A DNA stretch of 45,309 bases from a virus, in IMG/VR virus record IMGVR_UViG_3300048592_000194, positions 1 through 45,309 of that record; one strand, written 5' to 3'. Made by a program: the position numbers and the translations under genes. Of the stretch, positions 1 through 45,309 are shown piece by piece. The first letter of the stretch is position 1; each line of letters begins with the position of its first letter. The notes below the pieces were generated by a model. The model saw nothing but the letters and a program-made list of their open reading frames with translations. It did not search any database and was not told the DNA's origin.

Positions 1-370
1 CCGCGCCGCTGAGGTCCGCGCCGCGGAGGTCCGCGCTGCTGAGGTACGCGCCGCGGAGGTACGCGCTGCTGAGGTCCGCGCCGCGGAGGTACGCGCTGCT
101 GAGGTACGCGCCGCTGAGGTCCGCGCCGCTGAGGTCCGCGCCGCGGAGGTACGCGCCGCTGAGGTACGCGCCGCTGAGGTCCGCGCTGCTGAGGTCCGCG
201 CCGCGGAGGTACGCGCCGCGGAGGTACGCGCCGCGGAGGTCCGCGCTGCTGAGGTCCGCGCTGCTGAGGTACGCGCCGCGGAGGTACGCGCCGCGGAGGT
301 CCGCGCTGCTGAGGTACGCGCCGCTGAGGTCCGCGCCGCTGAGGTCCGCGCCGCGGAGGTACGCGTCGGC
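1..370. repeat. 15-bp tandem repeat array (pentapeptide coding), left arm
   Basis: About 24 tandem copies of the unit gaggtXcgcgcYgcZ, where X is c or a, Y is c or t and Z is g or t. All other positions are invariant. On the minus strand each unit encodes one pentapeptide. Only three of the four Y/Z combinations occur (c/t, c/g, t/t); the one that would encode Arg-Ser is absent. The array continues at 45035-45309. Confidence 0.95.
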
Positions 371-490
371 TTTAACCGCCACTTTGACAGCCAGCCCGAG
401 TTTCAATCCTTCGCTGGCATCCGCAGCGCAATCAATCTCGGCAGTAAAAATGACCGAGCAGGTAAGTCGGTTCTTGATGTCAAAGCGCAT
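1..490 (-). CDS. Pentapeptide-repeat protein, N-terminal part (continues at 45309)
   Basis: Read leftward from ATG 488-490. The protein opens with about 45 non-repeat residues (MRFDIKNRLTCSVIFTAEID...) and then passes into uninterrupted pentapeptides A-(D/Y)-L-(S/R)-(G/S), one per 15-bp DNA unit. It has no stop before base 1. Joining it to 44809-45309 after removing the 142-bp terminal overlap gives 849 nt, exactly 283 codons, so about 282 aa; abutting the ends without overlap would shift the frame. Pentapeptide repeats fold as a right-handed quadrilateral beta helix. Some relatives (Qnr/MfpA) mimic DNA, but nothing here shows that role. The start directly abuts the stop codon of the HNH gene, so it belongs to the leftward operon. 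Confidence 0.85.
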   Translation of the reverse strand, partial: MRFDIKNRLTCSVIFTAEIDCAADASEGLKLGLAVKVAVKADAYLRGADLSGADLSGAYLSSADLRGAYLRGAYLSSADLSSADLRGAYLRGAYLRGADLSSADLSGAYLSGAYLRGADLSGADLSGAYLSSAYLRGADLSSAYLRGAYLSSADLRGADLSGA

Positions 491-883
491 TTAATTTCCC
501 CCTGTTGATGGTGACCACTTGGCGATCGGTCGCGTGGCTGTGCGCTGTGGCTCGGCCTTGGCAAATCCGCGGTTGGCGATCTTCCGCTTGACCGGCTCAA
601 GGCCGTAGGTGTGCTTGAGAACGCGGTCGGCCTTTCGCATCCGCGGATTGTCGTCCTTGTGTGTTTTGACATCCGCGCAGTTCTTGCAGTGAACCTTGCA
701 ATTCTCGGCGGTCGGCTCGCCACCCAAGCCGTCGGCCTGGTCGTGCTCATAGATCGGCGTGCCGCGGACCTGGTTGCCGCAGCCCTCGCAGTATGGGATG
801 CCGTCGCGGCAGCAGCGGCGGAACGCGGCCTTGCGTATCGCTTGCGAAAATTCCCGGCGGGTATGGCCGCGCAGCGAGGTCAT
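491..883 (-). CDS. HNH endonuclease-like protein
   Basis: 130 aa. Two CxxC-type pairs (CEGCGNQV near residue 33 and HCKNC near residue 65) flank a central HDQADGLGGEPTAENC core, which matches the zinc-bound HNH fold with the usual L-G-G-x-P-x-x-x-N-C strand-turn. Proteins of this kind are common in rhizobial phage recombination or packaging regions and act as nicking or double-strand endonucleases. Its start (ATG 883) overlaps the ninB stop by four bases and its stop directly abuts the pentapeptide gene, so it is co-transcribed from PL. It lacks the DNA-binding repeats usual in homing enzymes, so a resident phage nuclease is more likely than a mobile one. Confidence 0.7.
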   Translation of the reverse strand: MTSLRGHTRREFSQAIRKAAFRRCCRDGIPYCEGCGNQVRGTPIYEHDQADGLGGEPTAENCKVHCKNCADVKTHKDDNPRMRKADRVLKHTYGLEPVKRKIANRGFAKAEPQRTATRPIAKWSPSTGGN

Positions 884-1299
884 GCTTCCTCCATTGCCGG
901 CTGAAGCGGGGCAGCGTCGTGGTCGTGGAACGTCACGTCATGCTGGGAGCCGAATGCGAGGATCAGTTCCAGCAAGTCGCTCATTTCGGCCTTGGACAGA
1001 TCGGAGGACGAACGGCCGAGGTTCACAAAGCCGGTGCCATCCAAGTTCGGAACCATCCGCAGCTCCCGCTTGAGCGCGTCGAGGAAAAGCAGTTTCCAAT
1101 CGTCCGGCGATAGCTTGACGCCGTGCCAGTTGAGTTGCGTGGCGATGTCCGTCAGGCTGGCCCACATCTTGGAGTTTTGGTCGAGCGACCGCTTGGCCTT
1201 CTTGAACTCGACGCGGGTGCCGGCCGGCAGCTTGCCGATCCAGTCGATGGCGCGCTCGCGGTCGGCCCGGCCGTGCAGGGTGATAAGGGCGCGGCTCAT
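880..1299 (-). CDS. ninB: NinB-like recombination protein
   Basis: 139 aa. The sequence shows the NinB pattern: an N-terminal segment with E-F-K-K-A-K-R-S-L-D-Q-N-S-K-M-W (residues about 32-47), followed by a region with W-K-L-L-F-L-D-A-L. In lambda, NinB (Orf) is a single-strand DNA-binding mediator that helps load annealing or recombination proteins. The start at 1299 gives an ATGA overlap with the preceding small gene; longer readings upstream are Arg/Pro-rich shadow sequence. It lies directly after the exonuclease and ERF genes, completing a phage recombination module. Confidence 0.8.
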   Translation of the reverse strand: MSRALITLHGRADRERAIDWIGKLPAGTRVEFKKAKRSLDQNSKMWASLTDIATQLNWHGVKLSPDDWKLLFLDALKRELRMVPNLDGTGFVNLGRSSSDLSKAEMSDLLELILAFGSQHDVTFHDHDAAPLQPAMEEA

Positions 1300-1457
1300 G
1301 CGCGCCTCCCGAGGTCGTATTGCCGGACGGCCTTCTGGACGGCATCGAAGCAAAAGGGCACGCCGTTGCGGCGTACCATGCGCCGGGCCACCTCGCGCCA
1401 ACTGCGCCAGATGCGGTACAGCCGCAGGGCCTCGGTGATGTCGATCCGCTCCCGCAT
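1296..1457 (-). CDS. Small basic helix-turn-helix-like protein
   Basis: 53 aa (MRERIDITEALRLYRIW...). It is strongly basic and mostly helical by composition, with an A-L-R-L-Y-R-I-W-R-S-W-R-E-V-A-R-R segment resembling a DNA-binding helix-turn-helix. The start shares a base with the exonuclease stop (TGATG) and the stop overlaps the ninB start (ATGA), which supports translation despite the size. No family is recognised. A small DNA-binding or NinX-type accessory protein is an inference from size and position. Confidence 0.6.
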   Translation of the reverse strand: MRERIDITEALRLYRIWRSWREVARRMVRRNGVPFCFDAVQKAVRQYDLGRRA

Positions 1458-2095
1458 CAGGCGGCTTCCTTGTCGCCATACAGGCTGTTGAGCTCGGACA
1501 GCTTCACCGCCATTTCCAGAAGGAATGACGCGATCTCGGCCTCGATCTCCTTGATGCGCTTGTCGTCGCGCGGCAGGCGCTTGACGAACAGGCGCATATG
1601 CTCGGGCATCCGGGGATCGTAGGAAACGAAGTCGCACCACTGGCGGCCGGTGCACGCCATCTGGAACTGCATCTGCGCCTCGTATTTGCCGGGCACCGTC
1701 TTGCCGAGCAGCGTTTCCAGGTGGGTCGCCGTGCTCGGGCACTTGATCTCGACCAGCCCATCCGAGCCGAGCAGGCCGTCGGGGCTGCAACCGGCCTGCT
1801 CGATCTTCGGATGGGGGACGAAGGCGACCTGTTCGACAGCGACGCCTTGGTAGAATTCATATGCGGAACGGGCTTCCGGCTCCGTCTCGGTGCCGTGCTG
1901 CATGGCCGCGTTGGTGTAGGATTCGGCAACGGTGCCGGTCAGGCGTTCGGCGATCAGTTGCGCCATGTAGTTTGCGCGGGATGCCGAGTAGCCCGATTTG
2001 GTCTTGGCGATCACGTCGGACACGCGGGAAGCCGTCACCTTGCCGAGCCGCAGTTGCTTCCACTCGTCGCTGCCCTGAATGATTTCCTCGGTCAT
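1457..2095 (-). CDS. YqaJ-type (lambda exonuclease fold) viral recombinase
   Basis: 212 aa. It begins IIQGSDEWKQLRLGKVTASR, the hallmark G-S-x-E/D-W opening of YqaJ/lambda Exo proteins. Further in are H-G-T-E-T-E-P-E-A-R (residues about 66-75), C-S-P-D-G-L-L-G-S-D-G-L-V-E-I-K-C-P (about 103-120) and Q-M-Q-F-Q-M. These include the PD-(D/E)xK catalytic Asp, Glu and Lys (S-P-D-G, E-I-K). The family digests 5' strands to give 3' tails for a partner annealing protein, here the ERF protein two genes upstream. It overlaps the DnaQ-like gene by four bases. Confidence 0.9.
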   Translation of the reverse strand: MTEEIIQGSDEWKQLRLGKVTASRVSDVIAKTKSGYSASRANYMAQLIAERLTGTVAESYTNAAMQHGTETEPEARSAYEFYQGVAVEQVAFVPHPKIEQAGCSPDGLLGSDGLVEIKCPSTATHLETLLGKTVPGKYEAQMQFQMACTGRQWCDFVSYDPRMPEHMRLFVKRLPRDDKRIKEIEAEIASFLLEMAVKLSELNSLYGDKEAA

Positions 2096-2697
2096 GCTGC
2101 CACCTCAAGCGACTTGAGGTGCAGATAGACCCGGCGGCACGCCGTTAAATCGACCATAGCATCATGCGCGCCGTCCAGTTCTTCATTGAAGAAATGGCGA
2201 ATGCATTCCTCCAGCTTGGGAGGCTTGGGCTTGTCGAAGCCGGCCGCGCGCATCTTTTCGGTCGGGGGCAGTTTGATGATTGGAGACGCGGCCTCCATGG
2301 TGCAGAACAGGGGCTTGCGCAGTGGCATCGTGCGCCCGTAATAGCGCGCAATCGCCACCTCAATCACACCCTTGTCGAATTTGATATTGTGAGCACAAAC
2401 CAGATCGGCCCGCTGGTACAGGTGTGTGAAGGCGGACAAGGCGAATTCGGCGGAAACGCCGAATTGGATTGCCTTCTCATTGGTGATGCCGTGAACCGAA
2501 GCCGCGCGCTCTGGTATGGTTACGATATTTCCATTGCCATCGCGGGGGGCTACAATGAAGCAGAAGCCAGCCACAGGCGAACCGTCATCATCGCACAGTT
2601 CGGCGGCCAATTGAACGATGTAGGGCTGTGCCTCATGATCTGGCGGAAGCCGATCATCGAAAAATCCGGTTGTCTCGGTATCGAAAAACAAGATCAT
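2092..2697 (-). CDS. DnaQ-like 3'-5' exonuclease (DEDD family)
   Basis: 201 aa. Motif I is FFDTETTGFFDD (residues 4-15), with the D-x-E metal-binding pair. Motif II is probably the A-H-N-I-K-F-D segment near residue 95. Motif III is the C-terminal G-A-H-D-A-M-V-D-L (His and Asp). This is the fold of DNA polymerase III epsilon proofreading subunits and many phage repair exonucleases. No polymerase accompanies it, so a role with the ERF/YqaJ recombination pair or in processing DNA ends is more likely than proofreading. Its start makes an ATGA overlap with the ERF stop. Confidence 0.85.
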   Translation of the reverse strand: MILFFDTETTGFFDDRLPPDHEAQPYIVQLAAELCDDDGSPVAGFCFIVAPRDGNGNIVTIPERAASVHGITNEKAIQFGVSAEFALSAFTHLYQRADLVCAHNIKFDKGVIEVAIARYYGRTMPLRKPLFCTMEAASPIIKLPPTEKMRAAGFDKPKPPKLEECIRHFFNEELDGAHDAMVDLTACRRVYLHLKSLEVAA

Positions 2698-3413
2698 TTC
2701 GCGCTCCGCTTTTTGTTGAGGGCCGCAACAGCGCGGTCGAAGTCCTTGCTCGGCAGATCGGAAATGCTGGCGATCTTGAAGTATTTGCAGAGGGCGTCCT
2801 TGTCGGCGGAAACCTCCTCGCAAAGCGCGATCAGGTATTCGGCTCGGTCAAGACTGATCTTCTCGCCGCCGGCAGCGCTCTTGCCGTCGTCGTCGCGGGC
2901 AGCCGCAAGGCCGAGCATCTGCACCAGCGAGTAGCGCTGCAAATAGGTCAGCGTCGAGCCGATGGCTTGGATGGCGTTCTTTGATCCGGTCGCGTCCGGC
3001 GGGCCGGCGAGGGTGGTTTCTTCGCTGTGGCCCGACTTGTGGGACAGGATGCAAGTGACGCTGATGCGGTCGGTCTGGACGGTACGGAAGCGATAGGAGA
3101 GGCCGTGCTTTCCGAGGATGGGATCGACCACGGCGGCAATCGCGGAAAAGTCCGCATATTTCTTGTCGTTGTGGCCGGTCGCATTGCGCGTGATCGGCGG
3201 GATTTCCGCCTTGGCTGCGGCGATTGAGGCGTCAAAATCCTTGCGCGCCTGGTTCTGCTCCCATCGCTCCTGCAAGGTCATGAACTTCTCGATCACGTCC
3301 ATGCCGGCACCGCTTGCCAGCGCGCGCTCGATCAGCGCCATCGGCGTGACGGCGGCGGGCAACTGCGTGGCTGCCGAGGTCTCGGTCTCGGGGATTATGG
3401 AAACCTTGTTCAT
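2694..3413 (-). CDS. erf: ERF-family single-strand annealing protein
   Basis: 239 aa. The core contains K-K-Y-A-D-F-S-A-I-A-A-V-V-D-P-I-L-G-K-H-G-L-S, which fits the ERF pattern with a Y-A-x-L/F signature, and then G-S-T-L-T-Y-L-Q-R-Y-S-L-V, the classic ERF motif. The N-terminus is a short low-complexity leader and the C-terminus a small basic tail. ERF proteins such as P22 Erf anneal complementary single strands during phage recombination and genome circularisation. The ATG at 3413 was chosen because it overlaps the upstream stop; longer forms are Arg/Pro-rich shadow. Its partner nuclease is the YqaJ protein downstream. Confidence 0.9.
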   Translation of the reverse strand: MNKVSIIPETETSAATQLPAAVTPMALIERALASGAGMDVIEKFMTLQERWEQNQARKDFDASIAAAKAEIPPITRNATGHNDKKYADFSAIAAVVDPILGKHGLSYRFRTVQTDRISVTCILSHKSGHSEETTLAGPPDATGSKNAIQAIGSTLTYLQRYSLVQMLGLAAARDDDGKSAAGGEKISLDRAEYLIALCEEVSADKDALCKYFKIASISDLPSKDFDRAVAALNKKRSAK

Positions 3414-3592
3414 CTGGTACGCTCCATGCACTGTTTGATGATGGCGAGGTGTTCGGCGACGCTCTGCTCGGCGGCGTCGAGGCGCTTGGAGAAGTCGTGC
3501 ATCCGCTCGTTGGCTTCCAGCGGGGATGCGCCCGAGTGGCGCTCTCTTGTGTAGAAGGAAGCGAGGAGTTGATCGCGTTCGGCGGGGGTCAT
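3410..3592 (-). CDS. Small hypothetical coiled protein
   Basis: 60 aa (MTPAERDQLLASFYTRERH...). It is helical and charged, without transmembrane or Cys motifs. It is placed in the operon by a four-base overlap with the erf start and another with the upstream gene. No family is recognised. Confidence 0.6.
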   Translation of the reverse strand: MTPAERDQLLASFYTRERHSGASPLEANERMHDFSKRLDAAEQSVAEHLAIIKQCMERTR

Positions 3593-3783
3593 GCGGCGCT
3601 CTCCGCGCGTTCTTCAAGCAAGCGCAGCAAGTCCATGACGGCTTCTTGCTCGGTCGAGCCGAAACCCTGCATGTTCTCGTCGTTATCGAGTTGGGCGCAC
3701 CAGTCGAACCGGCGGTCAGGGATCGGTGGGAAAATGTTGCTTGTCGTGTATTTGGTCCCATTGGGGAAAGTGTGGATTGCCAT
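3589..3783 (-). CDS. Small hypothetical protein
   Basis: 64 aa (MAIHTFPNGTKYTTSN...). It has a short beta-rich start and an acidic helical C-terminus ending L-L-R-L-L-E-E-R-A-E-S-A-A. The stop overlaps the next start (ATGA). No family is recognised; position suggests an early gene product. Confidence 0.6.
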   Translation of the reverse strand: MAIHTFPNGTKYTTSNIFPPIPDRRFDWCAQLDNDENMQGFGSTEQEAVMDLLRLLEERAESAA

Positions 3784-3788
3784 CGCCT

Positions 3789-4037
3789 CTACTCCGCCGC
3801 CTGCAACATCAGTGCCTCGGCTTCGCGCACGATCTCGGCCGTCACATCTTCCATGTGGTTGCCGTCAACGAACTTGACGAAGTGAACAGACTTGCGGTCG
3901 GAGGCGAGAAGGTCCGCGACTTCCGAAACGATCTGCCGGCGGGTGAACTCGGGATTGCAGGTCGCCTCATAACCGGAAGGTCCGGTCTTGCCGGGGTATG
4001 ACTTGCCGTAATCAACCATCAAAATGAAAAACTGCAT
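3789..4037 (-). CDS. First gene of the PL operon, hypothetical
   Basis: 82 aa (MQFFILMVDYGKSYPGK...). Start ATG 4037 follows a good ribosome site (ggagcagg on the minus strand, 4039-4048) and lies about 20 nt after the predicted start point of PL. It ends in an acidic helix. No family is recognised. As the first product of the leftward early operon it could be an antiterminator or regulator, but nothing in the sequence shows this. Confidence 0.7.
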   Translation of the reverse strand: MQFFILMVDYGKSYPGKTGPSGYEATCNPEFTRRQIVSEVADLLASDRKSVHFVKFVDGNHMEDVTAEIVREAEALMLQAAE

Positions 4038-4064
4038 TGCCCTGCTCCCGATTTGATAGGAGCA

Positions 4065-4103
4065 GTTATAGCACGACAATAATTATAGTCAAGCTAGAAT
4101 TAT
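4065..4103 (-). promoter_or_regulatory. PL promoter with two operator-like repeats
   Basis: On the minus strand: -35 TTGACT (4087-4092), 16-bp spacer, -10 TATAAC (4065-4070). A (C/T)ATAATT element lies in the spacer and another just upstream of the -35 box; the two starts are 17 bp apart. The same arrangement, nearly base for base, is found at PR. It drives the leftward recombination/accessory operon and is the probable target of the divergently encoded repressor. Confidence 0.8.
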
Positions 4104-4131
4104 GGCCTTACCGAAAAAATCTGAGACAAAG

Positions 4132-4153
4132 AAAAACCCCGCCGTAAGCGGGG
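4132..4153 (-). terminator. Rho-independent terminator of the repressor operon
   Basis: On the minus strand: CCCCGC, 5-nt loop, GCGGGG, then five T. It lies after the repressor and microprotein genes and just before the PL promoter region, so it isolates lysogenic transcription from the leftward early operon. Confidence 0.9.
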
Positions 4154-4173
4154 CTAGGAGTGTCAACCGATAA

Positions 4174-4206
4174 TGGCCGAGAATTGCCGAGAATTGCCGA
4201 GCGAAT
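4174..4206. repeat. Short tandem repeat gccgagaatt
   Basis: Two full copies of gccgagaatt followed by a third, imperfect copy, between the microprotein stop and the terminator. Function unknown. Confidence 0.7.
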
Positions 4207-4216
4207 TAATGGCCGG

Positions 4217-4345
4217 TCAGTTGCAGACCGTCGTGCAGTGCCGCGTCGAGCCCGATCCCGAGCAATAGGTCTGACAAGTCGGCCCGGCCTCGGCGATTGA
4301 CGTCAGAACCGTGATTAATGCTGCAACTGCTAACAAAATACGCAT
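4217..4345 (-). CDS. Secreted Cys-rich microprotein in the repressor operon
   Basis: 42 aa. A typical signal peptide (MRILLAVAALITVLTSIAEA) is followed by a 22-residue mature part with four cysteines in the spacing TCQTYC...HCTTVC. The start has a strong ribosome site (ggagg, 6 nt upstream). It lies 13 bp after the repressor gene and before the terminator, so it should be co-expressed with the repressor in a lysogen. Signal peptide, disulphide-type Cys pattern and position suggest a lysogenic-conversion product exported to the periplasm. Its function is unknown. Confidence 0.65.
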   Translation of the reverse strand: MRILLAVAALITVLTSIAEAGPTCQTYCSGSGSTRHCTTVCN

Positions 4346-4358
4346 GGTTCCCTCCGTT

Positions 4359-4691
4359 TCAGGTTCCAGTCTTGCCTACGATGGTCTTGGCGATCTCGAC
4401 TATCTTCTGCCGGTCGCCGGTTTTGGCGAATTCCCAGATCGACCAGATGTCGCTTGTGGTGGGGTCCACGGTCAGGAGCTGGCCGGGGGTGCAGCGGTAT
4501 GCCTCTGCAAGGGCCTCCAGGCCGTCCTGGGTGTAGCCCTGCGCGCCCCTCTCCATGGCCGAGATATTGCCGACACTCATCCCAGAGAGCTCGGCTGCCT
4601 GTTCCAGCGTATAGCCACGGTACTTGCGCCAATGCCGGAAATAGGTCGGCCGGCGGACGGGCTTGAACCGGGGGACGACTCTTTTTGCCAT
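4359..4691 (-). CDS. XRE-family repressor (CI-like, short)
   Basis: 110 aa. An HTH_3/XRE domain occupies about residues 20-75: R-K-Y-R-G-Y-T-L-E-Q-A-A-E-L-S-G-M-S-V-G-N-I-S-A-M-E-R-G, with L-T-V-D-P near the end of the domain. There is no LexA-type Ser/Lys peptidase domain, so induction by RecA cleavage is not expected from this sequence. Start chosen at ATG 4691 (MAKRVVPRF). It is divergent from the Cro-like gene, and both flanking promoters carry repeated operators, the usual arrangement for a lysogeny repressor. Confidence 0.85.
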   Translation of the reverse strand: MAKRVVPRFKPVRRPTYFRHWRKYRGYTLEQAAELSGMSVGNISAMERGAQGYTQDGLEALAEAYRCTPGQLLTVDPTTSDIWSIWEFAKTGDRQKIVEIAKTIVGKTGT

Positions 4692-4738
4692 GCCATAAAT
4701 GTTAGCCGTCCCCATCATGACCAAACAGCCTGCCCCAC

Positions 4739-4784
4739 CATAATTATTGCTTGACCATAATTCTTGTCATGCTATAAACGGGGC
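4739..4784 (+). promoter_or_regulatory. PR promoter with two operator-like repeats
   Basis: -35 TTGACC (4751-4756), 16-bp spacer, -10 TATAAA (4773-4778). CATAATT elements begin at 4739 and 4756, 17 bp apart, one ahead of the -35 box and one in the spacer, exactly as at PL. The predicted start point falls at or within a base or two of the Cro ATG (4785). Confidence 0.85.
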
Positions 4785-4988
4785 ATGAAGCTCGATGATT
4801 ACTTCAGGACGACGGGACGACAGAAGCAGGCATTCGCCCGCGCCATAGGCGTCACGCCGCAGATGGTCAGCGCCTACATCAAGGGCGACATCTGGCCCAG
4901 CCGGGAGCGCATGGAGTTGATCGTCTCCGAGACCGGCGGAGAGGTCACGCCAAACGATTTTCTCGATGTCGGCGAGGCCGCTCAATGA
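4785..4988 (+). CDS. Cro-like HTH protein
   Basis: 67 aa (MKLDDYFRTTGRQKQAFAR...). A compact helix-turn-helix is visible: Q-K-Q-A-F-A-R-A-I-G-V-T-P-Q-M-V-S-A-Y-I-K-G, as in Cro/YdaS-type regulators. The -10 box of PR ends 6 nt before the ATG, so the mRNA is probably leaderless. It is divergent from the repressor and shares its operators, so it is the expected lytic-side antagonist. Its last 7 bp overlap the convergent gene at 4982-5218. Confidence 0.85.
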   Translation: MKLDDYFRTTGRQKQAFARAIGVTPQMVSAYIKGDIWPSRERMELIVSETGGEVTPNDFLDVGEAAQ

Positions 4989-5218
4989 ATCGGCAATTGA
5001 CCGATTTGATTGACCATGACGCGCCGGGCGAATTCCTGCGCCGATTCCCACATTCGAACGATGCAGGATGCGGGCACCACGACCGCGTTCCCCACGGGAA
5101 CAAGCTGGCCGTTCTTCTCGACGCAGTTGTAGATCCGCAGGCACCCGCCGCCCGCATCCTCGATCTTGTTGCAGGTCGCAAAAACGTCCGGAACGCAAAG
5201 GGTGTCGAGTTCTCCCAT
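4982..5218 (-). CDS. Conserved rhizobial-phage-type hypothetical, antisense to cro end
   Basis: 78 aa (MGELDTLCVPDVFATCNKIEDAGG...). It contains Cys at about positions 8, 16, 26 and 32 and an F-x-x-R helix near the C-terminus. The reading recalls small proteins often seen near immunity regions of rhizobial phages. It is encoded opposite to cro and converges on it with a 7-bp overlap. It is not in the PL operon and would need its own promoter, presumably in 5219-5330. Function unknown. Confidence 0.6.
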   Translation of the reverse strand: MGELDTLCVPDVFATCNKIEDAGGGCLRIYNCVEKNGQLVPVGNAVVVPASCIVRMWESAQEFARRVMVNQIGQLPIH

Positions 5219-5539
5219 GATTTTTCCCCCGTACTTTGTTGGGGCCATGCCGCCGCACAGCACGGGAAATATAAAACCACATTCCCGTCACGCGGGAAAC
5301 TAAATTATGGCGGTCCGGTAGTTTTCCGGAGTGGAAAATCACCTTGGGTTGCGGGGGCGGAACCATGACCCATCGCAATTTCGGCATCACACGATCCTCC
5401 CTGCCTGAAACCTACTCCTCCTCTCAGGCACACTTGCCCCGCGTGCTTCTTGATGAGCTGATCTGACCGGAGACGGTTCAGGATCAACAGCGTTTGCCAA
5501 TGCAGGTTTGTCCAGCGTGTGTTGTGTGGGGTGCGTTTC
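5219..5539. promoter_or_regulatory. Regulatory spacer with TTCCCG palindromes
   Basis: Contains a perfect inverted repeat TTCCCG-n5-CGGGAA (5282-5298) and a further ACGGGAA half-site (5262-5268), giving three copies of one 6-bp element within 37 bp. It sits upstream of the leftward 78-aa gene and between cro and the next rightward regulator, so it looks like an operator for a second regulator. A CCGG-n7-CCGG repeat follows near 5315-5335. No clear sigma70 boxes were found. Confidence 0.5.
5365..5466 (+). CDS. Possible 33-aa ORF
   Basis: ATG preceded by a purine-rich gcgggggcggaa. It encodes MTHRNFGITRSSLPETYSSS... with no recognisable motif. A leftward reading over the same stretch (5541 to 5305) is equally open, so this may be chance. 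Confidence 0.25.
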   Translation: MTHRNFGITRSSLPETYSSSQAHLPRVLLDELI

Positions 5540-5797
5540 ATGCCCGGATCATTGCAAGACCGAGTTGAGCAAGCGAGGGAAACCGAACGCCAAATCCGTC
5601 AGGGCACTGCCAAAATTGTCAGCGTCAGCAGATTTGGGACTGTTGCCAAGGCGTTATGGCCGATCAAGACCGCGGCCCACGTCGCAGCGATAGGACAGAC
5701 AAACGAAAGGACAGCGGCCCGATGGCTTTCGGGAGAGTTTGAGCCACCTGGAATAGTCATCGCGGCAATCGTCTACGAGATCACTAAGCGAGAGTAA
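5540..5797 (+). CDS. Small HTH-like regulator, rhizobial phage type
   Basis: 85 aa (MPGSLQDRVEQARETERQIR...). The C-terminal half, A-A-H-V-A-A-I-G-Q-T-N-E-R-T-A-A-R-W-L-S-G-E-F-E-P-P, reads as a helix-turn-helix resembling small regulators common in rhizobial prophages. It follows the cro region and precedes the GcrA-like gene. A CII-like or early-switch role is an inference. A pair of complementary GC-rich arms (CCCGC...GCGGG) lies between it and the next gene. Confidence 0.65.
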   Translation: MPGSLQDRVEQARETERQIRQGTAKIVSVSRFGTVAKALWPIKTAAHVAAIGQTNERTAARWLSGEFEPPGIVIAAIVYEITKRE

Positions 5798-5842
5798 GCC
5801 CGCCGGCATCACCCAGCGCGGGCAAGTAATGGGAGCAGGGGA

Positions 5843-6541
5843 ATGTCACTAGCCGAACATGATCGGCCTGAGTTTGTCGGCGCTGCACTGCGCCGCAAGC
5901 GCATGGTCTGGACCGAGGCCAAGGACGCGCGGCTGAAGGAACTATGCGCGCAGGGCGTTCCCTATGACCTGATGGCGACCGACCTTAGCATTGAATTCGA
6001 GGAGAGCATCGGCCGCGAGAGCGTCAAGGACCGAGTATGGAAGCTACGGCTGCGCCGCACGCCGCTATCGCCGTGGACCCCGGAAATCGACGCGGACATG
6101 CTCAAACTGACATCGACGGGGACGACCTATCACGAGGCGGCGCTGATCCTCAATGCCAAATACGGAACGGCGTTCACACGCAATTCGCTGATCGGCCGCG
6201 CGTCGCGGCTCGGCGGCTTTACCCCGCGCCCCAAACTCACCCCGGAAGAACGAGAAGCCCGCAGGCTTGCCCGAGAAGCCCGCCACAATGCAAAGCGCAG
6301 ACAGGCGCGTCAGGCGCATGGGGTAAAACCGAGGCGCGTTACCCCGAAGCCCGAGCGTGAAATCACCGTGCTTCGCTGCGCCGGGATCGAGCCGCTCAAC
6401 ATCTCACTGTTCGACCTGACCAGCAAAACGTGTCGCTGGCCTTACGGAGAGGGGCCTTACACTTTCTGCGGCCATCATCCATCCGAAGGGTCGCCGTATT
6501 GCGCGCCGCACTTTCATCTGAGCTTGAGGCCCGCGTCATGA
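5843..6541 (+). CDS. GcrA-like cell-cycle regulator family protein
   Basis: 232 aa. Two Myb/SANT-like helical segments near the N-terminus (V-W-T-E-A-K-D-A-R-L-K-E-L and W-T-P-E-I-D-A-D-M-L-K-L) precede a basic linker. The C-terminal module is C-R-W-P-Y-G-E-G-P-Y-T-F-C-G-H with a final P-Y-C-A-P-H-F, which matches the GcrA sigma70-binding region with its Cys/His pairs. In Caulobacter GcrA activates sigma70 promoters containing methylated GANTC sites. A phage copy could redirect host transcription, possibly together with the methyltransferase downstream. Ribosome site: ggagcagggga. Confidence 0.8.
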   Translation: MSLAEHDRPEFVGAALRRKRMVWTEAKDARLKELCAQGVPYDLMATDLSIEFEESIGRESVKDRVWKLRLRRTPLSPWTPEIDADMLKLTSTGTTYHEAALILNAKYGTAFTRNSLIGRASRLGGFTPRPKLTPEEREARRLAREARHNAKRRQARQAHGVKPRRVTPKPEREITVLRCAGIEPLNISLFDLTSKTCRWPYGEGPYTFCGHHPSEGSPYCAPHFHLSLRPAS

Positions 6542-6903
6542 AATCAACGTCACGTCGGTGGACCGACGAGGAATGGGCTCGCGCCGAGCAGCTTCTTACC
6601 GAGGGTTACGCCATCAAGACCGTCGCAACCATGCTTGGCCGCACCGTCAGGGAAGTGTGCAGCAAAAAGCAGTGGATGCAGATGTCGGCGGACAAGCGTG
6701 AACGCAAGGCATTGCAGAAGCAGCAAAGACGAGCCGAGCAGAAAGAGGGCGTCAAGATCAACCGCGCTGAGTTCAAGATTTACGTTCCCGAGGATGCTGT
6801 GGCCGACCGCAACGCGCGGGTGGCTGCCGACCGGAGCCTAACTGCGTTTGTTTTCGGAGACCCGCCGCCAGGCTGGTCGGCACTAGACCGGAGGACCGCA
6901 TGA
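6538..6903 (+). CDS. Myb/SANT-like small DNA-binding protein
   Basis: 121 aa. The N-terminus R-R-W-T-D-E-E-W-A-R-A-E-Q-L-L-T-E-G-Y with A-T-M-L-G-R-T-V-R-E-V resembles the Myb-type N-terminal segment of the preceding protein. It is followed by a long basic helix (K-R-E-R-K-A-L-Q-K-Q-Q-R-R). It is joined to its neighbours by ATGA overlaps on both sides. Possibly derived from the GcrA-like gene by partial duplication; this is an inference. Confidence 0.65.
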   Translation: MKSTSRRWTDEEWARAEQLLTEGYAIKTVATMLGRTVREVCSKKQWMQMSADKRERKALQKQQRRAEQKEGVKINRAEFKIYVPEDAVADRNARVAADRSLTAFVFGDPPPGWSALDRRTA

Positions 6904-7091
6904 GCCTCCGAGAAATCTTCTGGCAGGCCAATCGAATGAACTACTGCGAGCGCCTCCTGTACTTGCAGAGGCACAGGGATAGGTATCGTCCCCGCTCGGT
7001 CGTGTACGGCGAGCTACAGGCGGAAATCGTGCGGGTGCAGTTGAAGCGATTGCAGGCAGAGAACAGGGAATTGCGAAGCGCGAACGGGTGA
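6900..7091 (+). CDS. Small hypothetical coiled-coil protein
   Basis: 63 aa (MSLREIFWQANRMNYCER...). The C-terminal half is heptad-like (V-Q-L-K-R-L-Q-A-E-N-R-E-L-R). Overlaps upstream (ATGA) and downstream (GTGA) genes by four bases, which supports its reality. No family recognised. Confidence 0.6.
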   Translation: MSLREIFWQANRMNYCERLLYLQRHRDRYRPRSVVYGELQAEIVRVQLKRLQAENRELRSANG

Positions 7092-7249
7092 AGGACAGAA
7101 TTTTTCATTGGGTCCGCCATGAGGATCTGCACGACTGGCTTTTGTGCGGCTGGATATTAGCGCCGTGCAACGACGCGATGCACCATCACGATTATTCGTT
7201 CCTTCTGGAGTGGCTGTGCGACTGCAAGATGCCGAGGCCGGGACGATGA
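7088..7249 (+). CDS. Small hypothetical protein between coiled-coil gene and methyltransferase
   Basis: 53 aa from GTG 7088 (MKDRIFHWVRHEDLHDWLLC...). It ends with a four-base ATGA overlap onto the methyltransferase start and starts with a GTGA overlap. It is rich in Trp, His and Cys, with H-H-H-D near the middle, and could bind a metal. Both junctions are tight, so it is probably a real gene although unrecognised. Confidence 0.55.
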   Translation: MKDRIFHWVRHEDLHDWLLCGWILAPCNDAMHHHDYSFLLEWLCDCKMPRPGR

Positions 7250-7935
7250 GAAAAGAAACACTCGCCGAAGGCGTTGATCTGTACCTTGGCGACTGCCGGG
7301 AAATCCTGCCTACCTTGGGCAAGGTGGATGCTGTGGTGACTGATCCGCCGTATGGGATTGGTGAGAATAGCCGCAAGGTCGCGTCACGCGGCAAGTTGGC
7401 GGCCCCCAAAGATTACGGCAATTTCGATTGGGACCGCTCCCCGCCTGACGCTGCAGTGATCGAGATGGTTCGCGCCCGCAGTCGTTGGCAAATCATGTTT
7501 GGTGGCAACTTCTTTACCTTGCCGCCGTCGTCTTGCTGGCTTGTTTGGGACAAGAAGAACGGCACAAACGATTTTGCTGATTGCGAGCTTGCTTGGACGA
7601 ATCTGCCCAAGGCCGTCCGACGAATTGAATGGCTTTGGAATGGAATGATCCGCAAAGGTGATGATTTTCGGGAGCATCCCACACAGAAGCCAGAAGGCGT
7701 TATGAAGTGGTGTATCGAACAGTTGCCAGACGACTGCGCCACCATCCTCGACCCATTCATGGGCTCCGGCACCACAGGCGTTGCCGCCGTCAAGCTCGGC
7801 CGCAAGTTCATCGGCATAGAGATCGAGCCGAAGTATTTCGACATCGCCTGCAAGCGCATTCAGGCCGCGCTGGACGCCCCGGATATGTTCGTTGAGGCAC
7901 CCAAGCCCGCAAAGCAAGAGGCGCTTGAACTGTGA
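7246..7935 (+). CDS. DNA N6-adenine (or N4-cytosine) methyltransferase, beta-type order
   Basis: 229 aa from ATG 7246. Catalytic motif IV is V-T-D-P-P-Y-G-I (residues about 29-36). The S-adenosylmethionine site is C-terminal, D-P-F-M-G-S-G-T-T-G-V-A-A (about 173-185), preceded by H-P-T-Q-K-P-E. That order is typical of beta-class enzymes such as CcrM and phage Dam-like proteins. It likely methylates phage DNA against restriction or for gene control; target specificity cannot be read here. The longer reading from 7144 covers the 53-aa gene and is not used. Confidence 0.9.
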   Translation: MRKETLAEGVDLYLGDCREILPTLGKVDAVVTDPPYGIGENSRKVASRGKLAAPKDYGNFDWDRSPPDAAVIEMVRARSRWQIMFGGNFFTLPPSSCWLVWDKKNGTNDFADCELAWTNLPKAVRRIEWLWNGMIRKGDDFREHPTQKPEGVMKWCIEQLPDDCATILDPFMGSGTTGVAAVKLGRKFIGIEIEPKYFDIACKRIQAALDAPDMFVEAPKPAKQEALEL

Positions 7936-8297
7936 AAACCGTCTTCCGCATCACCAAGCCTCCGCCGAGCACTAACAACCTGTTCGTGAATGGAACGCGC
8001 GGTCGTTTCCGCTCGCAAAAATACGATGAATGGCTGCAATGGGCACAGATCGACTACCTGCGCCAGCGGCCAAAGCCGATTGCCGGGCCGGTCAATCTCA
8101 CCATCGAGGTACAGGAGCCCAAGCGGAGATCCGATCTGGATAACAGGTCCAAGGCCCCGATTGATTTCTTGGTCAAGGCCGGCGTCATCGAGGCCGACGA
8201 CCAAACGATAGTGAGGGACATCCGGCTCAAATGGTCAGATGAGGTGGAAGGATGCCGAGTGACTATTGAGTCCATTTTCAATTTGGAAGCCAAATGA
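7932..8297 (+). CDS. rusA: RusA-like Holliday junction resolvase
   Basis: 121 aa from GTG 7932. The N-terminal P-P-S-T-N-N-L-F and the acidic core R-R-S-D-L-D-N-R-S-K-A-P-I-D-F-L with G-V-I-E-A-D-D are the RusA signature; the Asp residues bind the catalytic metal. RusA resolves four-way junctions formed during phage recombination. The 3' end (about 8258-8285) is echoed, with silent and conservative changes, at the 3' end of the HNH gene that follows, which suggests the HNH gene was inserted there. Confidence 0.85.
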   Translation: MKTVFRITKPPPSTNNLFVNGTRGRFRSQKYDEWLQWAQIDYLRQRPKPIAGPVNLTIEVQEPKRRSDLDNRSKAPIDFLVKAGVIEADDQTIVRDIRLKWSDEVEGCRVTIESIFNLEAK

Positions 8298-8824
8298 CGC
8301 CAGACGATAACAAATTGAGACTCCGCTTCCTCAATAAGGTCTCTGTTGATGAGAGCGGTTGCCATCTTTGGTGCGCCTCTAAAAACAGAGAGGGCTATGG
8401 TCAATTCAGATTTAATGGGACCGCCCGTTTAGCTCATCGGGTGGCATGGCAGTTGTTCAACGGTTTTGACCCAAGGGGGATGCTCGTTTGTCACCGTTGC
8501 GACAATCCATCCTGCGTCAATCCAGAACATCTTTTTTTGGGCACAGATGCCGATAACGTCCGGGATCGAGACAGAAAGGGGCGGACTTGGTCGAAGTTAA
8601 GTAAGACCGATGTGCTTTCAATCAAGGCGACACATGAAACGCAGGCGATATTGGCTTCGCGTTACGGTGTTTCGCAATCAACGATCTGCCGGGCAAAGAA
8701 TAGCCGGATCACGATTGAGTCGATCTTTAGTTCTGTTGCGTCGAGTGCGTCATCACCAACCGACGGGCAGGCAAATGACAGAAGCACCAATAGGCCACAA
8801 CGGGCAACTGAAGTCGATTGTTGA
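8294..8824 (+). CDS. HNH homing endonuclease inserted at the rusA 3' end
   Basis: 176 aa. The N-terminal HNH domain reads C-H-L-W...G-Y-G-Q-F...A-H-R-V-A-W...L-V-C-H-R-C-D-N-P-S-C-V-N-P-E-H-L-F-L-G-T (residues about 18-78). It is followed by a helix-turn-helix tail, L-A-S-R-Y-G-V-S-Q-S-T-I-C-R-A-K, typical of phage homing endonucleases. After this HTH it continues R-I-T-I-E-S-I-F, matching the R-V-T-I-E-S-I-F near the end of RusA. The ATGA overlap with rusA and this tail indicate an in-frame parasitic insertion that supplies a recoded gene end. Its last 50 bp overlap the GapR start. Confidence 0.8.
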   Translation: MTPDDNKLRLRFLNKVSVDESGCHLWCASKNREGYGQFRFNGTARLAHRVAWQLFNGFDPRGMLVCHRCDNPSCVNPEHLFLGTDADNVRDRDRKGRTWSKLSKTDVLSIKATHETQAILASRYGVSQSTICRAKNSRITIESIFSSVASSASSPTDGQANDRSTNRPQRATEVDC

Positions 8825-9020
8825 GCGGATCGAGCGGCTCAACGAGGACAAGAAGACGATCTCTGACGACATCGGCGATGTATTCAAGGAAGCCAAGGGC
8901 AACGGCCTCGATGTGAAGGCGCTGCGCAAGGTTATTGCCTTGCGTAAGTTGTCGGCCGACGACCGGGCCAACCAAGACGCCATTCTCGAAACCTACATGA
9001 CCGCCCTTGGGATGGTCTAA
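8775..9020 (+). CDS. GapR-family nucleoid-associated protein (DUF2312)
   Basis: 81 aa from ATG 8775 (MTEAPIGHNGQLKSIVERIE...). The core R-I-E-R-L-N-E-D-K-K-T-I-S-D-D-I-G-D-V-F-K-E-A-K-G-N-G-L-D-V-K-A-L-R-K-V-I matches DUF2312/GapR, a small alphaproteobacterial protein that encircles overtwisted DNA ahead of moving polymerases. Length fits the family. It lies just upstream of the replication-type genes and immediately abuts the next start. Confidence 0.88.
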   Translation: MTEAPIGHNGQLKSIVERIERLNEDKKTISDDIGDVFKEAKGNGLDVKALRKVIALRKLSADDRANQDAILETYMTALGMV

Positions 9021-9848
9021 ATGGGGCGCTGGTTTCGGTTCTACGACGACGCGATCAACGATCCGAAGATACTGAAGCTTCCAGAAGCGTCTCGCTGGCA
9101 CTGGACGGCACTGCTCTGCATCGCGTCAAAGAACGATGGGATTTTGCCGCCCATTGAGGACGTGGCATTGATGCTTCGGGTGAAGCCAGCCGCGGCCGCG
9201 GCAATCATTGCACAGATGAAATCTGCGGGGCTTCTGGATCTCGTTGACGGTAAGTATGCGCCGCACAATTGGAGCGGACGGCAATACAAATCGGACGTTT
9301 CAACAGAGCGAGTGAAACGTTTCAGGAAACGGGAACGAAACGTTTCAGAAACGCCACCAGATACAGATACAGATACAGATACAGAAATTGATAGGATAGG
9401 AGAAGGCGCGAGCAAATTCACGCAAGGCTCGAAGGCCCTCGCGTCAGCCCTCTGGAAAGCCGTCGGCATCACGAACCCGCTTCAGGTACCGCCAGAACTC
9501 GCGGGGGCGGACTGGCGTGCACTCGAATGGGAACGTGCCGGCTGGACGGTCGATCTGATCGAGGCGGAAGCCAAGCGGATCGGCCCCGGAAAGCCGCTGA
9601 TCTACTACGAAAAGGTGTTTGCAACCGCGTTTGCCAAGCGGCAAGCGCCGCTGCCCGTTGTCGAAATTCGCGAAGCTGAAAAACTAACGGTGGTGACGAC
9701 CAATGAAAAACCTAACGCTCGACGTGGCGGCGGTAGCCTCCTCGAATCCATCAACCGAGAACTGGCAGAGCTTGAAGCACAGGAAGGCGCTGATCTTGCG
9801 CTGCCAAGCGGCGATATTCTCCGCCTACCGGACCGATCAATACGCTGA
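9021..9848 (+). CDS. Phage replication initiator-type protein with N-terminal winged helix
   Basis: 275 aa (MGRWFRFYDDAINDPKILKL...). The first 90 residues form a winged-helix-like domain seen in phage replisome organisers (W-F-R-F-Y-D-D, then L-L-R/V-K-P-A-A-A-A-A-I-I-A-Q-M). A basic segment (R-V-K-R-F-R-K-R-E-R) and a (D-T)n run at residues about 114-121 follow, encoded by a gatacagatacagatac repeat. The C-terminal part is helical. It is probably the origin-binding protein. The last 146 bp overlap the next gene in another frame. Confidence 0.6.
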   Translation: MGRWFRFYDDAINDPKILKLPEASRWHWTALLCIASKNDGILPPIEDVALMLRVKPAAAAAIIAQMKSAGLLDLVDGKYAPHNWSGRQYKSDVSTERVKRFRKRERNVSETPPDTDTDTDTEIDRIGEGASKFTQGSKALASALWKAVGITNPLQVPPELAGADWRALEWERAGWTVDLIEAEAKRIGPGKPLIYYEKVFATAFAKRQAPLPVVEIREAEKLTVVTTNEKPNARRGGGSLLESINRELAELEAQEGADLALPSGDILRLPDRSIR

Positions 9849-10257
9849 CCCGGAAGGCTTCAAGGTGCAGCTAGGCGCAGTCCTTGAGGAATATCCGGAC
9901 GACGTGATTGCCCACGTCAGCGACCCGCGCACGGGCGTCCAGCGGCGTTCTACGTTCCCGCCCTCGATTTCCGAGATCGTGAAGGCGTGCGACGAACACG
10001 CGGGCTACTTGGAACGGCTGTCAAGGCCGAGGGCCGAACCGATCCCGCGCGAGCCGTCGCCGCGCCTGAAGGAAATGCCGGAAGGCTACCTCTCCCAGAT
10101 ATTCGTGCCGCAAAGTCATCAACGCTATGCCGGCCTCGTCGCGTGGGCCGAGAAAGCCGACCGTGTGTTTTGGCGATACGGCAAATCGTCGGATGGCGTG
10201 CAGGGCATTTGGGTTGATTTCGATACCTGGAACGGGAAGCGAGGGGCCAGCACATGA
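9703..10257 (+). CDS. Conserved phage protein, possible replication partner
   Basis: 184 aa. The segment A-Y-R-T-D-Q-Y-A-D-P-E-G-F-K-V-Q-L-G-A-V-L-E-E-Y-P and R-R-S-T-F-P-P-S-I-S-E-I resemble proteins encoded next to replisome organisers in rhizobial phages. It starts 146 bp inside the previous gene. Because the resembling region begins at about residue 35, a shorter start cannot be excluded. Function unknown; helicase-loader-type partner is an inference from position. Confidence 0.6.
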   Translation: MKNLTLDVAAVASSNPSTENWQSLKHRKALILRCQAAIFSAYRTDQYADPEGFKVQLGAVLEEYPDDVIAHVSDPRTGVQRRSTFPPSISEIVKACDEHAGYLERLSRPRAEPIPREPSPRLKEMPEGYLSQIFVPQSHQRYAGLVAWAEKADRVFWRYGKSSDGVQGIWVDFDTWNGKRGAST

Positions 10258-10823
10258 CCGCACCGCGCCGCAAGGCCAAGCCGTACAATCCCGCAAAGGC
10301 CGCCGCCCACGACAGGAGGGCCACAGAAATGCCCAGGGGGGCCCGTGTGGCGGTTGTCGAGATCGACGACCCATACGAGCAGGGGGGCAAAATTATCGCA
10401 CTACGGTCCATCCGTGACGATCCTCTGGCTGATATGCTGGCAAGGGGCCACATCACCGAATGTGAATTTCAAACTGGCCGGCATTGGCAACGGGCTTACG
10501 AGAACGCGGAGATTGGCGCAATTCAGGGCACAGACCCGAGCAAGGAAGCTGTGGACGGCGGCCGGATGCGAGAGGTGTTGACCGACCGGCAATTGGCCGC
10601 GAACAAGGAACTGAAAGCCGCGCGGGAAACGCTGGGGCAAGCCGGCAACTGGATCATCGTCAGCGTGCTCGGCACCCGCAAGACGCTTGAGACGCTGGCA
10701 TGGGAATGGCGCAAGGCCAAGCCGGGGGATGCGTCCTATCGGTATGTGACGCGGCGGTTTCACGAGTGTCTGGGCGATCTGGCCGAGTTGTTCGGGTATG
10801 CGATGAAGGAGCGGGGCCGATGA
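10254..10823 (+). CDS. Conserved phage protein, possibly late-gene regulator
   Basis: 189 aa (MTAPRRKAKPYNPAKAAAHD...). The central region D-P-L-A-D-M-L-A-R-G-H-I-T and R-H-W-Q-R-A-Y-E-N-A-E-I-G with D-P-S-K-E-A-V-D-G-G-R is strongly reminiscent of a conserved protein of rhizobial prophages. The C-terminal part is helical with a helix-turn-helix-like shape. It lies at the end of the early operon, where late activators or antiterminators are commonly encoded. It is the best placed candidate for controlling the late promoter at 11324, but no direct evidence exists. Confidence 0.55.
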   Translation: MTAPRRKAKPYNPAKAAAHDRRATEMPRGARVAVVEIDDPYEQGGKIIALRSIRDDPLADMLARGHITECEFQTGRHWQRAYENAEIGAIQGTDPSKEAVDGGRMREVLTDRQLAANKELKAARETLGQAGNWIIVSVLGTRKTLETLAWEWRKAKPGDASYRYVTRRFHECLGDLAELFGYAMKERGR

Positions 10824-11086
10824 CCGAGATGATCGAACGGGTTGCTGGGGTTATAAGCAAGGGCTTGGACGGCGAACTAAATTGCAACGAGTGGAGAGCT
10901 AGGGGACTTGCCTATGGTTTGGCAATTGCCGCCATAAAAGCCATGCGGGAGCCGACGGAGGGGATGATCGGCTCCACGTTCGCAATCATGGCGCCGGGCG
11001 ATTGTGGCGGCCTCGAAAGACGAGATGCCCGCGACGAGTGGCAAGCCATGATCGACGCAGCAATGGGCGGAATCGGCGATGATTAA
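10820..11086 (+). CDS. Small hypothetical, paralogue of the gene at 42428-42706
   Basis: 88 aa (MTEMIERVAGVISKGLDGEL...). The leftward gene at 42428-42706 begins MTEMIERIAGAIGKGLDGDL and shares the later G-L-x-Y-G-L and M-R-(E/D)-P-T-(E/D)-x-M pattern, so the two are paralogues on opposite strands and in different operons. ATGA overlap with the upstream gene. Function unknown. Confidence 0.65.
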   Translation: MTEMIERVAGVISKGLDGELNCNEWRARGLAYGLAIAAIKAMREPTEGMIGSTFAIMAPGDCGGLERRDARDEWQAMIDAAMGGIGDD

Positions 11087-11327
11087 CCGGAGAGGGCTGA
11101 TAACCGGGCTGATTTCATTTGCGGCTGCGCCTGCGATTGTCAGGGCGGCGTCGCTGATGCCGGTTAAGGTGATGAAGCCGGATGAAATGTTTATTCGGGA
11201 ATTTTTGGAGATTATTTATAGCGCCCCGCCCGAAGAAACGCCGGTGATTTTTGTTTCTCGCGATGTGGCGAACATTGTGGACGAGATTTTGCCGGGCCTG
11301 ATTCCCGTTTTCAATGCTGCCACTTGA
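11079..11327 (+). CDS. Small exported protein with Tat-like signal
   Basis: 82 aa. The N-terminus MINRRGLITGLISFAAAPAI with A-R-A-A-S-L-M-P-V following has a twin-arginine, a hydrophobic stretch and a small-residue cleavage region, like Tat-exported small proteins often seen in rhizobial phages. The mature part is acidic (E-F-L-E-I-I-Y-S-A-P-P-E-E-T). The stop codon lies inside the -35 box of the late promoter. AT-rich codon use differs from its neighbours, hinting at separate acquisition. Confidence 0.6.
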   Translation: MINRRGLITGLISFAAAPAIVRAASLMPVKVMKPDEMFIREFLEIIYSAPPEETPVIFVSRDVANIVDEILPGLIPVFNAAT

Positions 11328-11352
11328 CATGCTTTCAGCAACTTGCTATGCA
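11324..11352 (+). promoter_or_regulatory. Late promoter candidate (pR'-like)
   Basis: -35 TTGACA (11324-11329), 17-bp spacer, -10 TATGCA (11347-11352) preceded by TGC (extended -10). It lies at the end of the early operon. The start point would be near 11359, and a terminator follows within 50 nt. Confidence 0.75.
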
Positions 11353-11358
11353 AACGCC

Positions 11359-11405
11359 ACGATTCCGAACCCTCCTGTGGAGAAATCCGCTCGGCGGGTT
11401 TTTTT
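11359..11405 (+). ncRNA. Predicted short terminated leader RNA
   Basis: From the predicted start of the late promoter to the T-run of the terminator is only about 47 nt. It contains a small CTCC-TGT-GGAG hairpin (11372-11382) and then the terminator stem. This mirrors lambda pR'-tR', where a short RNA is made until an antiterminator acts. No start codon with a ribosome site is seen in it. Confidence 0.45.
11386..11405 (+). terminator. Terminator directly after the late promoter
   Basis: Stem TCCGC / GCGGG with loop TCG followed by seven T (11399-11405). The stem is short but GC-rich. Located about 30 nt after the predicted transcription start. Confidence 0.65.
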
Positions 11406-11509
11406 ACTATGCGGGAGCCCTCGGTAGGCTGCGGCCCATCGAGAAAAGCCAACCAATACTCTGCGATGTTCTAGACACCAACGCAGGAAGATTGGAAGGC
11501 AAGCAGGTA

Positions 11510-11614
11510 ATGCTGCGGCCCCCGAACCCACAATCTGATTTCCCAATCCGGGCGGCCGGTCCTTCCGATCACGCCACACAAATCCCCTCCCGCACCCTGT
11601 TGCGAGCGCGTTGA
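11510..11614 (+). CDS. Possible 34-aa ORF
   Basis: MLRPPNPQSDFPIRAAG..., preceded by a weak ribosome site (aagcagg). Its stop overlaps a TTG start of the next small ORF (TTGA). No motif. It is listed because the stretch 11406-11509 before it is otherwise empty and the tight coupling suggests translation. Confidence 0.3.
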   Translation: MLRPPNPQSDFPIRAAGPSDHATQIPSRTLLRAR

Positions 11615-11751
11615 TCTGGCTGCGGTCGTCCGGAGCTTCTCATGCGATACATCGTCTGCACGCTGAGGACGCGATCAAAAGCGCATGGATTTGCCCCGTG
11701 GTCGAGGACTTGTCCGAAATATATCCGAACGTAAGCAACGCGGTTAACTGA
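11611..11751 (+). CDS. Possible 46-aa ORF
   Basis: TTG start in a TTGA overlap. It encodes MIWLRSSGASHAIHRLHAED... and ends L-S-E-I-Y-P-N-V-S-N-A-V-N one base before the next ATG. No family recognised. The chain of tight junctions from 11510 to 12349 supports it weakly. Confidence 0.35.
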   Translation: MIWLRSSGASHAIHRLHAEDAIKSAWICPVVEDLSEIYPNVSNAVN

Positions 11752-11752
11752 C

Positions 11753-11917
11753 ATGAGTGCACAGGTTATCCAATTCCGCGACTATCAGAACCCGAAGGAT
11801 CTGGAGCGCCTGCGCCATCAACAGCAGCTCGAACAAATGGCCTGCAAGGCCATGAACGCTGCACTCAACCCGTTCCCGCCGCCTGAGTTCGTCAAAGACG
11901 AGAAGGAACCAGCCTGA
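11753..11917 (+). CDS. Small hypothetical protein upstream of terminase
   Basis: 54 aa (MSAQVIQFRDYQNPKDLERL...), helical and Gln-rich (R-H-Q-Q-Q-L-E-Q-M), with a Pro-rich end. The N-terminal V-I-Q-F-R-D-Y is a pattern often seen in short rhizobial phage proteins. Stop shares a base with the next ATG. Confidence 0.55.
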   Translation: MSAQVIQFRDYQNPKDLERLRHQQQLEQMACKAMNAALNPFPPPEFVKDEKEPA

Positions 11918-12078
11918 TGGCAAGGGAGTTCTATGTGTACCGCATCCTTGGGGAAATGGGGGAGACGGTCTACATCGGCAAGGGAACTGGTAAGCGTCTA
12001 AACGCGCAAAAGCGGCGGTTTCTGTCCGACCCCTACAATATCGTGGTTGAGCCATTCCCGCTGGTATCAGCGGCTTAA
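11917..12078 (+). CDS. GIY-YIG nuclease N-terminal fragment
   Basis: 53 aa (MAREFYVYRILGEMGETVYI...). It shows the paired strands Y-V-Y and V-Y-I-G-K-G-T-G-K-R that open the GIY-YIG nuclease fold. The family needs a later Arg and a Glu across about 90 residues, and the ORF stops after 53, so the catalytic Glu is missing. It looks like a truncated homing-type nuclease. Five bases separate it from the terminase small subunit start. Confidence 0.5.
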   Translation: MAREFYVYRILGEMGETVYIGKGTGKRLNAQKRRFLSDPYNIVVEPFPLVSAA

Positions 12079-12082
12079 CAGC

Positions 12083-12373
12083 ATGGTAGGACGGCCATTC
12101 CAGCCCGGACAGAGCGGCAATCCAAGCGGGCGGCCCAAGACAAAGCCATTTCGTGACGCGCTCCAGAAGGCATTGCAAGAGGCTGGGGACGACAAGGATA
12201 TGCTGAAGGCAGTTGCCATGGCTCTTGTCGCGAAAGCCACTGCTGGCGACGTGCCAGCAATCAAGGAAGTGGCAGATCGGATAGACGGCAAGGTAGCTCA
12301 GCCCCATGACGGCGATGGCGAGGGCGGACCTGTGCGGCATGTGGTAACGTGGCAGAAGCCCGCAGAGTCGTAA
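12083..12373 (+). CDS. Terminase small subunit candidate (DUF5681-like)
   Basis: 96 aa. It starts MVGRPFQPGQSGNPSGRPKT, the G-R-P-F-x-P-G-x-S-G-N-P-x-G-R-P pattern of DUF5681 proteins, which are commonly encoded next to phage terminases. The middle is helical (D-A-L-Q-K-A-L-Q-E-A) and the tail acidic. It overlaps the large subunit by 25 bp in another frame. Assigned as TerS from position; DUF5681 is not proven to be TerS. Confidence 0.65.
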   Translation: MVGRPFQPGQSGNPSGRPKTKPFRDALQKALQEAGDDKDMLKAVAMALVAKATAGDVPAIKEVADRIDGKVAQPHDGDGEGGPVRHVVTWQKPAES

Positions 12374-13635
12374 TCCCCTACACGCCTCGGCCGCAATTCG
12401 AGGCGTACCACGACCGCACCGAACGCTTCGCGAAGATTGTTGCCCATCGGCGCTTTGGCAAAACCGTCGGCTGCATCAATGATATGATACGGGCTGCGCT
12501 GTGCAACCCGAGGCAATACCCGCCGCCGCGCTATGCCTATGTTGCGCCGACCTACACGCAGGCAAAGGACGTTGCCTGGTCGTATCTGAAACACTACTCG
12601 CAGCCGATCCCCGGCATCAAGACCAGCGAATCGGAGCTCTGGGTTGAGTATCCTAACGGCGCTCGAATTCGTCTTTACGGCGCTGATAACTACGATCGTA
12701 TGCGCGGTCTATATCACGACGGCGTTACTATTGATGAACCTGCGCAGATGGACCCTAGGGCGTGGCCTGAGGTCATTCGACCGACTCTATCTGACTATGC
12801 TGGCTGGGGCACCTTTATTGGCACTCCTGCTGGTCGGGACTGGTTTTATAAGATTGACCTGAATGAGGACGGCACGCCGGCGCCGGACTTCTTCCGGCTG
12901 ACGCTGAAGGCATCTGAGACGGGGCTGATCCCCGAGGCCGAGCTGCAGAGCCTCAAGTCCGGCCTGACCGACGAACAGTTCGCGCAAGAGTTCGAGTGTT
13001 CGTTTGAAGCCGCCGTGGTGGGCGCTTACTACGGTAAGCTGATGATGGCGGCCGAGGGCGACAAACGCATCACGGGCGTTCCCTATGAGCCTACAGCCAA
13101 GGTCTACACGGCTTGGGACTTGGGCATAGCGGATGCTACGGCTATCTGGTTCGCCCAGGTGGTGGGGCGTGAGATTCACCTGATTGACTATTACGAGGCG
13201 ACGGGCGCTGACCTCGGGCACTATGTCCGGGAGATCGACCGGCGCAATTATATCTACGCCGGCCACATCGTTCCGCACGACGCCCAGGCTAAAGAACTGG
13301 GAACGGGCAAAAGCCGCTTGGAAGTTCTGGAAAGCCTTGGGCTCCGCAACCTGATTGTTGCGTCCATGCACCGGGTTGAGGACGGCATCAACGCCGTTCG
13401 CACGATCATCCCGCGCTGCTGGTTCGACGCCAAGAAATGCAGCCGCGGCATTGACGCGCTGAAACTGTATCGCGCCGAGTACGACGACAAACTGCAAACG
13501 CTTAAACCCCGGCCGGTCCATGATTGGGCCTCACACGGGGCCGACGCATTCCGCTATCTGGCGCTATCGCTGGATCAGCAGGCCACGAGGGTTACGAACA
13601 TGCCGAAGCGCAAAATGGGCGGATATATCGTTTAA
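12349..13635 (+). CDS. terL: Terminase large subunit
   Basis: 428 aa from GTG 12349. Walker A is H-R-R-F-G-K-T (residues 33-39) and Walker B is G-V-T-I-D-E-P (125-131, Asp129/Glu130). The C-terminal RNase H-like nuclease starts Y-T-A-W-D-L-G-I-A-D (Asp257) and has a late acidic site H-D-W-A-S-H-G-A-D-A-F (about 393-403). It packages DNA into proheads. The stretch 12640-12860 uses more A/T at third positions than the rest but the protein is uninterrupted. Stop and portal start share one base (TAATG). Confidence 0.95.
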   Translation: MAEARRVVIPYTPRPQFEAYHDRTERFAKIVAHRRFGKTVGCINDMIRAALCNPRQYPPPRYAYVAPTYTQAKDVAWSYLKHYSQPIPGIKTSESELWVEYPNGARIRLYGADNYDRMRGLYHDGVTIDEPAQMDPRAWPEVIRPTLSDYAGWGTFIGTPAGRDWFYKIDLNEDGTPAPDFFRLTLKASETGLIPEAELQSLKSGLTDEQFAQEFECSFEAAVVGAYYGKLMMAAEGDKRITGVPYEPTAKVYTAWDLGIADATAIWFAQVVGREIHLIDYYEATGADLGHYVREIDRRNYIYAGHIVPHDAQAKELGTGKSRLEVLESLGLRNLIVASMHRVEDGINAVRTIIPRCWFDAKKCSRGIDALKLYRAEYDDKLQTLKPRPVHDWASHGADAFRYLALSLDQQATRVTNMPKRKMGGYIV

Positions 13636-14204
13636 TGGCGAAAATGAGCGAGACCGATCTGCTCGGCATTGTGGATGCCTGGGTGACGGACGCGCAGGAC
13701 TTCGACACGACCGATCTTGCGATGGATCGCTCCAGGGCGATCGATTTCTATGAGGGCCGGGTCGATTTCATGTCCGAGCCGGACAAGTCGAGCGTGGTGT
13801 CGCATGACGTGGCCGACACCGTGAACGGCATCCTGCCCGGCCTGCTGCGGGTGTTCCTCGCCTCGGACAAGATCGTGATCTATGAACCGCGCCAGCGTGA
13901 GGACGAGGAAGGTTCCAAGCAGGCGACGGACTGCATCAATTATATCTTCATGAACGAGTGTGACGGCTACCGGGTGCTGCACAGCGCGTTTCATGACGGG
14001 CTTCTGGTCCGCAATGGCATCATCAAGCATTGGTGGGACAAGGCCAAGGAATACAAGGTCGAGACCCTGACCGGGCTGACCGAGGAGGAGCGCCAGGCCA
14101 TCGAGTTTGACGATCTGGTCGAGGAAATTCTTGAGGAGAGGGAATATCTGGTCGGGCCTGACGGGGCAGAGATTGGCGACAAGGACGAATATGCTCGCAC
14201 CTAA
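13635..14204 (+). CDS. Portal protein, N-terminal part
   Basis: 189 aa (MAKMSETDLLGIVDAWVTDA...). It shows features of the portal N-terminus of rhizobial podoviruses: S-R-A-I-D-F-Y-E-G, then V-S-H-D-V-A-D-T-V-N-G-I-L-P-G-L-L-R-V-F and F-H-D-G-L-L-V-R-N-G-I-I-K-H-W-W. It ends at TAA 14202-14204, well short of the stem and crown regions, which are found in the ORF at 14480-16342. The stop lies within the first copy of an 18-bp direct repeat and overlaps the start of the inserted 100-aa ORF by 14 bp. Confidence 0.85.
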   Translation: MAKMSETDLLGIVDAWVTDAQDFDTTDLAMDRSRAIDFYEGRVDFMSEPDKSSVVSHDVADTVNGILPGLLRVFLASDKIVIYEPRQREDEEGSKQATDCINYIFMNECDGYRVLHSAFHDGLLVRNGIIKHWWDKAKEYKVETLTGLTEEERQAIEFDDLVEEILEEREYLVGPDGAEIGDKDEYART

Positions 14205-14493
14205 CCCCGACCCTCGGCCGAAATATCTGATTAGCTGCTCGCATTGGGGGCTGTTCCCCGATGATAACTATATCGGCCATTTCAGTTTCTGCGTTCCGGA
14301 TGTTTCCGAGGAAGAATACGCCGCGCTTGAGGCGAAGTGGCAACGGGAATCTGAGGAGCGCGCAAGGCTTGTGGATCTGCTGAAACTCGGGCTCGCCGGC
14401 GGCGCGACGATTACGAAATTGGCGCGCCAGAACGGCATCACCAAGCGCAGGGTTGAATTTTTGATAAGAAGGTACGGACTTGCTCGCACCTAA
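14191..14493 (+). CDS. HTH-containing ORF inserted within the portal gene
   Basis: 100 aa (MLAPNPDPRPKYLISCSHWG...). The middle is acidic and helical (S-E-E-E-Y-A-A-L-E-A-K-W-Q-R-E-S-E-E-R-A-R). The C-terminus is a helix-turn-helix (G-A-T-I-T-K-L-A-R-Q-N-G-I-T-K-R-R-V-E-F-L-I-R-R). Start ATG 14191 has an AAGGA ribosome site. It begins and ends within the two copies of the 18-bp repeat, and both of its junctions repeat the same stop/start overlap. No nuclease residues are visible. It may be a mobile cassette protein or a moron-type regulator. Confidence 0.6.
   Translation: MLAPNPDPRPKYLISCSHWGLFPDDNYIGHFSFCVPDVSEEEYAALEAKWQRESEERARLVDLLKLGLAGGATITKLARQNGITKRRVEFLIRRYGLART
14192..14209 (+). 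repeat. 18-bp direct repeat, left copy, at the portal interruption
   Basis: tgctcgcacctaaccccg, identical to 14481-14498, 289 bp apart. It contains the TAA of portal N, and ATG 14191 just upstream starts the inserted ORF. Confidence 0.95.
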
Positions 14494-16342
14494 CCCCGCC
14501 GCACAGCCCATGATGCCGGAACAGCCCGCCCCCCAGGCGGGTTTTTTTGTGAACGGGGAAGACTACACGGCTGCTCTGCGTGAGACCCTCGGCCTTGATC
14601 CGCCCGGCCCCGAGAAACGCTACGACGTCAAGATCAAGCGTTGCACCTCCAGGAACGGTAAACTCCGCGCCAAAGTCGTGCCGCGGGAAGACTTCCTGAT
14701 GGACCGCATGGCAACCGTGCTGGACGAGAATGTCCGGTTCTGCGGCCAGCGCATCATTACCAAGACCCGCTCCGAGCTCAAGCTGATCTATCCTGACAAG
14801 GCGGAGATCATCGACGAGTTGCCGGCCTATTCGCCGGGCACCGACAAGGGGCTGGAAAAGTCGGCGCGGCATGACAGGTTCAATTCGCGCGACGTGACGA
14901 CATCGGACAAGTCAACCGAGCTGATCGAGTATTTTGAGACCTATCCGCTGATCGACTATGACGGCGACGGCATTGCCGAGCGGCGTCAGGTGGTGGTGGC
15001 GCGCGGGGCCGACAACCGGCATCTGCTGTCGAACATCGAATGGGGCGGCGACATCCCGTTCACCGACATTGTGCCCGATCCCATGCCGCACCGCTGGGAG
15101 GGCCGGTCGGTCTTTGACGAGACCTACGATATTCAGCGCGTCAAGACCGTACTGATGCGCCAGACACTCGACAACCTGTACCAGGTCAACAACCCGATGC
15201 AGGCCATGGACGTGAACCGGGTGGAAAACCCGGACGCCGTGTTCAAGCGCGAGCTAAGTGCTACGGTCCTGACCAAGGGGCCGCCTGGTGACGTGATTGT
15301 CCCGTTTGTCGTGCCGTTCGCGGCCAAGGATTCGTTCCCGGTCCTCGAATACATGGACATGGTGGCGGAACGGCGAACCGGCATCGGCCGGGCCTCGATG
15401 GCGCTGGACCCTGACGCGCTGCAAAACCAGACGGCCACCGCGGTCCAGGCCACACAGGACATCAAGTTCTCCAAGGTCGAGGTGTACGCACGCAACATCG
15501 CGGAGGCCGGCGGGCTCAAGCGGCTGTTCAAGTGCATGTTGAAACTGTTCGTCGAGAACCAGCGCGAGCCCATGACGATCCGCCTTCGCGGCGAATTCGT
15601 CGATATGGACCCGAAGGGCTGGAATGCGGACATGGACTGCACGGTTAATGTCGGCCTCGGGGCCGGCTCGCGCGACCGTGACATGGCAATGCTGCAAAAC
15701 GTGTTGCAGGTCCAGCAGGGCGTGATTGCGGCGCTGCAAAACCCGTTCAATCCGATCCTCAACCTCGGCCATGCGCTGGATACCGCGCGCCGGTTGGCGG
15801 AAGCGGCCGGACTGAAATCGCCGGAACAGTATTTCCCGGAAGTGAGCCAGGAGCAAATCGCGCAGATCAAGCAGCAGATGGACCAGAACCCGCCGCCGAA
15901 CCCCGAAGCGGCGAAGGCTCAGGCCCAGATGCAGATCGAGCAGATGAAGTTGCAGGCCAATATGCAGCTTGAGCAGGCGCGGATGCAGGCCGACGCGCAG
16001 CGCGACGCGATGAAGGGCCAGCTCGACCAGCAGGCCATGGCGCAGAAGGCCGAGATCGAGAAGATCCAGGCGCAGGCCGACATCGCAACGCAGCAGCAGA
16101 AGGTCGAGGCTGAAATCATGCTGGCGCGGGAGCGTTTTGCGCTGGAAGCCGCACTGAAGCGTGAAGAACACGCCATGCGAATGCAGGAAATGCAGGCGGA
16201 ATCCGCGCGCAAGGACCGCGAGTTCGAAATGCGGGCCTATGAGGCGCAGCAGGGGCAGGCACGGGCGCAGGAAGCGCACGGGCAGAAGCTCGAACAGATG
16301 GAAGCCGCGGCGAAGAACAAACCGAAGGCCAAGGATGAATGA
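14480..16342 (+). CDS. Portal protein, main part
   Basis: 620 aa if started at TTG 14480 (ribosome site aagaagg, 8 nt upstream); GTG 14549 or ATG 14510 are alternatives. It contains the portal wing and stem motifs: K-V-V-P-R-E-D-F-L-M-D-R, W-G-G-D-I-P-F-T-D-I-V-P-D-P-M-P-H-R-W-E-G-R-S, then A-L-D-P-D-A-L-Q-N-Q-T-A-T-A-V. The C-terminal 150 residues form a long Gln/Ala-rich coiled coil. The portal is the dodecameric DNA gate at one capsid vertex. Together with 13635-14204 it gives about 809 residues. No single reading frame joins the parts. Confidence 0.85.
   Translation: MLAPNPAAQPMMPEQPAPQAGFFVNGEDYTAALRETLGLDPPGPEKRYDVKIKRCTSRNGKLRAKVVPREDFLMDRMATVLDENVRFCGQRIITKTRSELKLIYPDKAEIIDELPAYSPGTDKGLEKSARHDRFNSRDVTTSDKSTELIEYFETYPLIDYDGDGIAERRQVVVARGADNRHLLSNIEWGGDIPFTDIVPDPMPHRWEGRSVFDETYDIQRVKTVLMRQTLDNLYQVNNPMQAMDVNRVENPDAVFKRELSATVLTKGPPGDVIVPFVVPFAAKDSFPVLEYMDMVAERRTGIGRASMALDPDALQNQTATAVQATQDIKFSKVEVYARNIAEAGGLKRLFKCMLKLFVENQREPMTIRLRGEFVDMDPKGWNADMDCTVNVGLGAGSRDRDMAMLQNVLQVQQGVIAALQNPFNPILNLGHALDTARRLAEAAGLKSPEQYFPEVSQEQIAQIKQQMDQNPPPNPEAAKAQAQMQIEQMKLQANMQLEQARMQADAQRDAMKGQLDQQAMAQKAEIEKIQAQADIATQQQKVEAEIMLARERFALEAALKREEHAMRMQEMQAESARKDREFEMRAYEAQQGQARAQEAHGQKLEQMEAAAKNKPKAKDE
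14481..14498 (+). repeat. 18-bp direct repeat, right copy, at the portal interruption
   Basis: Identical to 14192-14209. It holds the TAA that ends the inserted ORF, and TTG 14480 opens the main portal ORF across it. Confidence 0.95.
14525..14548 (+). terminator. Intrinsic terminator-like hairpin inside portal coding sequence
   Basis: CCCGCC, loop CCCCA, GGCGGG, then seven T, immediately before GTG 14549, which is in frame with the portal. As sequence this is a near-ideal terminator, yet it is translated as part of the 14480 ORF if that start is used. Confidence 0.75.
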
Positions 16343-17400
16343 GCCCGCTGGAAAGGATACTGCTCGCCGATGAAGACCGGATGGCTTATGGCACCGGCAG
16401 CGCGGCCGAGACAGCCAACCAGCCGGCGGGGTTAGCGCAGCTCATCATCGGGCTTTATAATTCGCTTGAGGACGTTTCCAAGCGGGCGTTCGGCGCGTCA
16501 GAGACCATGCGGCAGGGCGGACCGTACAACCCTGCGCCGATGGTAGAGGCGGCGATGCTGCCGATGGGCACGGGTGCGATTGCCGGCGTTCCGATGAAGG
16601 CTGGCGAGGCTGCGTTGGGTGCTGGCGTCATTCGCCCCACCGGCATCCGCGGCTATCACGCATCTCCGCATGACTTCGACCGCTTCGATATGTCCAAGAT
16701 CGGCACGGGAGAGGGCGCGCAGGCTTATGGGCACGGGCTGTATTTTGCGGAGAACCCTGCCATTAGCGGGCGTGGCGGGCAGTACGATCAGGCTTTCACC
16801 CGAGATATTCGCGCCCCTGTTGAGCGGGCATTAGCCAAGCACGGGGACGCCGACGCCGCTCTTGCAGCAGCGCGAGCGGAAATAGAAAGATTGCAGGGGC
16901 TGCCAAACATGGGGAACGACCCACAAAGGTGGGCATCCCTCATGGAAACGCAGCAACGAATTGTTTCCGGTATCGACACACTAAAGAAGACCGGCGAATT
17001 ACCGAAGGCCAAAATTTACGAAGTCAACATCAACGCCGACCCGGCGCACTTCCTGGATTGGGATAAGCCGCTGAGTGGGCAAACACCAGAAGTCGCGCAG
17101 AAACTCAAGGACGCATGGCTTGCACATCCTGAGGGACATTCGCACCAGCGCGGACAGGAAATCTATTCCGCTGCCATGCGGGGGGAAAGCTACGATCCAT
17201 CCGCGGCATCGACAATTTTTCGCGAAGCCGGCATCCCCGGCATCAAATACCTGGACCAAGGCTCCCGCGCAGCCGGCGAGGGATCACGAAACTACGTCGT
17301 CTTTGATGACAAGCTAATCGACATCCTCCGCAAATACGGAATTGTGGTTGCCCCGCCCGTGTTGCACCCGCTTCTGTCGGGCAGTGAAGAGAAAACCTAA
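16339..17400 (+). CDS. ADP-ribosyltransferase-like virion protein
   Basis: 353 aa. After about 105 residues of Gly/Ala-rich leader there is G-Y-H-A-S-P-H-D-F-D-R-F-D (residues about 106-118), G-E-G-A-Q-A-Y-G-H-G-L-Y-F-A-E-N (about 123-138) and, near the end, G-I-P-G-I-K-Y-L-D-Q-G-S-R with N-Y-V-V-F-D-D. This pattern belongs to the ADP-ribosyltransferase-type domain found in phage polyvalent proteins. Position between portal and scaffold suggests it is packaged and injected, as T4 Alt is. Target unknown. A four-base ATGA overlap joins it to the portal gene. Confidence 0.65.
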   Translation: MSPLERILLADEDRMAYGTGSAAETANQPAGLAQLIIGLYNSLEDVSKRAFGASETMRQGGPYNPAPMVEAAMLPMGTGAIAGVPMKAGEAALGAGVIRPTGIRGYHASPHDFDRFDMSKIGTGEGAQAYGHGLYFAENPAISGRGGQYDQAFTRDIRAPVERALAKHGDADAALAAARAEIERLQGLPNMGNDPQRWASLMETQQRIVSGIDTLKKTGELPKAKIYEVNINADPAHFLDWDKPLSGQTPEVAQKLKDAWLAHPEGHSHQRGQEIYSAAMRGESYDPSAASTIFREAGIPGIKYLDQGSRAAGEGSRNYVVFDDKLIDILRKYGIVVAPPVLHPLLSGSEEKT

Positions 17401-17790
17401 ATGAACGCACCCACCTCCGCACCCGCCAACTGGCGCGACATGTACGGTTTCGGCAACACCGGCGTGCAGCAGGAAATGTCGCCCTACATGCAGAACCTTT
17501 GGTCGACCAACATCGGCAACGCGGCAAAAGAGACGATCGCTACCAACTTCATGCCGTATGTGATGAACCCGGCGTCGATCTCGCTTGATCCGGCCGTGAA
17601 CAAGGCCAACATGTATTCTGGCGGCACGGGCGCAAAGGCACCCGGCATGGGCGGCGCATCGCCGTCAGATCCAATGACACAAATTCTCGGGCTGCTGCAG
17701 AGCAATCCTGAGGTGCTGTCCGTCCTGTTGCCGATCTTGCAGCAGCAGGGCGGCGGCTCGCAGGCAACCCCGGCGATACCCGGTGGATAA
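17401..17790 (+). CDS. Structural-region hypothetical protein
   Basis: 129 aa (MNAPTSAPANWRDMYGFGNT...), starting directly after the previous stop. It is Gly/Ala/Pro/Met-rich with a C-terminal helix L-G-L-L-Q-S-N-P-E-V-L-S-V-L-L-P-I-L and low-complexity Q/G tail. No family recognised. Confidence 0.65.
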   Translation: MNAPTSAPANWRDMYGFGNTGVQQEMSPYMQNLWSTNIGNAAKETIATNFMPYVMNPASISLDPAVNKANMYSGGTGAKAPGMGGASPSDPMTQILGLLQSNPEVLSVLLPILQQQGGGSQATPAIPGG

Positions 17791-18010
17791 GGCAACCATC
17801 GCACAGGAAGCGGCATCGCTCCTGGAAAACGAAGTTCTGAAAATGGCCCTCGATCACGTCGAGAAAGACGCGATTGAGTGGATGATTGCTGCCTCGACCG
17901 AGCAGCAGCGTTTTGAGCACCAGATGGCCGTGCGCGCCGTGCGCGACCTCCGCACCAAGCTCGCGATGTTCAAATCCGACGTGCCGCGCACAAAGCCGGC
18001 CGTCGTCTAG
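17783..18010 (+). CDS. Small helical structural-region protein
   Basis: 75 aa from GTG 17783 (MDKATIAQEAASLLENEVLK...), entirely helical and charged, with an R-A-V-R-D-L-R-T-K-L region. Overlaps the previous gene by 8 bp and is followed by a terminator. No family recognised. Confidence 0.65.
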   Translation: MDKATIAQEAASLLENEVLKMALDHVEKDAIEWMIAASTEQQRFEHQMAVRAVRDLRTKLAMFKSDVPRTKPAVV

Positions 18011-18013
18011 TTC

Positions 18014-18030
18014 GCCCTGCGGGGCTTTTT
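18014..18030 (+). terminator. Intrinsic terminator before the scaffold gene
   Basis: GCCC, loop TGCG, GGGC, then five T. A short stem, so read-through into the capsid genes is likely unless antitermination or an extra promoter is used. Confidence 0.7.
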
Positions 18031-18043
18031 CAAGGACAGTACA

Positions 18044-19003
18044 ATGGAACATGACGAAACCGCTCCTGCGGGGGCGGAAGTCAATGTCACGCCTGACGAT
18101 ACCCAGGCAATCGAAGACAAACTCGGCTCGTTTGACTTTGACGACAAACCCCAAGCGCCGCCCGCGGGCGAAGCGAGGCAGACCACCGATGAGCCGGGCG
18201 AAGACAGCGATCTGGTTGACCTCGTAGAGGCGACCGAGCAGAAGCCCGAAGACGATGACCCAGAAGTTAACCTGCGGGATAACACCAAGGTCCGACTTTC
18301 CGAGCTGAAGCGCGCCTATCGCCCTTCATGGAAAACTGAGGTTGAGCAGTTCGAGGCCCGGCAGCGGGAGATCGAGCAGAAATCGCAGTTTTTCACCCAG
18401 CAAGAGCAGTTGGTCATGCAGGCGGCGAATGCCGCAGCGGCCATTGCCGAGCGTTACATTCCGAAGCCGCCCGATCCCGCCCTCGCAAAGCAAGACCCGT
18501 TTGCCTACGCGGAGCAGAAGGCGGACTACGACGCCCGTTTGGGCGAACTTCAAATGCTTCAGCAGCAGATGGCGCAAGCCAGCAAGCAGGCTGCCGAGAA
18601 GCAGCAGCAGGCCCTTCAGCAGTACTACACCAAGCAGCAGCAGGCGCTCCACGCCGCACGGCCGGAACTGAAAGACCCGGTTAAGGCGACGAAGTTCTGG
18701 GAGAACGTCAAGCAGCTTGGCGCGAGCGTCGGATACACGCCGCAGGAAATGGCGCAGATCCCCGATTATCGCATTCTGCTGATTGCCGAGAAGGCGTTCA
18801 AGTATGACGCCCTCGTCGCGCAACGGGCCAAGGCGGCTGAAAAGAAGGTAACGCCGGCAAAGATGGAAGCGCCTGTCCAGGCACCGGGACCGCGGGCCAC
18901 GCCCGCCAGCTCGGAGCGGCAGGCTGCACGCGATCAACTGTCAAGGCTGCGGAAAACGGGCTCCGTGCGAGACGCGGAAGCCTTCCTTTCTCGCTTTGAC
19001 TAA
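18044..19003 (+). CDS. Capsid scaffold-like protein
   Basis: 319 aa. Acidic N-terminus (about residues 1-80), then a long Gln-rich coiled coil (about 105-215: Q-M-A-Q-A-S-K-Q-A-A-E-K-Q-Q-Q), and a basic C-terminal helix ending D-A-E-A-F-L-S-R-F-D. This composition and the position immediately before the major capsid gene are typical of phage scaffolding proteins, which guide prohead assembly and then leave the shell. Confidence 0.8.
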   Translation: MEHDETAPAGAEVNVTPDDTQAIEDKLGSFDFDDKPQAPPAGEARQTTDEPGEDSDLVDLVEATEQKPEDDDPEVNLRDNTKVRLSELKRAYRPSWKTEVEQFEARQREIEQKSQFFTQQEQLVMQAANAAAAIAERYIPKPPDPALAKQDPFAYAEQKADYDARLGELQMLQQQMAQASKQAAEKQQQALQQYYTKQQQALHAARPELKDPVKATKFWENVKQLGASVGYTPQEMAQIPDYRILLIAEKAFKYDALVAQRAKAAEKKVTPAKMEAPVQAPGPRATPASSERQAARDQLSRLRKTGSVRDAEAFLSRFD

Positions 19004-19014
19004 GGAGGCCTTAA

Positions 19015-19029
19015 ATGGCTCAAGTCACT
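19015..19029 (+). CDS. Major capsid protein, exon 1
   Basis: Five codons, ATG GCT CAA GTC ACT (MAQVT), behind a strong ribosome site aaggagg (19002-19008). Unspliced translation would add one Gly and stop at TAG (19033-19035). The last six bases (GTCACT) are the 5' half of intron helix P1. Joined to exon 2 the protein starts MAQVTNTYDSYDSARNREEF, the start expected for this capsid family. Confidence 0.88.
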
Positions 19030-19972
19030 GGATAGTCGGTGACTTAAAACGGTGTGAATTGCTGGAACTCCCTTAGAGCCTACTATTCCACAACGTGGTC
19101 AGTAATGACGAGCGTGACGGATAGAAAAATGGTAGGATTGGGCAATCAGCAGCGAAGCGGCCCGGAAACGGGTTGAACGTTCAACGACTACGCCAAGTAG
19201 GCTAATCTTGAAGCACAGCAAAGATATTGAACACATCTCGAAACTGTACGCAGACGGGATGACATCCAGGCAGATTCAGGCACTAACCGGGATCAGCGCC
19301 AGGACGGTTGTTCGACATCTTCACAAGGCTGGTGTTGTCCTTCGCAACCCGGGCACCCCACACAATCCAAAACTCTCTGACGCGGGATTGCTGAGGCGTC
19401 TTTATGTTGACGAAGGGAAAAGCACCACGCAAATCGGGAAAGAGATCGGGGCAACTCCAAGCAATGTCAGCCGGTGGCTGAGATTGCATGGAATACCGAC
19501 TCGAAATACAGGCTCCGAAAAGGGTCACAATAGGACCACTGAAGAAACCCGCCGCAAACAGACAGAGTGGCGACGGGAAAATTTCATCGGAGCAAACAAT
19601 CCAAACTGGCGCGGTGGAAATCCTTACACCGACCCGGAGCGGAATCGCTACAGAGCGAAAATGTGGGTTAGGACGGTCAAAGACCGCGACGGCAGACGTT
19701 GTGTGGAATGCGGTTCAACCGACCGCCTGCACGCGCACCACATCAAGCGATGGCGAGATTATCCTGATTTGCGGTACGACACCGACAACGGCGTCACGCT
19801 TTGTCATCCATGCCATGAGAAGGCTCATGGACGCGGATTTAAGTTTCGCTGGCCTCAGTATGCCAAAAAGCGCACGAGTGCACCGCCTCTGCTTGCAGAG
19901 TGATGATATAGTCTGAGCTTACGGGAAACCGTAAGAAGATCGGGATAAAGAGCCCGGTCGATAACAAAACTG
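19030..19972 (+). other. Group I self-splicing intron in the major capsid gene
   Basis: 943 nt. P1: exon GTCACT (19024-19029) pairs with the internal guide GGTGAC (19038-19043), with the conserved U-G wobble at the 5' splice site. Two further A-T pairs extend it. The core has GTTCAACGACTA (R-type element, 19179-19190) pairing as P7 with TAGTC in the S-type gatatagtc (19905-19913). P9 is a 7-bp stem capped by GAAA (19918-19935). The intron ends in G (19972). Removing it restores the capsid reading frame. The endonuclease ORF sits in the P8 loop, as is common. Confidence 0.92.
19208..19903 (+). CDS. HNH homing endonuclease encoded in the intron
   Basis: 231 aa from TTG 19208. Two helix-turn-helix units (residues about 8-40, I-S-K-L-Y-A-D-G-M-T-S-R-Q-I-Q-A-L-T-G-I-S, and about 58-92) are followed by a NUMOD3-like G-A-N-N-P-N-W-R-G-G. 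The HNH domain is C-V-E-C-G...L-H-A-H-H-I-K-R-W...N-G-V-T-L-C-H-P-C-H-E-K-A-H-G (about 163-208). It should cut intronless capsid genes at the exon junction and so spread the intron. Its stop is 5 nt before the P7 3' strand. Confidence 0.92.
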   Translation: MKHSKDIEHISKLYADGMTSRQIQALTGISARTVVRHLHKAGVVLRNPGTPHNPKLSDAGLLRRLYVDEGKSTTQIGKEIGATPSNVSRWLRLHGIPTRNTGSEKGHNRTTEETRRKQTEWRRENFIGANNPNWRGGNPYTDPERNRYRAKMWVRTVKDRDGRRCVECGSTDRLHAHHIKRWRDYPDLRYDTDNGVTLCHPCHEKAHGRGFKFRWPQYAKKRTSAPPLLAE

Positions 19973-20971
19973 AATACCTACGACTCCTACGATTCCGCGC
20001 GCAACCGCGAGGAATTCGCCAACGCCATCCACATGATTACCCCGGAAGAAACGCCGCTTCTGTCTCTGCTCGGCCGTGAGAAGGTGGAATCCCGGCATCC
20101 GGAGTGGTCAACCGACACTCTGGCGACGCCCGTCACTTCGAACCAGCAGGTTGAAGGCGACGAGTACAGCTACTCGCAGATCACGCCGACGACCCGCATC
20201 GGTAACTACACCGAAATCGCGCGAAAGGCGTACATCATCGCGCGTACCCAGGAAAAGAGCCTCAAGGCCGGCCCGAAGTCCGAGCTTGGCCGTGAGCGGC
20301 GCAAGAAGGGCGTCGAACTCAAGAAGGACATGGAAGCCTCGCTGCTCGCGAACAAGGCGTCCGTGGCCGGCGCTGCGGCTACCCCCCGCGTCGCGGGTGG
20401 TTTAGCGGCGTGGCTGACCTCCAACGACTCCCGCGGTTCGGGCGGCTCGGATGGCGGCTTCAACTCGACCACCAGCGTTGTTGACGCGGCGACCAACGGC
20501 ACCCAGCGCGCCTTCTCCAAGGCCATTCTGGATGCGGTGATCCTGTCGTCCTACACCAACGGCGGCTCTCCGACCACGTTGATGGTCTCGCCATACGTCA
20601 AGACGGTGTTTTCCAACCTGATGACCGGCGCCGGCACGACCGGCATTGCCCAGACCTCCAACTCGGTCAAGGGCAGTGAGCAGGCCACGATCTACGCGGC
20701 GGCCGATACCTACCGCAGCGACTTCGGCGTCATCGACGTTGTTCCCAACCGCGTCATGGCGGCTGTTGGTGCGAGCCTCGCACGCAACGCGCTGCTGATC
20801 GATCCGGACATGGCCGCGGTCGGTATCTTCGATGACATCTTCGAAGACCGCCCCGCCAAGACCGGCGACGCCGAGAAGCGTGTTCTGCTCTGCGAGTTCA
20901 CGCTGATCATGAAGAACCAGGCCGCACACGGCATCGCTGCCGATCTGTACGGCATGACCGCATCCTCGTAA
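19973..20971 (+). CDS. Major capsid protein, exon 2
   Basis: Begins AAT ACC TAC directly after the terminal G of the intron and reads N-T-Y-D-S-Y-D-S-A-R-N-R-E-E-F, then I-T-P-E-E-T-P-L-L-S-L-L-G-R-E-K-V. Later are L-M-V-S-P-Y-V-K-T-V-F-S and the C-terminal A-H-G-I-A-A-D-L-Y-G-M. This resembles the DUF5309 family of HK97-fold capsid proteins. The spliced product is 337 aa. An ATG at 20033 could give an N-truncated product without splicing but would lose 25 residues. Confidence 0.9.
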   Translation, partial: NTYDSYDSARNREEFANAIHMITPEETPLLSLLGREKVESRHPEWSTDTLATPVTSNQQVEGDEYSYSQITPTTRIGNYTEIARKAYIIARTQEKSLKAGPKSELGRERRKKGVELKKDMEASLLANKASVAGAAATPRVAGGLAAWLTSNDSRGSGGSDGGFNSTTSVVDAATNGTQRAFSKAILDAVILSSYTNGGSPTTLMVSPYVKTVFSNLMTGAGTTGIAQTSNSVKGSEQATIYAAADTYRSDFGVIDVVPNRVMAAVGASLARNALLIDPDMAAVGIFDDIFEDRPAKTGDAEKRVLLCEFTLIMKNQAAHGIAADLYGMTASS

Positions 20972-20987
20972 CCGGGAGAACCTGACA

Positions 20988-21557
20988 ATGCCCAGCTATT
21001 ACGTTGATAAGGCTCCCGCCATCGGCACGCAGGCCGCCCAGCCTGCTTCCGGTTCCGTTACGCTGACCGTCGAACGCCAAGGTCCGAACCTCCACAAGCT
21101 CAAGTTCGTATTCACGGCGGCTCGCCTGACCGTGACGGACGCGGCTGGTTCGGGTTCGTCCGGCTCCTTGAAGATTTTCACCTTCAAGGAAGGCGCGGTT
21201 CAGTTGCTTGGCTCGCGCCATGACTGGACGGCCTTTGCCGAAGGCTCGGCCCTGACCGGCGCAGCCGGCGACGCGGCGTTTGTTATCGCGTTTGGTTCGG
21301 CTGCGGCAGACGCCGGCGACGGCGCTCTGACCGGCACCGAAGTGAACTTCGGCGCTACCCGCTCGATCACGCTTTCGAGCGGCACCGGCACCGGCGCAAC
21401 CACCCTGACGGCGGCGCAGACCCCGCTTGATGGCACCGGCACCGCGATTGACCTGTATCTGAACTGGTCCGGTACGGCTGCGACGATCGACGCGAACAGC
21501 ACGATCGATTGCACCGGCACCGCTACGTTCCTCGTGGCGCATCTGGACGACGACTAA
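20988..21557 (+). CDS. Capsid-adjacent beta-rich protein (possible decoration protein)
   Basis: 189 aa (MPSYYVDKAPAIGTQAAQPA...), Gly/Ala/Thr-rich with alternating hydrophobic residues, little charge and no helical motif: a beta-sandwich-like composition. It follows the major capsid gene by 16 bp with a ribosome site gggagaa, and a strong terminator follows. Head decoration is the likeliest role from position. Confidence 0.6.
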   Translation: MPSYYVDKAPAIGTQAAQPASGSVTLTVERQGPNLHKLKFVFTAARLTVTDAAGSGSSGSLKIFTFKEGAVQLLGSRHDWTAFAEGSALTGAAGDAAFVIAFGSAAADAGDGALTGTEVNFGATRSITLSSGTGTGATTLTAAQTPLDGTGTAIDLYLNWSGTAATIDANSTIDCTGTATFLVAHLDDD

Positions 21558-21586
21558 CCGTTGCTCTCCTGTGGCGGTTTAACCTT

Positions 21587-21615
21587 GGGCGGCACCTTCG
21601 GGTGTCGCCCATTTT
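21587..21615 (+). terminator. Strong terminator after the capsid genes
   Basis: GGGCGGCACC, TTCG tetraloop, GGTGTCGCCC, then ATTTT. The 10-bp stem contains only one G-T pair. It marks the end of the scaffold/capsid transcript block. Confidence 0.9.
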
Positions 21616-21627
21616 CATGGGTGATTG

Positions 21628-21900
21628 ATGACTGAAGAAGTCGAACAAGAAGTGAAGCGCGGCCCCGGCAGGCCTCGTAGAGAACCGGAAGTGATGCCGG
21701 TTGCGTACACCGAGAAGCCCAGGAAATTCCCGATCAAGCTGCTTCGCGGCTATTTCCCGATCGATCCGGAGCATCCGCGCAATCCCCGTACCGGCGATTC
21801 CGAAAAGGTCAATCGGGGCGAGGTTGCCGTGCTCGACTACGCCGAGGCCAAGCAATTGATCGAGGCCGGCATTGCGGAGCGGGCGGACGCGCTGCCGTGA
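21628..21900 (+). CDS. AT-hook-like small protein
   Basis: 90 aa from ATG 21628. K-R-G-P-G-R-P-R-R-E (residues about 10-19) is an AT-hook-like basic motif. The middle contains K-L-L-R-G-Y-F-P-I-D and the end V-A-V-L-D-Y-A-E-A-K-Q-L-I-E-A-G-I-A. Rhizobial phages often have such a protein after the capsid gene. Function unknown; connector-region role possible. Confidence 0.65.
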   Translation: MTEEVEQEVKRGPGRPRREPEVMPVAYTEKPRKFPIKLLRGYFPIDPEHPRNPRTGDSEKVNRGEVAVLDYAEAKQLIEAGIAERADALP

Positions 21901-22241
21901 GCTACGAATACGGCGAGGCATTCGATCCGCTCAACCCGCCCACGGGCTGGGTCATGGTGGAAGACAACGAGCATTTCCGGCGCTGGGAATGCGACCTTGG
22001 CGACCGCGTGATTATGAAGACCGAAGCCAAGGGCACTGCAAAGCTGCTCGATGAAGCCTCGGCCATCCGTTCGCTCAAGGCCGGCCAGCGCTGGGGCGAC
22101 GGACAGGTCGTCGGGCGCATCCCGCTTAATCTCTACTATGCGTCCGGCATGGCCGAAGCCTCGCGTCAGCGCGACATCAAGTTCCAGCGCAAGTTCTACC
22201 GCGAACATCCGAAACTCAAAACCTTTGACGGAGACCTTTGA
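21897..22241 (+). CDS. Hypothetical head-completion-region protein
   Basis: 114 aa from GTG 21897 in a GTGA overlap. W-V-M-V-E-D-N-E-H-F-R-R-W-E-C-D-L-G is followed by a helical basic C-terminus (R-D-I-K-F-Q-R-K-F-Y-R-E-H). No family recognised. Confidence 0.65.
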   Translation: MSYEYGEAFDPLNPPTGWVMVEDNEHFRRWECDLGDRVIMKTEAKGTAKLLDEASAIRSLKAGQRWGDGQVVGRIPLNLYYASGMAEASRQRDIKFQRKFYREHPKLKTFDGDL

Positions 22242-22516
22242 TGGGTCTGTATAAATCCAATGTTCTCATCGCCGGTCAGAACACGCTCTCGACTGCGGCT
22301 GAAGTTGTGCTGGCGGCTCGGCCGGAGCGCATCTTCCTCAAGATCACCAACGATGACGCGGCGATCAAGGTTTACGTCGGCCCCGATTCAGGCGTGACCG
22401 CCTCGAACGGCCACGTCATCAAGCCCGGCGCGGAGATGACCATGGAGGGCTATATCGGCCCGATCTGGATGATTGCGGCGTCCGGCACGCCGACCGTTAC
22501 CTACGCGGAGTGGTAA
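22241..22516 (+). CDS. Small beta-rich structural protein
   Basis: 91 aa from ATG 22241 (MGLYKSNVLIAGQNTLSTAA...). The pattern R-P-E-R-I-F-L-K-I-T-N-D-D and V-Y-V-G-P-D-S-G-V...G-H-V-I-K-P-G-A-E-M-T resembles small phage proteins with a single beta-sandwich, often found at head-tail or fibre joints. The start shares one base with the previous stop. Confidence 0.6.
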   Translation: MGLYKSNVLIAGQNTLSTAAEVVLAARPERIFLKITNDDAAIKVYVGPDSGVTASNGHVIKPGAEMTMEGYIGPIWMIAASGTPTVTYAEW

Positions 22517-23125
22517 GTGCCGCTCTCGACCTACGCCGAAATCCAGGAGGCGATCACTGACGCCATCTGGCGCGACGACCTGTCGGGCAAGGCCGCGGAC
22601 GCCATCGTTCTGTTCGAGGAATGGTGCAACAATAATTTGCGCGTCGCGCAGATGGAAACCAGCGCCACGATAACGCTGACCGCCAATGTCGGCGCGCTGC
22701 CGTCGAACTACCTGCAATGGCGGCGCGTGCGGTCCAATGCCTCGCCCATTCGCCTATTGAAATACGCAGATCCCGACTGGATCGCGGAGCAATACCCGAA
22801 CACGGCGACCGAACTGGCCGATTATTTCACGATCATCGGGACGAACATCTCGACCGCGCCGCCGTCAAGCTCTGACATCCTGCTTGACTATTACCGGACC
22901 ATTCCCCCCTTGGCCGACAACGTGTCAGGCAACTGGCTGTTGACGCGATCCCCGAGCGCTTACCTGTACGGCTCGCTGAAGCATCTCGCGGTCATGATCG
23001 ATGATGACGCCCGGATGGCTACGTTCGACGGGCTATTGAAAGAGGCGCTGGCGGGTCTGATGTCTGCGGACGTGCTGTCGCGTCATGGCCGTGCCGTTTC
23101 GCGTGTTGCCGGAGTAACTCCCTGA
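22517..23125 (+). CDS. Head-tail adaptor protein (SU10/gp6-like)
   Basis: 202 aa from GTG 22517. It shows the adaptor pattern: L-S-T-Y-A-E-I-Q-E-A-I-T-D-A-I-W-R-D-D-L, L-P-S-N-Y-L-Q-W-R-R-V, then I-L-L-D-Y-Y-R-T-I-P-P-L and P-S-A-Y-L-Y-G-S-L-K-H-L-A. Such proteins form the ring beneath the portal. The C-terminal 107 bp overlap the convergent leftward gene at 23019-23654. Confidence 0.8.
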   Translation: MPLSTYAEIQEAITDAIWRDDLSGKAADAIVLFEEWCNNNLRVAQMETSATITLTANVGALPSNYLQWRRVRSNASPIRLLKYADPDWIAEQYPNTATELADYFTIIGTNISTAPPSSSDILLDYYRTIPPLADNVSGNWLLTRSPSAYLYGSLKHLAVMIDDDARMATFDGLLKEALAGLMSADVLSRHGRAVSRVAGVTP

Positions 23126-23654
23126 CCACGGCATGGCGCACTTCGCGCTTTGGCTTGGTGTCCCATGCCCGCCAGCCCTGGTTCTTGGGCGTGTGCAGCC
23201 ACATGAAGGCGAAGGCGTGATCGGGGGCGATCTTGCCCTGTACGCTTGCCAGCACGTTGAGGCCAAGCGCAGTGCCCGTGGTGGTCGGCGCTGCGATCAT
23301 GTCGGGCATGTTTGGAATGGCGTCGGTTCGGAACTGGCAGAACGTCGCGTCGATCAGAACGCCGTTGCAGACCGTTATCATATGGCCCTTCCATTTCGGC
23401 GCGGGCCGTTCGTGGTGTTCGCTGCCGATGGAGTGAAGGTAGGACTGCTCGCCGGCCTTTATGGCACGGATGACCAGCGCCACGGGTAGCGCCTCGGCGG
23501 CAAGGCCCAGTTCGCGAAGATAGTCGCGCACCGCGAGCGAGGCGTGGACGCAACTGGTTCGGGACTGCTCGACCCCGAGCCCGTCAAATGTCGGATGCAG
23601 TTGTTCGCTGACAATTTCGAGTGATGCCGCCAGTTCGGCGGCGGTCCCGATCAT
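23019..23654 (-). CDS. Leftward conserved hypothetical embedded in the late operon
   Basis: 211 aa from ATG 23654 (MIGTAAELAASLEIVSEQLH...). Visible features are C-V-H-A-S-L-A-V-R-D-Y-L-R-E-L-G, V-A-L-V-I-R-A-I-K-A-G-E-Q, W-K-G-H-M-I-T-V-C-N-G-V-L-I-D-A-T-F-C-Q. The Cys..His..Asp order is reminiscent of papain-like or transglutaminase folds, but this is only a suggestion. It recalls conserved proteins of rhizobial phages. It is the only gene against the late direction between 5540 and 37735, so it must have its own promoter. It converges on the adaptor gene with a 107-bp overlap. Confidence 0.6.
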   Translation of the reverse strand: MIGTAAELAASLEIVSEQLHPTFDGLGVEQSRTSCVHASLAVRDYLRELGLAAEALPVALVIRAIKAGEQSYLHSIGSEHHERPAPKWKGHMITVCNGVLIDATFCQFRTDAIPNMPDMIAAPTTTGTALGLNVLASVQGKIAPDHAFAFMWLHTPKNQGWRAWDTKPKREVRHAVVRELLRQHAKRHGHDATARPQTSDPPAPLSIARRT

Positions 23655-23713
23655 ACGCAAGTCCCGCTCTCCCTGTGGGCAGGACGTTACCACAGATTGA
23701 ATCAACCACAAGG

Positions 23714-23731
23714 CCGCCTCCGGGCGGTTTT
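23714..23731 (+). terminator. Terminator before the 23754 gene
   Basis: CCGCC, TCCG loop, GGCGG, then TTTT. It lies between the leftward gene start and the next rightward gene. Confidence 0.8.
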
Positions 23732-23753
23732 CTCGTTTTTGGAGGGCCTTCAA

Positions 23754-24179
23754 ATGGCAACCGCCGTCGTCTTCTACGCCTTCAAGGAAAACGTGGCCGA
23801 AAAGGTCCATAATCTGGGTTCCGACACCCTGAAGGTCGCCCTGACCAACACCGCGCCGACCGCTTCCACCAACACCGTACTTGCGGACATCACCCAGATT
23901 TCCAACGGCAACGGCTACACGACCGGCGGAACACAGGCGACAATTTCGAGCTCGGCGCTTTCCACCTCGACCTACAAGCTGGTGGTGGCCGACGTGGTGT
24001 TCACCGCGTCAGGCTCCGTAGGGCCGTTCCGCTATCCCGTGTTTTACAACGACACGCCGACTTCGCCGGCCGATCCGCTCATCATGTACCACGATTACGG
24101 CTCCTCGATCACGCTGGCATCGGGCGAGACGTTCACATGGGATGCGGACGCGACCAACGGCATTCTGCAGATCACATGA
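23754..24179 (+). CDS. Structural protein, Thr/Ser-rich beta (tail or head surface)
   Basis: 141 aa from ATG 23754 with ribosome site ggaggg. It begins MATAVVFYAFKENVAEKVHN and contains L-K-V-A-L-T-N-T-A-P-T-A-S-T-N-T-V-L, then F-T-A-S-G-S-V-G-P-F-R-Y. All-beta composition. It resembles a conserved protein of rhizobial and other phages found among tail genes. Precise role unknown. Confidence 0.65.
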   Translation: MATAVVFYAFKENVAEKVHNLGSDTLKVALTNTAPTASTNTVLADITQISNGNGYTTGGTQATISSSALSTSTYKLVVADVVFTASGSVGPFRYPVFYNDTPTSPADPLIMYHDYGSSITLASGETFTWDADATNGILQIT

Positions 24180-24385
24180 TCACGCACATCAAGACGCCGA
24201 ACTTCCCAGAGTTTCGCTTCGAGTGGCATCCCGAAATTCGCAAAGTCTATCTCATCCGCGCATCGGCGCCGACCATCGGCGAGTGTATTTCCGAGCACGC
24301 CAACGATCACGGGCTTGCGGTCGGCTTCGTTCAAACCTGGCTGCGCGGCTATCGCGCGGCGTCCACCCCCAAAATTGCGGCTTAG
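24176..24385 (+). CDS. Small hypothetical protein
   Basis: 69 aa (MITHIKTPNFPEFRFEWHPE...), ATGA overlap upstream. E-F-R-F-E-W-H-P-E-I-R-K-V-Y-L and a short C-terminal helix W-L-R-G-Y-R are seen. No family. Confidence 0.6.
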   Translation: MITHIKTPNFPEFRFEWHPEIRKVYLIRASAPTIGECISEHANDHGLAVGFVQTWLRGYRAASTPKIAA

Positions 24386-24394
24386 GAGCAGTCA

Positions 24395-24685
24395 ATGGCT
24401 GTCAAGTTTTCAACTGATGCAATTCAGGCGCGCTACGCGGAAGCGGTCGCGGAGAAAGAAGCAATTCTCGCAGCGTCCAAACAGTACCGCGACGAGTACA
24501 ACGAACTGGCGGCGCAGGCCGACGAAATCCGCAACAAGCAGAAGGCTGCTTCCGACAAGTTCAAGGAGATCGAGAAGGATCTGTACGACCTTGACATGGA
24601 AATCGGCCGTCTCATCAAGGCAGACCCCGGCCGCGCCGTCATCTCCATGCAGGCCGAAGGCGCAACGATTGAAGGCAAGGTCTGA
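24395..24685 (+). CDS. Coiled-coil hypothetical protein
   Basis: 96 aa (MAVKFSTDAIQARYAEAVAE...). A nearly continuous coiled coil spans residues about 8-75 (E-Y-N-E-L-A-A-Q-A-D-E-I-R-N-K-Q-K-A-A-S). Ribosome site aggag 6-10 nt upstream. In this position of the tail module it may be a chaperone or a short structural rod; no family recognised. Confidence 0.6.
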   Translation: MAVKFSTDAIQARYAEAVAEKEAILAASKQYRDEYNELAAQADEIRNKQKAASDKFKEIEKDLYDLDMEIGRLIKADPGRAVISMQAEGATIEGKV

Positions 24686-24690
24686 TCTAG

Positions 24691-26028
24691 GTGGCAATCC
24701 CGACGTTTGTTGCCGCCGGCAGCAAGGCGCAGGCGGCGGGGACGCTTAGTATTCCCTATTATGCGGGGCATACCACCAATGACATCGCGCTGATATTTGT
24801 CGCCGGCTACGCTGATGTGACGTTCGGCGCGGCCACAGGGTTTACGGCCGAAACGCAGGTAAACCACGCATTAGGGCTAAGAACCCGGCTTTATTGGCGG
24901 CGGCTGGACGGTTCGGAAAGCGCGAATATTTCGATCACGGGCGCAACGTCGAACGCAAATATCGGCGTTATGCTCGGCTTCAGCGGATGCGCGCCGAGCG
25001 GAACGCCATATGAGGATTACGGCAGCGTTACCGGAGATGTTGCCAGTAACCTTGTGACCTCCGGCGCGACGACCACAGCCGGCAGCGACCGCCTGCTGGT
25101 TCGTTCGTATGTTCATGAAATGGGTGTGGCGTCATCCCCGCCTGCGAGCTGGACCGAACGGTTTGACAGTTTTGAAACCGTCATCAATGCCGTAACACTG
25201 GCAATTGATACGCTCGGCGTCGCATCTTCCGGGACGACCGCGGCAACCAGCCGTAATCTCGGCAGTGGTAATGGCACCTCCTTTGCCGTGCTTGACCTCG
25301 CACTCAAGCCGCAAACCGGGACGGCCTACACCATGGCCGCCGACAAGGCCGATTTGGCCGCAGGCGGTCAGGATACGACGCTCAAGGCCGTGCGCACCAT
25401 GTCGGCGGCCAATGCCTCACTGTCCATAGCCGGACAGAACGTCACGCTGCTGGCCTCGCATAATCCGCTGGCAGCCGACTTCGCCGCGCTTTCGCTGACA
25501 GCGCAGGACGTTGGACTTAACAAGGGCCAGCGAATGGCCGCGGACGTTGCCTCGCTTTCGATCGCAGGGCAAAACGTCACGCTGACCGCCATCCGCACCA
25601 TGCCGGCGGATAACGCCTCGCTGACCGCTCCTGGTCAGGACGCCAACCTGCTGCACGGTCATCTTGTCAGCGCGCAGCTGGGCACACTGACCGTCAACGG
25701 GCAAGATGTGTCCTTCCTGTTCAACAGATTGATCGGCGCGTCCAATGGCTCGCTGACCTTCGGCGGGCAGGTTGTGCTGCTGACAAAGACGTGGCTGCCG
25801 CTGGTGGCAGACAATGCCACGCTGACGCTTTACGGGCAGGACGTGACGCTGGCGAAGGGTCGGCGGATTGTGGCCGACTTCGGCGCGCTGACGATTGCCG
25901 GGCAAACCGTTTCCTTCATCGGCCCGCGTCGCTTCGACATCGGAGAGGGCGTCGTTATCACCGGCACCGCCTACGGATACGCGCTGATGGGCCGGGCGGC
26001 GGGCTACGCAATTTCGGGGCGGGCATGA
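24691..26028 (+). CDS. Tail appendage protein with 22-residue repeats
   Basis: 445 aa from GTG 24691. Residues 1-210 form a beta-rich domain (Y-Y-A-G-H-T-T-N-D-I-A-L-I-F-V-A-G near the N-terminus) resembling phage surface beta-sandwich domains. Residues about 212-430 are nine to ten repeats of roughly 22 residues with consensus A-D-x-A-x-L-(S/T)-(I/L)-x-G-Q-(N/D)-V-x-L. The end has G-Y-A-L-M-G-R and G-Y-A-I-S-G-R. Repeats of this kind occur in fibre-like proteins of rhizobial phages. Host-surface contact is inferred. Confidence 0.65.
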   Translation: MAIPTFVAAGSKAQAAGTLSIPYYAGHTTNDIALIFVAGYADVTFGAATGFTAETQVNHALGLRTRLYWRRLDGSESANISITGATSNANIGVMLGFSGCAPSGTPYEDYGSVTGDVASNLVTSGATTTAGSDRLLVRSYVHEMGVASSPPASWTERFDSFETVINAVTLAIDTLGVASSGTTAATSRNLGSGNGTSFAVLDLALKPQTGTAYTMAADKADLAAGGQDTTLKAVRTMSAANASLSIAGQNVTLLASHNPLAADFAALSLTAQDVGLNKGQRMAADVASLSIAGQNVTLTAIRTMPADNASLTAPGQDANLLHGHLVSAQLGTLTVNGQDVSFLFNRLIGASNGSLTFGGQVVLLTKTWLPLVADNATLTLYGQDVTLAKGRRIVADFGALTIAGQTVSFIGPRRFDIGEGVVITGTAYGYALMGRAAGYAISGRA

Positions 26029-26372
26029 GCACCAGAGCAGACATCGAATTCCACTACGGCGAGCACTGGCGGCTGGACCTGACCTGTCTTGATTATGACG
26101 GCGACGCCATCGACCTGACCGGCGCGACGCTGAATTTCCGCATGAAGTCGGGATCAACAACCGTGATGACCCGCACCAACGGCGACGGCTGCTCGATCTC
26201 GGTAGCCGCAAGCGGGACTTGCGTTGTCAACGTCACGCCGACGCATCAGTCCACCGCAAGCGTCACCGCCGGCAAGACCTACAAGTGGGAATTCCAGGTC
26301 GTCGATCAGAACTCAACAAAATACATTGTTTTCTTCGGCAATCTGAACGTCAAGGAATCGCTCTTTGGCTAA
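26025..26372 (+). CDS. Small beta-rich tail-region protein
   Basis: 115 aa (MSTRADIEFHYGEHWRLDLT...). Pattern W-R-L-D-L-T-C-L-D-Y-D-G-D-A-I-D-L-T-G-A-T-L-N-F-R and a later V-N-V-T-P resemble an immunoglobulin-like beta fold common in phage baseplate or fibre-associated proteins. ATGA overlap upstream. Confidence 0.65.
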   Translation: MSTRADIEFHYGEHWRLDLTCLDYDGDAIDLTGATLNFRMKSGSTTVMTRTNGDGCSISVAASGTCVVNVTPTHQSTASVTAGKTYKWEFQVVDQNSTKYIVFFGNLNVKESLFG

Positions 26373-26670
26373 CTTCACCCGCTACCGTTCCGGCGTCCAA
26401 CGCGTGGATGACGTGCTGGGCAGCGTGCAGAAGGACATTGAGGCGCTGGAAACCTCGGCTGCGACGTTCACCACGGAATCGGCCGTCGACACGTTGTTGG
26501 GCTCGATCTTCAGCAGCACGTCCTACACGGTGGCAACCATGAACACCGCGCCGACTGATGGCAGCGTGCGCTTTGCCAGGGTAACAGATGGCGGCTTGTT
26601 TGGGGCCGGCAGCATCGCCGTTCTTGTCAACGGTGTTTGGATTGATACCAGCAGCGGGGCTGTACTATGA
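26365..26670 (+). CDS. Hypothetical tail-region protein
   Basis: 101 aa from TTG 26365 (MANFTRYRSGVQRVDDVLGS...). An N-terminal helix (V-Q-K-D-I-E-A-L-E-T) is followed by a Ser/Thr/Gly-rich beta part. Overlaps the previous gene by 8 bp and the next by four. Confidence 0.6.
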   Translation: MANFTRYRSGVQRVDDVLGSVQKDIEALETSAATFTTESAVDTLLGSIFSSTSYTVATMNTAPTDGSVRFARVTDGGLFGAGSIAVLVNGVWIDTSSGAVL

Positions 26671-27842
26671 TGGTTTCCGGTTCTCCCGCCGCCAACGCCG
26701 CGATTGCTGGCCGCTCCAAGGTCGTCATGTCGCCCGAGGAGCAGCAGGCGGCCTACGACGCGTGGCTTCAAGGCCAACTCGCCAATACCCAAAAACTGCA
26801 AGGCTATTACGACGCCTACAACGCCGAGCAGCAGGCGTATAACGACCTCTCCAAGGCGCTCGCCAAGTCTGGCCTCGCCCCTTCCGACTACATCTCCCAG
26901 AACATGCTCGGCAACGGCTTCGCACAGGGGCCGAATATCCCCGATAGCCTCGACGGGCAGGCTCTCAACCGCACCAATCTCTATTGGGCCTCCGACAACG
27001 CAGCATCAATCCGCCAGGCACTGCGCGACGGCACGCAGTACAACGTCAGCGGCGACTGGCGCAATAACCCGGAAGTCCTGAAGGCGATTGAGAACTATCA
27101 GAACGCCTATCGTGGGCTCCCGACAGTCGATCAAGGCGGCAACTACGGCTCCGACGTAAAGCCCCACCTGTCCCAGCACACCATGAGCTTGATGGATTTC
27201 ACCAAGCTCGGCCCGCAACTGGATGCCTCCCGCGCGCTTGGCACGCAGGGTGTCAATTCCTGGAATCAGTTCATTCAGGACAATTACAACAACCAGAACC
27301 GCAACGGCCAAGCCTATCTGGATATGCTCGGCGGCGGCTTCATCGGCGGAATCAATCCGTGGGCCACCAATCCGTCATGGTCCGGCACCGGCACGCCGCA
27401 ATGGCAGGCCCCGCAGTTTGCCAATCAAAGCCAGTTGCAGGGCGAGGCGATGCAAAGCCCGTGGGGACAGGCGGGGGCGCCGTTCCAGCAGCAGGCATGG
27501 GCTGGCGGCATCCTCGGCCAATCTCCGTTTACTCCGACGATGCAGAACCCGTTTCAACCCGGCCCCACCACGGCTCTTGGCATGGCGCAAGAGAAATTCC
27601 AGGAGCAGCAGAACGCGCAGAACACGCAAACCCCGCAATGGTTCTCCGGGACGTTCAACCCGAACAGCTATAACCCGCAGCTTGCGACCAATGCCCCGTG
27701 GGGCGGGCCGTTCCAGAACAATGCCGCTAATGGCGGATCTGCGCCGTGGTTTGCCACGCCGCAGGCCAACCCCGGCAACATGAGCAAGCCGCAGCAGCAG
27801 AACCCGATGACATTCGGGCAATCGCCGTGGGGCTCATGGTGA
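26667..27842 (+). CDS. Large Gln/Asn/Gly-rich virion protein
   Basis: 391 aa from ATG 26667. The N-terminus is helical (E-E-Q-Q-A-A-Y-D-A-W-L-Q-G-Q-L). From about residue 220 onwards the sequence is low-complexity, rich in Q, N, P, G and W (for example W-S-G-T-G-T-P-Q-W-Q-A-P-Q). Such composition is typical of internal virion or ejection proteins of podoviruses. No domain recognised. Confidence 0.6.
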   Translation: MMVSGSPAANAAIAGRSKVVMSPEEQQAAYDAWLQGQLANTQKLQGYYDAYNAEQQAYNDLSKALAKSGLAPSDYISQNMLGNGFAQGPNIPDSLDGQALNRTNLYWASDNAASIRQALRDGTQYNVSGDWRNNPEVLKAIENYQNAYRGLPTVDQGGNYGSDVKPHLSQHTMSLMDFTKLGPQLDASRALGTQGVNSWNQFIQDNYNNQNRNGQAYLDMLGGGFIGGINPWATNPSWSGTGTPQWQAPQFANQSQLQGEAMQSPWGQAGAPFQQQAWAGGILGQSPFTPTMQNPFQPGPTTALGMAQEKFQEQQNAQNTQTPQWFSGTFNPNSYNPQLATNAPWGGPFQNNAANGGSAPWFATPQANPGNMSKPQQQNPMTFGQSPWGSW

Positions 27843-30013
27843 GGGAAGTCAAGCGCGTCGAAATCCCGTTTGAAGCCGGGATCGTCAGCGACAACACGTC
27901 GATCGGCTCCAAGGGCCGATACTATGACATGGACAAGATGCGCTTCCGGGGCGGGAAGTGGCAGACCATCAACGGATGGAGCGCTTTCAATGCCTCCGGC
28001 GTCGCCAGTGGTACAGCGCGCGGCGCTCATGCATGGACGACGCTTGACGGCGAACGGGTGTTTGCGGTGGCGACCGAAACCGCAGTCTATGCGTGGATCA
28101 ACGGCTCGCGCGTTACCATCACGCCGCGCTGGTATGACGGCTTTCTGAATTGGGCGTTCGAGACTACCAACGGGTCAACCACCGTCCGGGTATGGCATCG
28201 GCCATATATCCCGGCTACGGGCGTCACCTCGGCTCCGACGCCGCATGTCATCCCGAACGGTTCTTCCGTGACGTTCCTCGGGGTCAAGAACACGGTCGGC
28301 GGACTCGACATGAACGGGACGTTCACGATCACGTCCGTTGACTCGCTGTCCTTTACGTTCACGCATGGTTCGTCGGCATCCTCGACCGAAGATGAAAGCA
28401 CGATAACGACGGTTGGCGAGGAGTCCAATTCCAATCAGTTCGTGATGACGGTTGCATTCGTCGCGGGGCTTGCGACAGGCACCGGCAATACGGCTGCGAC
28501 CCGGCCACGCATCTATTCGATGGATAATTTCGGCGAGAACCTCGTTTTTTGCGGTTCGGACGGCACGCCGATTTTCGCCTGGCAACCAGAAACCGCCTAT
28601 AACGAACTCATCACCAACGGAAATTTTTCGTCCTCGACGGGATGGGCGCTTGGTACGGGCTGGGCGATCACGGGCGGCGAGGCAGTCAAGACCGGCGGCG
28701 TGGCCTCCAACCTGTCGCAGACCGTGGCCGGCATTCTGGAAGGCGGGCGCACCTATGAGATGACGGTCACAACGTCGTCTTTCTCGGCTGGAAGTATCGG
28801 CTTCAAGATCGACTCCACCATCATCTATCCCACGATTACAACGGCCGGCGTTGATGACCCGACCCATGCGCTGACGTTCCGCTTTGTCTGCCCGCCGAAC
28901 CCGACCGACCTCATCTTCGAGGCCGACAGCGCGTGCAACGTCAACCTCGATAACGTCTCGATCAAGGTGCTTTCCACGGCATTTCCGATCTATACCGCGC
29001 CTCAAAAAAACTACGCGCTGTTCGTTGATGGCAACCGCATCCTCAACGCCGTGGGATCGGTGGAGGAAGACGGCGATTTCAACGCCACGCTTCTGCGCTG
29101 GTGCGATCAGGACAATTACTACGAATGGAATGCGGACACCGATAACGTCGCGGGCGAATATCCGCTGGGCAAGGGATCATATGGCGTCGGCGGCTGCGTT
29201 GCGGGTGAACGCAATCTGATCTTCACCGATGACAGCGTGTTCACGTCCTACTTCAACGGGACCGGCTATTCGATCCAGTCGCTTGCCCATGGCTGCGGGT
29301 TGATCGGGCGCAATGCTGTTGCGGTCTACAACGGCAAGGCTTTCTGGCTGAGCTGGTCCGGCTTTTATATGTACGACGGGCAACAGGTTCTTTCCATTGA
29401 ATGCCCGATCAAGGACGAGATTATCGACAAGTTCCGGCAGTACCAGGAAAACAAGAGCTGGGCCTGGCCCAATACCGAATACGGCGAGGTGTGGTGGACG
29501 TTCGCGCATGAGGATGACGGCACGGAAGTAACGCGCTACGTCGGCTTCAACATCCTTGAGAAGGGCAATCCCTGGATCAAGGGGACGTGGAATCGAACCT
29601 GCGGCGTTCGCGTCGGCACGTTCGATCATCCTGTCTGCGCCGATAGCTCCGGCAACGTCTGGTCTCACGAGGACGGCAACACGTTTACGGGTGCCACGGT
29701 GCTGCCGTTCATCGAGACCGCGTATTTCAACACGGCGGACGGCGACAAGTTCATGGGCTCGCGCCGGTATTTCCCCGACATCAAGGATCAGGTTGGGGCG
29801 CTGGAATGGACCATCTCGGCCAAGGACGACCCGCAAGGACAACTCAACAGCCGCAGCATGGGACCGTTCATTGTCATCCCTGAGCAGAAGCGCGTGGATT
29901 ACCGCATCCGCGGCCGGCAACTGAAAATGCGGTGGGAGTTCGTTGACGAGACCTGCTACGGCCGGATCGGCACTATCGCGTGCGAAATGTTGCTGGAACA
30001 GGAACGGCGTTGA
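27836..30013 (+). CDS. Large tail protein with inserted carbohydrate-binding-like domain
   Basis: 725 aa from ATG 27836, overlapping the previous stop. The scaffold is beta-rich with repeated bladed motifs (Y-Y-D-M-D-K-M-R-F-R-G-G-K-W, F-W-L-S-W-S-G-F-Y-M-Y-D-G, V-W-W-T-F-A-H), resembling gp10-like tail proteins of podoviruses. Residues about 260-385 read N-E-L-I-T-N-G-N-F-S-S-S-T-G-W and later C-N-V-N-L-D-N-V-S-I-K-V: a jelly-roll carbohydrate-binding-like module. It likely forms a tail ring or needle hub exposed to host polysaccharide. The 5' extension to 27746 is shadow. Confidence 0.7.
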   Translation: MVREVKRVEIPFEAGIVSDNTSIGSKGRYYDMDKMRFRGGKWQTINGWSAFNASGVASGTARGAHAWTTLDGERVFAVATETAVYAWINGSRVTITPRWYDGFLNWAFETTNGSTTVRVWHRPYIPATGVTSAPTPHVIPNGSSVTFLGVKNTVGGLDMNGTFTITSVDSLSFTFTHGSSASSTEDESTITTVGEESNSNQFVMTVAFVAGLATGTGNTAATRPRIYSMDNFGENLVFCGSDGTPIFAWQPETAYNELITNGNFSSSTGWALGTGWAITGGEAVKTGGVASNLSQTVAGILEGGRTYEMTVTTSSFSAGSIGFKIDSTIIYPTITTAGVDDPTHALTFRFVCPPNPTDLIFEADSACNVNLDNVSIKVLSTAFPIYTAPQKNYALFVDGNRILNAVGSVEEDGDFNATLLRWCDQDNYYEWNADTDNVAGEYPLGKGSYGVGGCVAGERNLIFTDDSVFTSYFNGTGYSIQSLAHGCGLIGRNAVAVYNGKAFWLSWSGFYMYDGQQVLSIECPIKDEIIDKFRQYQENKSWAWPNTEYGEVWWTFAHEDDGTEVTRYVGFNILEKGNPWIKGTWNRTCGVRVGTFDHPVCADSSGNVWSHEDGNTFTGATVLPFIETAYFNTADGDKFMGSRRYFPDIKDQVGALEWTISAKDDPQGQLNSRSMGPFIVIPEQKRVDYRIRGRQLKMRWEFVDETCYGRIGTIACEMLLEQERR

Positions 30014-30378
30014 GCGACTTGCGCGATCATTTCGAGCGTGTGTGGCCTTGGCTGGCTGCTGCCATGCTCAGGTATGACGAGACGCACACCAAAGAACAGA
30101 TTTGGCAATCGATCGCGAACGGCACGGCGCATCTGTGGCCGTTGAAGCGTTCCGCGATGCTGACCACGATAGACACTTACCCGACGGGTCTGAAGCAAAT
30201 CCGGGGCTGGCTGGCGGGCGGGGATCTGAAGGAAATCGTTGACTACGTTCCGACCATCGAGAAATGGGCGAAGGACGTTTGTGGCTGCACTGAGGTCGTC
30301 ATCGTCGGCCGCAAGGGCTGGCTGAAGGCGTTCACGGATTACAGCGAGGCCGGAACCATCATGAAGAAGGTGCTATAA
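30010..30378 (+). CDS. Hypothetical virion-associated protein
   Basis: 122 aa from TTG 30010 (TTGA overlap). F-E-R-V-W-P-W-L-A-A-A-M-L-R-Y near the start, then H-T-K-E-Q-I-W-Q-S-I-A-N-G-T-A-H-L-W-P, W-L-A-G-G-D-L-K-E-I and a C-terminal V-V-I-V-G-R-K-G-W-L-K. The pattern recalls the small acetyltransferase-like protein of internal-virion clusters (gp13/gp14-like regions of T7 relatives). The resemblance is weak. Confidence 0.55.
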   Translation: MSDLRDHFERVWPWLAAAMLRYDETHTKEQIWQSIANGTAHLWPLKRSAMLTTIDTYPTGLKQIRGWLAGGDLKEIVDYVPTIEKWAKDVCGCTEVVIVGRKGWLKAFTDYSEAGTIMKKVL

Positions 30379-31295
30379 TGGGACAGAAGCCGGGCCCGAC
30401 CCAGACTTCGCAGCAGCAGTTGCCGGCCTACGCGCAACAGGCGCAGCAGAACCTCATCAATACGGGCCAGAACCTCACCAGCAACTTCACGGGCTCGAAC
30501 CCGCTGTATGGCGTGGCGGGGCTGAACACGGATCAGTTGCTTGCCGGCGACCTGACGCGCCGCCTTGCCATGGACACGTTCAACACGGGCAGCATCCCCG
30601 CCTATGACGTGTTCGGCATGGGCAAGAACTGGCAAAGCCAGGTCAGCGGCCCTTCTGCGATGGCGGCCAAGCTCAACCCTTCCGACATCCAGCCGTTCAT
30701 GAACCCGTATATTTCGGCATCGCTCAACCCGACGCTGGACAAGCTGAAGCAGACCTATGGCGACACGCAGGCCAAGATCGGGGCAGATGCGGCGGCTTCC
30801 CATATGTTCGGCGGCTCTCGTGAGGCGGTGGCGCGCTCTCTGCTCAATCGCGACTACATGAACACGGCGGCGAAGACCACGGGCGATATGCTGTCGGCGG
30901 GCTTTGACAAGGCGTCCGGCCTTGCCTCGGCGAACACGGATCGCCAGCAGCAGGCCAACATGCAAAACGCCAATCTGGCGCAGCAGAACAATCAAATGCT
31001 GTTCCAGAGCGACCAGAACGACGCCAACCGCTTTCTTGAAGCGTTGCGCTTGCAGAGCGGCTTGAACGGCGATCAGTTGAGCCAGAAATTGCAGGTCTTG
31101 TCAGCGCTGCTCAACAACGGCGCGTTGGTTCAGGGCACGCAACAGAAGGCGCTCGATCAGCCGTTCAAGGCGTTGCAGCAGTTGATTGCCTCGACGCCGG
31201 GGCTCAACAATACGGGTAGCACGACCACGCAGACATCATCGGCCCCGATGGACCCGATCAAGACGATTGTCAGCCTCGCAGGATTGTTCGCGTAA
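30378..31295 (+). CDS. Internal virion / injection-type protein
   Basis: 305 aa (MGQKPGPTQTSQQQLPAYAQ...), Gln/Asn/Ala-rich and mostly helical. F-M-N-P-Y-I-S-A-S-L-N-P-T-L-D-K-L and G-A-D-A-A-A-S-H-M-F-G-G-S-R are features seen in proteins that precede the transglycosylase in podoviral injection clusters. Shares one base with the previous stop. Expected in the virion interior. Confidence 0.65.
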   Translation: MGQKPGPTQTSQQQLPAYAQQAQQNLINTGQNLTSNFTGSNPLYGVAGLNTDQLLAGDLTRRLAMDTFNTGSIPAYDVFGMGKNWQSQVSGPSAMAAKLNPSDIQPFMNPYISASLNPTLDKLKQTYGDTQAKIGADAAASHMFGGSREAVARSLLNRDYMNTAAKTTGDMLSAGFDKASGLASANTDRQQQANMQNANLAQQNNQMLFQSDQNDANRFLEALRLQSGLNGDQLSQKLQVLSALLNNGALVQGTQQKALDQPFKALQQLIASTPGLNNTGSTTTQTSSAPMDPIKTIVSLAGLFA

Positions 31296-32794
31296 TGGCA
31301 ATCGGTTCTTTCGGCTCTGGCTACGAAGCCTCTGGCCTCACCAAAGATGCCGTTGCCGACTTCATCAGGTCGGAAGCAAGGCGTCTCGGTATTGACCCAG
31401 AAGTCGCGCTTCGCGTTGCCAAAACGGAAGGGTTCAACAGCTATCAATCGACCGTGCAACTACCCGGCGGCGGTCGTGAGCGTTCTTATGGCCCGTTTCA
31501 GCTCTACATGGGCGGCGGACTCGGTAACGAATTTGAAAAGGCTACTGGAATTAATCCAGAGCGTGACCGCAGCGACGCGTCCGTCAAGGCGGGCATTACT
31601 TATGCGTTACAGCACGCGGCAACGAAGGGCTGGGGCGCATTCCACGGGGCGCGCAATAACGGTATCGGAAACAGGGACGGCATCGGCGGCGGTCCCGCTG
31701 CTCCGGTTCAAGGTGGTGGAACACAGCAAATGAACCCTTTGCTTCTGATGCAGAACCAGTCGATCCAGGAACAGCCGCAGCAGGGCGGACTTGCCGGCAT
31801 GTTCAACGATCCCGGCAAACTCGCCGCGCTTCAGTTGCTCATTTCAGGGCTCAACCCGTGGTCAAAGGGCGACGAACTGGCCCCGTTTGCACGCCTCGCG
31901 CAGTTGCGGCAAACGCAGGGCTACGAGCGGCAGAAGGACGAGCGGGATTATAAGCTGCGGGAACAGCAGTTTCAGCTTGGCCGGCAGGATCGCGAGGAAG
32001 ATAACAAGCGGGCGGATGCTCGCCTCAAGTTCGATCAGGATCAGGCGGCTTTGTCGCCGGCCGTCAAGGCTGCACGCGATGTCGGCCTTACCGACCCGAA
32101 CGATCCAAAGTATCGGCAATTCATTGAGCAGTATTATAGAAAGGGGATGACGCCTACTATCGAGGATCAGGTAACCGAGCGCAAAAAGGCGGCAGTAACT
32201 ATCGGACTGAAGGAGAACTCGCCAGAGTATCGCGCCTATGTGTTAACCGGCAAGATGCCGCGAGAGGATCAGCAGCCGCTTTCCGCGACGGATAAAAAGG
32301 CCATCATGGAGGCCGACGAAGGCGTGATGGCAGCACAAACGGCCATTACCGCCTTGGGCGAGGCCAAGGCCCTTTCAAAGAAGGCATATGAAGGTCCGTT
32401 CGCCGGGCAGCGCGGATATGCCACCGGCCTGATTGGATCAGAGGGCGGTCAGGCCACGACTGACCTGAATAACCTCGTGATGTCGAATGCGCTCTCGCAA
32501 CTGAAGTCCATTTTCGGAGCAGCTCCAACTGAGGGCGAGCGGAAGATTTTGCTAGAAATCCAGGGCTCGGTTAGTCAACCTGACGCGGTTCGCCAGAAGA
32601 TTTATGACCGCGCGATTGCGCTTGCCGAGCGTCGCTTGCAATTCAACAAGCAGCGCGCGGATGAATTGCGCGGCGGCTCGTTCTATAAGCAGCCGGGGGC
32701 GGGTGGCTCCGCGCCTTCCGCGCCATCGCCAACGACCGGGCTTGCCCCAGGCAGTTACGATTGGGATGGCTCTAAGTTGGTCCCTCGTAAATGA
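31295..32794 (+). CDS. Internal virion protein with lytic transglycosylase-like N-terminus
   Basis: 499 aa. Residues about 15-125 resemble a goose-lysozyme/SLT fold: G-I-D-P-E-V-A-L-R-V-A-K-T-E-G-F-N-S-Y-Q, where the Glu is the likely catalytic acid, then S-Y-G-P-F-Q-L-Y and A-L-Q-H-A-A. After a low-complexity linker, a charged coiled coil follows (residues about 205-250) and the C-terminus is helical. It would cut peptidoglycan during DNA entry, like T7 gp16. Confidence 0.75.
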   Translation: MAIGSFGSGYEASGLTKDAVADFIRSEARRLGIDPEVALRVAKTEGFNSYQSTVQLPGGGRERSYGPFQLYMGGGLGNEFEKATGINPERDRSDASVKAGITYALQHAATKGWGAFHGARNNGIGNRDGIGGGPAAPVQGGGTQQMNPLLLMQNQSIQEQPQQGGLAGMFNDPGKLAALQLLISGLNPWSKGDELAPFARLAQLRQTQGYERQKDERDYKLREQQFQLGRQDREEDNKRADARLKFDQDQAALSPAVKAARDVGLTDPNDPKYRQFIEQYYRKGMTPTIEDQVTERKKAAVTIGLKENSPEYRAYVLTGKMPREDQQPLSATDKKAIMEADEGVMAAQTAITALGEAKALSKKAYEGPFAGQRGYATGLIGSEGGQATTDLNNLVMSNALSQLKSIFGAAPTEGERKILLEIQGSVSQPDAVRQKIYDRAIALAERRLQFNKQRADELRGGSFYKQPGAGGSAPSAPSPTTGLAPGSYDWDGSKLVPRK

Positions 32795-34890
32795 CGATAA
32801 CCGTTAACGGCCCCAACGGGGTGACGATCAACTTTCCCGACGGCACGGACGAAAAGACCATTTCGTCCGTCATGCAGCAGGCAATTACCGGGAAGGCCGC
32901 AGAGAAGTCGTCAGCTCCGGACAAGGGAGGTGCCGATGCCTTTGCGCGCGGTACAGCGCAGGGGCTCTCTGCCGGCTTCTACGATGAATTGCGTGGGCTG
33001 GTCGAGGCCGGCGGCGCAAAGGCAAACGACCCTGCAAGCCTCTACAAAATGCTATCCGGTGCGTACAAGTATTGGACGGGTGACAAGGCTGCGGAAAAGC
33101 AGTACAACGAAACCGCCAAGCGCGAACGGGAGTTGACAAAGACTGCCGAGGAACAGCATCCAGTTGCGTCCATTGGCGGCAACATTCTCGGCGGCATTGC
33201 GCTTCCTGTTGGCGCTACCGCAAACGCAGCGACGCTACCGGCGCGCATGGGGAGAGGGGCCGCGGTCGGCGCTGGTTATGGCGCTTTGTCCGGCGTTGGC
33301 GAGGGCGAGGGCGCTGCCGATTCCCTGTCTCGCGGCGCGACGGGTCTTGCTCTAGGCGGGGCATTGGGCGGTGCTGCGCCTGCGGTCTTTGAAGGCGCGC
33401 TGCAACTAGGTCGACATACCCTTAACCCCGTCATTTCGAATATCAGGGGCGTTCGCGATCCTGACGGCGAGGCTGCGCGGCGCGTTGTGGAGTCATTGCG
33501 GCGTGACGTGGACACCGATCCTAATGCCCTTACGAGACTGACGCCGCAGGAATTTGCCAACACGCCGCAGGCATCCATTATCGATGTCGGCGGGGAAACC
33601 ACGAGAGCCCTAGCCAGGTCGGCGGCCAATACGTCGCCTGAAGGGCGCATGGCGCTGTCCGGTCGCCTCGATGACCGATACTATACGCAATCGGATCGGT
33701 TCGTTAACTGGCTCAACCGCAGTTTCAACTATCCGGACGCGGCTGCGCGTCAAGAGGCGCTGGAAAATGTAGCCCGCACGACCAACAGGGCCGCATATAC
33801 GCGGGCATATCGCGAGGGGGCCGACGGCCTGTGGTCTCCCGAACTTGAGAGGCTTGCCGGCAGCGATGCCGTTGTTGCGGCTATGCAGCGTGCGGCCAGC
33901 AAATCGCGCGACGAATCCATTGTCAGCGGCTACGGGGCCATGAACCCCAGAATTACATTCTCGCCGTCCGGCGTGATGCAATTCAACCGCGCTCCGAACG
34001 GTATGCCTACTTATCCGGATTTGCAGTACTGGGATCTGGTTCGTCGCGAGTTGAGCGACGAAGCGCAACGAGCGGGACGCGGCACCTCAGACGCGCGGCG
34101 GCTTGAATCGTTCGCGCGATCCATGAATGCAGAACTGGACCGGCTTGTCCCGTCCTATCAGGCGGCGCGTCAAGGGGCGGCAGCGGCGTTTGGCGCGGAG
34201 AATGCGCTGGAGGCTGGACAGAACTTTGTCACTCATCGAATGGGCAACCGCGACGCCATGCGCGAGTTGGCGCGGATGACGCCGCAGGAACGGCAGCTAT
34301 TCCAAGACGGCTTCATATCTCGATATGTGGACAGCCTTCGCGAGACGGGCGACGCGCGAAATATCTTGAACAAGATCGGAGAGTCGCCGGCTGCGCGCGA
34401 GCGGTTGACAATGGTTCTCGGTCAGCAGCGCGCAACCGAACTTGAAGCGATGCTTCGCATTGAAGGCATCATGAACCTGCCGCGTCAGGCAGTGCAGGGT
34501 AACTCAACGACCGCGCGACAGCTTGCCGAGCTTGGCTTAGCTGGCGGGGCCGTCTCTTACGGCGGCATCAGCACCTATAACATGGACCCGGCCAACATGA
34601 CGGCGGCTGCCGTCGTTGGCGCGCTTGTCGCCGGCCGGCGTCACATCGACCAGCGCGTGGCCCAGCGCGTCGCCGAAATGCTGGTTTCTCGCGATCCCGA
34701 TGTATTCAGGCGAGGCGTGCAAACCGTCGCCAGAAATCAGCGAATGATGGACGCGCTTCGCTCGACCGATAAGCGTCTTGCTTCTGTCGGCGGACAGCAG
34801 ACCCCTGTTGGCATTCCTGCGCTTCAAGGCCCATCCGTAAGCCGCGCCGAGGAAGGCGAGCCAGAAGTTCCACGGCCACCAGGCTATTAA
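32791..34890 (+). CDS. Large helical internal virion protein
   Basis: 699 aa. It starts MTITVNGPNGVTINFPDGTD, with a short N-terminal beta module. Gly/Ala-rich low-hydrophobicity segments follow (residues about 130-200: G-G-N-I-L-G-G-I-A-L-P-V-G-A-T and G-A-A-V-G-A-G-Y-G-A-L-S-G-V), possibly membrane-active, then long amphipathic helices. This is the arrangement of podoviral ejection proteins. ATGA overlap upstream; last gene of the injection cluster. The end is E-V-P-R-P-P-G-Y. Confidence 0.65.
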   Translation: MTITVNGPNGVTINFPDGTDEKTISSVMQQAITGKAAEKSSAPDKGGADAFARGTAQGLSAGFYDELRGLVEAGGAKANDPASLYKMLSGAYKYWTGDKAAEKQYNETAKRERELTKTAEEQHPVASIGGNILGGIALPVGATANAATLPARMGRGAAVGAGYGALSGVGEGEGAADSLSRGATGLALGGALGGAAPAVFEGALQLGRHTLNPVISNIRGVRDPDGEAARRVVESLRRDVDTDPNALTRLTPQEFANTPQASIIDVGGETTRALARSAANTSPEGRMALSGRLDDRYYTQSDRFVNWLNRSFNYPDAAARQEALENVARTTNRAAYTRAYREGADGLWSPELERLAGSDAVVAAMQRAASKSRDESIVSGYGAMNPRITFSPSGVMQFNRAPNGMPTYPDLQYWDLVRRELSDEAQRAGRGTSDARRLESFARSMNAELDRLVPSYQAARQGAAAAFGAENALEAGQNFVTHRMGNRDAMRELARMTPQERQLFQDGFISRYVDSLRETGDARNILNKIGESPAARERLTMVLGQQRATELEAMLRIEGIMNLPRQAVQGNSTTARQLAELGLAGGAVSYGGISTYNMDPANMTAAAVVGALVAGRRHIDQRVAQRVAEMLVSRDPDVFRRGVQTVARNQRMMDALRSTDKRLASVGGQQTPVGIPALQGPSVSRAEEGEPEVPRPPGY

Positions 34891-34916
34891 AAACACCGCC
34901 GCCAGATAGGCTTTTA

Positions 34917-35261
34917 ATGGGAGCATCCGACCATATTACCTGTCCCACTTGCGGCGGGGAAGGGAAAATATCCCATCCCGAGCTGAAGATCGACGCCATG
35001 TCCAACGTGGTGATGTGCCGGGCAGGTTCCGCAAGGCTTTCGGCAGGGGAGGCGGTTTTCCTTACCGCGCTGATTAAAGAATACCCTAACCCGGTCCTGT
35101 ACGACCGTGCCTATTCGCTGCGCTGGTCAAAAGAACCGCGCAACGTCAGGAACGCGCTAGGCGTCTTTGCGAACGTGCTGGCGAAGAAACTCCGCCCGCT
35201 CGGCTACTCGGTCAAGGCCAATCAAAGCATCGGCTATCGGCTGGTGCGCTACATCGACTGA
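34917..35261 (+). CDS. Zinc-ribbon plus winged-helix regulator
   Basis: 114 aa. An N-terminal C-P-T-C-G-G-E-G-K-I half ribbon is followed by a C-terminal OmpR-like winged helix: A-R-L-S-A-G-E-A-V-F-L-T-A-L-I-K-E-Y-P...K-K-L-R-P-L-G-Y-S-V-K...I-G-Y-R-L-V. Proteins of this build occur just before the lysis genes in rhizobial phages. A DNA-binding regulatory role is inferred; targets unknown. It is 26 bp after the previous stop and 14 bp before the lysozyme. Confidence 0.7.
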   Translation: MGASDHITCPTCGGEGKISHPELKIDAMSNVVMCRAGSARLSAGEAVFLTALIKEYPNPVLYDRAYSLRWSKEPRNVRNALGVFANVLAKKLRPLGYSVKANQSIGYRLVRYID

Positions 35262-35275
35262 TCCCGGAGACAGCA

Positions 35276-36004
35276 ATGGTTGACGTGAACGCCCTCGCGA
35301 CGGCGAATGCGAACCGCTGGGCAAAGGCCAAGGTCACTCGGAATTTTACCGGCATTGCCAAGGCCCTCGTCGCGTCAAAAGCCCGCTATCAAGCCGTTGA
35401 GGCCAAGACGGGCGTGCCGTGGTGGGCGATTGCGGTAATCCATGAACGCGAGTCTTCGCAGAACTGGACGCGCTCGCTTGCACAGGGTGACCCGTGGAAT
35501 CGGGTCTCGGTCCATGTCCCGCGGGGCCGAGGGCCGTTCAATTCGTGGGAGGAGGCCGCCATCGACGCGCTGGTGGCTTGCCATCCCTTCCTCGCCCGCA
35601 AGAAGGATTGGCGCATCGGACCGGCGCTGGCGAACCTGGAGCTCTACAACGGCGCTGGCTACGTCAACAAAGGCCGCCCGTCGCCTTATATCTGGGCCGG
35701 TACGGATCAGTACCAGTCCGGCAAGTACGTCCGGGACGGCGTTTATGACCCGGGCGTGGTCGACATGCAGCCCGGTTGCGCCGGGATGCTCAAGGCCATG
35801 ATGGCGATCGACTCCTCAATCCGGTTCGACACGCCAAAGCCGCCCGTTTCCACCGTCCCTAAGAAGGCCGCGGGCGCAGTTGCAGCCGGCGGCGCAGCCG
35901 CAGCCGCGGCGCATCAGTCCGGCCTCTCGATTGGCTGGATCATCGGCATTGCTGCGGCCGTTGCTGTTGCCGCGTTCGTTATCTGGAAAATCAAGGAGAA
36001 CTGA
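35276..36004 (+). CDS. Endolysin of the lysozyme family with C-terminal membrane segment
   Basis: 242 aa. The enzyme domain (residues about 25-180) has G-V-P-W-W-A-I-A-V-I-H-E-R-E-S-S-Q-N-W, where the first Glu is the likely catalytic residue, and G-P-F-N-S-W-E-E-A-A-I-D-A-L, as in COG5526 lysozyme-family proteins. After a Pro/Ala linker, a hydrophobic segment I-G-W-I-I-G-I-A-A-A-V-A-V-A-A-F-V-I-W (about 217-236) ends in K-I-K-E-N. No N-terminal signal is seen, so release may rely on the holin at 36341. It degrades host peptidoglycan at lysis. Confidence 0.85.
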   Translation: MVDVNALATANANRWAKAKVTRNFTGIAKALVASKARYQAVEAKTGVPWWAIAVIHERESSQNWTRSLAQGDPWNRVSVHVPRGRGPFNSWEEAAIDALVACHPFLARKKDWRIGPALANLELYNGAGYVNKGRPSPYIWAGTDQYQSGKYVRDGVYDPGVVDMQPGCAGMLKAMMAIDSSIRFDTPKPPVSTVPKKAAGAVAAGGAAAAAAHQSGLSIGWIIGIAAAVAVAAFVIWKIKEN

Positions 36005-36005
36005 A

Positions 36006-36143
36006 ATGATTGCTTTCGCATTGGGCTTTGTTTCCGGCGGCGCCGCGGTCTGGTTCGGCAAGGACAAGATCATGTTCTGGTTCAAGGGGGCCGAGGATTA
36101 CGTCGCGGACCTCAAGGCCAAGATCGAAAAGATCGGCAAGTAA
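36006..36143 (+). CDS. Small membrane protein in lysis cassette
   Basis: 45 aa. One N-terminal hydrophobic segment (M-I-A-F-A-L-G-F-V-S-G-G-A-A-V-W-F) is followed by a charged helix (D-L-K-A-K-I-E-K-I-G-K). It resembles small pinholin-like or spanin-like proteins in position, but no known motif confirms it. Next start is immediately adjacent. Confidence 0.6.
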   Translation: MIAFALGFVSGGAAVWFGKDKIMFWFKGAEDYVADLKAKIEKIGK

Positions 36144-36344
36144 ATGGTGCCCGAGATTGCGGGACCGCTTGCCCGCGTGCTGCTCCGCTATGCGGGCGGT
36201 GCGGTGATGGCATATGCCGGCATCAAGTTCGACGTGGCGGACCCTGATCTGGCGACGCTCGCCGAGTTCAGCCTTGGCGCGCTGTTGTCAGTCGGGGCGG
36301 AAATTTGGTGGTATCTCGCCAGAAAATACAATTGGTGCCAATGA
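36144..36344 (+). CDS. Small membrane protein in lysis cassette
   Basis: 66 aa (MVPEIAGPLARVLLRYAGGA...). Two hydrophobic stretches (about residues 12-28 and 42-58) around a loop with acidic residues suggest two membrane spans. Possible holin partner. Stop overlaps the next start (ATGA). Confidence 0.65.
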   Translation: MVPEIAGPLARVLLRYAGGAVMAYAGIKFDVADPDLATLAEFSLGALLSVGAEIWWYLARKYNWCQ

Positions 36345-36721
36345 GTATCTTCAGCGCAATCCTGACATGGCTCCTAAGCGGCCCGCTCGACCGGATGTTC
36401 AAATCGGTCGACAATGCTTTCGACAACCAGACCGCCCGCGAGCAGATCAAGGCCGACATTGCGAAGTCCTATTTGACGGCGCAGGCGTCGATCCTGACCG
36501 GGCGCGGGTGGTGGTTTCCGCTGTTCTTTCTGGCACCCGCCGGCCTCTGGTTCGGCTCGGTCTGCATTTACTCCATCCTGTTCTGCAAAGCGTGTGCATT
36601 CCCGCAGACCTGGACGATTGCCGCACTGCCGCCGCCCCTCGATCAATGGATGGGGGCGATCGTCGGCTCCCTGTTCATCGGCAAGGCCGGCGGCGAGATC
36701 ATCGCGAGGCTTCGCAAATGA
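36341..36721 (+). CDS. Holin of the 3TM superfamily
   Basis: 126 aa from ATG 36341. An N-terminal helix with L-S-G-P-L-D-R-M-F-K-S-V-D and a charged region are followed by W-W-F-P-L-F-F-L-A-P-A-G-L-W-F-G-S-V-C-I-Y and a C-terminal span W-M-G-A-I-V-G-S-L-F-I-G-K. This matches the 3TM holin family found in gene transfer agents and rhizobial phages. It makes membrane lesions that release or activate the lysozyme. Confidence 0.78.
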   Translation: MSIFSAILTWLLSGPLDRMFKSVDNAFDNQTAREQIKADIAKSYLTAQASILTGRGWWFPLFFLAPAGLWFGSVCIYSILFCKACAFPQTWTIAALPPPLDQWMGAIVGSLFIGKAGGEIIARLRK

Positions 36722-36915
36722 CGATTCTCGATCTTCTCCCTCAAACAAAAGCAGAGGCGGTGACAGATATTGTCGCCATTGGTGCCGTGACCTCACCTCT
36801 TTGGCTGCACGACCTTTCGGGGATCGCAAAAGACCTGTTGCCGATTGCCGGCTTCATCTGGCTTGCCGTGCAGATCGGCGTCAAGATCCATACCACCTAT
36901 TGGAAGAGTAAGTGA
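36718..36915 (+). CDS. Small membrane protein in lysis cassette
   Basis: 65 aa from ATG 36718 (MTILDLLPQTKAEAVTDIVA...). Two hydrophobic stretches: A-V-T-D-I-V-A-I-G-A-V-T-S-P-L-W-L and L-L-P-I-A-G-F-I-W-L-A-V-Q-I-G-V. Possible second holin or antiholin. Four-base overlaps with both neighbours. Confidence 0.65.
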   Translation: MTILDLLPQTKAEAVTDIVAIGAVTSPLWLHDLSGIAKDLLPIAGFIWLAVQIGVKIHTTYWKSK

Positions 36916-37109
36916 AGGCGGTCGTTCTCGCTGTAATGTATCTTTTCTTATGCACAAACGAAGTTAGTGCCAAAGAAAACATACAGGATTGCAACCTGAT
37001 CCGCGCCAAGGTCGCCGAGCACGGCCGGGCCAAGGCAATCGTGTGGGCAAGGCAGCAAGGCTATAGCTGGGCCGACATCTGGCGGGTCAGGAAACAGTGC
37101 AAGGTCTGA
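36912..37109 (+). CDS. Small secreted protein in lysis cassette
   Basis: 65 aa from GTG 36912. A signal peptide (M-K-A-V-V-L-A-V-M-Y-L-F-L-C-T-N-E-V-S-A) is followed by a basic mature part with two Cys (D-C-N-L, K-Q-C-K). It might be a spanin-like or other envelope protein. The Cys inside the hydrophobic stretch is not a clear lipobox. Confidence 0.6.
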   Translation: MKAVVLAVMYLFLCTNEVSAKENIQDCNLIRAKVAEHGRAKAIVWARQQGYSWADIWRVRKQCKV

Positions 37110-37175
37110 TCCCCAGTGTTCGCCGCGAATCTTCTCTAGCCTTCGGCGGAAGGCGCAACCAAGGAGATTTGATGG

Positions 37176-37274
37176 GTGGAGCGAAACCAGTCGCGGACCG
37201 GGACGCTTGAAGAGATCATCCGGGAACTGAAATTCGCGGCGACCAGGCCGTGGGAGCAGAGGAGCTTGCCTTGA
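37176..37274 (+). CDS. Possible 32-aa ORF
   Basis: GTG start 9 nt after a good ribosome site aaggag (37161-37166). It reads M-E-R-N-Q-S-R-T-G-T-L-E-E-I-I-R-E-L and ends in a TTGA overlap with the next gene. Small, but the ribosome site and coupling are better than chance expectation. Confidence 0.4.
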   Translation: MERNQSRTGTLEEIIRELKFAATRPWEQRSLP

Positions 37275-37735
37275 TATACATTGCCGCCGCCCTGCTCGTC
37301 CTTGTTTGCCTTTGGGCCGGCGTGCGCGACCGCTACGATCATGCCCGCTGGCAGGTCGAGCCGTATTACCCGCGCTATGGCGCGAGCAATTTGCGGGCGC
37401 TGCGTTGGTGGCTGGGCGGGGCGCTGGCGGTTGTCCTGCTGCTGGCCTCGCAGGCCGTTGCGCACGATCATAACCGGCCACACCTAAATGAATGGCTGAA
37501 GTCCCTGCACAGCAAGGGCAAGGTATGGTGCTGCGACGGGACGGACACCGACGAGATCGACGATTGGGAAACCAAGGGCAACCGCTACCGGGTCCGCTTC
37601 CGCGGCATATGGTACGACGTGCCCGAGGAGGCCGTGGTGGACGGGCCGAACAAGAGCGGGACGCCGCTGCTGTGGATGTACAAGGGCTATATGAGCCCGG
37701 CGGTGCGCTGCTTCATGCCGGGCAGCATGACGTAA
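37271..37735 (+). CDS. Membrane/periplasmic protein at the end of the late operon
   Basis: 154 aa from TTG 37271 (GTG 37250 possible). A first membrane span near the N-terminus (I-Y-I-A-A-A-L-L-V-L-V-C-L-W-A) and a second near residue 48 (G-G-A-L-A-V-V-L-L-L-A-S-Q-A-V-A) are followed by a soluble part with W-C-C-D-G-T-D-T-D-E-I-D-D-W-E and R-C-F-M-P-G-S-M-T. The soluble part recalls a conserved exported protein of Bradyrhizobium-type prophages. Stop lies only 7 bp from the convergent leftward operon end. Confidence 0.65.
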   Translation: MIYIAAALLVLVCLWAGVRDRYDHARWQVEPYYPRYGASNLRALRWWLGGALAVVLLLASQAVAHDHNRPHLNEWLKSLHSKGKVWCCDGTDTDEIDDWETKGNRYRVRFRGIWYDVPEEAVVDGPNKSGTPLLWMYKGYMSPAVRCFMPGSMT

Positions 37736-37742
37736 TCTCTCC

Positions 37743-37997
37743 CTAAGAGCGTTTGCGTCGCTTCTGCTTTCGATCAAATTCGTCGTAAGCAAGTTGCACC
37801 AAGCGACGACCGCGCCGGGTCAGATCGTACCCACGGTACAGCCCGGCCTCCTGAAAGACCGATCGTACCGTGCGCCGCTTATGACCTTTGAATAGTAGTT
37901 CTGAGCCGGTCGGCGCGATCACCAAGGCAGCGTGAAATATGGCGAATAGGTTAGCCATGGCTGCGGCATCGCCGGGCTTGAGGTCTTTTTCACGCAT
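37743..37997 (-). CDS. Last gene of the leftward operon, hypothetical
   Basis: 84 aa (MREKDLKPGDAAAMANLFAI...). Helical, with a basic C-terminus (F-D-R-K-Q-K-R-R-K-R-S) and R-G-Y-D-L-T-R-R-G-R-R-L-V-Q-L that could be a winged-helix end. No terminator was found in the 7 bp between it and the convergent late operon, so the two transcripts may overlap. Confidence 0.55.
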   Translation of the reverse strand: MREKDLKPGDAAAMANLFAIFHAALVIAPTGSELLFKGHKRRTVRSVFQEAGLYRGYDLTRRGRRLVQLAYDEFDRKQKRRKRS

Positions 37998-38011
37998 CTT
38001 TCTTTCCTCTC

Positions 38012-38293
38012 CTATGCCAGTTCTCGTTGGGGCAACTGTTCCATCACGACGGAATAGTGGGGGTCGCTATCGTATTCTGCCATAACATCATTAGCCTCGC
38101 TGAAGTTGGCTTCCCATAGCTTCTTCACGATGTCGCCCTCATGATTCCACACCGTCACTTCAAACTTGCCGCGCTCGTCCCAGCCGCAGTCCTCGCAATA
38201 GCGCCACTTCGACCAAATGTGCTGATCGCTATCGGTCAGCGCCTTGACGCGCAATTGCTTGTGGCAATCCGGGCAATTTGGTCGCTTGGGCAT
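38012..38293 (-). CDS. Zinc-ribbon protein
   Basis: 93 aa. An N-terminal C-P-D-C and C-E-D-C-G pair (residues about 7-10 and 33-37) forms a zinc ribbon. The remainder is acidic. One of several small zinc-ribbon proteins in this accessory operon. Specific role unknown. Confidence 0.65.
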   Translation of the reverse strand: MPKRPNCPDCHKQLRVKALTDSDQHIWSKWRYCEDCGWDERGKFEVTVWNHEGDIVKKLWEANFSEANDVMAEYDSDPHYSVVMEQLPQRELA

Positions 38294-38302
38294 GATCCTC
38301 TC

Positions 38303-38500
38303 CTAGGGACGATAAGTAGCGCGCCATTCTTCCTTGCGTTCGAATGGAAACCCATCGCATGGGGCGCAGTACCATCTCGGGAGGTCGCGGATTTCGTTCA
38401 TCCGGTTATCGGCGAACTTGGTGCCGCCAAGACTGTACTCGATCCAGCGGCCGCAATTATCGCAGCAAATGCTGGCGAATGGTCCTCGTATCTTTACCAT
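38303..38500 (-). CDS. Small zinc-binding protein
   Basis: 65 aa from ATG 38500 (MVKIRGPFASICCDNCGRWI...). Cys pairs C-C-D-N-C-G and Y-C-A-P-C-D flank a short loop. The start has a gggaga ribosome site. Function unknown. Confidence 0.6.
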   Translation of the reverse strand: MVKIRGPFASICCDNCGRWIEYSLGGTKFADNRMNEIRDLPRWYCAPCDGFPFERKEEWRATYRP

Positions 38501-38519
38501 TGCTCTTCTCCCCTGAGTG

Positions 38520-39089
38520 TCAGGCTGCATTCTTCTGGCGCTTTAGACCAAAATCGCGAAGCTTGATCTTCGCCTTGCGCCCATCGTTGTGGTGGAAAAC
38601 GATCCCCTCCATGTCCTTCACGGCGAGCCAGTCACGAAGGCCATCGAATGTGCGGGGCACGTTTCCCACATCGCCAGCCAAGCCGTAGCCGTGACCGACC
38701 AGCAAGTGTCTGGTCGCGCGTTCTGGATTGCCTTGGATCTTCGGCCCTAGCAATTCATAGGTGCCGTCCGGGAGAACGGCATCGGCCTCCCAAGCCTCGC
38801 GATGATAGCGGTCCTCGGGGCCCCCGCCGACCGGCATCCAGCCTACCGTCTTGCCGGTCTCCTCGTCATAATCGACAGCATCAAATTCCATGGGAAAGGC
38901 ATCGCCCTTGCGTAGTTCGCGTCGCTTATAGAGCTTGCCCTCGCGAACCAGACAGCATGTTCCATCAACCTTTCGGGTTGCCTTGCCTTCGCCGGCCAAA
39001 ACCCATTCACAGCCGACGTGGACTTGATCGACCACGCGGCTGCGATCACCATTCCAGTCGCGTTCAAAGACGGTCGGTATCTTCTTCAT
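38520..39089 (-). CDS. RNA ligase-like nucleotidyltransferase (DUF5565-like)
   Basis: 189 aa from ATG 39089 (MKKIPTVFERDWNGDRSRVV...). The ligase motif I is A-T-R-K-V-D-G-T-C-C (Lys at about 40, the expected AMP-accepting residue). Motif III-like Y-K-R-R-E-L and G-T-Y-E-L-L-G-P-K follow, with a C-terminal E-G-I-V-F and K-I-K-L motifs IV/V. It resembles the DUF5565/RLIG1-type RNA ligases. It could repair tRNA or other RNA cut by host defences. All five core motifs seem present. Confidence 0.72.
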   Translation of the reverse strand: MKKIPTVFERDWNGDRSRVVDQVHVGCEWVLAGEGKATRKVDGTCCLVREGKLYKRRELRKGDAFPMEFDAVDYDEETGKTVGWMPVGGGPEDRYHREAWEADAVLPDGTYELLGPKIQGNPERATRHLLVGHGYGLAGDVGNVPRTFDGLRDWLAVKDMEGIVFHHNDGRKAKIKLRDFGLKRQKNAA

Positions 39090-39215
39090 TTGGGCTCTCC
39101 AATAGCCGCCCCATGCGGCAGTTCTAAATTCCGATGACTGACCAACTCCAACCAAATCAACGCCTAAGCAGAGCTACCCCTGGGTGAAGGTGACGGCTCG
39201 GGTCATTGGGCGGCT
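39090..39215. other. Intergenic stretch in the accessory operon
   Basis: 126 bp with no convincing ORF. It contains a short GCCGC...GCGGC hairpin (39106-39119) without a T-run on either side. No promoter was recognised. Confidence 0.4.
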
Positions 39216-39440
39216 TCAGGTTGCATCGTTGCGTTCTTTTGTGACTGACGGGGGGTCTGGTAGGGGCATCCAGTGCGTCGGGGGTGTATCCTTGCGCGAC
39301 TTCGCCCAGACACCGAACAGTCTTTCTGACCAGTAATCGACACCAACGCGCGGAATGTAGCTGCCGTCAAACTTCGGGCGGTAGACGATGATGTCCGTTC
39401 CGTCTTTCGGCGCAGTTGAGATCGGCCGCCACTTAGGCAT
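39216..39440 (-). CDS. DUF551-like small protein
   Basis: 74 aa from ATG 39440 (MPKWRPISTAPKDGTDIIVY...). It starts at 39446 if the first ATG is used; 39440 has the better-spaced AGGAG. W-R-P-I-S-T-A-P-K-D-G-T at the start and [10 protein letters not shown] at the end define the DUF551 pattern of phage proteins. A related segment lies within the chimeric protein at 43763-44812. Function unknown. Confidence 0.75.
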   Translation of the reverse strand: MPKWRPISTAPKDGTDIIVYRPKFDGSYIPRVGVDYWSERLFGVWAKSRKDTPPTHWMPLPDPPSVTKERNDAT

Positions 39441-39705
39441 TGTCATTCTCCTGCCGAGAGAGTGCTGGCACAGGTGCCCTGAAATTCAGGGGCCCGGCGC
39501 GAAGATTGGCGCGGTACATCTCAATGCGTTCAGGCAGATTGTTGCCGCGCTCGCCGCTCATTTCGGCGTCTTCCTCAAGGAAACAAGGTTCGCAGAGCGT
39601 GAAGGCGCGTCCCGGCGAATAGATGCCGCTCTCGCCAAGGCAATCCCGTTCAGGGTTGACTCGAACCCGGCAGCGAGCGCACATGCTCCCCATTGCGTAA
39701 TACAT
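39433..39705 (-). CDS. Zinc-finger-like hypothetical protein
   Basis: 90 aa (MYYAMGSMCARCRVRVNPER...; a later Met, at residue 5 or 8, is possible). Cys pairs C-A-R-C and C-E-P-C (residues about 9-12 and 38-41) suggest a zinc site. The start region lacks a strong ribosome site. Function unknown. Confidence 0.55.
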   Translation of the reverse strand: MYYAMGSMCARCRVRVNPERDCLGESGIYSPGRAFTLCEPCFLEEDAEMSGERGNNLPERIEMYRANLRAGPLNFRAPVPALSRQENDNA

Positions 39706-39710
39706 CTTGG

Positions 39711-39965
39711 CTACCCTTCAGCCGCCATCAGGCACTCGGGCCTGTGCTTGAACCCGATGGGGGTTTGAGAGAGCGCTTGACAGTATTCGCACTGCCAAAA
39801 AGGCGAGCGCGGCCCCAAGAGGCGTACGGAACGGCTTTCCAGTGTCCTGCGTAGTTTTTCGAGATGGTCGGCAACCTCGTGGATTGCCTGGCGCGAAGTC
39901 AGCACCATAACGCCATCTTCATCGGCCTGCTGATAAGACAGTAGGGCTTTTAGAGCTTCGCTCAT
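39711..39965 (-). CDS. Small protein with C-terminal zinc knuckle
   Basis: 84 aa (MSEALKALLSYQQADEDGVM...). A helical N-terminal half and a C-terminal C-E-Y-C...H-R-P-E-C pattern. ATGA overlap with the upstream gene. Function unknown. Confidence 0.6.
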   Translation of the reverse strand: MSEALKALLSYQQADEDGVMVLTSRQAIHEVADHLEKLRRTLESRSVRLLGPRSPFWQCEYCQALSQTPIGFKHRPECLMAAEG

Positions 39966-40225
39966 GGTTGTTTTTCCTGCAAAGAGACTTCCGACGCCGT
40001 TTCGGGATTTGGTTTCAATTCGCGAATGCGCTTGTCCAAAATCCACACCATGTCCTCACCCATGCCGACGCTCGGCTGCGGCAGTAGGCGCAGCACACGA
40101 ACGAGGTTGTCGTAAGCGTCGGCCTTCGGTTCGAGGCGCGCGATAACTGCCCGAAGGCTCAAAATCTCTTGCTTGCAGCGGTTCATCATCTGGATGGCTT
40201 CGGCGTTGTTCATTTCTGGCGGCAT
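39962..40225 (-). CDS. Small coiled-coil protein downstream of the TIR cassette
   Basis: 87 aa (MPPEMNNAEAIQMMNRCKQE...), predicted helical (R-A-V-I-A-R-L-E-P-K-A-D). Its ribosome site (AGGAG) is partly provided by the last bases of the 8-bp duplication left by the element at 40243-41058, so the insertion did not destroy its translation signal. Confidence 0.6.
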   Translation of the reverse strand: MPPEMNNAEAIQMMNRCKQEILSLRAVIARLEPKADAYDNLVRVLRLLPQPSVGMGEDMVWILDKRIRELKPNPETASEVSLQEKQP

Positions 40226-40234
40226 CGCCGTCTC

Positions 40235-40242
40235 CTAGTTGT
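40235..40242 (+). repeat. 8-bp target-site duplication, left copy
   Basis: ctagttgt, immediately outside the left terminal inverted repeat; identical to 41059-41066. Confidence 0.85.
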
Positions 40243-41058
40243 CATGCTTATCCGGTTGCCACACACAGGCGAAAAATGACCCCACATCTTGTGTCCCCTT
40301 CATGGTCTACCTGTAGTGTTGAACGGGCGACCGTAGACCGCTTCGCAAACGCGGCGACACAGGCCGATGTCAAAGCGGTCGTCGGTTCGCACCCCGCTTT
40401 CCATGTCGATCCAGTAAGGCCCGCGCGCGGCTATCTGGTCGATCACGGCGCGCACGTTGTCGGGGCCGATGCCGCCTGCATAGCCGACGTGGCGGCCGGG
40501 ATGGGCGGGCCATTTGGCGGGCGCTACGCCCCGCCCGCCAGAGGCATCAAAGAGCCAGTCAATCGACGTGTCTTTCGGGAACACCGCCGCGCGTGTCTGT
40601 GCGATGCAGCGCGGTCCCCAGCCTTTTCGGAAGGTATTGATGCGGATCGAGTCCGGTGCGCGGTGATTGACCTGAATTCGCTTGAAAATGCCAAGGTCAA
40701 CCGGGATTTGCTTCACGATGTCATCCAGCCGACCTTCCATGATCGCCCGGCTGTAGTCGCCGCAAAGGTGCGCTGCGAGGCGAAGCCCGCTCCAAGCAAA
40801 CCGGGATTGTGCTTCGCCGCCGGGGTAGCGCGGGTCAGTACCTTGCCGCGCTGGGCTAAAGAGAATGCCCCACTCAATCGGGTAGCCCTTCGACAGCGCG
40901 ATCATTTCGCGCACGTCGGTATGGTCGTCCGCGCCCGTGAACGTGATGAAGGTGGGCACCACGGGCAACACCTCTACAGGTGGTGCCCCGCGTTCCGCCG
41001 AAGTCTCTTTTCTAGTCGTCAACATCTAGTACCCGTGTGTGGCAACCGGATAAGCATG
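40243..41058. mobile_element. TIR/TSD-bounded 816-bp cassette without transposase
   Basis: Perfect 24-bp inverted repeats at 40243-40266 and 41035-41058 (outer end catgcttatccgg). They are flanked by an 8-bp direct repeat (ctagttgt) at 40235-40242 and 41059-41066. Only one gene lies inside, a TrpF-like protein occupying 726 of 816 bp; no transposase or integrase is seen. It lies exactly between the TAG of the upstream gene and the ribosome site of the next, so neither neighbour is damaged. Probably moved by enzymes supplied in trans. Inverted-repeat structure could also allow inversion of the segment. Confidence 0.85.
40300..41025 (-). CDS. TrpF-like (phosphoribosylanthranilate isomerase-type) TIM-barrel protein
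   Basis: 241 aa. Barrel-type strands V-V-P-T-F-I-T-F-T-G-A-D-D, I-E-W-G-I-L-F-S, R-I-Q-V-N-H, C-I-A-Q-T-R and H-V-G-Y-A-G-G-I-G-P-D-N-V lead to Y-W-I-D-M-E-S-G-V-R-T-D-D-R-F-D-I. The last part matches the TrpF phosphate-binding end (G-I-x-P-x-N, S-G-V-R). Similar proteins occur in diverse phage genomes with unknown function; no other tryptophan genes are present here. It is the only gene in the TIR cassette. The ATG at 41025 has no strong ribosome site, and a later start is possible. Confidence 0.7.
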   Translation of the reverse strand: MLTTRKETSAERGAPPVEVLPVVPTFITFTGADDHTDVREMIALSKGYPIEWGILFSPARQGTDPRYPGGEAQSRFAWSGLRLAAHLCGDYSRAIMEGRLDDIVKQIPVDLGIFKRIQVNHRAPDSIRINTFRKGWGPRCIAQTRAAVFPKDTSIDWLFDASGGRGVAPAKWPAHPGRHVGYAGGIGPDNVRAVIDQIAARGPYWIDMESGVRTDDRFDIGLCRRVCEAVYGRPFNTTGRP

Positions 41059-41066
41059 CTAGTTGT
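41059..41066 (+). repeat. 8-bp target-site duplication, right copy
   Basis: ctagttgt, immediately outside the right inverted repeat. Its first three bases are the (minus-strand) TAG stop of the 41059-41391 gene. Confidence 0.85.
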
Positions 41067-41391
41067 TAAGTTTCAGCCCAAAAAGCTCGCGCATTTCCGG
41101 CGGCAATTGCTTCGCAGCCTCCTGTCCTGACGGGCTACGCGCCCATTCGTCGCTTTCCTCTTTTGTGGCGTCGAACTCGCCGTTCGCGACGCGGGCAGCA
41201 AATTTAGTGAAGCCAGCCGCGGTCAGTTCCGAATAGAGTTGGGTGATCGGGCAGACATGGGTGTCGGCGTAGTCGTCAAACTCGCCCGTCTCCGCGCGTT
41301 TCGCGAAAGCCTCATACTTATCCGCATTGCCCGGCGAGGCTATCGCGGCAATCTTTCGAAGCTCGGCAGCCAACTTATCGCGCGTCCTCAT
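41059..41391 (-). CDS. Hypothetical protein upstream of the TIR cassette
   Basis: 110 aa from ATG 41391 (MRTRDKLAAELRKIAAIASP...). Helical, with A-K-R-A-E-T-G-E-F-D-D-Y-A-D and a similar A-R-V-A-N-G-E-F-D-A-T later, i.e. a weak internal repeat. Ends G-L-K-L-N-N at the TAG that forms part of the target duplication. Function unknown. Confidence 0.65.
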   Translation of the reverse strand: MRTRDKLAAELRKIAAIASPGNADKYEAFAKRAETGEFDDYADTHVCPITQLYSELTAAGFTKFAARVANGEFDATKEESDEWARSPSGQEAAKQLPPEMRELFGLKLNN

Positions 41392-42428
41392 GGCTTGTCG
41401 CTTTCCTGTGAGACGAGCGGCATGTCGTCGTGGGTGACGCCATCGAGGAGGCGTCCAGCGGCCTTCTTGCCGAAATGTTCGATGAACGCCGCGCCGGTTT
41501 CGGGATACAATTCCTCTGCCTTTGCGACGCGCGGGTGCTCTCGCAGAGTGCACCATCCGCTGCGAGGATTGCCGGCGGCTTGCTCTGGCGTTGACGGTGC
41601 CCATGCGCCCCACTGCTTGAAGAAAAATGGCACGCCGATCAGCGCGCATTGATCTCGCAGTGCTCGCGCCCATGATGGGTGCATTGGTCTCGCGTCCGGG
41701 CCTGACTCGCCGCCGCAAATCACCCAGTCGGGAAACATTTTGATCGGATGGTCGAGCGTCAGCGCCATGGATTGCAGGTTGAGCGGACCGAGTGCCGGCT
41801 CGTAGCTGATGAACCGCACCGCGGCCGGCGTGCTCGCCAGATGCGGCCACCGCTCATCGTATTCCTTCTGACGTTCGGTGGAGACGCCGAGCCAGACGTT
41901 GGGGAGGGGCCACGGGGTGACGGCTTCCAAGGCTCGCGACGCCATGTCTTTGGCGTCGTCACCGTGCAGATCGAGCAGCAGGCAATAGGCTTGATGCTGT
42001 ATTTCGTAGCGAGGGCTTCCAGGCTCCTCTAAGCGGACAAAATAATTCCGCATCCGCTCCGCCCGCTTCGTCAGCACCTGGAACGTATGCTGCGGGCAGA
42101 GCGCCATGACAGCGAATACTTGATCGATCAGACTATCATCAAAAACCTCGTAGAACAGATCGCTCATTGAATTGACGAAATAGGTCGTCGGCGTCTTTCG
42201 ACGCAATGGCGCAAGCAACGCATGAGGCGATGCGCGCACAGTGCCGCGCCAAACCGGCCCGGCATTGCTCGGCTTCGTCAGGCCCTTGTAAAGCGGCTGG
42301 CCCATCGCGTCGAGGCGCGCGGCCATCTTCATCGCATAGCAGTTGGTGCAGCCGGGAGATAGGACGGCGCAGCCGGCGAACGGATTCCAAGTGTGGCCCG
42401 TCCACTCGATGTTCGATTTCCCGGCCAT
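41388..42428 (-). CDS. Phage Gp37/Gp68 family protein (DUF5131)
   Basis: 346 aa from ATG 42428. Starts MAGKSNIEWTGHTWNPFAGC, followed by S-P-G-C-T-N-C-Y-A-M, the diagnostic W-N-P-x-x-G-C...S-P-G-C-x-x-C-Y-A Cys motif, which resembles a radical-SAM/Fe-S binding site. Further blocks are T-Y-F-V-N-S-M-S-D-L-F-Y, T-F-Q-V-L-T-K-R-A-E-R-M, W-L-G-V-S-T-E-R-Q, R-F-I-S-Y-E-P-A-L-G and W-V-I-C-G-G-E-S-G-P-D-A-R-P. The substrate of this phage family is not known. Co-transcribed in the PL accessory operon. Confidence 0.85.
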   Translation of the reverse strand: MAGKSNIEWTGHTWNPFAGCAVLSPGCTNCYAMKMAARLDAMGQPLYKGLTKPSNAGPVWRGTVRASPHALLAPLRRKTPTTYFVNSMSDLFYEVFDDSLIDQVFAVMALCPQHTFQVLTKRAERMRNYFVRLEEPGSPRYEIQHQAYCLLLDLHGDDAKDMASRALEAVTPWPLPNVWLGVSTERQKEYDERWPHLASTPAAVRFISYEPALGPLNLQSMALTLDHPIKMFPDWVICGGESGPDARPMHPSWARALRDQCALIGVPFFFKQWGAWAPSTPEQAAGNPRSGWCTLREHPRVAKAEELYPETGAAFIEHFGKKAAGRLLDGVTHDDMPLVSQESDKP

Positions 42429-42706
42429 CAACCTTTGCCCTCTTCTGAAACTAACGCGGCGTCGGGCGGCGAGAAGCCCAAGGCGACATCAATGGCCGCA
42501 GCCCAAGCTCCGCGCACACCGCCCTTGGTTTCCATTAGTGCCTTGTTGAAAGCCGCCACCATGTCGTCGGTCGGGTCGCGCATTTTCATAACTGCGGCGA
42601 AGGACAGCCCGTACACTAGCCCTACTGCGCTGTATCCGCTGACCTTGAGGTCGCCATCCAGGCCCTTGCCGATCGCACCCGCGATTCGTTCAATCATCTC
42701 GGTCAT
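42428..42706 (-). CDS. Small hypothetical, paralogue of the 10820 gene
   Basis: 92 aa (MTEMIERIAGAIGKGLDGDL...). Clearly related to the rightward protein at 10820-11086 over the N-terminal half. The start region (42701-42722) repeats the region around 43761-43782 exactly for 22 bp. Stop shares a base with the DUF5131 ATG. Confidence 0.65.
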   Translation of the reverse strand: MTEMIERIAGAIGKGLDGDLKVSGYSAVGLVYGLSFAAVMKMRDPTDDMVAAFNKALMETKGGVRGAWAAAIDVALGFSPPDAALVSEEGKG

Positions 42707-42722
42707 CGTTGCTCCTCGTGAA
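42701..42722 (-). repeat. 22-bp repeat covering a translation start, copy 1
   Basis: Minus strand carries the ribosome site gaggagcaacg and ATGACC start. The identical 22 bp is found at 43761-43782, where it overlaps the start of the small zinc-ribbon gene and the end of the chimeric methyltransferase. Confidence 0.9.
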
Positions 42723-42731
42723 GGGGTGCGG

Positions 42732-43226
42732 TCATGCGGCTTTCCGGTAGCCGGTCATCATGATGTAGCCAGCGCCCGCCGCGCGCTGCGCTTCTTCACC
42801 CTTCATGCCGAACAGGGCGGGCGTGATGACATCCCAGAGACCGAGCACCTTGCCGAGTGCGAACAGCTGAAAGGCTGCGCCTTGATCGCCGATTTCAGCG
42901 CCGACCGCGATATAAGACGGTCCGCTGGCGAGGGATGCGGGATCGGGCCACGAGTTCAGGATTTCGATCAGATCGGCCCTGTGGCCTTCTGCCTTCGCCT
43001 TATCCACGCCGATGACCAGAAATTCGAGATCGATCTTTTCAAGGTCAGGCTTAGCCTCAGAGATGGCCGGCATCATGTCGAACGTCACGACGCCGCCCGG
43101 AAACTTGTCCGACTCCACACCAGCCTTGATCGCATCGACAAGCTCTTTGTCGCCGTGAATGACCTCGCCTTTGCGAAGCTGGATGGTCGTCTCGTTCAGG
43201 ATTTTGTAGAGGCGATCGTAATTCAT
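42732..43226 (-). CDS. Hypothetical protein
   Basis: 164 aa from ATG 43226 (MNYDRLYKILNETTIQLRKG...). Mixed alpha/beta with V-V-T-F-D-M-M-P-A-I and a Gly-rich C-terminal stretch (F-Q-L-F-A-L-G-K-V-L-G-L-W). ATGA overlap with the DUF4326 gene. No family recognised. Confidence 0.6.
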   Translation of the reverse strand: MNYDRLYKILNETTIQLRKGEVIHGDKELVDAIKAGVESDKFPGGVVTFDMMPAISEAKPDLEKIDLEFLVIGVDKAKAEGHRADLIEILNSWPDPASLASGPSYIAVGAEIGDQGAAFQLFALGKVLGLWDVITPALFGMKGEEAQRAAGAGYIMMTGYRKAA

Positions 43227-43585
43227 GGCCGCTCCTTTGTCGCATGGTGGATTTCTTGGAAAGGGATTTCCGCGTTCGCCAGCTCGAGCAGTACCGCTGC
43301 ATGACAGCAGTCCGGCTCGTATGGCTGAGTTGGCAGCGGACAGAAACATGCGAGATTTTTCCCGCGCAGCTCGGCTTGGGCGGCGGCAATTAGTTTTTCA
43401 TTGTCGATAGCGACGGACCGGAAAAGCTGCCAAGCGTGGCGCTGATCTCGCACCTTCGCAGTGTAAGCGCCGCCGGCCCTGCCGACGATAAATGGGTTCC
43501 CCCACTTTGTCGGGCGGCCGACATAGACCGTGTTCGGCGGCATCTTCCAGCCTTTTACCCGCTTGCGCTGGATGCGTTCAGGCAT
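43223..43585 (-). CDS. DUF4326 domain protein
   Basis: 120 aa from ATG 43585 (MPERIQRKRVKGWKMPPNTV...). V-Y-V-G-R-P-T-K-W-G-N-P-F near the start and L-R-G-K-N-L-A-C-F-C-P-L near residue 80, with C-H-A-A-V-L-L-E-L-A-N after it, are the DUF4326 signature, a family of unknown function common in phages. The conserved Cys/His could bind a metal. Start overlaps the upstream gene by 8 bp. Confidence 0.8.
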   Translation of the reverse strand: MPERIQRKRVKGWKMPPNTVYVGRPTKWGNPFIVGRAGGAYTAKVRDQRHAWQLFRSVAIDNEKLIAAAQAELRGKNLACFCPLPTQPYEPDCCHAAVLLELANAEIPFQEIHHATKERP

Positions 43586-43766
43586 CGCGTTGATCCTCTG
43601 AAACGTGCGCGTCTCGCTCTTGCGTCTTGTCAAAATACTTTCCGCATTTGTCGTCCGGACAATAGGTGTACGCACCATATCCGCCGCCAGCGAGGCCGAA
43701 TCCGACCTCAAGTGCCGTGCCGCAATGCGGGCACTCGCCGCGCTTCAATCTCTCTGCTGGGGTCAT
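43578..43766 (-). CDS. Small zinc-ribbon protein
   Basis: 62 aa ([20 protein letters not shown]...). C-P-H-C and C-P-D-D-K-C pairs form a zinc ribbon. Start overlaps the methyltransferase-like stop (ATGA) and lies in the 22-bp repeat. Function unknown. Confidence 0.65.
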   Translation of the reverse strand: MTPAERLKRGECPHCGTALEVGFGLAGGGYGAYTYCPDDKCGKYFDKTQERDAHVSEDQRDA

Positions 43767-43782
43767 CGTTGCTCCTCGTGAA
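43761..43782 (-). repeat. 22-bp repeat covering a translation start, copy 2
   Basis: Identical to 42701-42722; 1060 bp apart in the same orientation. Confidence 0.9.
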
Positions 43783-44812
43783 AGAAGGCGAGGGGCAGGA
43801 TGCTAGCCAGCCTCTCGTTTGCTTTATCGGCCATTTCGGAATCGATCTCACAGCCAGCATAGCGGCGGCCGGTCGCCATGGCGGCGAGTGCTGCAGCGCC
43901 CGATCCGGCGAACATATCGCCGACGATGCCATGAGGCGGACAGGATGTGCGGATCAGGGTTTCAAGCAGTCCTACCGGCTTCTCGGTGGGATGGATTGCG
44001 CGACCGTGCATCGATCGCATGTAGATGACTGAGCGCATCAGCCGTGGGCCGCCGTCCTCGGAAACGTAGTTGGATGGACCTCGATTGCCGGTATGGTGTT
44101 TGGGTCGCTCCTTGCGGCGTACCGTGCGCGGCGTCGCATCAAGGGTTTTCTGCACGTCGTTGTAGACCGCCGCCCATGGCGCGTTGTCGCATGTCGCACC
44201 CCCGCGTGATTCCCGTGAGAGTGCAGGCGCGTCAGGTAGCGGCATCCAGTGAGTAGGTTTGCCGCTGAACGCTTTGCCATAAGTATTGGTGTAGGCACCG
44301 CTCGCAGAATGCTTGCCTAACTCTACATGCGCCGCCAGCGTGGGATGGTCGGCCCAACAAAGCAGGATGCGCTCGCCCTTCGGCTCAGAACCAATCGGCT
44401 GCCAAGTCGTGACGCTCTCAGCCGGGGAAGGCGTCGGGGCAGCGTAGAGGGGCTGAACGTCAGCCATTGTTTCGCTGGCGCTGTACGCCTCAAGGTTCTT
44501 TGCTGCTTTGCGGGCATCATCCTCGTTGACGTAGGCTTTCAGTCCGGCGTCGCCATTGGCGCGGTGCCAGCCGACAAGCCAAGCTGCGGGCTCGGCCGTG
44601 TTCCCACCTTGGGTGCGAAGGGATCGGCGATTCCAAACTACCCGCGCCGTCTCGTGATTGTAATAACTGACGGATGGGTTAGGGCAGTCTCGTCCTATGC
44701 AGTGGATCATCAACCCACGATGGCCCTCGCCAGAACCCATCACCGTTGGCTCGCTGCCGCAAAATGGGCAGGGCAATATCGTTCCCAGCGTTCCTTCGGC
44801 AGGATTGGTCAT
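43763..44812 (-). CDS. Chimera: Lar-like zinc ribbon, DUF551-like segment and methyltransferase C-terminal half
   Basis: 349 aa. Residues about 12-60 read [10 protein letters not shown]...C-I-G-R-D-C-P...W-N-R-R, as in Lar restriction-alleviation-type ribbons. Residues about 135-190 resemble DUF551 ([10 protein letters not shown], then [10 protein letters not shown]). The C-terminal part has [11 protein letters not shown] and [13 protein letters not shown] (about 303-315), the substrate-positioning and AdoMet sites of N6-adenine methyltransferases. The catalytic DPPY-type motif is not present. Methylation activity is therefore doubtful. Downstream of the pentapeptide gene by ATGA overlap. Confidence 0.75.
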
Positions 44813-45309
44813 GTCATCAGCCCTCGCACACGCGCCAGATCAATCATCGACCGGACGATTATATTGGTTTCGTCGAGCAGCTTCTGCCCCTTGCGCGTTG
44901 TTTCCCAATGCGCTTGTGCCTCTGAGATCGTGAAATAGCGGCAGCCGGCCTTTATCATCGGCTCTTTGTCGTCTTTCAGCTTTTGAAGGAAGAAGGCATA
45001 TCCATCGCTGCGGGTGGGGCCTTGGATGATCCATTGTTCGCCGAGGTCCGCGCTGCTGAGGTCCGCGCTGCTGAGGTCCGCGCTGCTGAGGTCCGCGCCG
45101 CGGAGGTACGCGCTGCTGAGGTCCGCGCCGCGGAGGTACGCGCCGCGGAGGTCCGCGCTGCTGAGGTCCGCGCCGCTGAGGTCCGCGCCGCGGAGGTCCG
45201 CGCTGCTGAGGTACGCGCCGCGGAGGTACGCGCTGCTGAGGTCCGCGCCGCGGAGGTACGCGCTGCTGAGGTACGCGCCGCTGAGGTCCGCGCTGCTGAG
45301 GTCCGCGCC
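44809..45309 (-). CDS. Pentapeptide-repeat protein, C-terminal part (continues from base 1)
   Basis: Continues the A-(D/Y)-L-(S/R)-(G/S) repeats down to about 45035. A non-repeat C-terminus of about 75 residues then begins [18 protein letters not shown] and contains [10 protein letters not shown], ending at TGA 44809-44811. The end overlaps the start of the chimeric methyltransferase gene by four bases. Bases 45168-45309 repeat bases 1-142 with a single difference and should be counted once. Confidence 0.85.
45035..45309. repeat. 15-bp tandem repeat array (pentapeptide coding), right arm
   Basis: About 18 units of the same 15-bp repeat as 1-370. The order of unit types in the last nine units (cct, ccg, ctt, acg, att, ccg, att, act, ctt by X/Y/Z bases) matches the first nine of the window except for one base in the ninth unit. 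Confidence 0.95.

Follow-up and report, generated by a model that had tools for sequence, protein, structure and literature searches.

Phages from soil and sediment carry a so far undescribed family of very small, probably mobile single-gene cassettes

Integron gene cassettes are promoterless single-gene units with exchangeable content that depend on attC sites and an integrase. Passenger-carrying members of the IS1595 family were reportedly discussed by Siguier and colleagues in 2009, as cited in PMC3129680. Closer in form are the mobile insertion cassettes (MICs), in which the inverted repeats of an insertion sequence (IS) bracket a passenger gene without a transposase, a target duplication is made and movement occurs in trans. 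MIC231 of Bacillus cereus is mobilised in this way by IS231A, mic-qnrD is another MIC, and the IS231-MIC231 elements are reported to be modular (PMC3913671, PMC3129680). Among phages, the mycobacteriophage elements MPME1/2 are very small, have terminal inverted repeats and move among close relatives; they are 439 bp long and almost identical, show a 6-bp addition at one end and have no exchanged cargo (PMC3029335). MITEs and TIME-COMPs are likewise non-autonomous, share their ends with an IS or transposon and are proposed to move in trans; MITEs such as MITEAba12 have neither a transposase nor a cargo gene, and in TIME-COMPs the cargo that moves is enclosed by two complete MITEs (PMC6382973, PMC13367494). 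In the literature searched, which left out most subscription papers, we found no description of phage-borne cassettes of the kind reported here and no paper containing their repeat sequence. No earlier phage-borne branch of IS1595 was found in the literature searched either.

The window analysed here is the whole 45,309-nucleotide stretch of the IMG/VR record IMGVR_UViG_3300048592_000194, a tailed-phage record with terminase, portal and major head genes. It holds an 816-bp element (Table 1) whose two arms, 768 bp apart, form an inverted repeat that is perfect over 24 nt (27 nt at 96%), with CTAGTTGT adjoining both outer ends. A single long gene-like ORF lies between the arms, and no IS1595 transposase was found in the element or in the rest of the window (best tblastn E 0.41). 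The repeat, the duplication, the single gene and the lack of a transposase in the element had been listed in the initial annotation, whose coordinates proved exact. We hold with high confidence that the element is a non-autonomous mobile insertion cassette with IS1595-family (ISAcr1-like) ends that is mobilised in trans. The window also encodes an RNA ligase-like protein at 38520-39155 (PF17720, 32 bits, above cut-off) and a DUF5131 protein at 41388-42431 (PF07505), the latter found at the DNA level in several isolated phages as well; gene87 had no match in isolated phages.

Table 1. Features of the element and its neighbours (window coordinates)
Feature	Position	Strand	Remarks
gene87	39962..40225	-	downstream neighbour, intact
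gene87 Shine-Dalgarno	TAG of duplication copy 40235..40242 + adjoining GAG		
Target-site duplication copy	40235..40242	.	CTAGTTGT on +, ACAACTAG on -
Terminal inverted repeat, stop end (end B)	40243..40266	+	
Stop-end module, about 76-77 bp	40243..40318	-	encodes C-terminal tail TTGRP + stop
Cargo ORF, 241 aa, TrpF-like TIM barrel (predicted)	40300..41025	-	first and last codons end-encoded, fused
Subterminal motif TACTAGATGTTG	41020..41031	-	includes cargo start codon 41023-41025
Terminal inverted repeat, start end (end A)	41035..41058	-	
Target-site duplication copy	41059..41066	.	includes gene110 stop codon
gene110	41059..41391	-	upstream neighbour, intact

Of the systems above, MICs come closest. 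Their sequence features are all met: IS-type terminal repeats (a 15-bp core shared with IS1595 elements, near the ISAcr1 ends), a passenger gene without a transposase, and a target duplication with an empty site. By analogy the element may work like a MIC, with mobilisation in trans being inferred only. The family nevertheless differs from described MICs in its IS1595-family ends, its mostly phage carriers, its roughly 58 cargo clusters and the overlap of its ends with the start and stop codons of the cargo. Moreover, its cassettes lack a promoter-like upstream end, whereas mic-qnrD is reported to have a promoter of its own (PMC3913671). With IS1595 elements such as ISAcr1 the family has in common terminal and subterminal sequence, 8-bp duplications and, in its presumed helper elements, a zinc-ribbon and DDE transposase, but the window element and 70 others lack this enzyme and so do not meet the own-transposase criterion. 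At 816 bp and with an 8-bp duplication, the element does not fit the MPMEs (about 440 bp, a 6-bp addition and no target duplication), from which the family also differs in its many cargoes. Nor is it a MITE, that is, short and without a coding gene, since it carries a conserved 241-aa ORF; unlike in MITEs and TIME-COMPs, one or two genes lie directly between a single pair of ends. Integron cassettes share the promoterless, exchangeable single-gene content but not the terminal inverted repeats, target duplications and DDE-transposase relatives, and the 8-bp duplications argue against that identity.

The exact 24-mer was present in 39 IMG/VR stretches, variants added further copies, and the majority of copies were arranged as inverted pairs. 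Among the 119 nearest convergent pairs at the fetched loci, an identical 8-mer abutted both repeats at offset 0 in 73, at offsets +1 and -1 in one pair each and at none of the other tested offsets; abutting duplications are therefore not a matter of chance, as had been argued for the window's own. All scans of viral contigs yielded 92 distinct elements with exact 8-bp duplications, a lower bound that depends on the patterns searched. An IS1595-family transposase is encoded by 21 of them (1579-2302 bp). The remaining 71 (241-1336 bp, median 568) lack one and fall into 58 cargo clusters; one of these holds several genes, and some of their small ORFs are doubtful as genes. The duplications are AT-rich (32% GC, against 57% in the flanks). 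Two tandem cassettes in L044 (2899-3806) have one and the same 8-bp sequence, CGTTGATC, duplicated at each of their three junctions, as though the later cassette had inserted into the duplication made by the earlier one. Ends reading CATGCTTATCCGGTTNNNNCCCAY mark a second subfamily (e.g. L206, L258, L266), which is widespread in viral contigs and likewise brackets transposase-free cargo.

The isolated phages of INPHARED contained no match to the cassette end or to the IS1595 transposase of the elements, and plasmids none to the cassette end. Within the bacterial order searched, the repeat pattern occurred in one of 398 genomes, the one that had seeded the search, and no transposase was detected in the same genomes at E 1e-100, a weak result as the set had no positive control. 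Copies on bacterial contigs of Bradyrhizobium viridifuturi, Rhodoplanes elegans and a Rhodoplanes metagenome-assembled genome (MAG) suggest that Hyphomicrobiales are among the hosts; the host of the window phage itself is not established. On the Rhodoplanes MAG contig (L047, 3849-4709), a cassette that carries an N4/N6 DNA methylase as cargo and has an 8-bp duplication lies between ORFs that, read off their protein sequences, we take to be dnaA and rpsT, and it is likely a chromosomal landing. A phage DNA methyltransferase encoded in the window at 7210-7935 is 37% identical to this cargo.

The transposase of the long elements, about 340-350 aa, matches the IS1595 DDE domain and zinc ribbon in Pfam and the IS1595 model of NCBIfam, above the cut-offs of both. 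Its relatives were found on 26 viral contigs, mostly within elements sharing the 15-bp core (some with 1-3 changes) and 8-bp duplications, and E10, E46, E49 and other presumed helper elements have both 8-bp duplications and family-like ends. Transposase elements and cargo cassettes occurred together on at least 11 contigs (e.g. 3300014155_000278, 3300043787_000086, 3300036790_000128, 3300025480_000005 and 3300014501_000004), with the caveat that some viral contigs may be misclassified. The nearest named element found was ISAcr1 of Acidiphilium (63.6% identity); an unnamed sphingomonad IS1595 reached 65.5%. Copies of ISAcr1 have ends reading CTTGCCTATCCGGTT, 8-bp duplications and, as CCTACTAGATCTAG, a subterminal motif of the type seen in the window as TACTAGATGTTG. 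These ends and this motif have the architecture of the cassette ends.

Outside the 15-bp core, the autonomous ends (..GACACATRCAG..) and the cassette ends (..GCCACACAC..) do not fully agree. This divergence counts against the preferred reading, as does the lack of a helper transposase in the window record, which is possibly incomplete. It would also be expected if a different transposase with similar end recognition moved the cassettes and the IS1595 elements on the same phages were mere relatives. We consider this improbable, since the core, the length of the duplication and the contigs are all shared with IS1595 elements and the ISAcr1 subterminal motif matches the cassette ends; no other transposase was found inside the elements, although no specific search was made. 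Two side observations concern autonomous elements. In L104, a cassette start end lies at 2746, within an autonomous IS1595 element (1805-4069), perhaps reflecting a nested or fused cassette. The upstream end of some transposase elements, L087 (2341-2390) among them, can be read as a promoter (TTGACA and TAGTAT about 17 bp apart) that is formed in part by the terminal repeat and is lost from cassette ends.

Evidence for movement comes from empty sites. The window's own is found in related phages (L117, L118 and others), where gene110 and gene87 are contiguous around a single ACAACTAG; the L118 junction reads ...AACAACTAGGAGAACCGCAATGCCGCC, compared with ...AACAACTAGGAGACGGCGATGCCGCC for the joined window flanks. 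Because the duplication holds the gene110 stop codon and helps to form the gene87 Shine-Dalgarno, neither gene is damaged. Empty sites were also found for E08 and E19, that of E08 in L187 with flanks 98.8% identical. In addition, a 365-bp cassette (E00/E09, 98.3% identity) and a two-gene cassette (E61/E63, 92%) each occupy two sites with different duplications. The initial annotation had reconstructed the pre-insertion state now seen in these relatives, and had proposed to look for phages with a single target copy and for repeats around other cargo or a transposase, all of which were found. Its view of the element as a non-autonomous mobile cassette is borne out by a family with duplications, empty sites and varied cargo, and the result that would have refuted it, the gene being present in every relative between the same flanks but without repeats, was not obtained.

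Transposition itself was not observed, and IS1595 elements with extra ORFs do occur (E47, E50, E54), so that the cassettes could in principle be relics, that is, IS1595 elements that gained passengers, lost their transposase and are now immobile, inherited by descent or ordinary recombination. This is disfavoured, and to our minds very improbable, given the near-identical cassettes at different sites with their own duplications (E00/E09), the E08 empty site in L187 and the perfect duplications kept by most copies. That the repeats merely flank a resident gene as a bidirectional terminator or regulatory repeat and have nothing to do with mobility, as single genes flanked by inverted repeats in compact operons might suggest and as the initial annotation had allowed for, can be rejected with near certainty on account of the duplications, the empty sites and arms that stand 241-2302 bp apart around unrelated cargo and transposases.

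The ends of the preferred non-autonomous cassette are modular. A homologue of the window cargo in L112 (90% protein identity) follows a terminase gene with no repeats nearby, and its DNA homology to the window is confined to the ORF (40318-41026). Outside the ORF, the window matches the ends of cassettes carrying other cargo: its stop-end module recurs at 85-88% in three cassettes, whose cargoes are a DNA methylase and two unclassified proteins of 194 and 225 aa, and the outer part is common to a fourth cassette. At the C-terminus, the native ...YGRPLNAR reads ...YGRPFNTTGRP in the cassette form, and the unrelated E04 cargo also ends in ...TTGRP. At the start, gene110 and gene87, which together form a two-gene cassette cargo at two different sites (L117 4955-5631 and L118 4955-5630), have a native ATG-AGGACGCGC changed to ATGTTG-AGGACGCGC. 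From these tails and this change it follows that the cargo takes first and last codons from the ends. In 21 of 37 start-end copies (48 motif matches minus 11 mirrored motifs of the other end), an ORF covering over 60% of the element begins at the motif's ATG, compared with 8/96 for the two other frames of all 48 matches. Many ORFs stop at fixed positions in the other end, namely after ..QDVGLCV inside the repeat, after ..HNI or ..HKM, or at a TGA 41 nt from the tip. Capture of cargo by recombination at gene borders is inferred; two start junctions overlap by three bases (TGA), as microhomology-based capture might produce, but this is speculation.

Both neighbouring genes ran the same way as the cassette in 32 cases and the opposite way in 3 (binomial p about 4e-7), whereas transposase elements were split 8 to 7 (Fisher p 0.004 vs cassettes). 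The ratio is approximate: 19 cassettes gave a mixed or no clear orientation, the strand of seven cargoes was assigned manually, and gene calls were home-made, with flank orientation taken from a hexamer score in place of an ORF-length method that was too noisy. By a consensus pattern, a promoter-like upstream end was present in 6/18 transposase elements and 0/54 cassettes. Together, the orientation bias and the absence of promoter-like upstream ends support reading of the cassettes from the phage operon, an inference as expression was not measured.

Pfam names among 20 tested cargoes included C-5 methylases, Dam, N4/N6 methylase, Mom, NADAR, ASCH, radical SAM and a PAPS-reductase-like protein; roughly half gave no informative match, and several of the matches fell short of curated cut-offs. 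Dcm is also among the cargo types of the family. For several cargoes, relatives lie outside elements on other phage contigs, among them NADAR (81%) and a Dcm-like protein (76%). The window cargo had been called TrpF-like. Its structural model (pLDDT 83.8) has TrpF entries as top PDB matches (E 1.7e-6 and 3.0e-6, TM about 0.54-0.65), so that the fold, a predicted TrpF-like TIM barrel, stands. Sequence support is weak, at 22.4 bits against PF00697 (cut-off 22.7), far below the cut-offs of NCBIfam TrpF and with no PHROGs match. All six homologues keep the LFDxSGG-type (Asp) and AGGxGP motifs and read ITFTG at what should be the TrpF Cys position, the alignment to TrpF being inferred there. As we presume a catalytic Cys at this position in TrpF, its replacement by ITFTG makes isomerase activity doubtful, and the enzymatic side of the name is not supported.

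The preferred reading rests on the ends, duplications, empty sites, cargo exchanged between shared ends, transposase-bearing relatives and orientation bias, all taken from sequence comparison. An IS1595 transposase would come in trans, from an autonomous copy on another phage, a prophage or the host, recognise the terminal repeat, probably together with the subterminal CTAGATGT motif, and move the cassette, duplicating 8 bp of AT-rich target. In the window phage, the cassette would have landed at the gene110 stop codon, leaving both neighbours intact, and, having no promoter-like upstream end, would probably be read from the phage operon, with its ends supplying a translation start (ATGTTG within the subterminal motif) and a C-terminal tail with a stop. 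Between such ends, different cassettes hold different phage genes, and the family would thereby act as a means of shuffling accessory genes among phages. The transposase family (IS1595, ISAcr1-like), the end-borne start and stop signals and the exchange of cargo between shared ends go beyond the initial annotation. As far as the searched literature shows, what is new is the IS1595-type cassette family itself, with phages as main carriers, its breadth of cargo and its ends overlapping start and stop codons.

We can only tentatively go further, and lean somewhat against doing so: IS1595-type ends in phages may be a dedicated gene-capture and exchange system, in which the subterminal motif, probably read by the transposase, would also act as a start-codon module, with the opposite end providing the stop-codon module. 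Promoterless ORFs, many for DNA modification, would be trapped between them, inserted in the reading direction of operons and traded among phages and hosts, as in integrons but driven by a DDE enzyme.

The routes by which phages gain single accessory genes ('morons') are mostly unknown, and the cassette family is a visible physical vehicle: its ends are defined, there is a candidate for the transposase, empty sites are known, and the cargoes number in the dozens. Several cargoes (DNA methylases, Mom, NADAR) have plausible functions in DNA modification or counter-defence, and the repeat can serve as a search key, any gene between such ends being a candidate accessory phage gene. The cassettes look like a means for phages to trade genes, and with them the acquisition of accessory genes by phages becomes testable in the laboratory.
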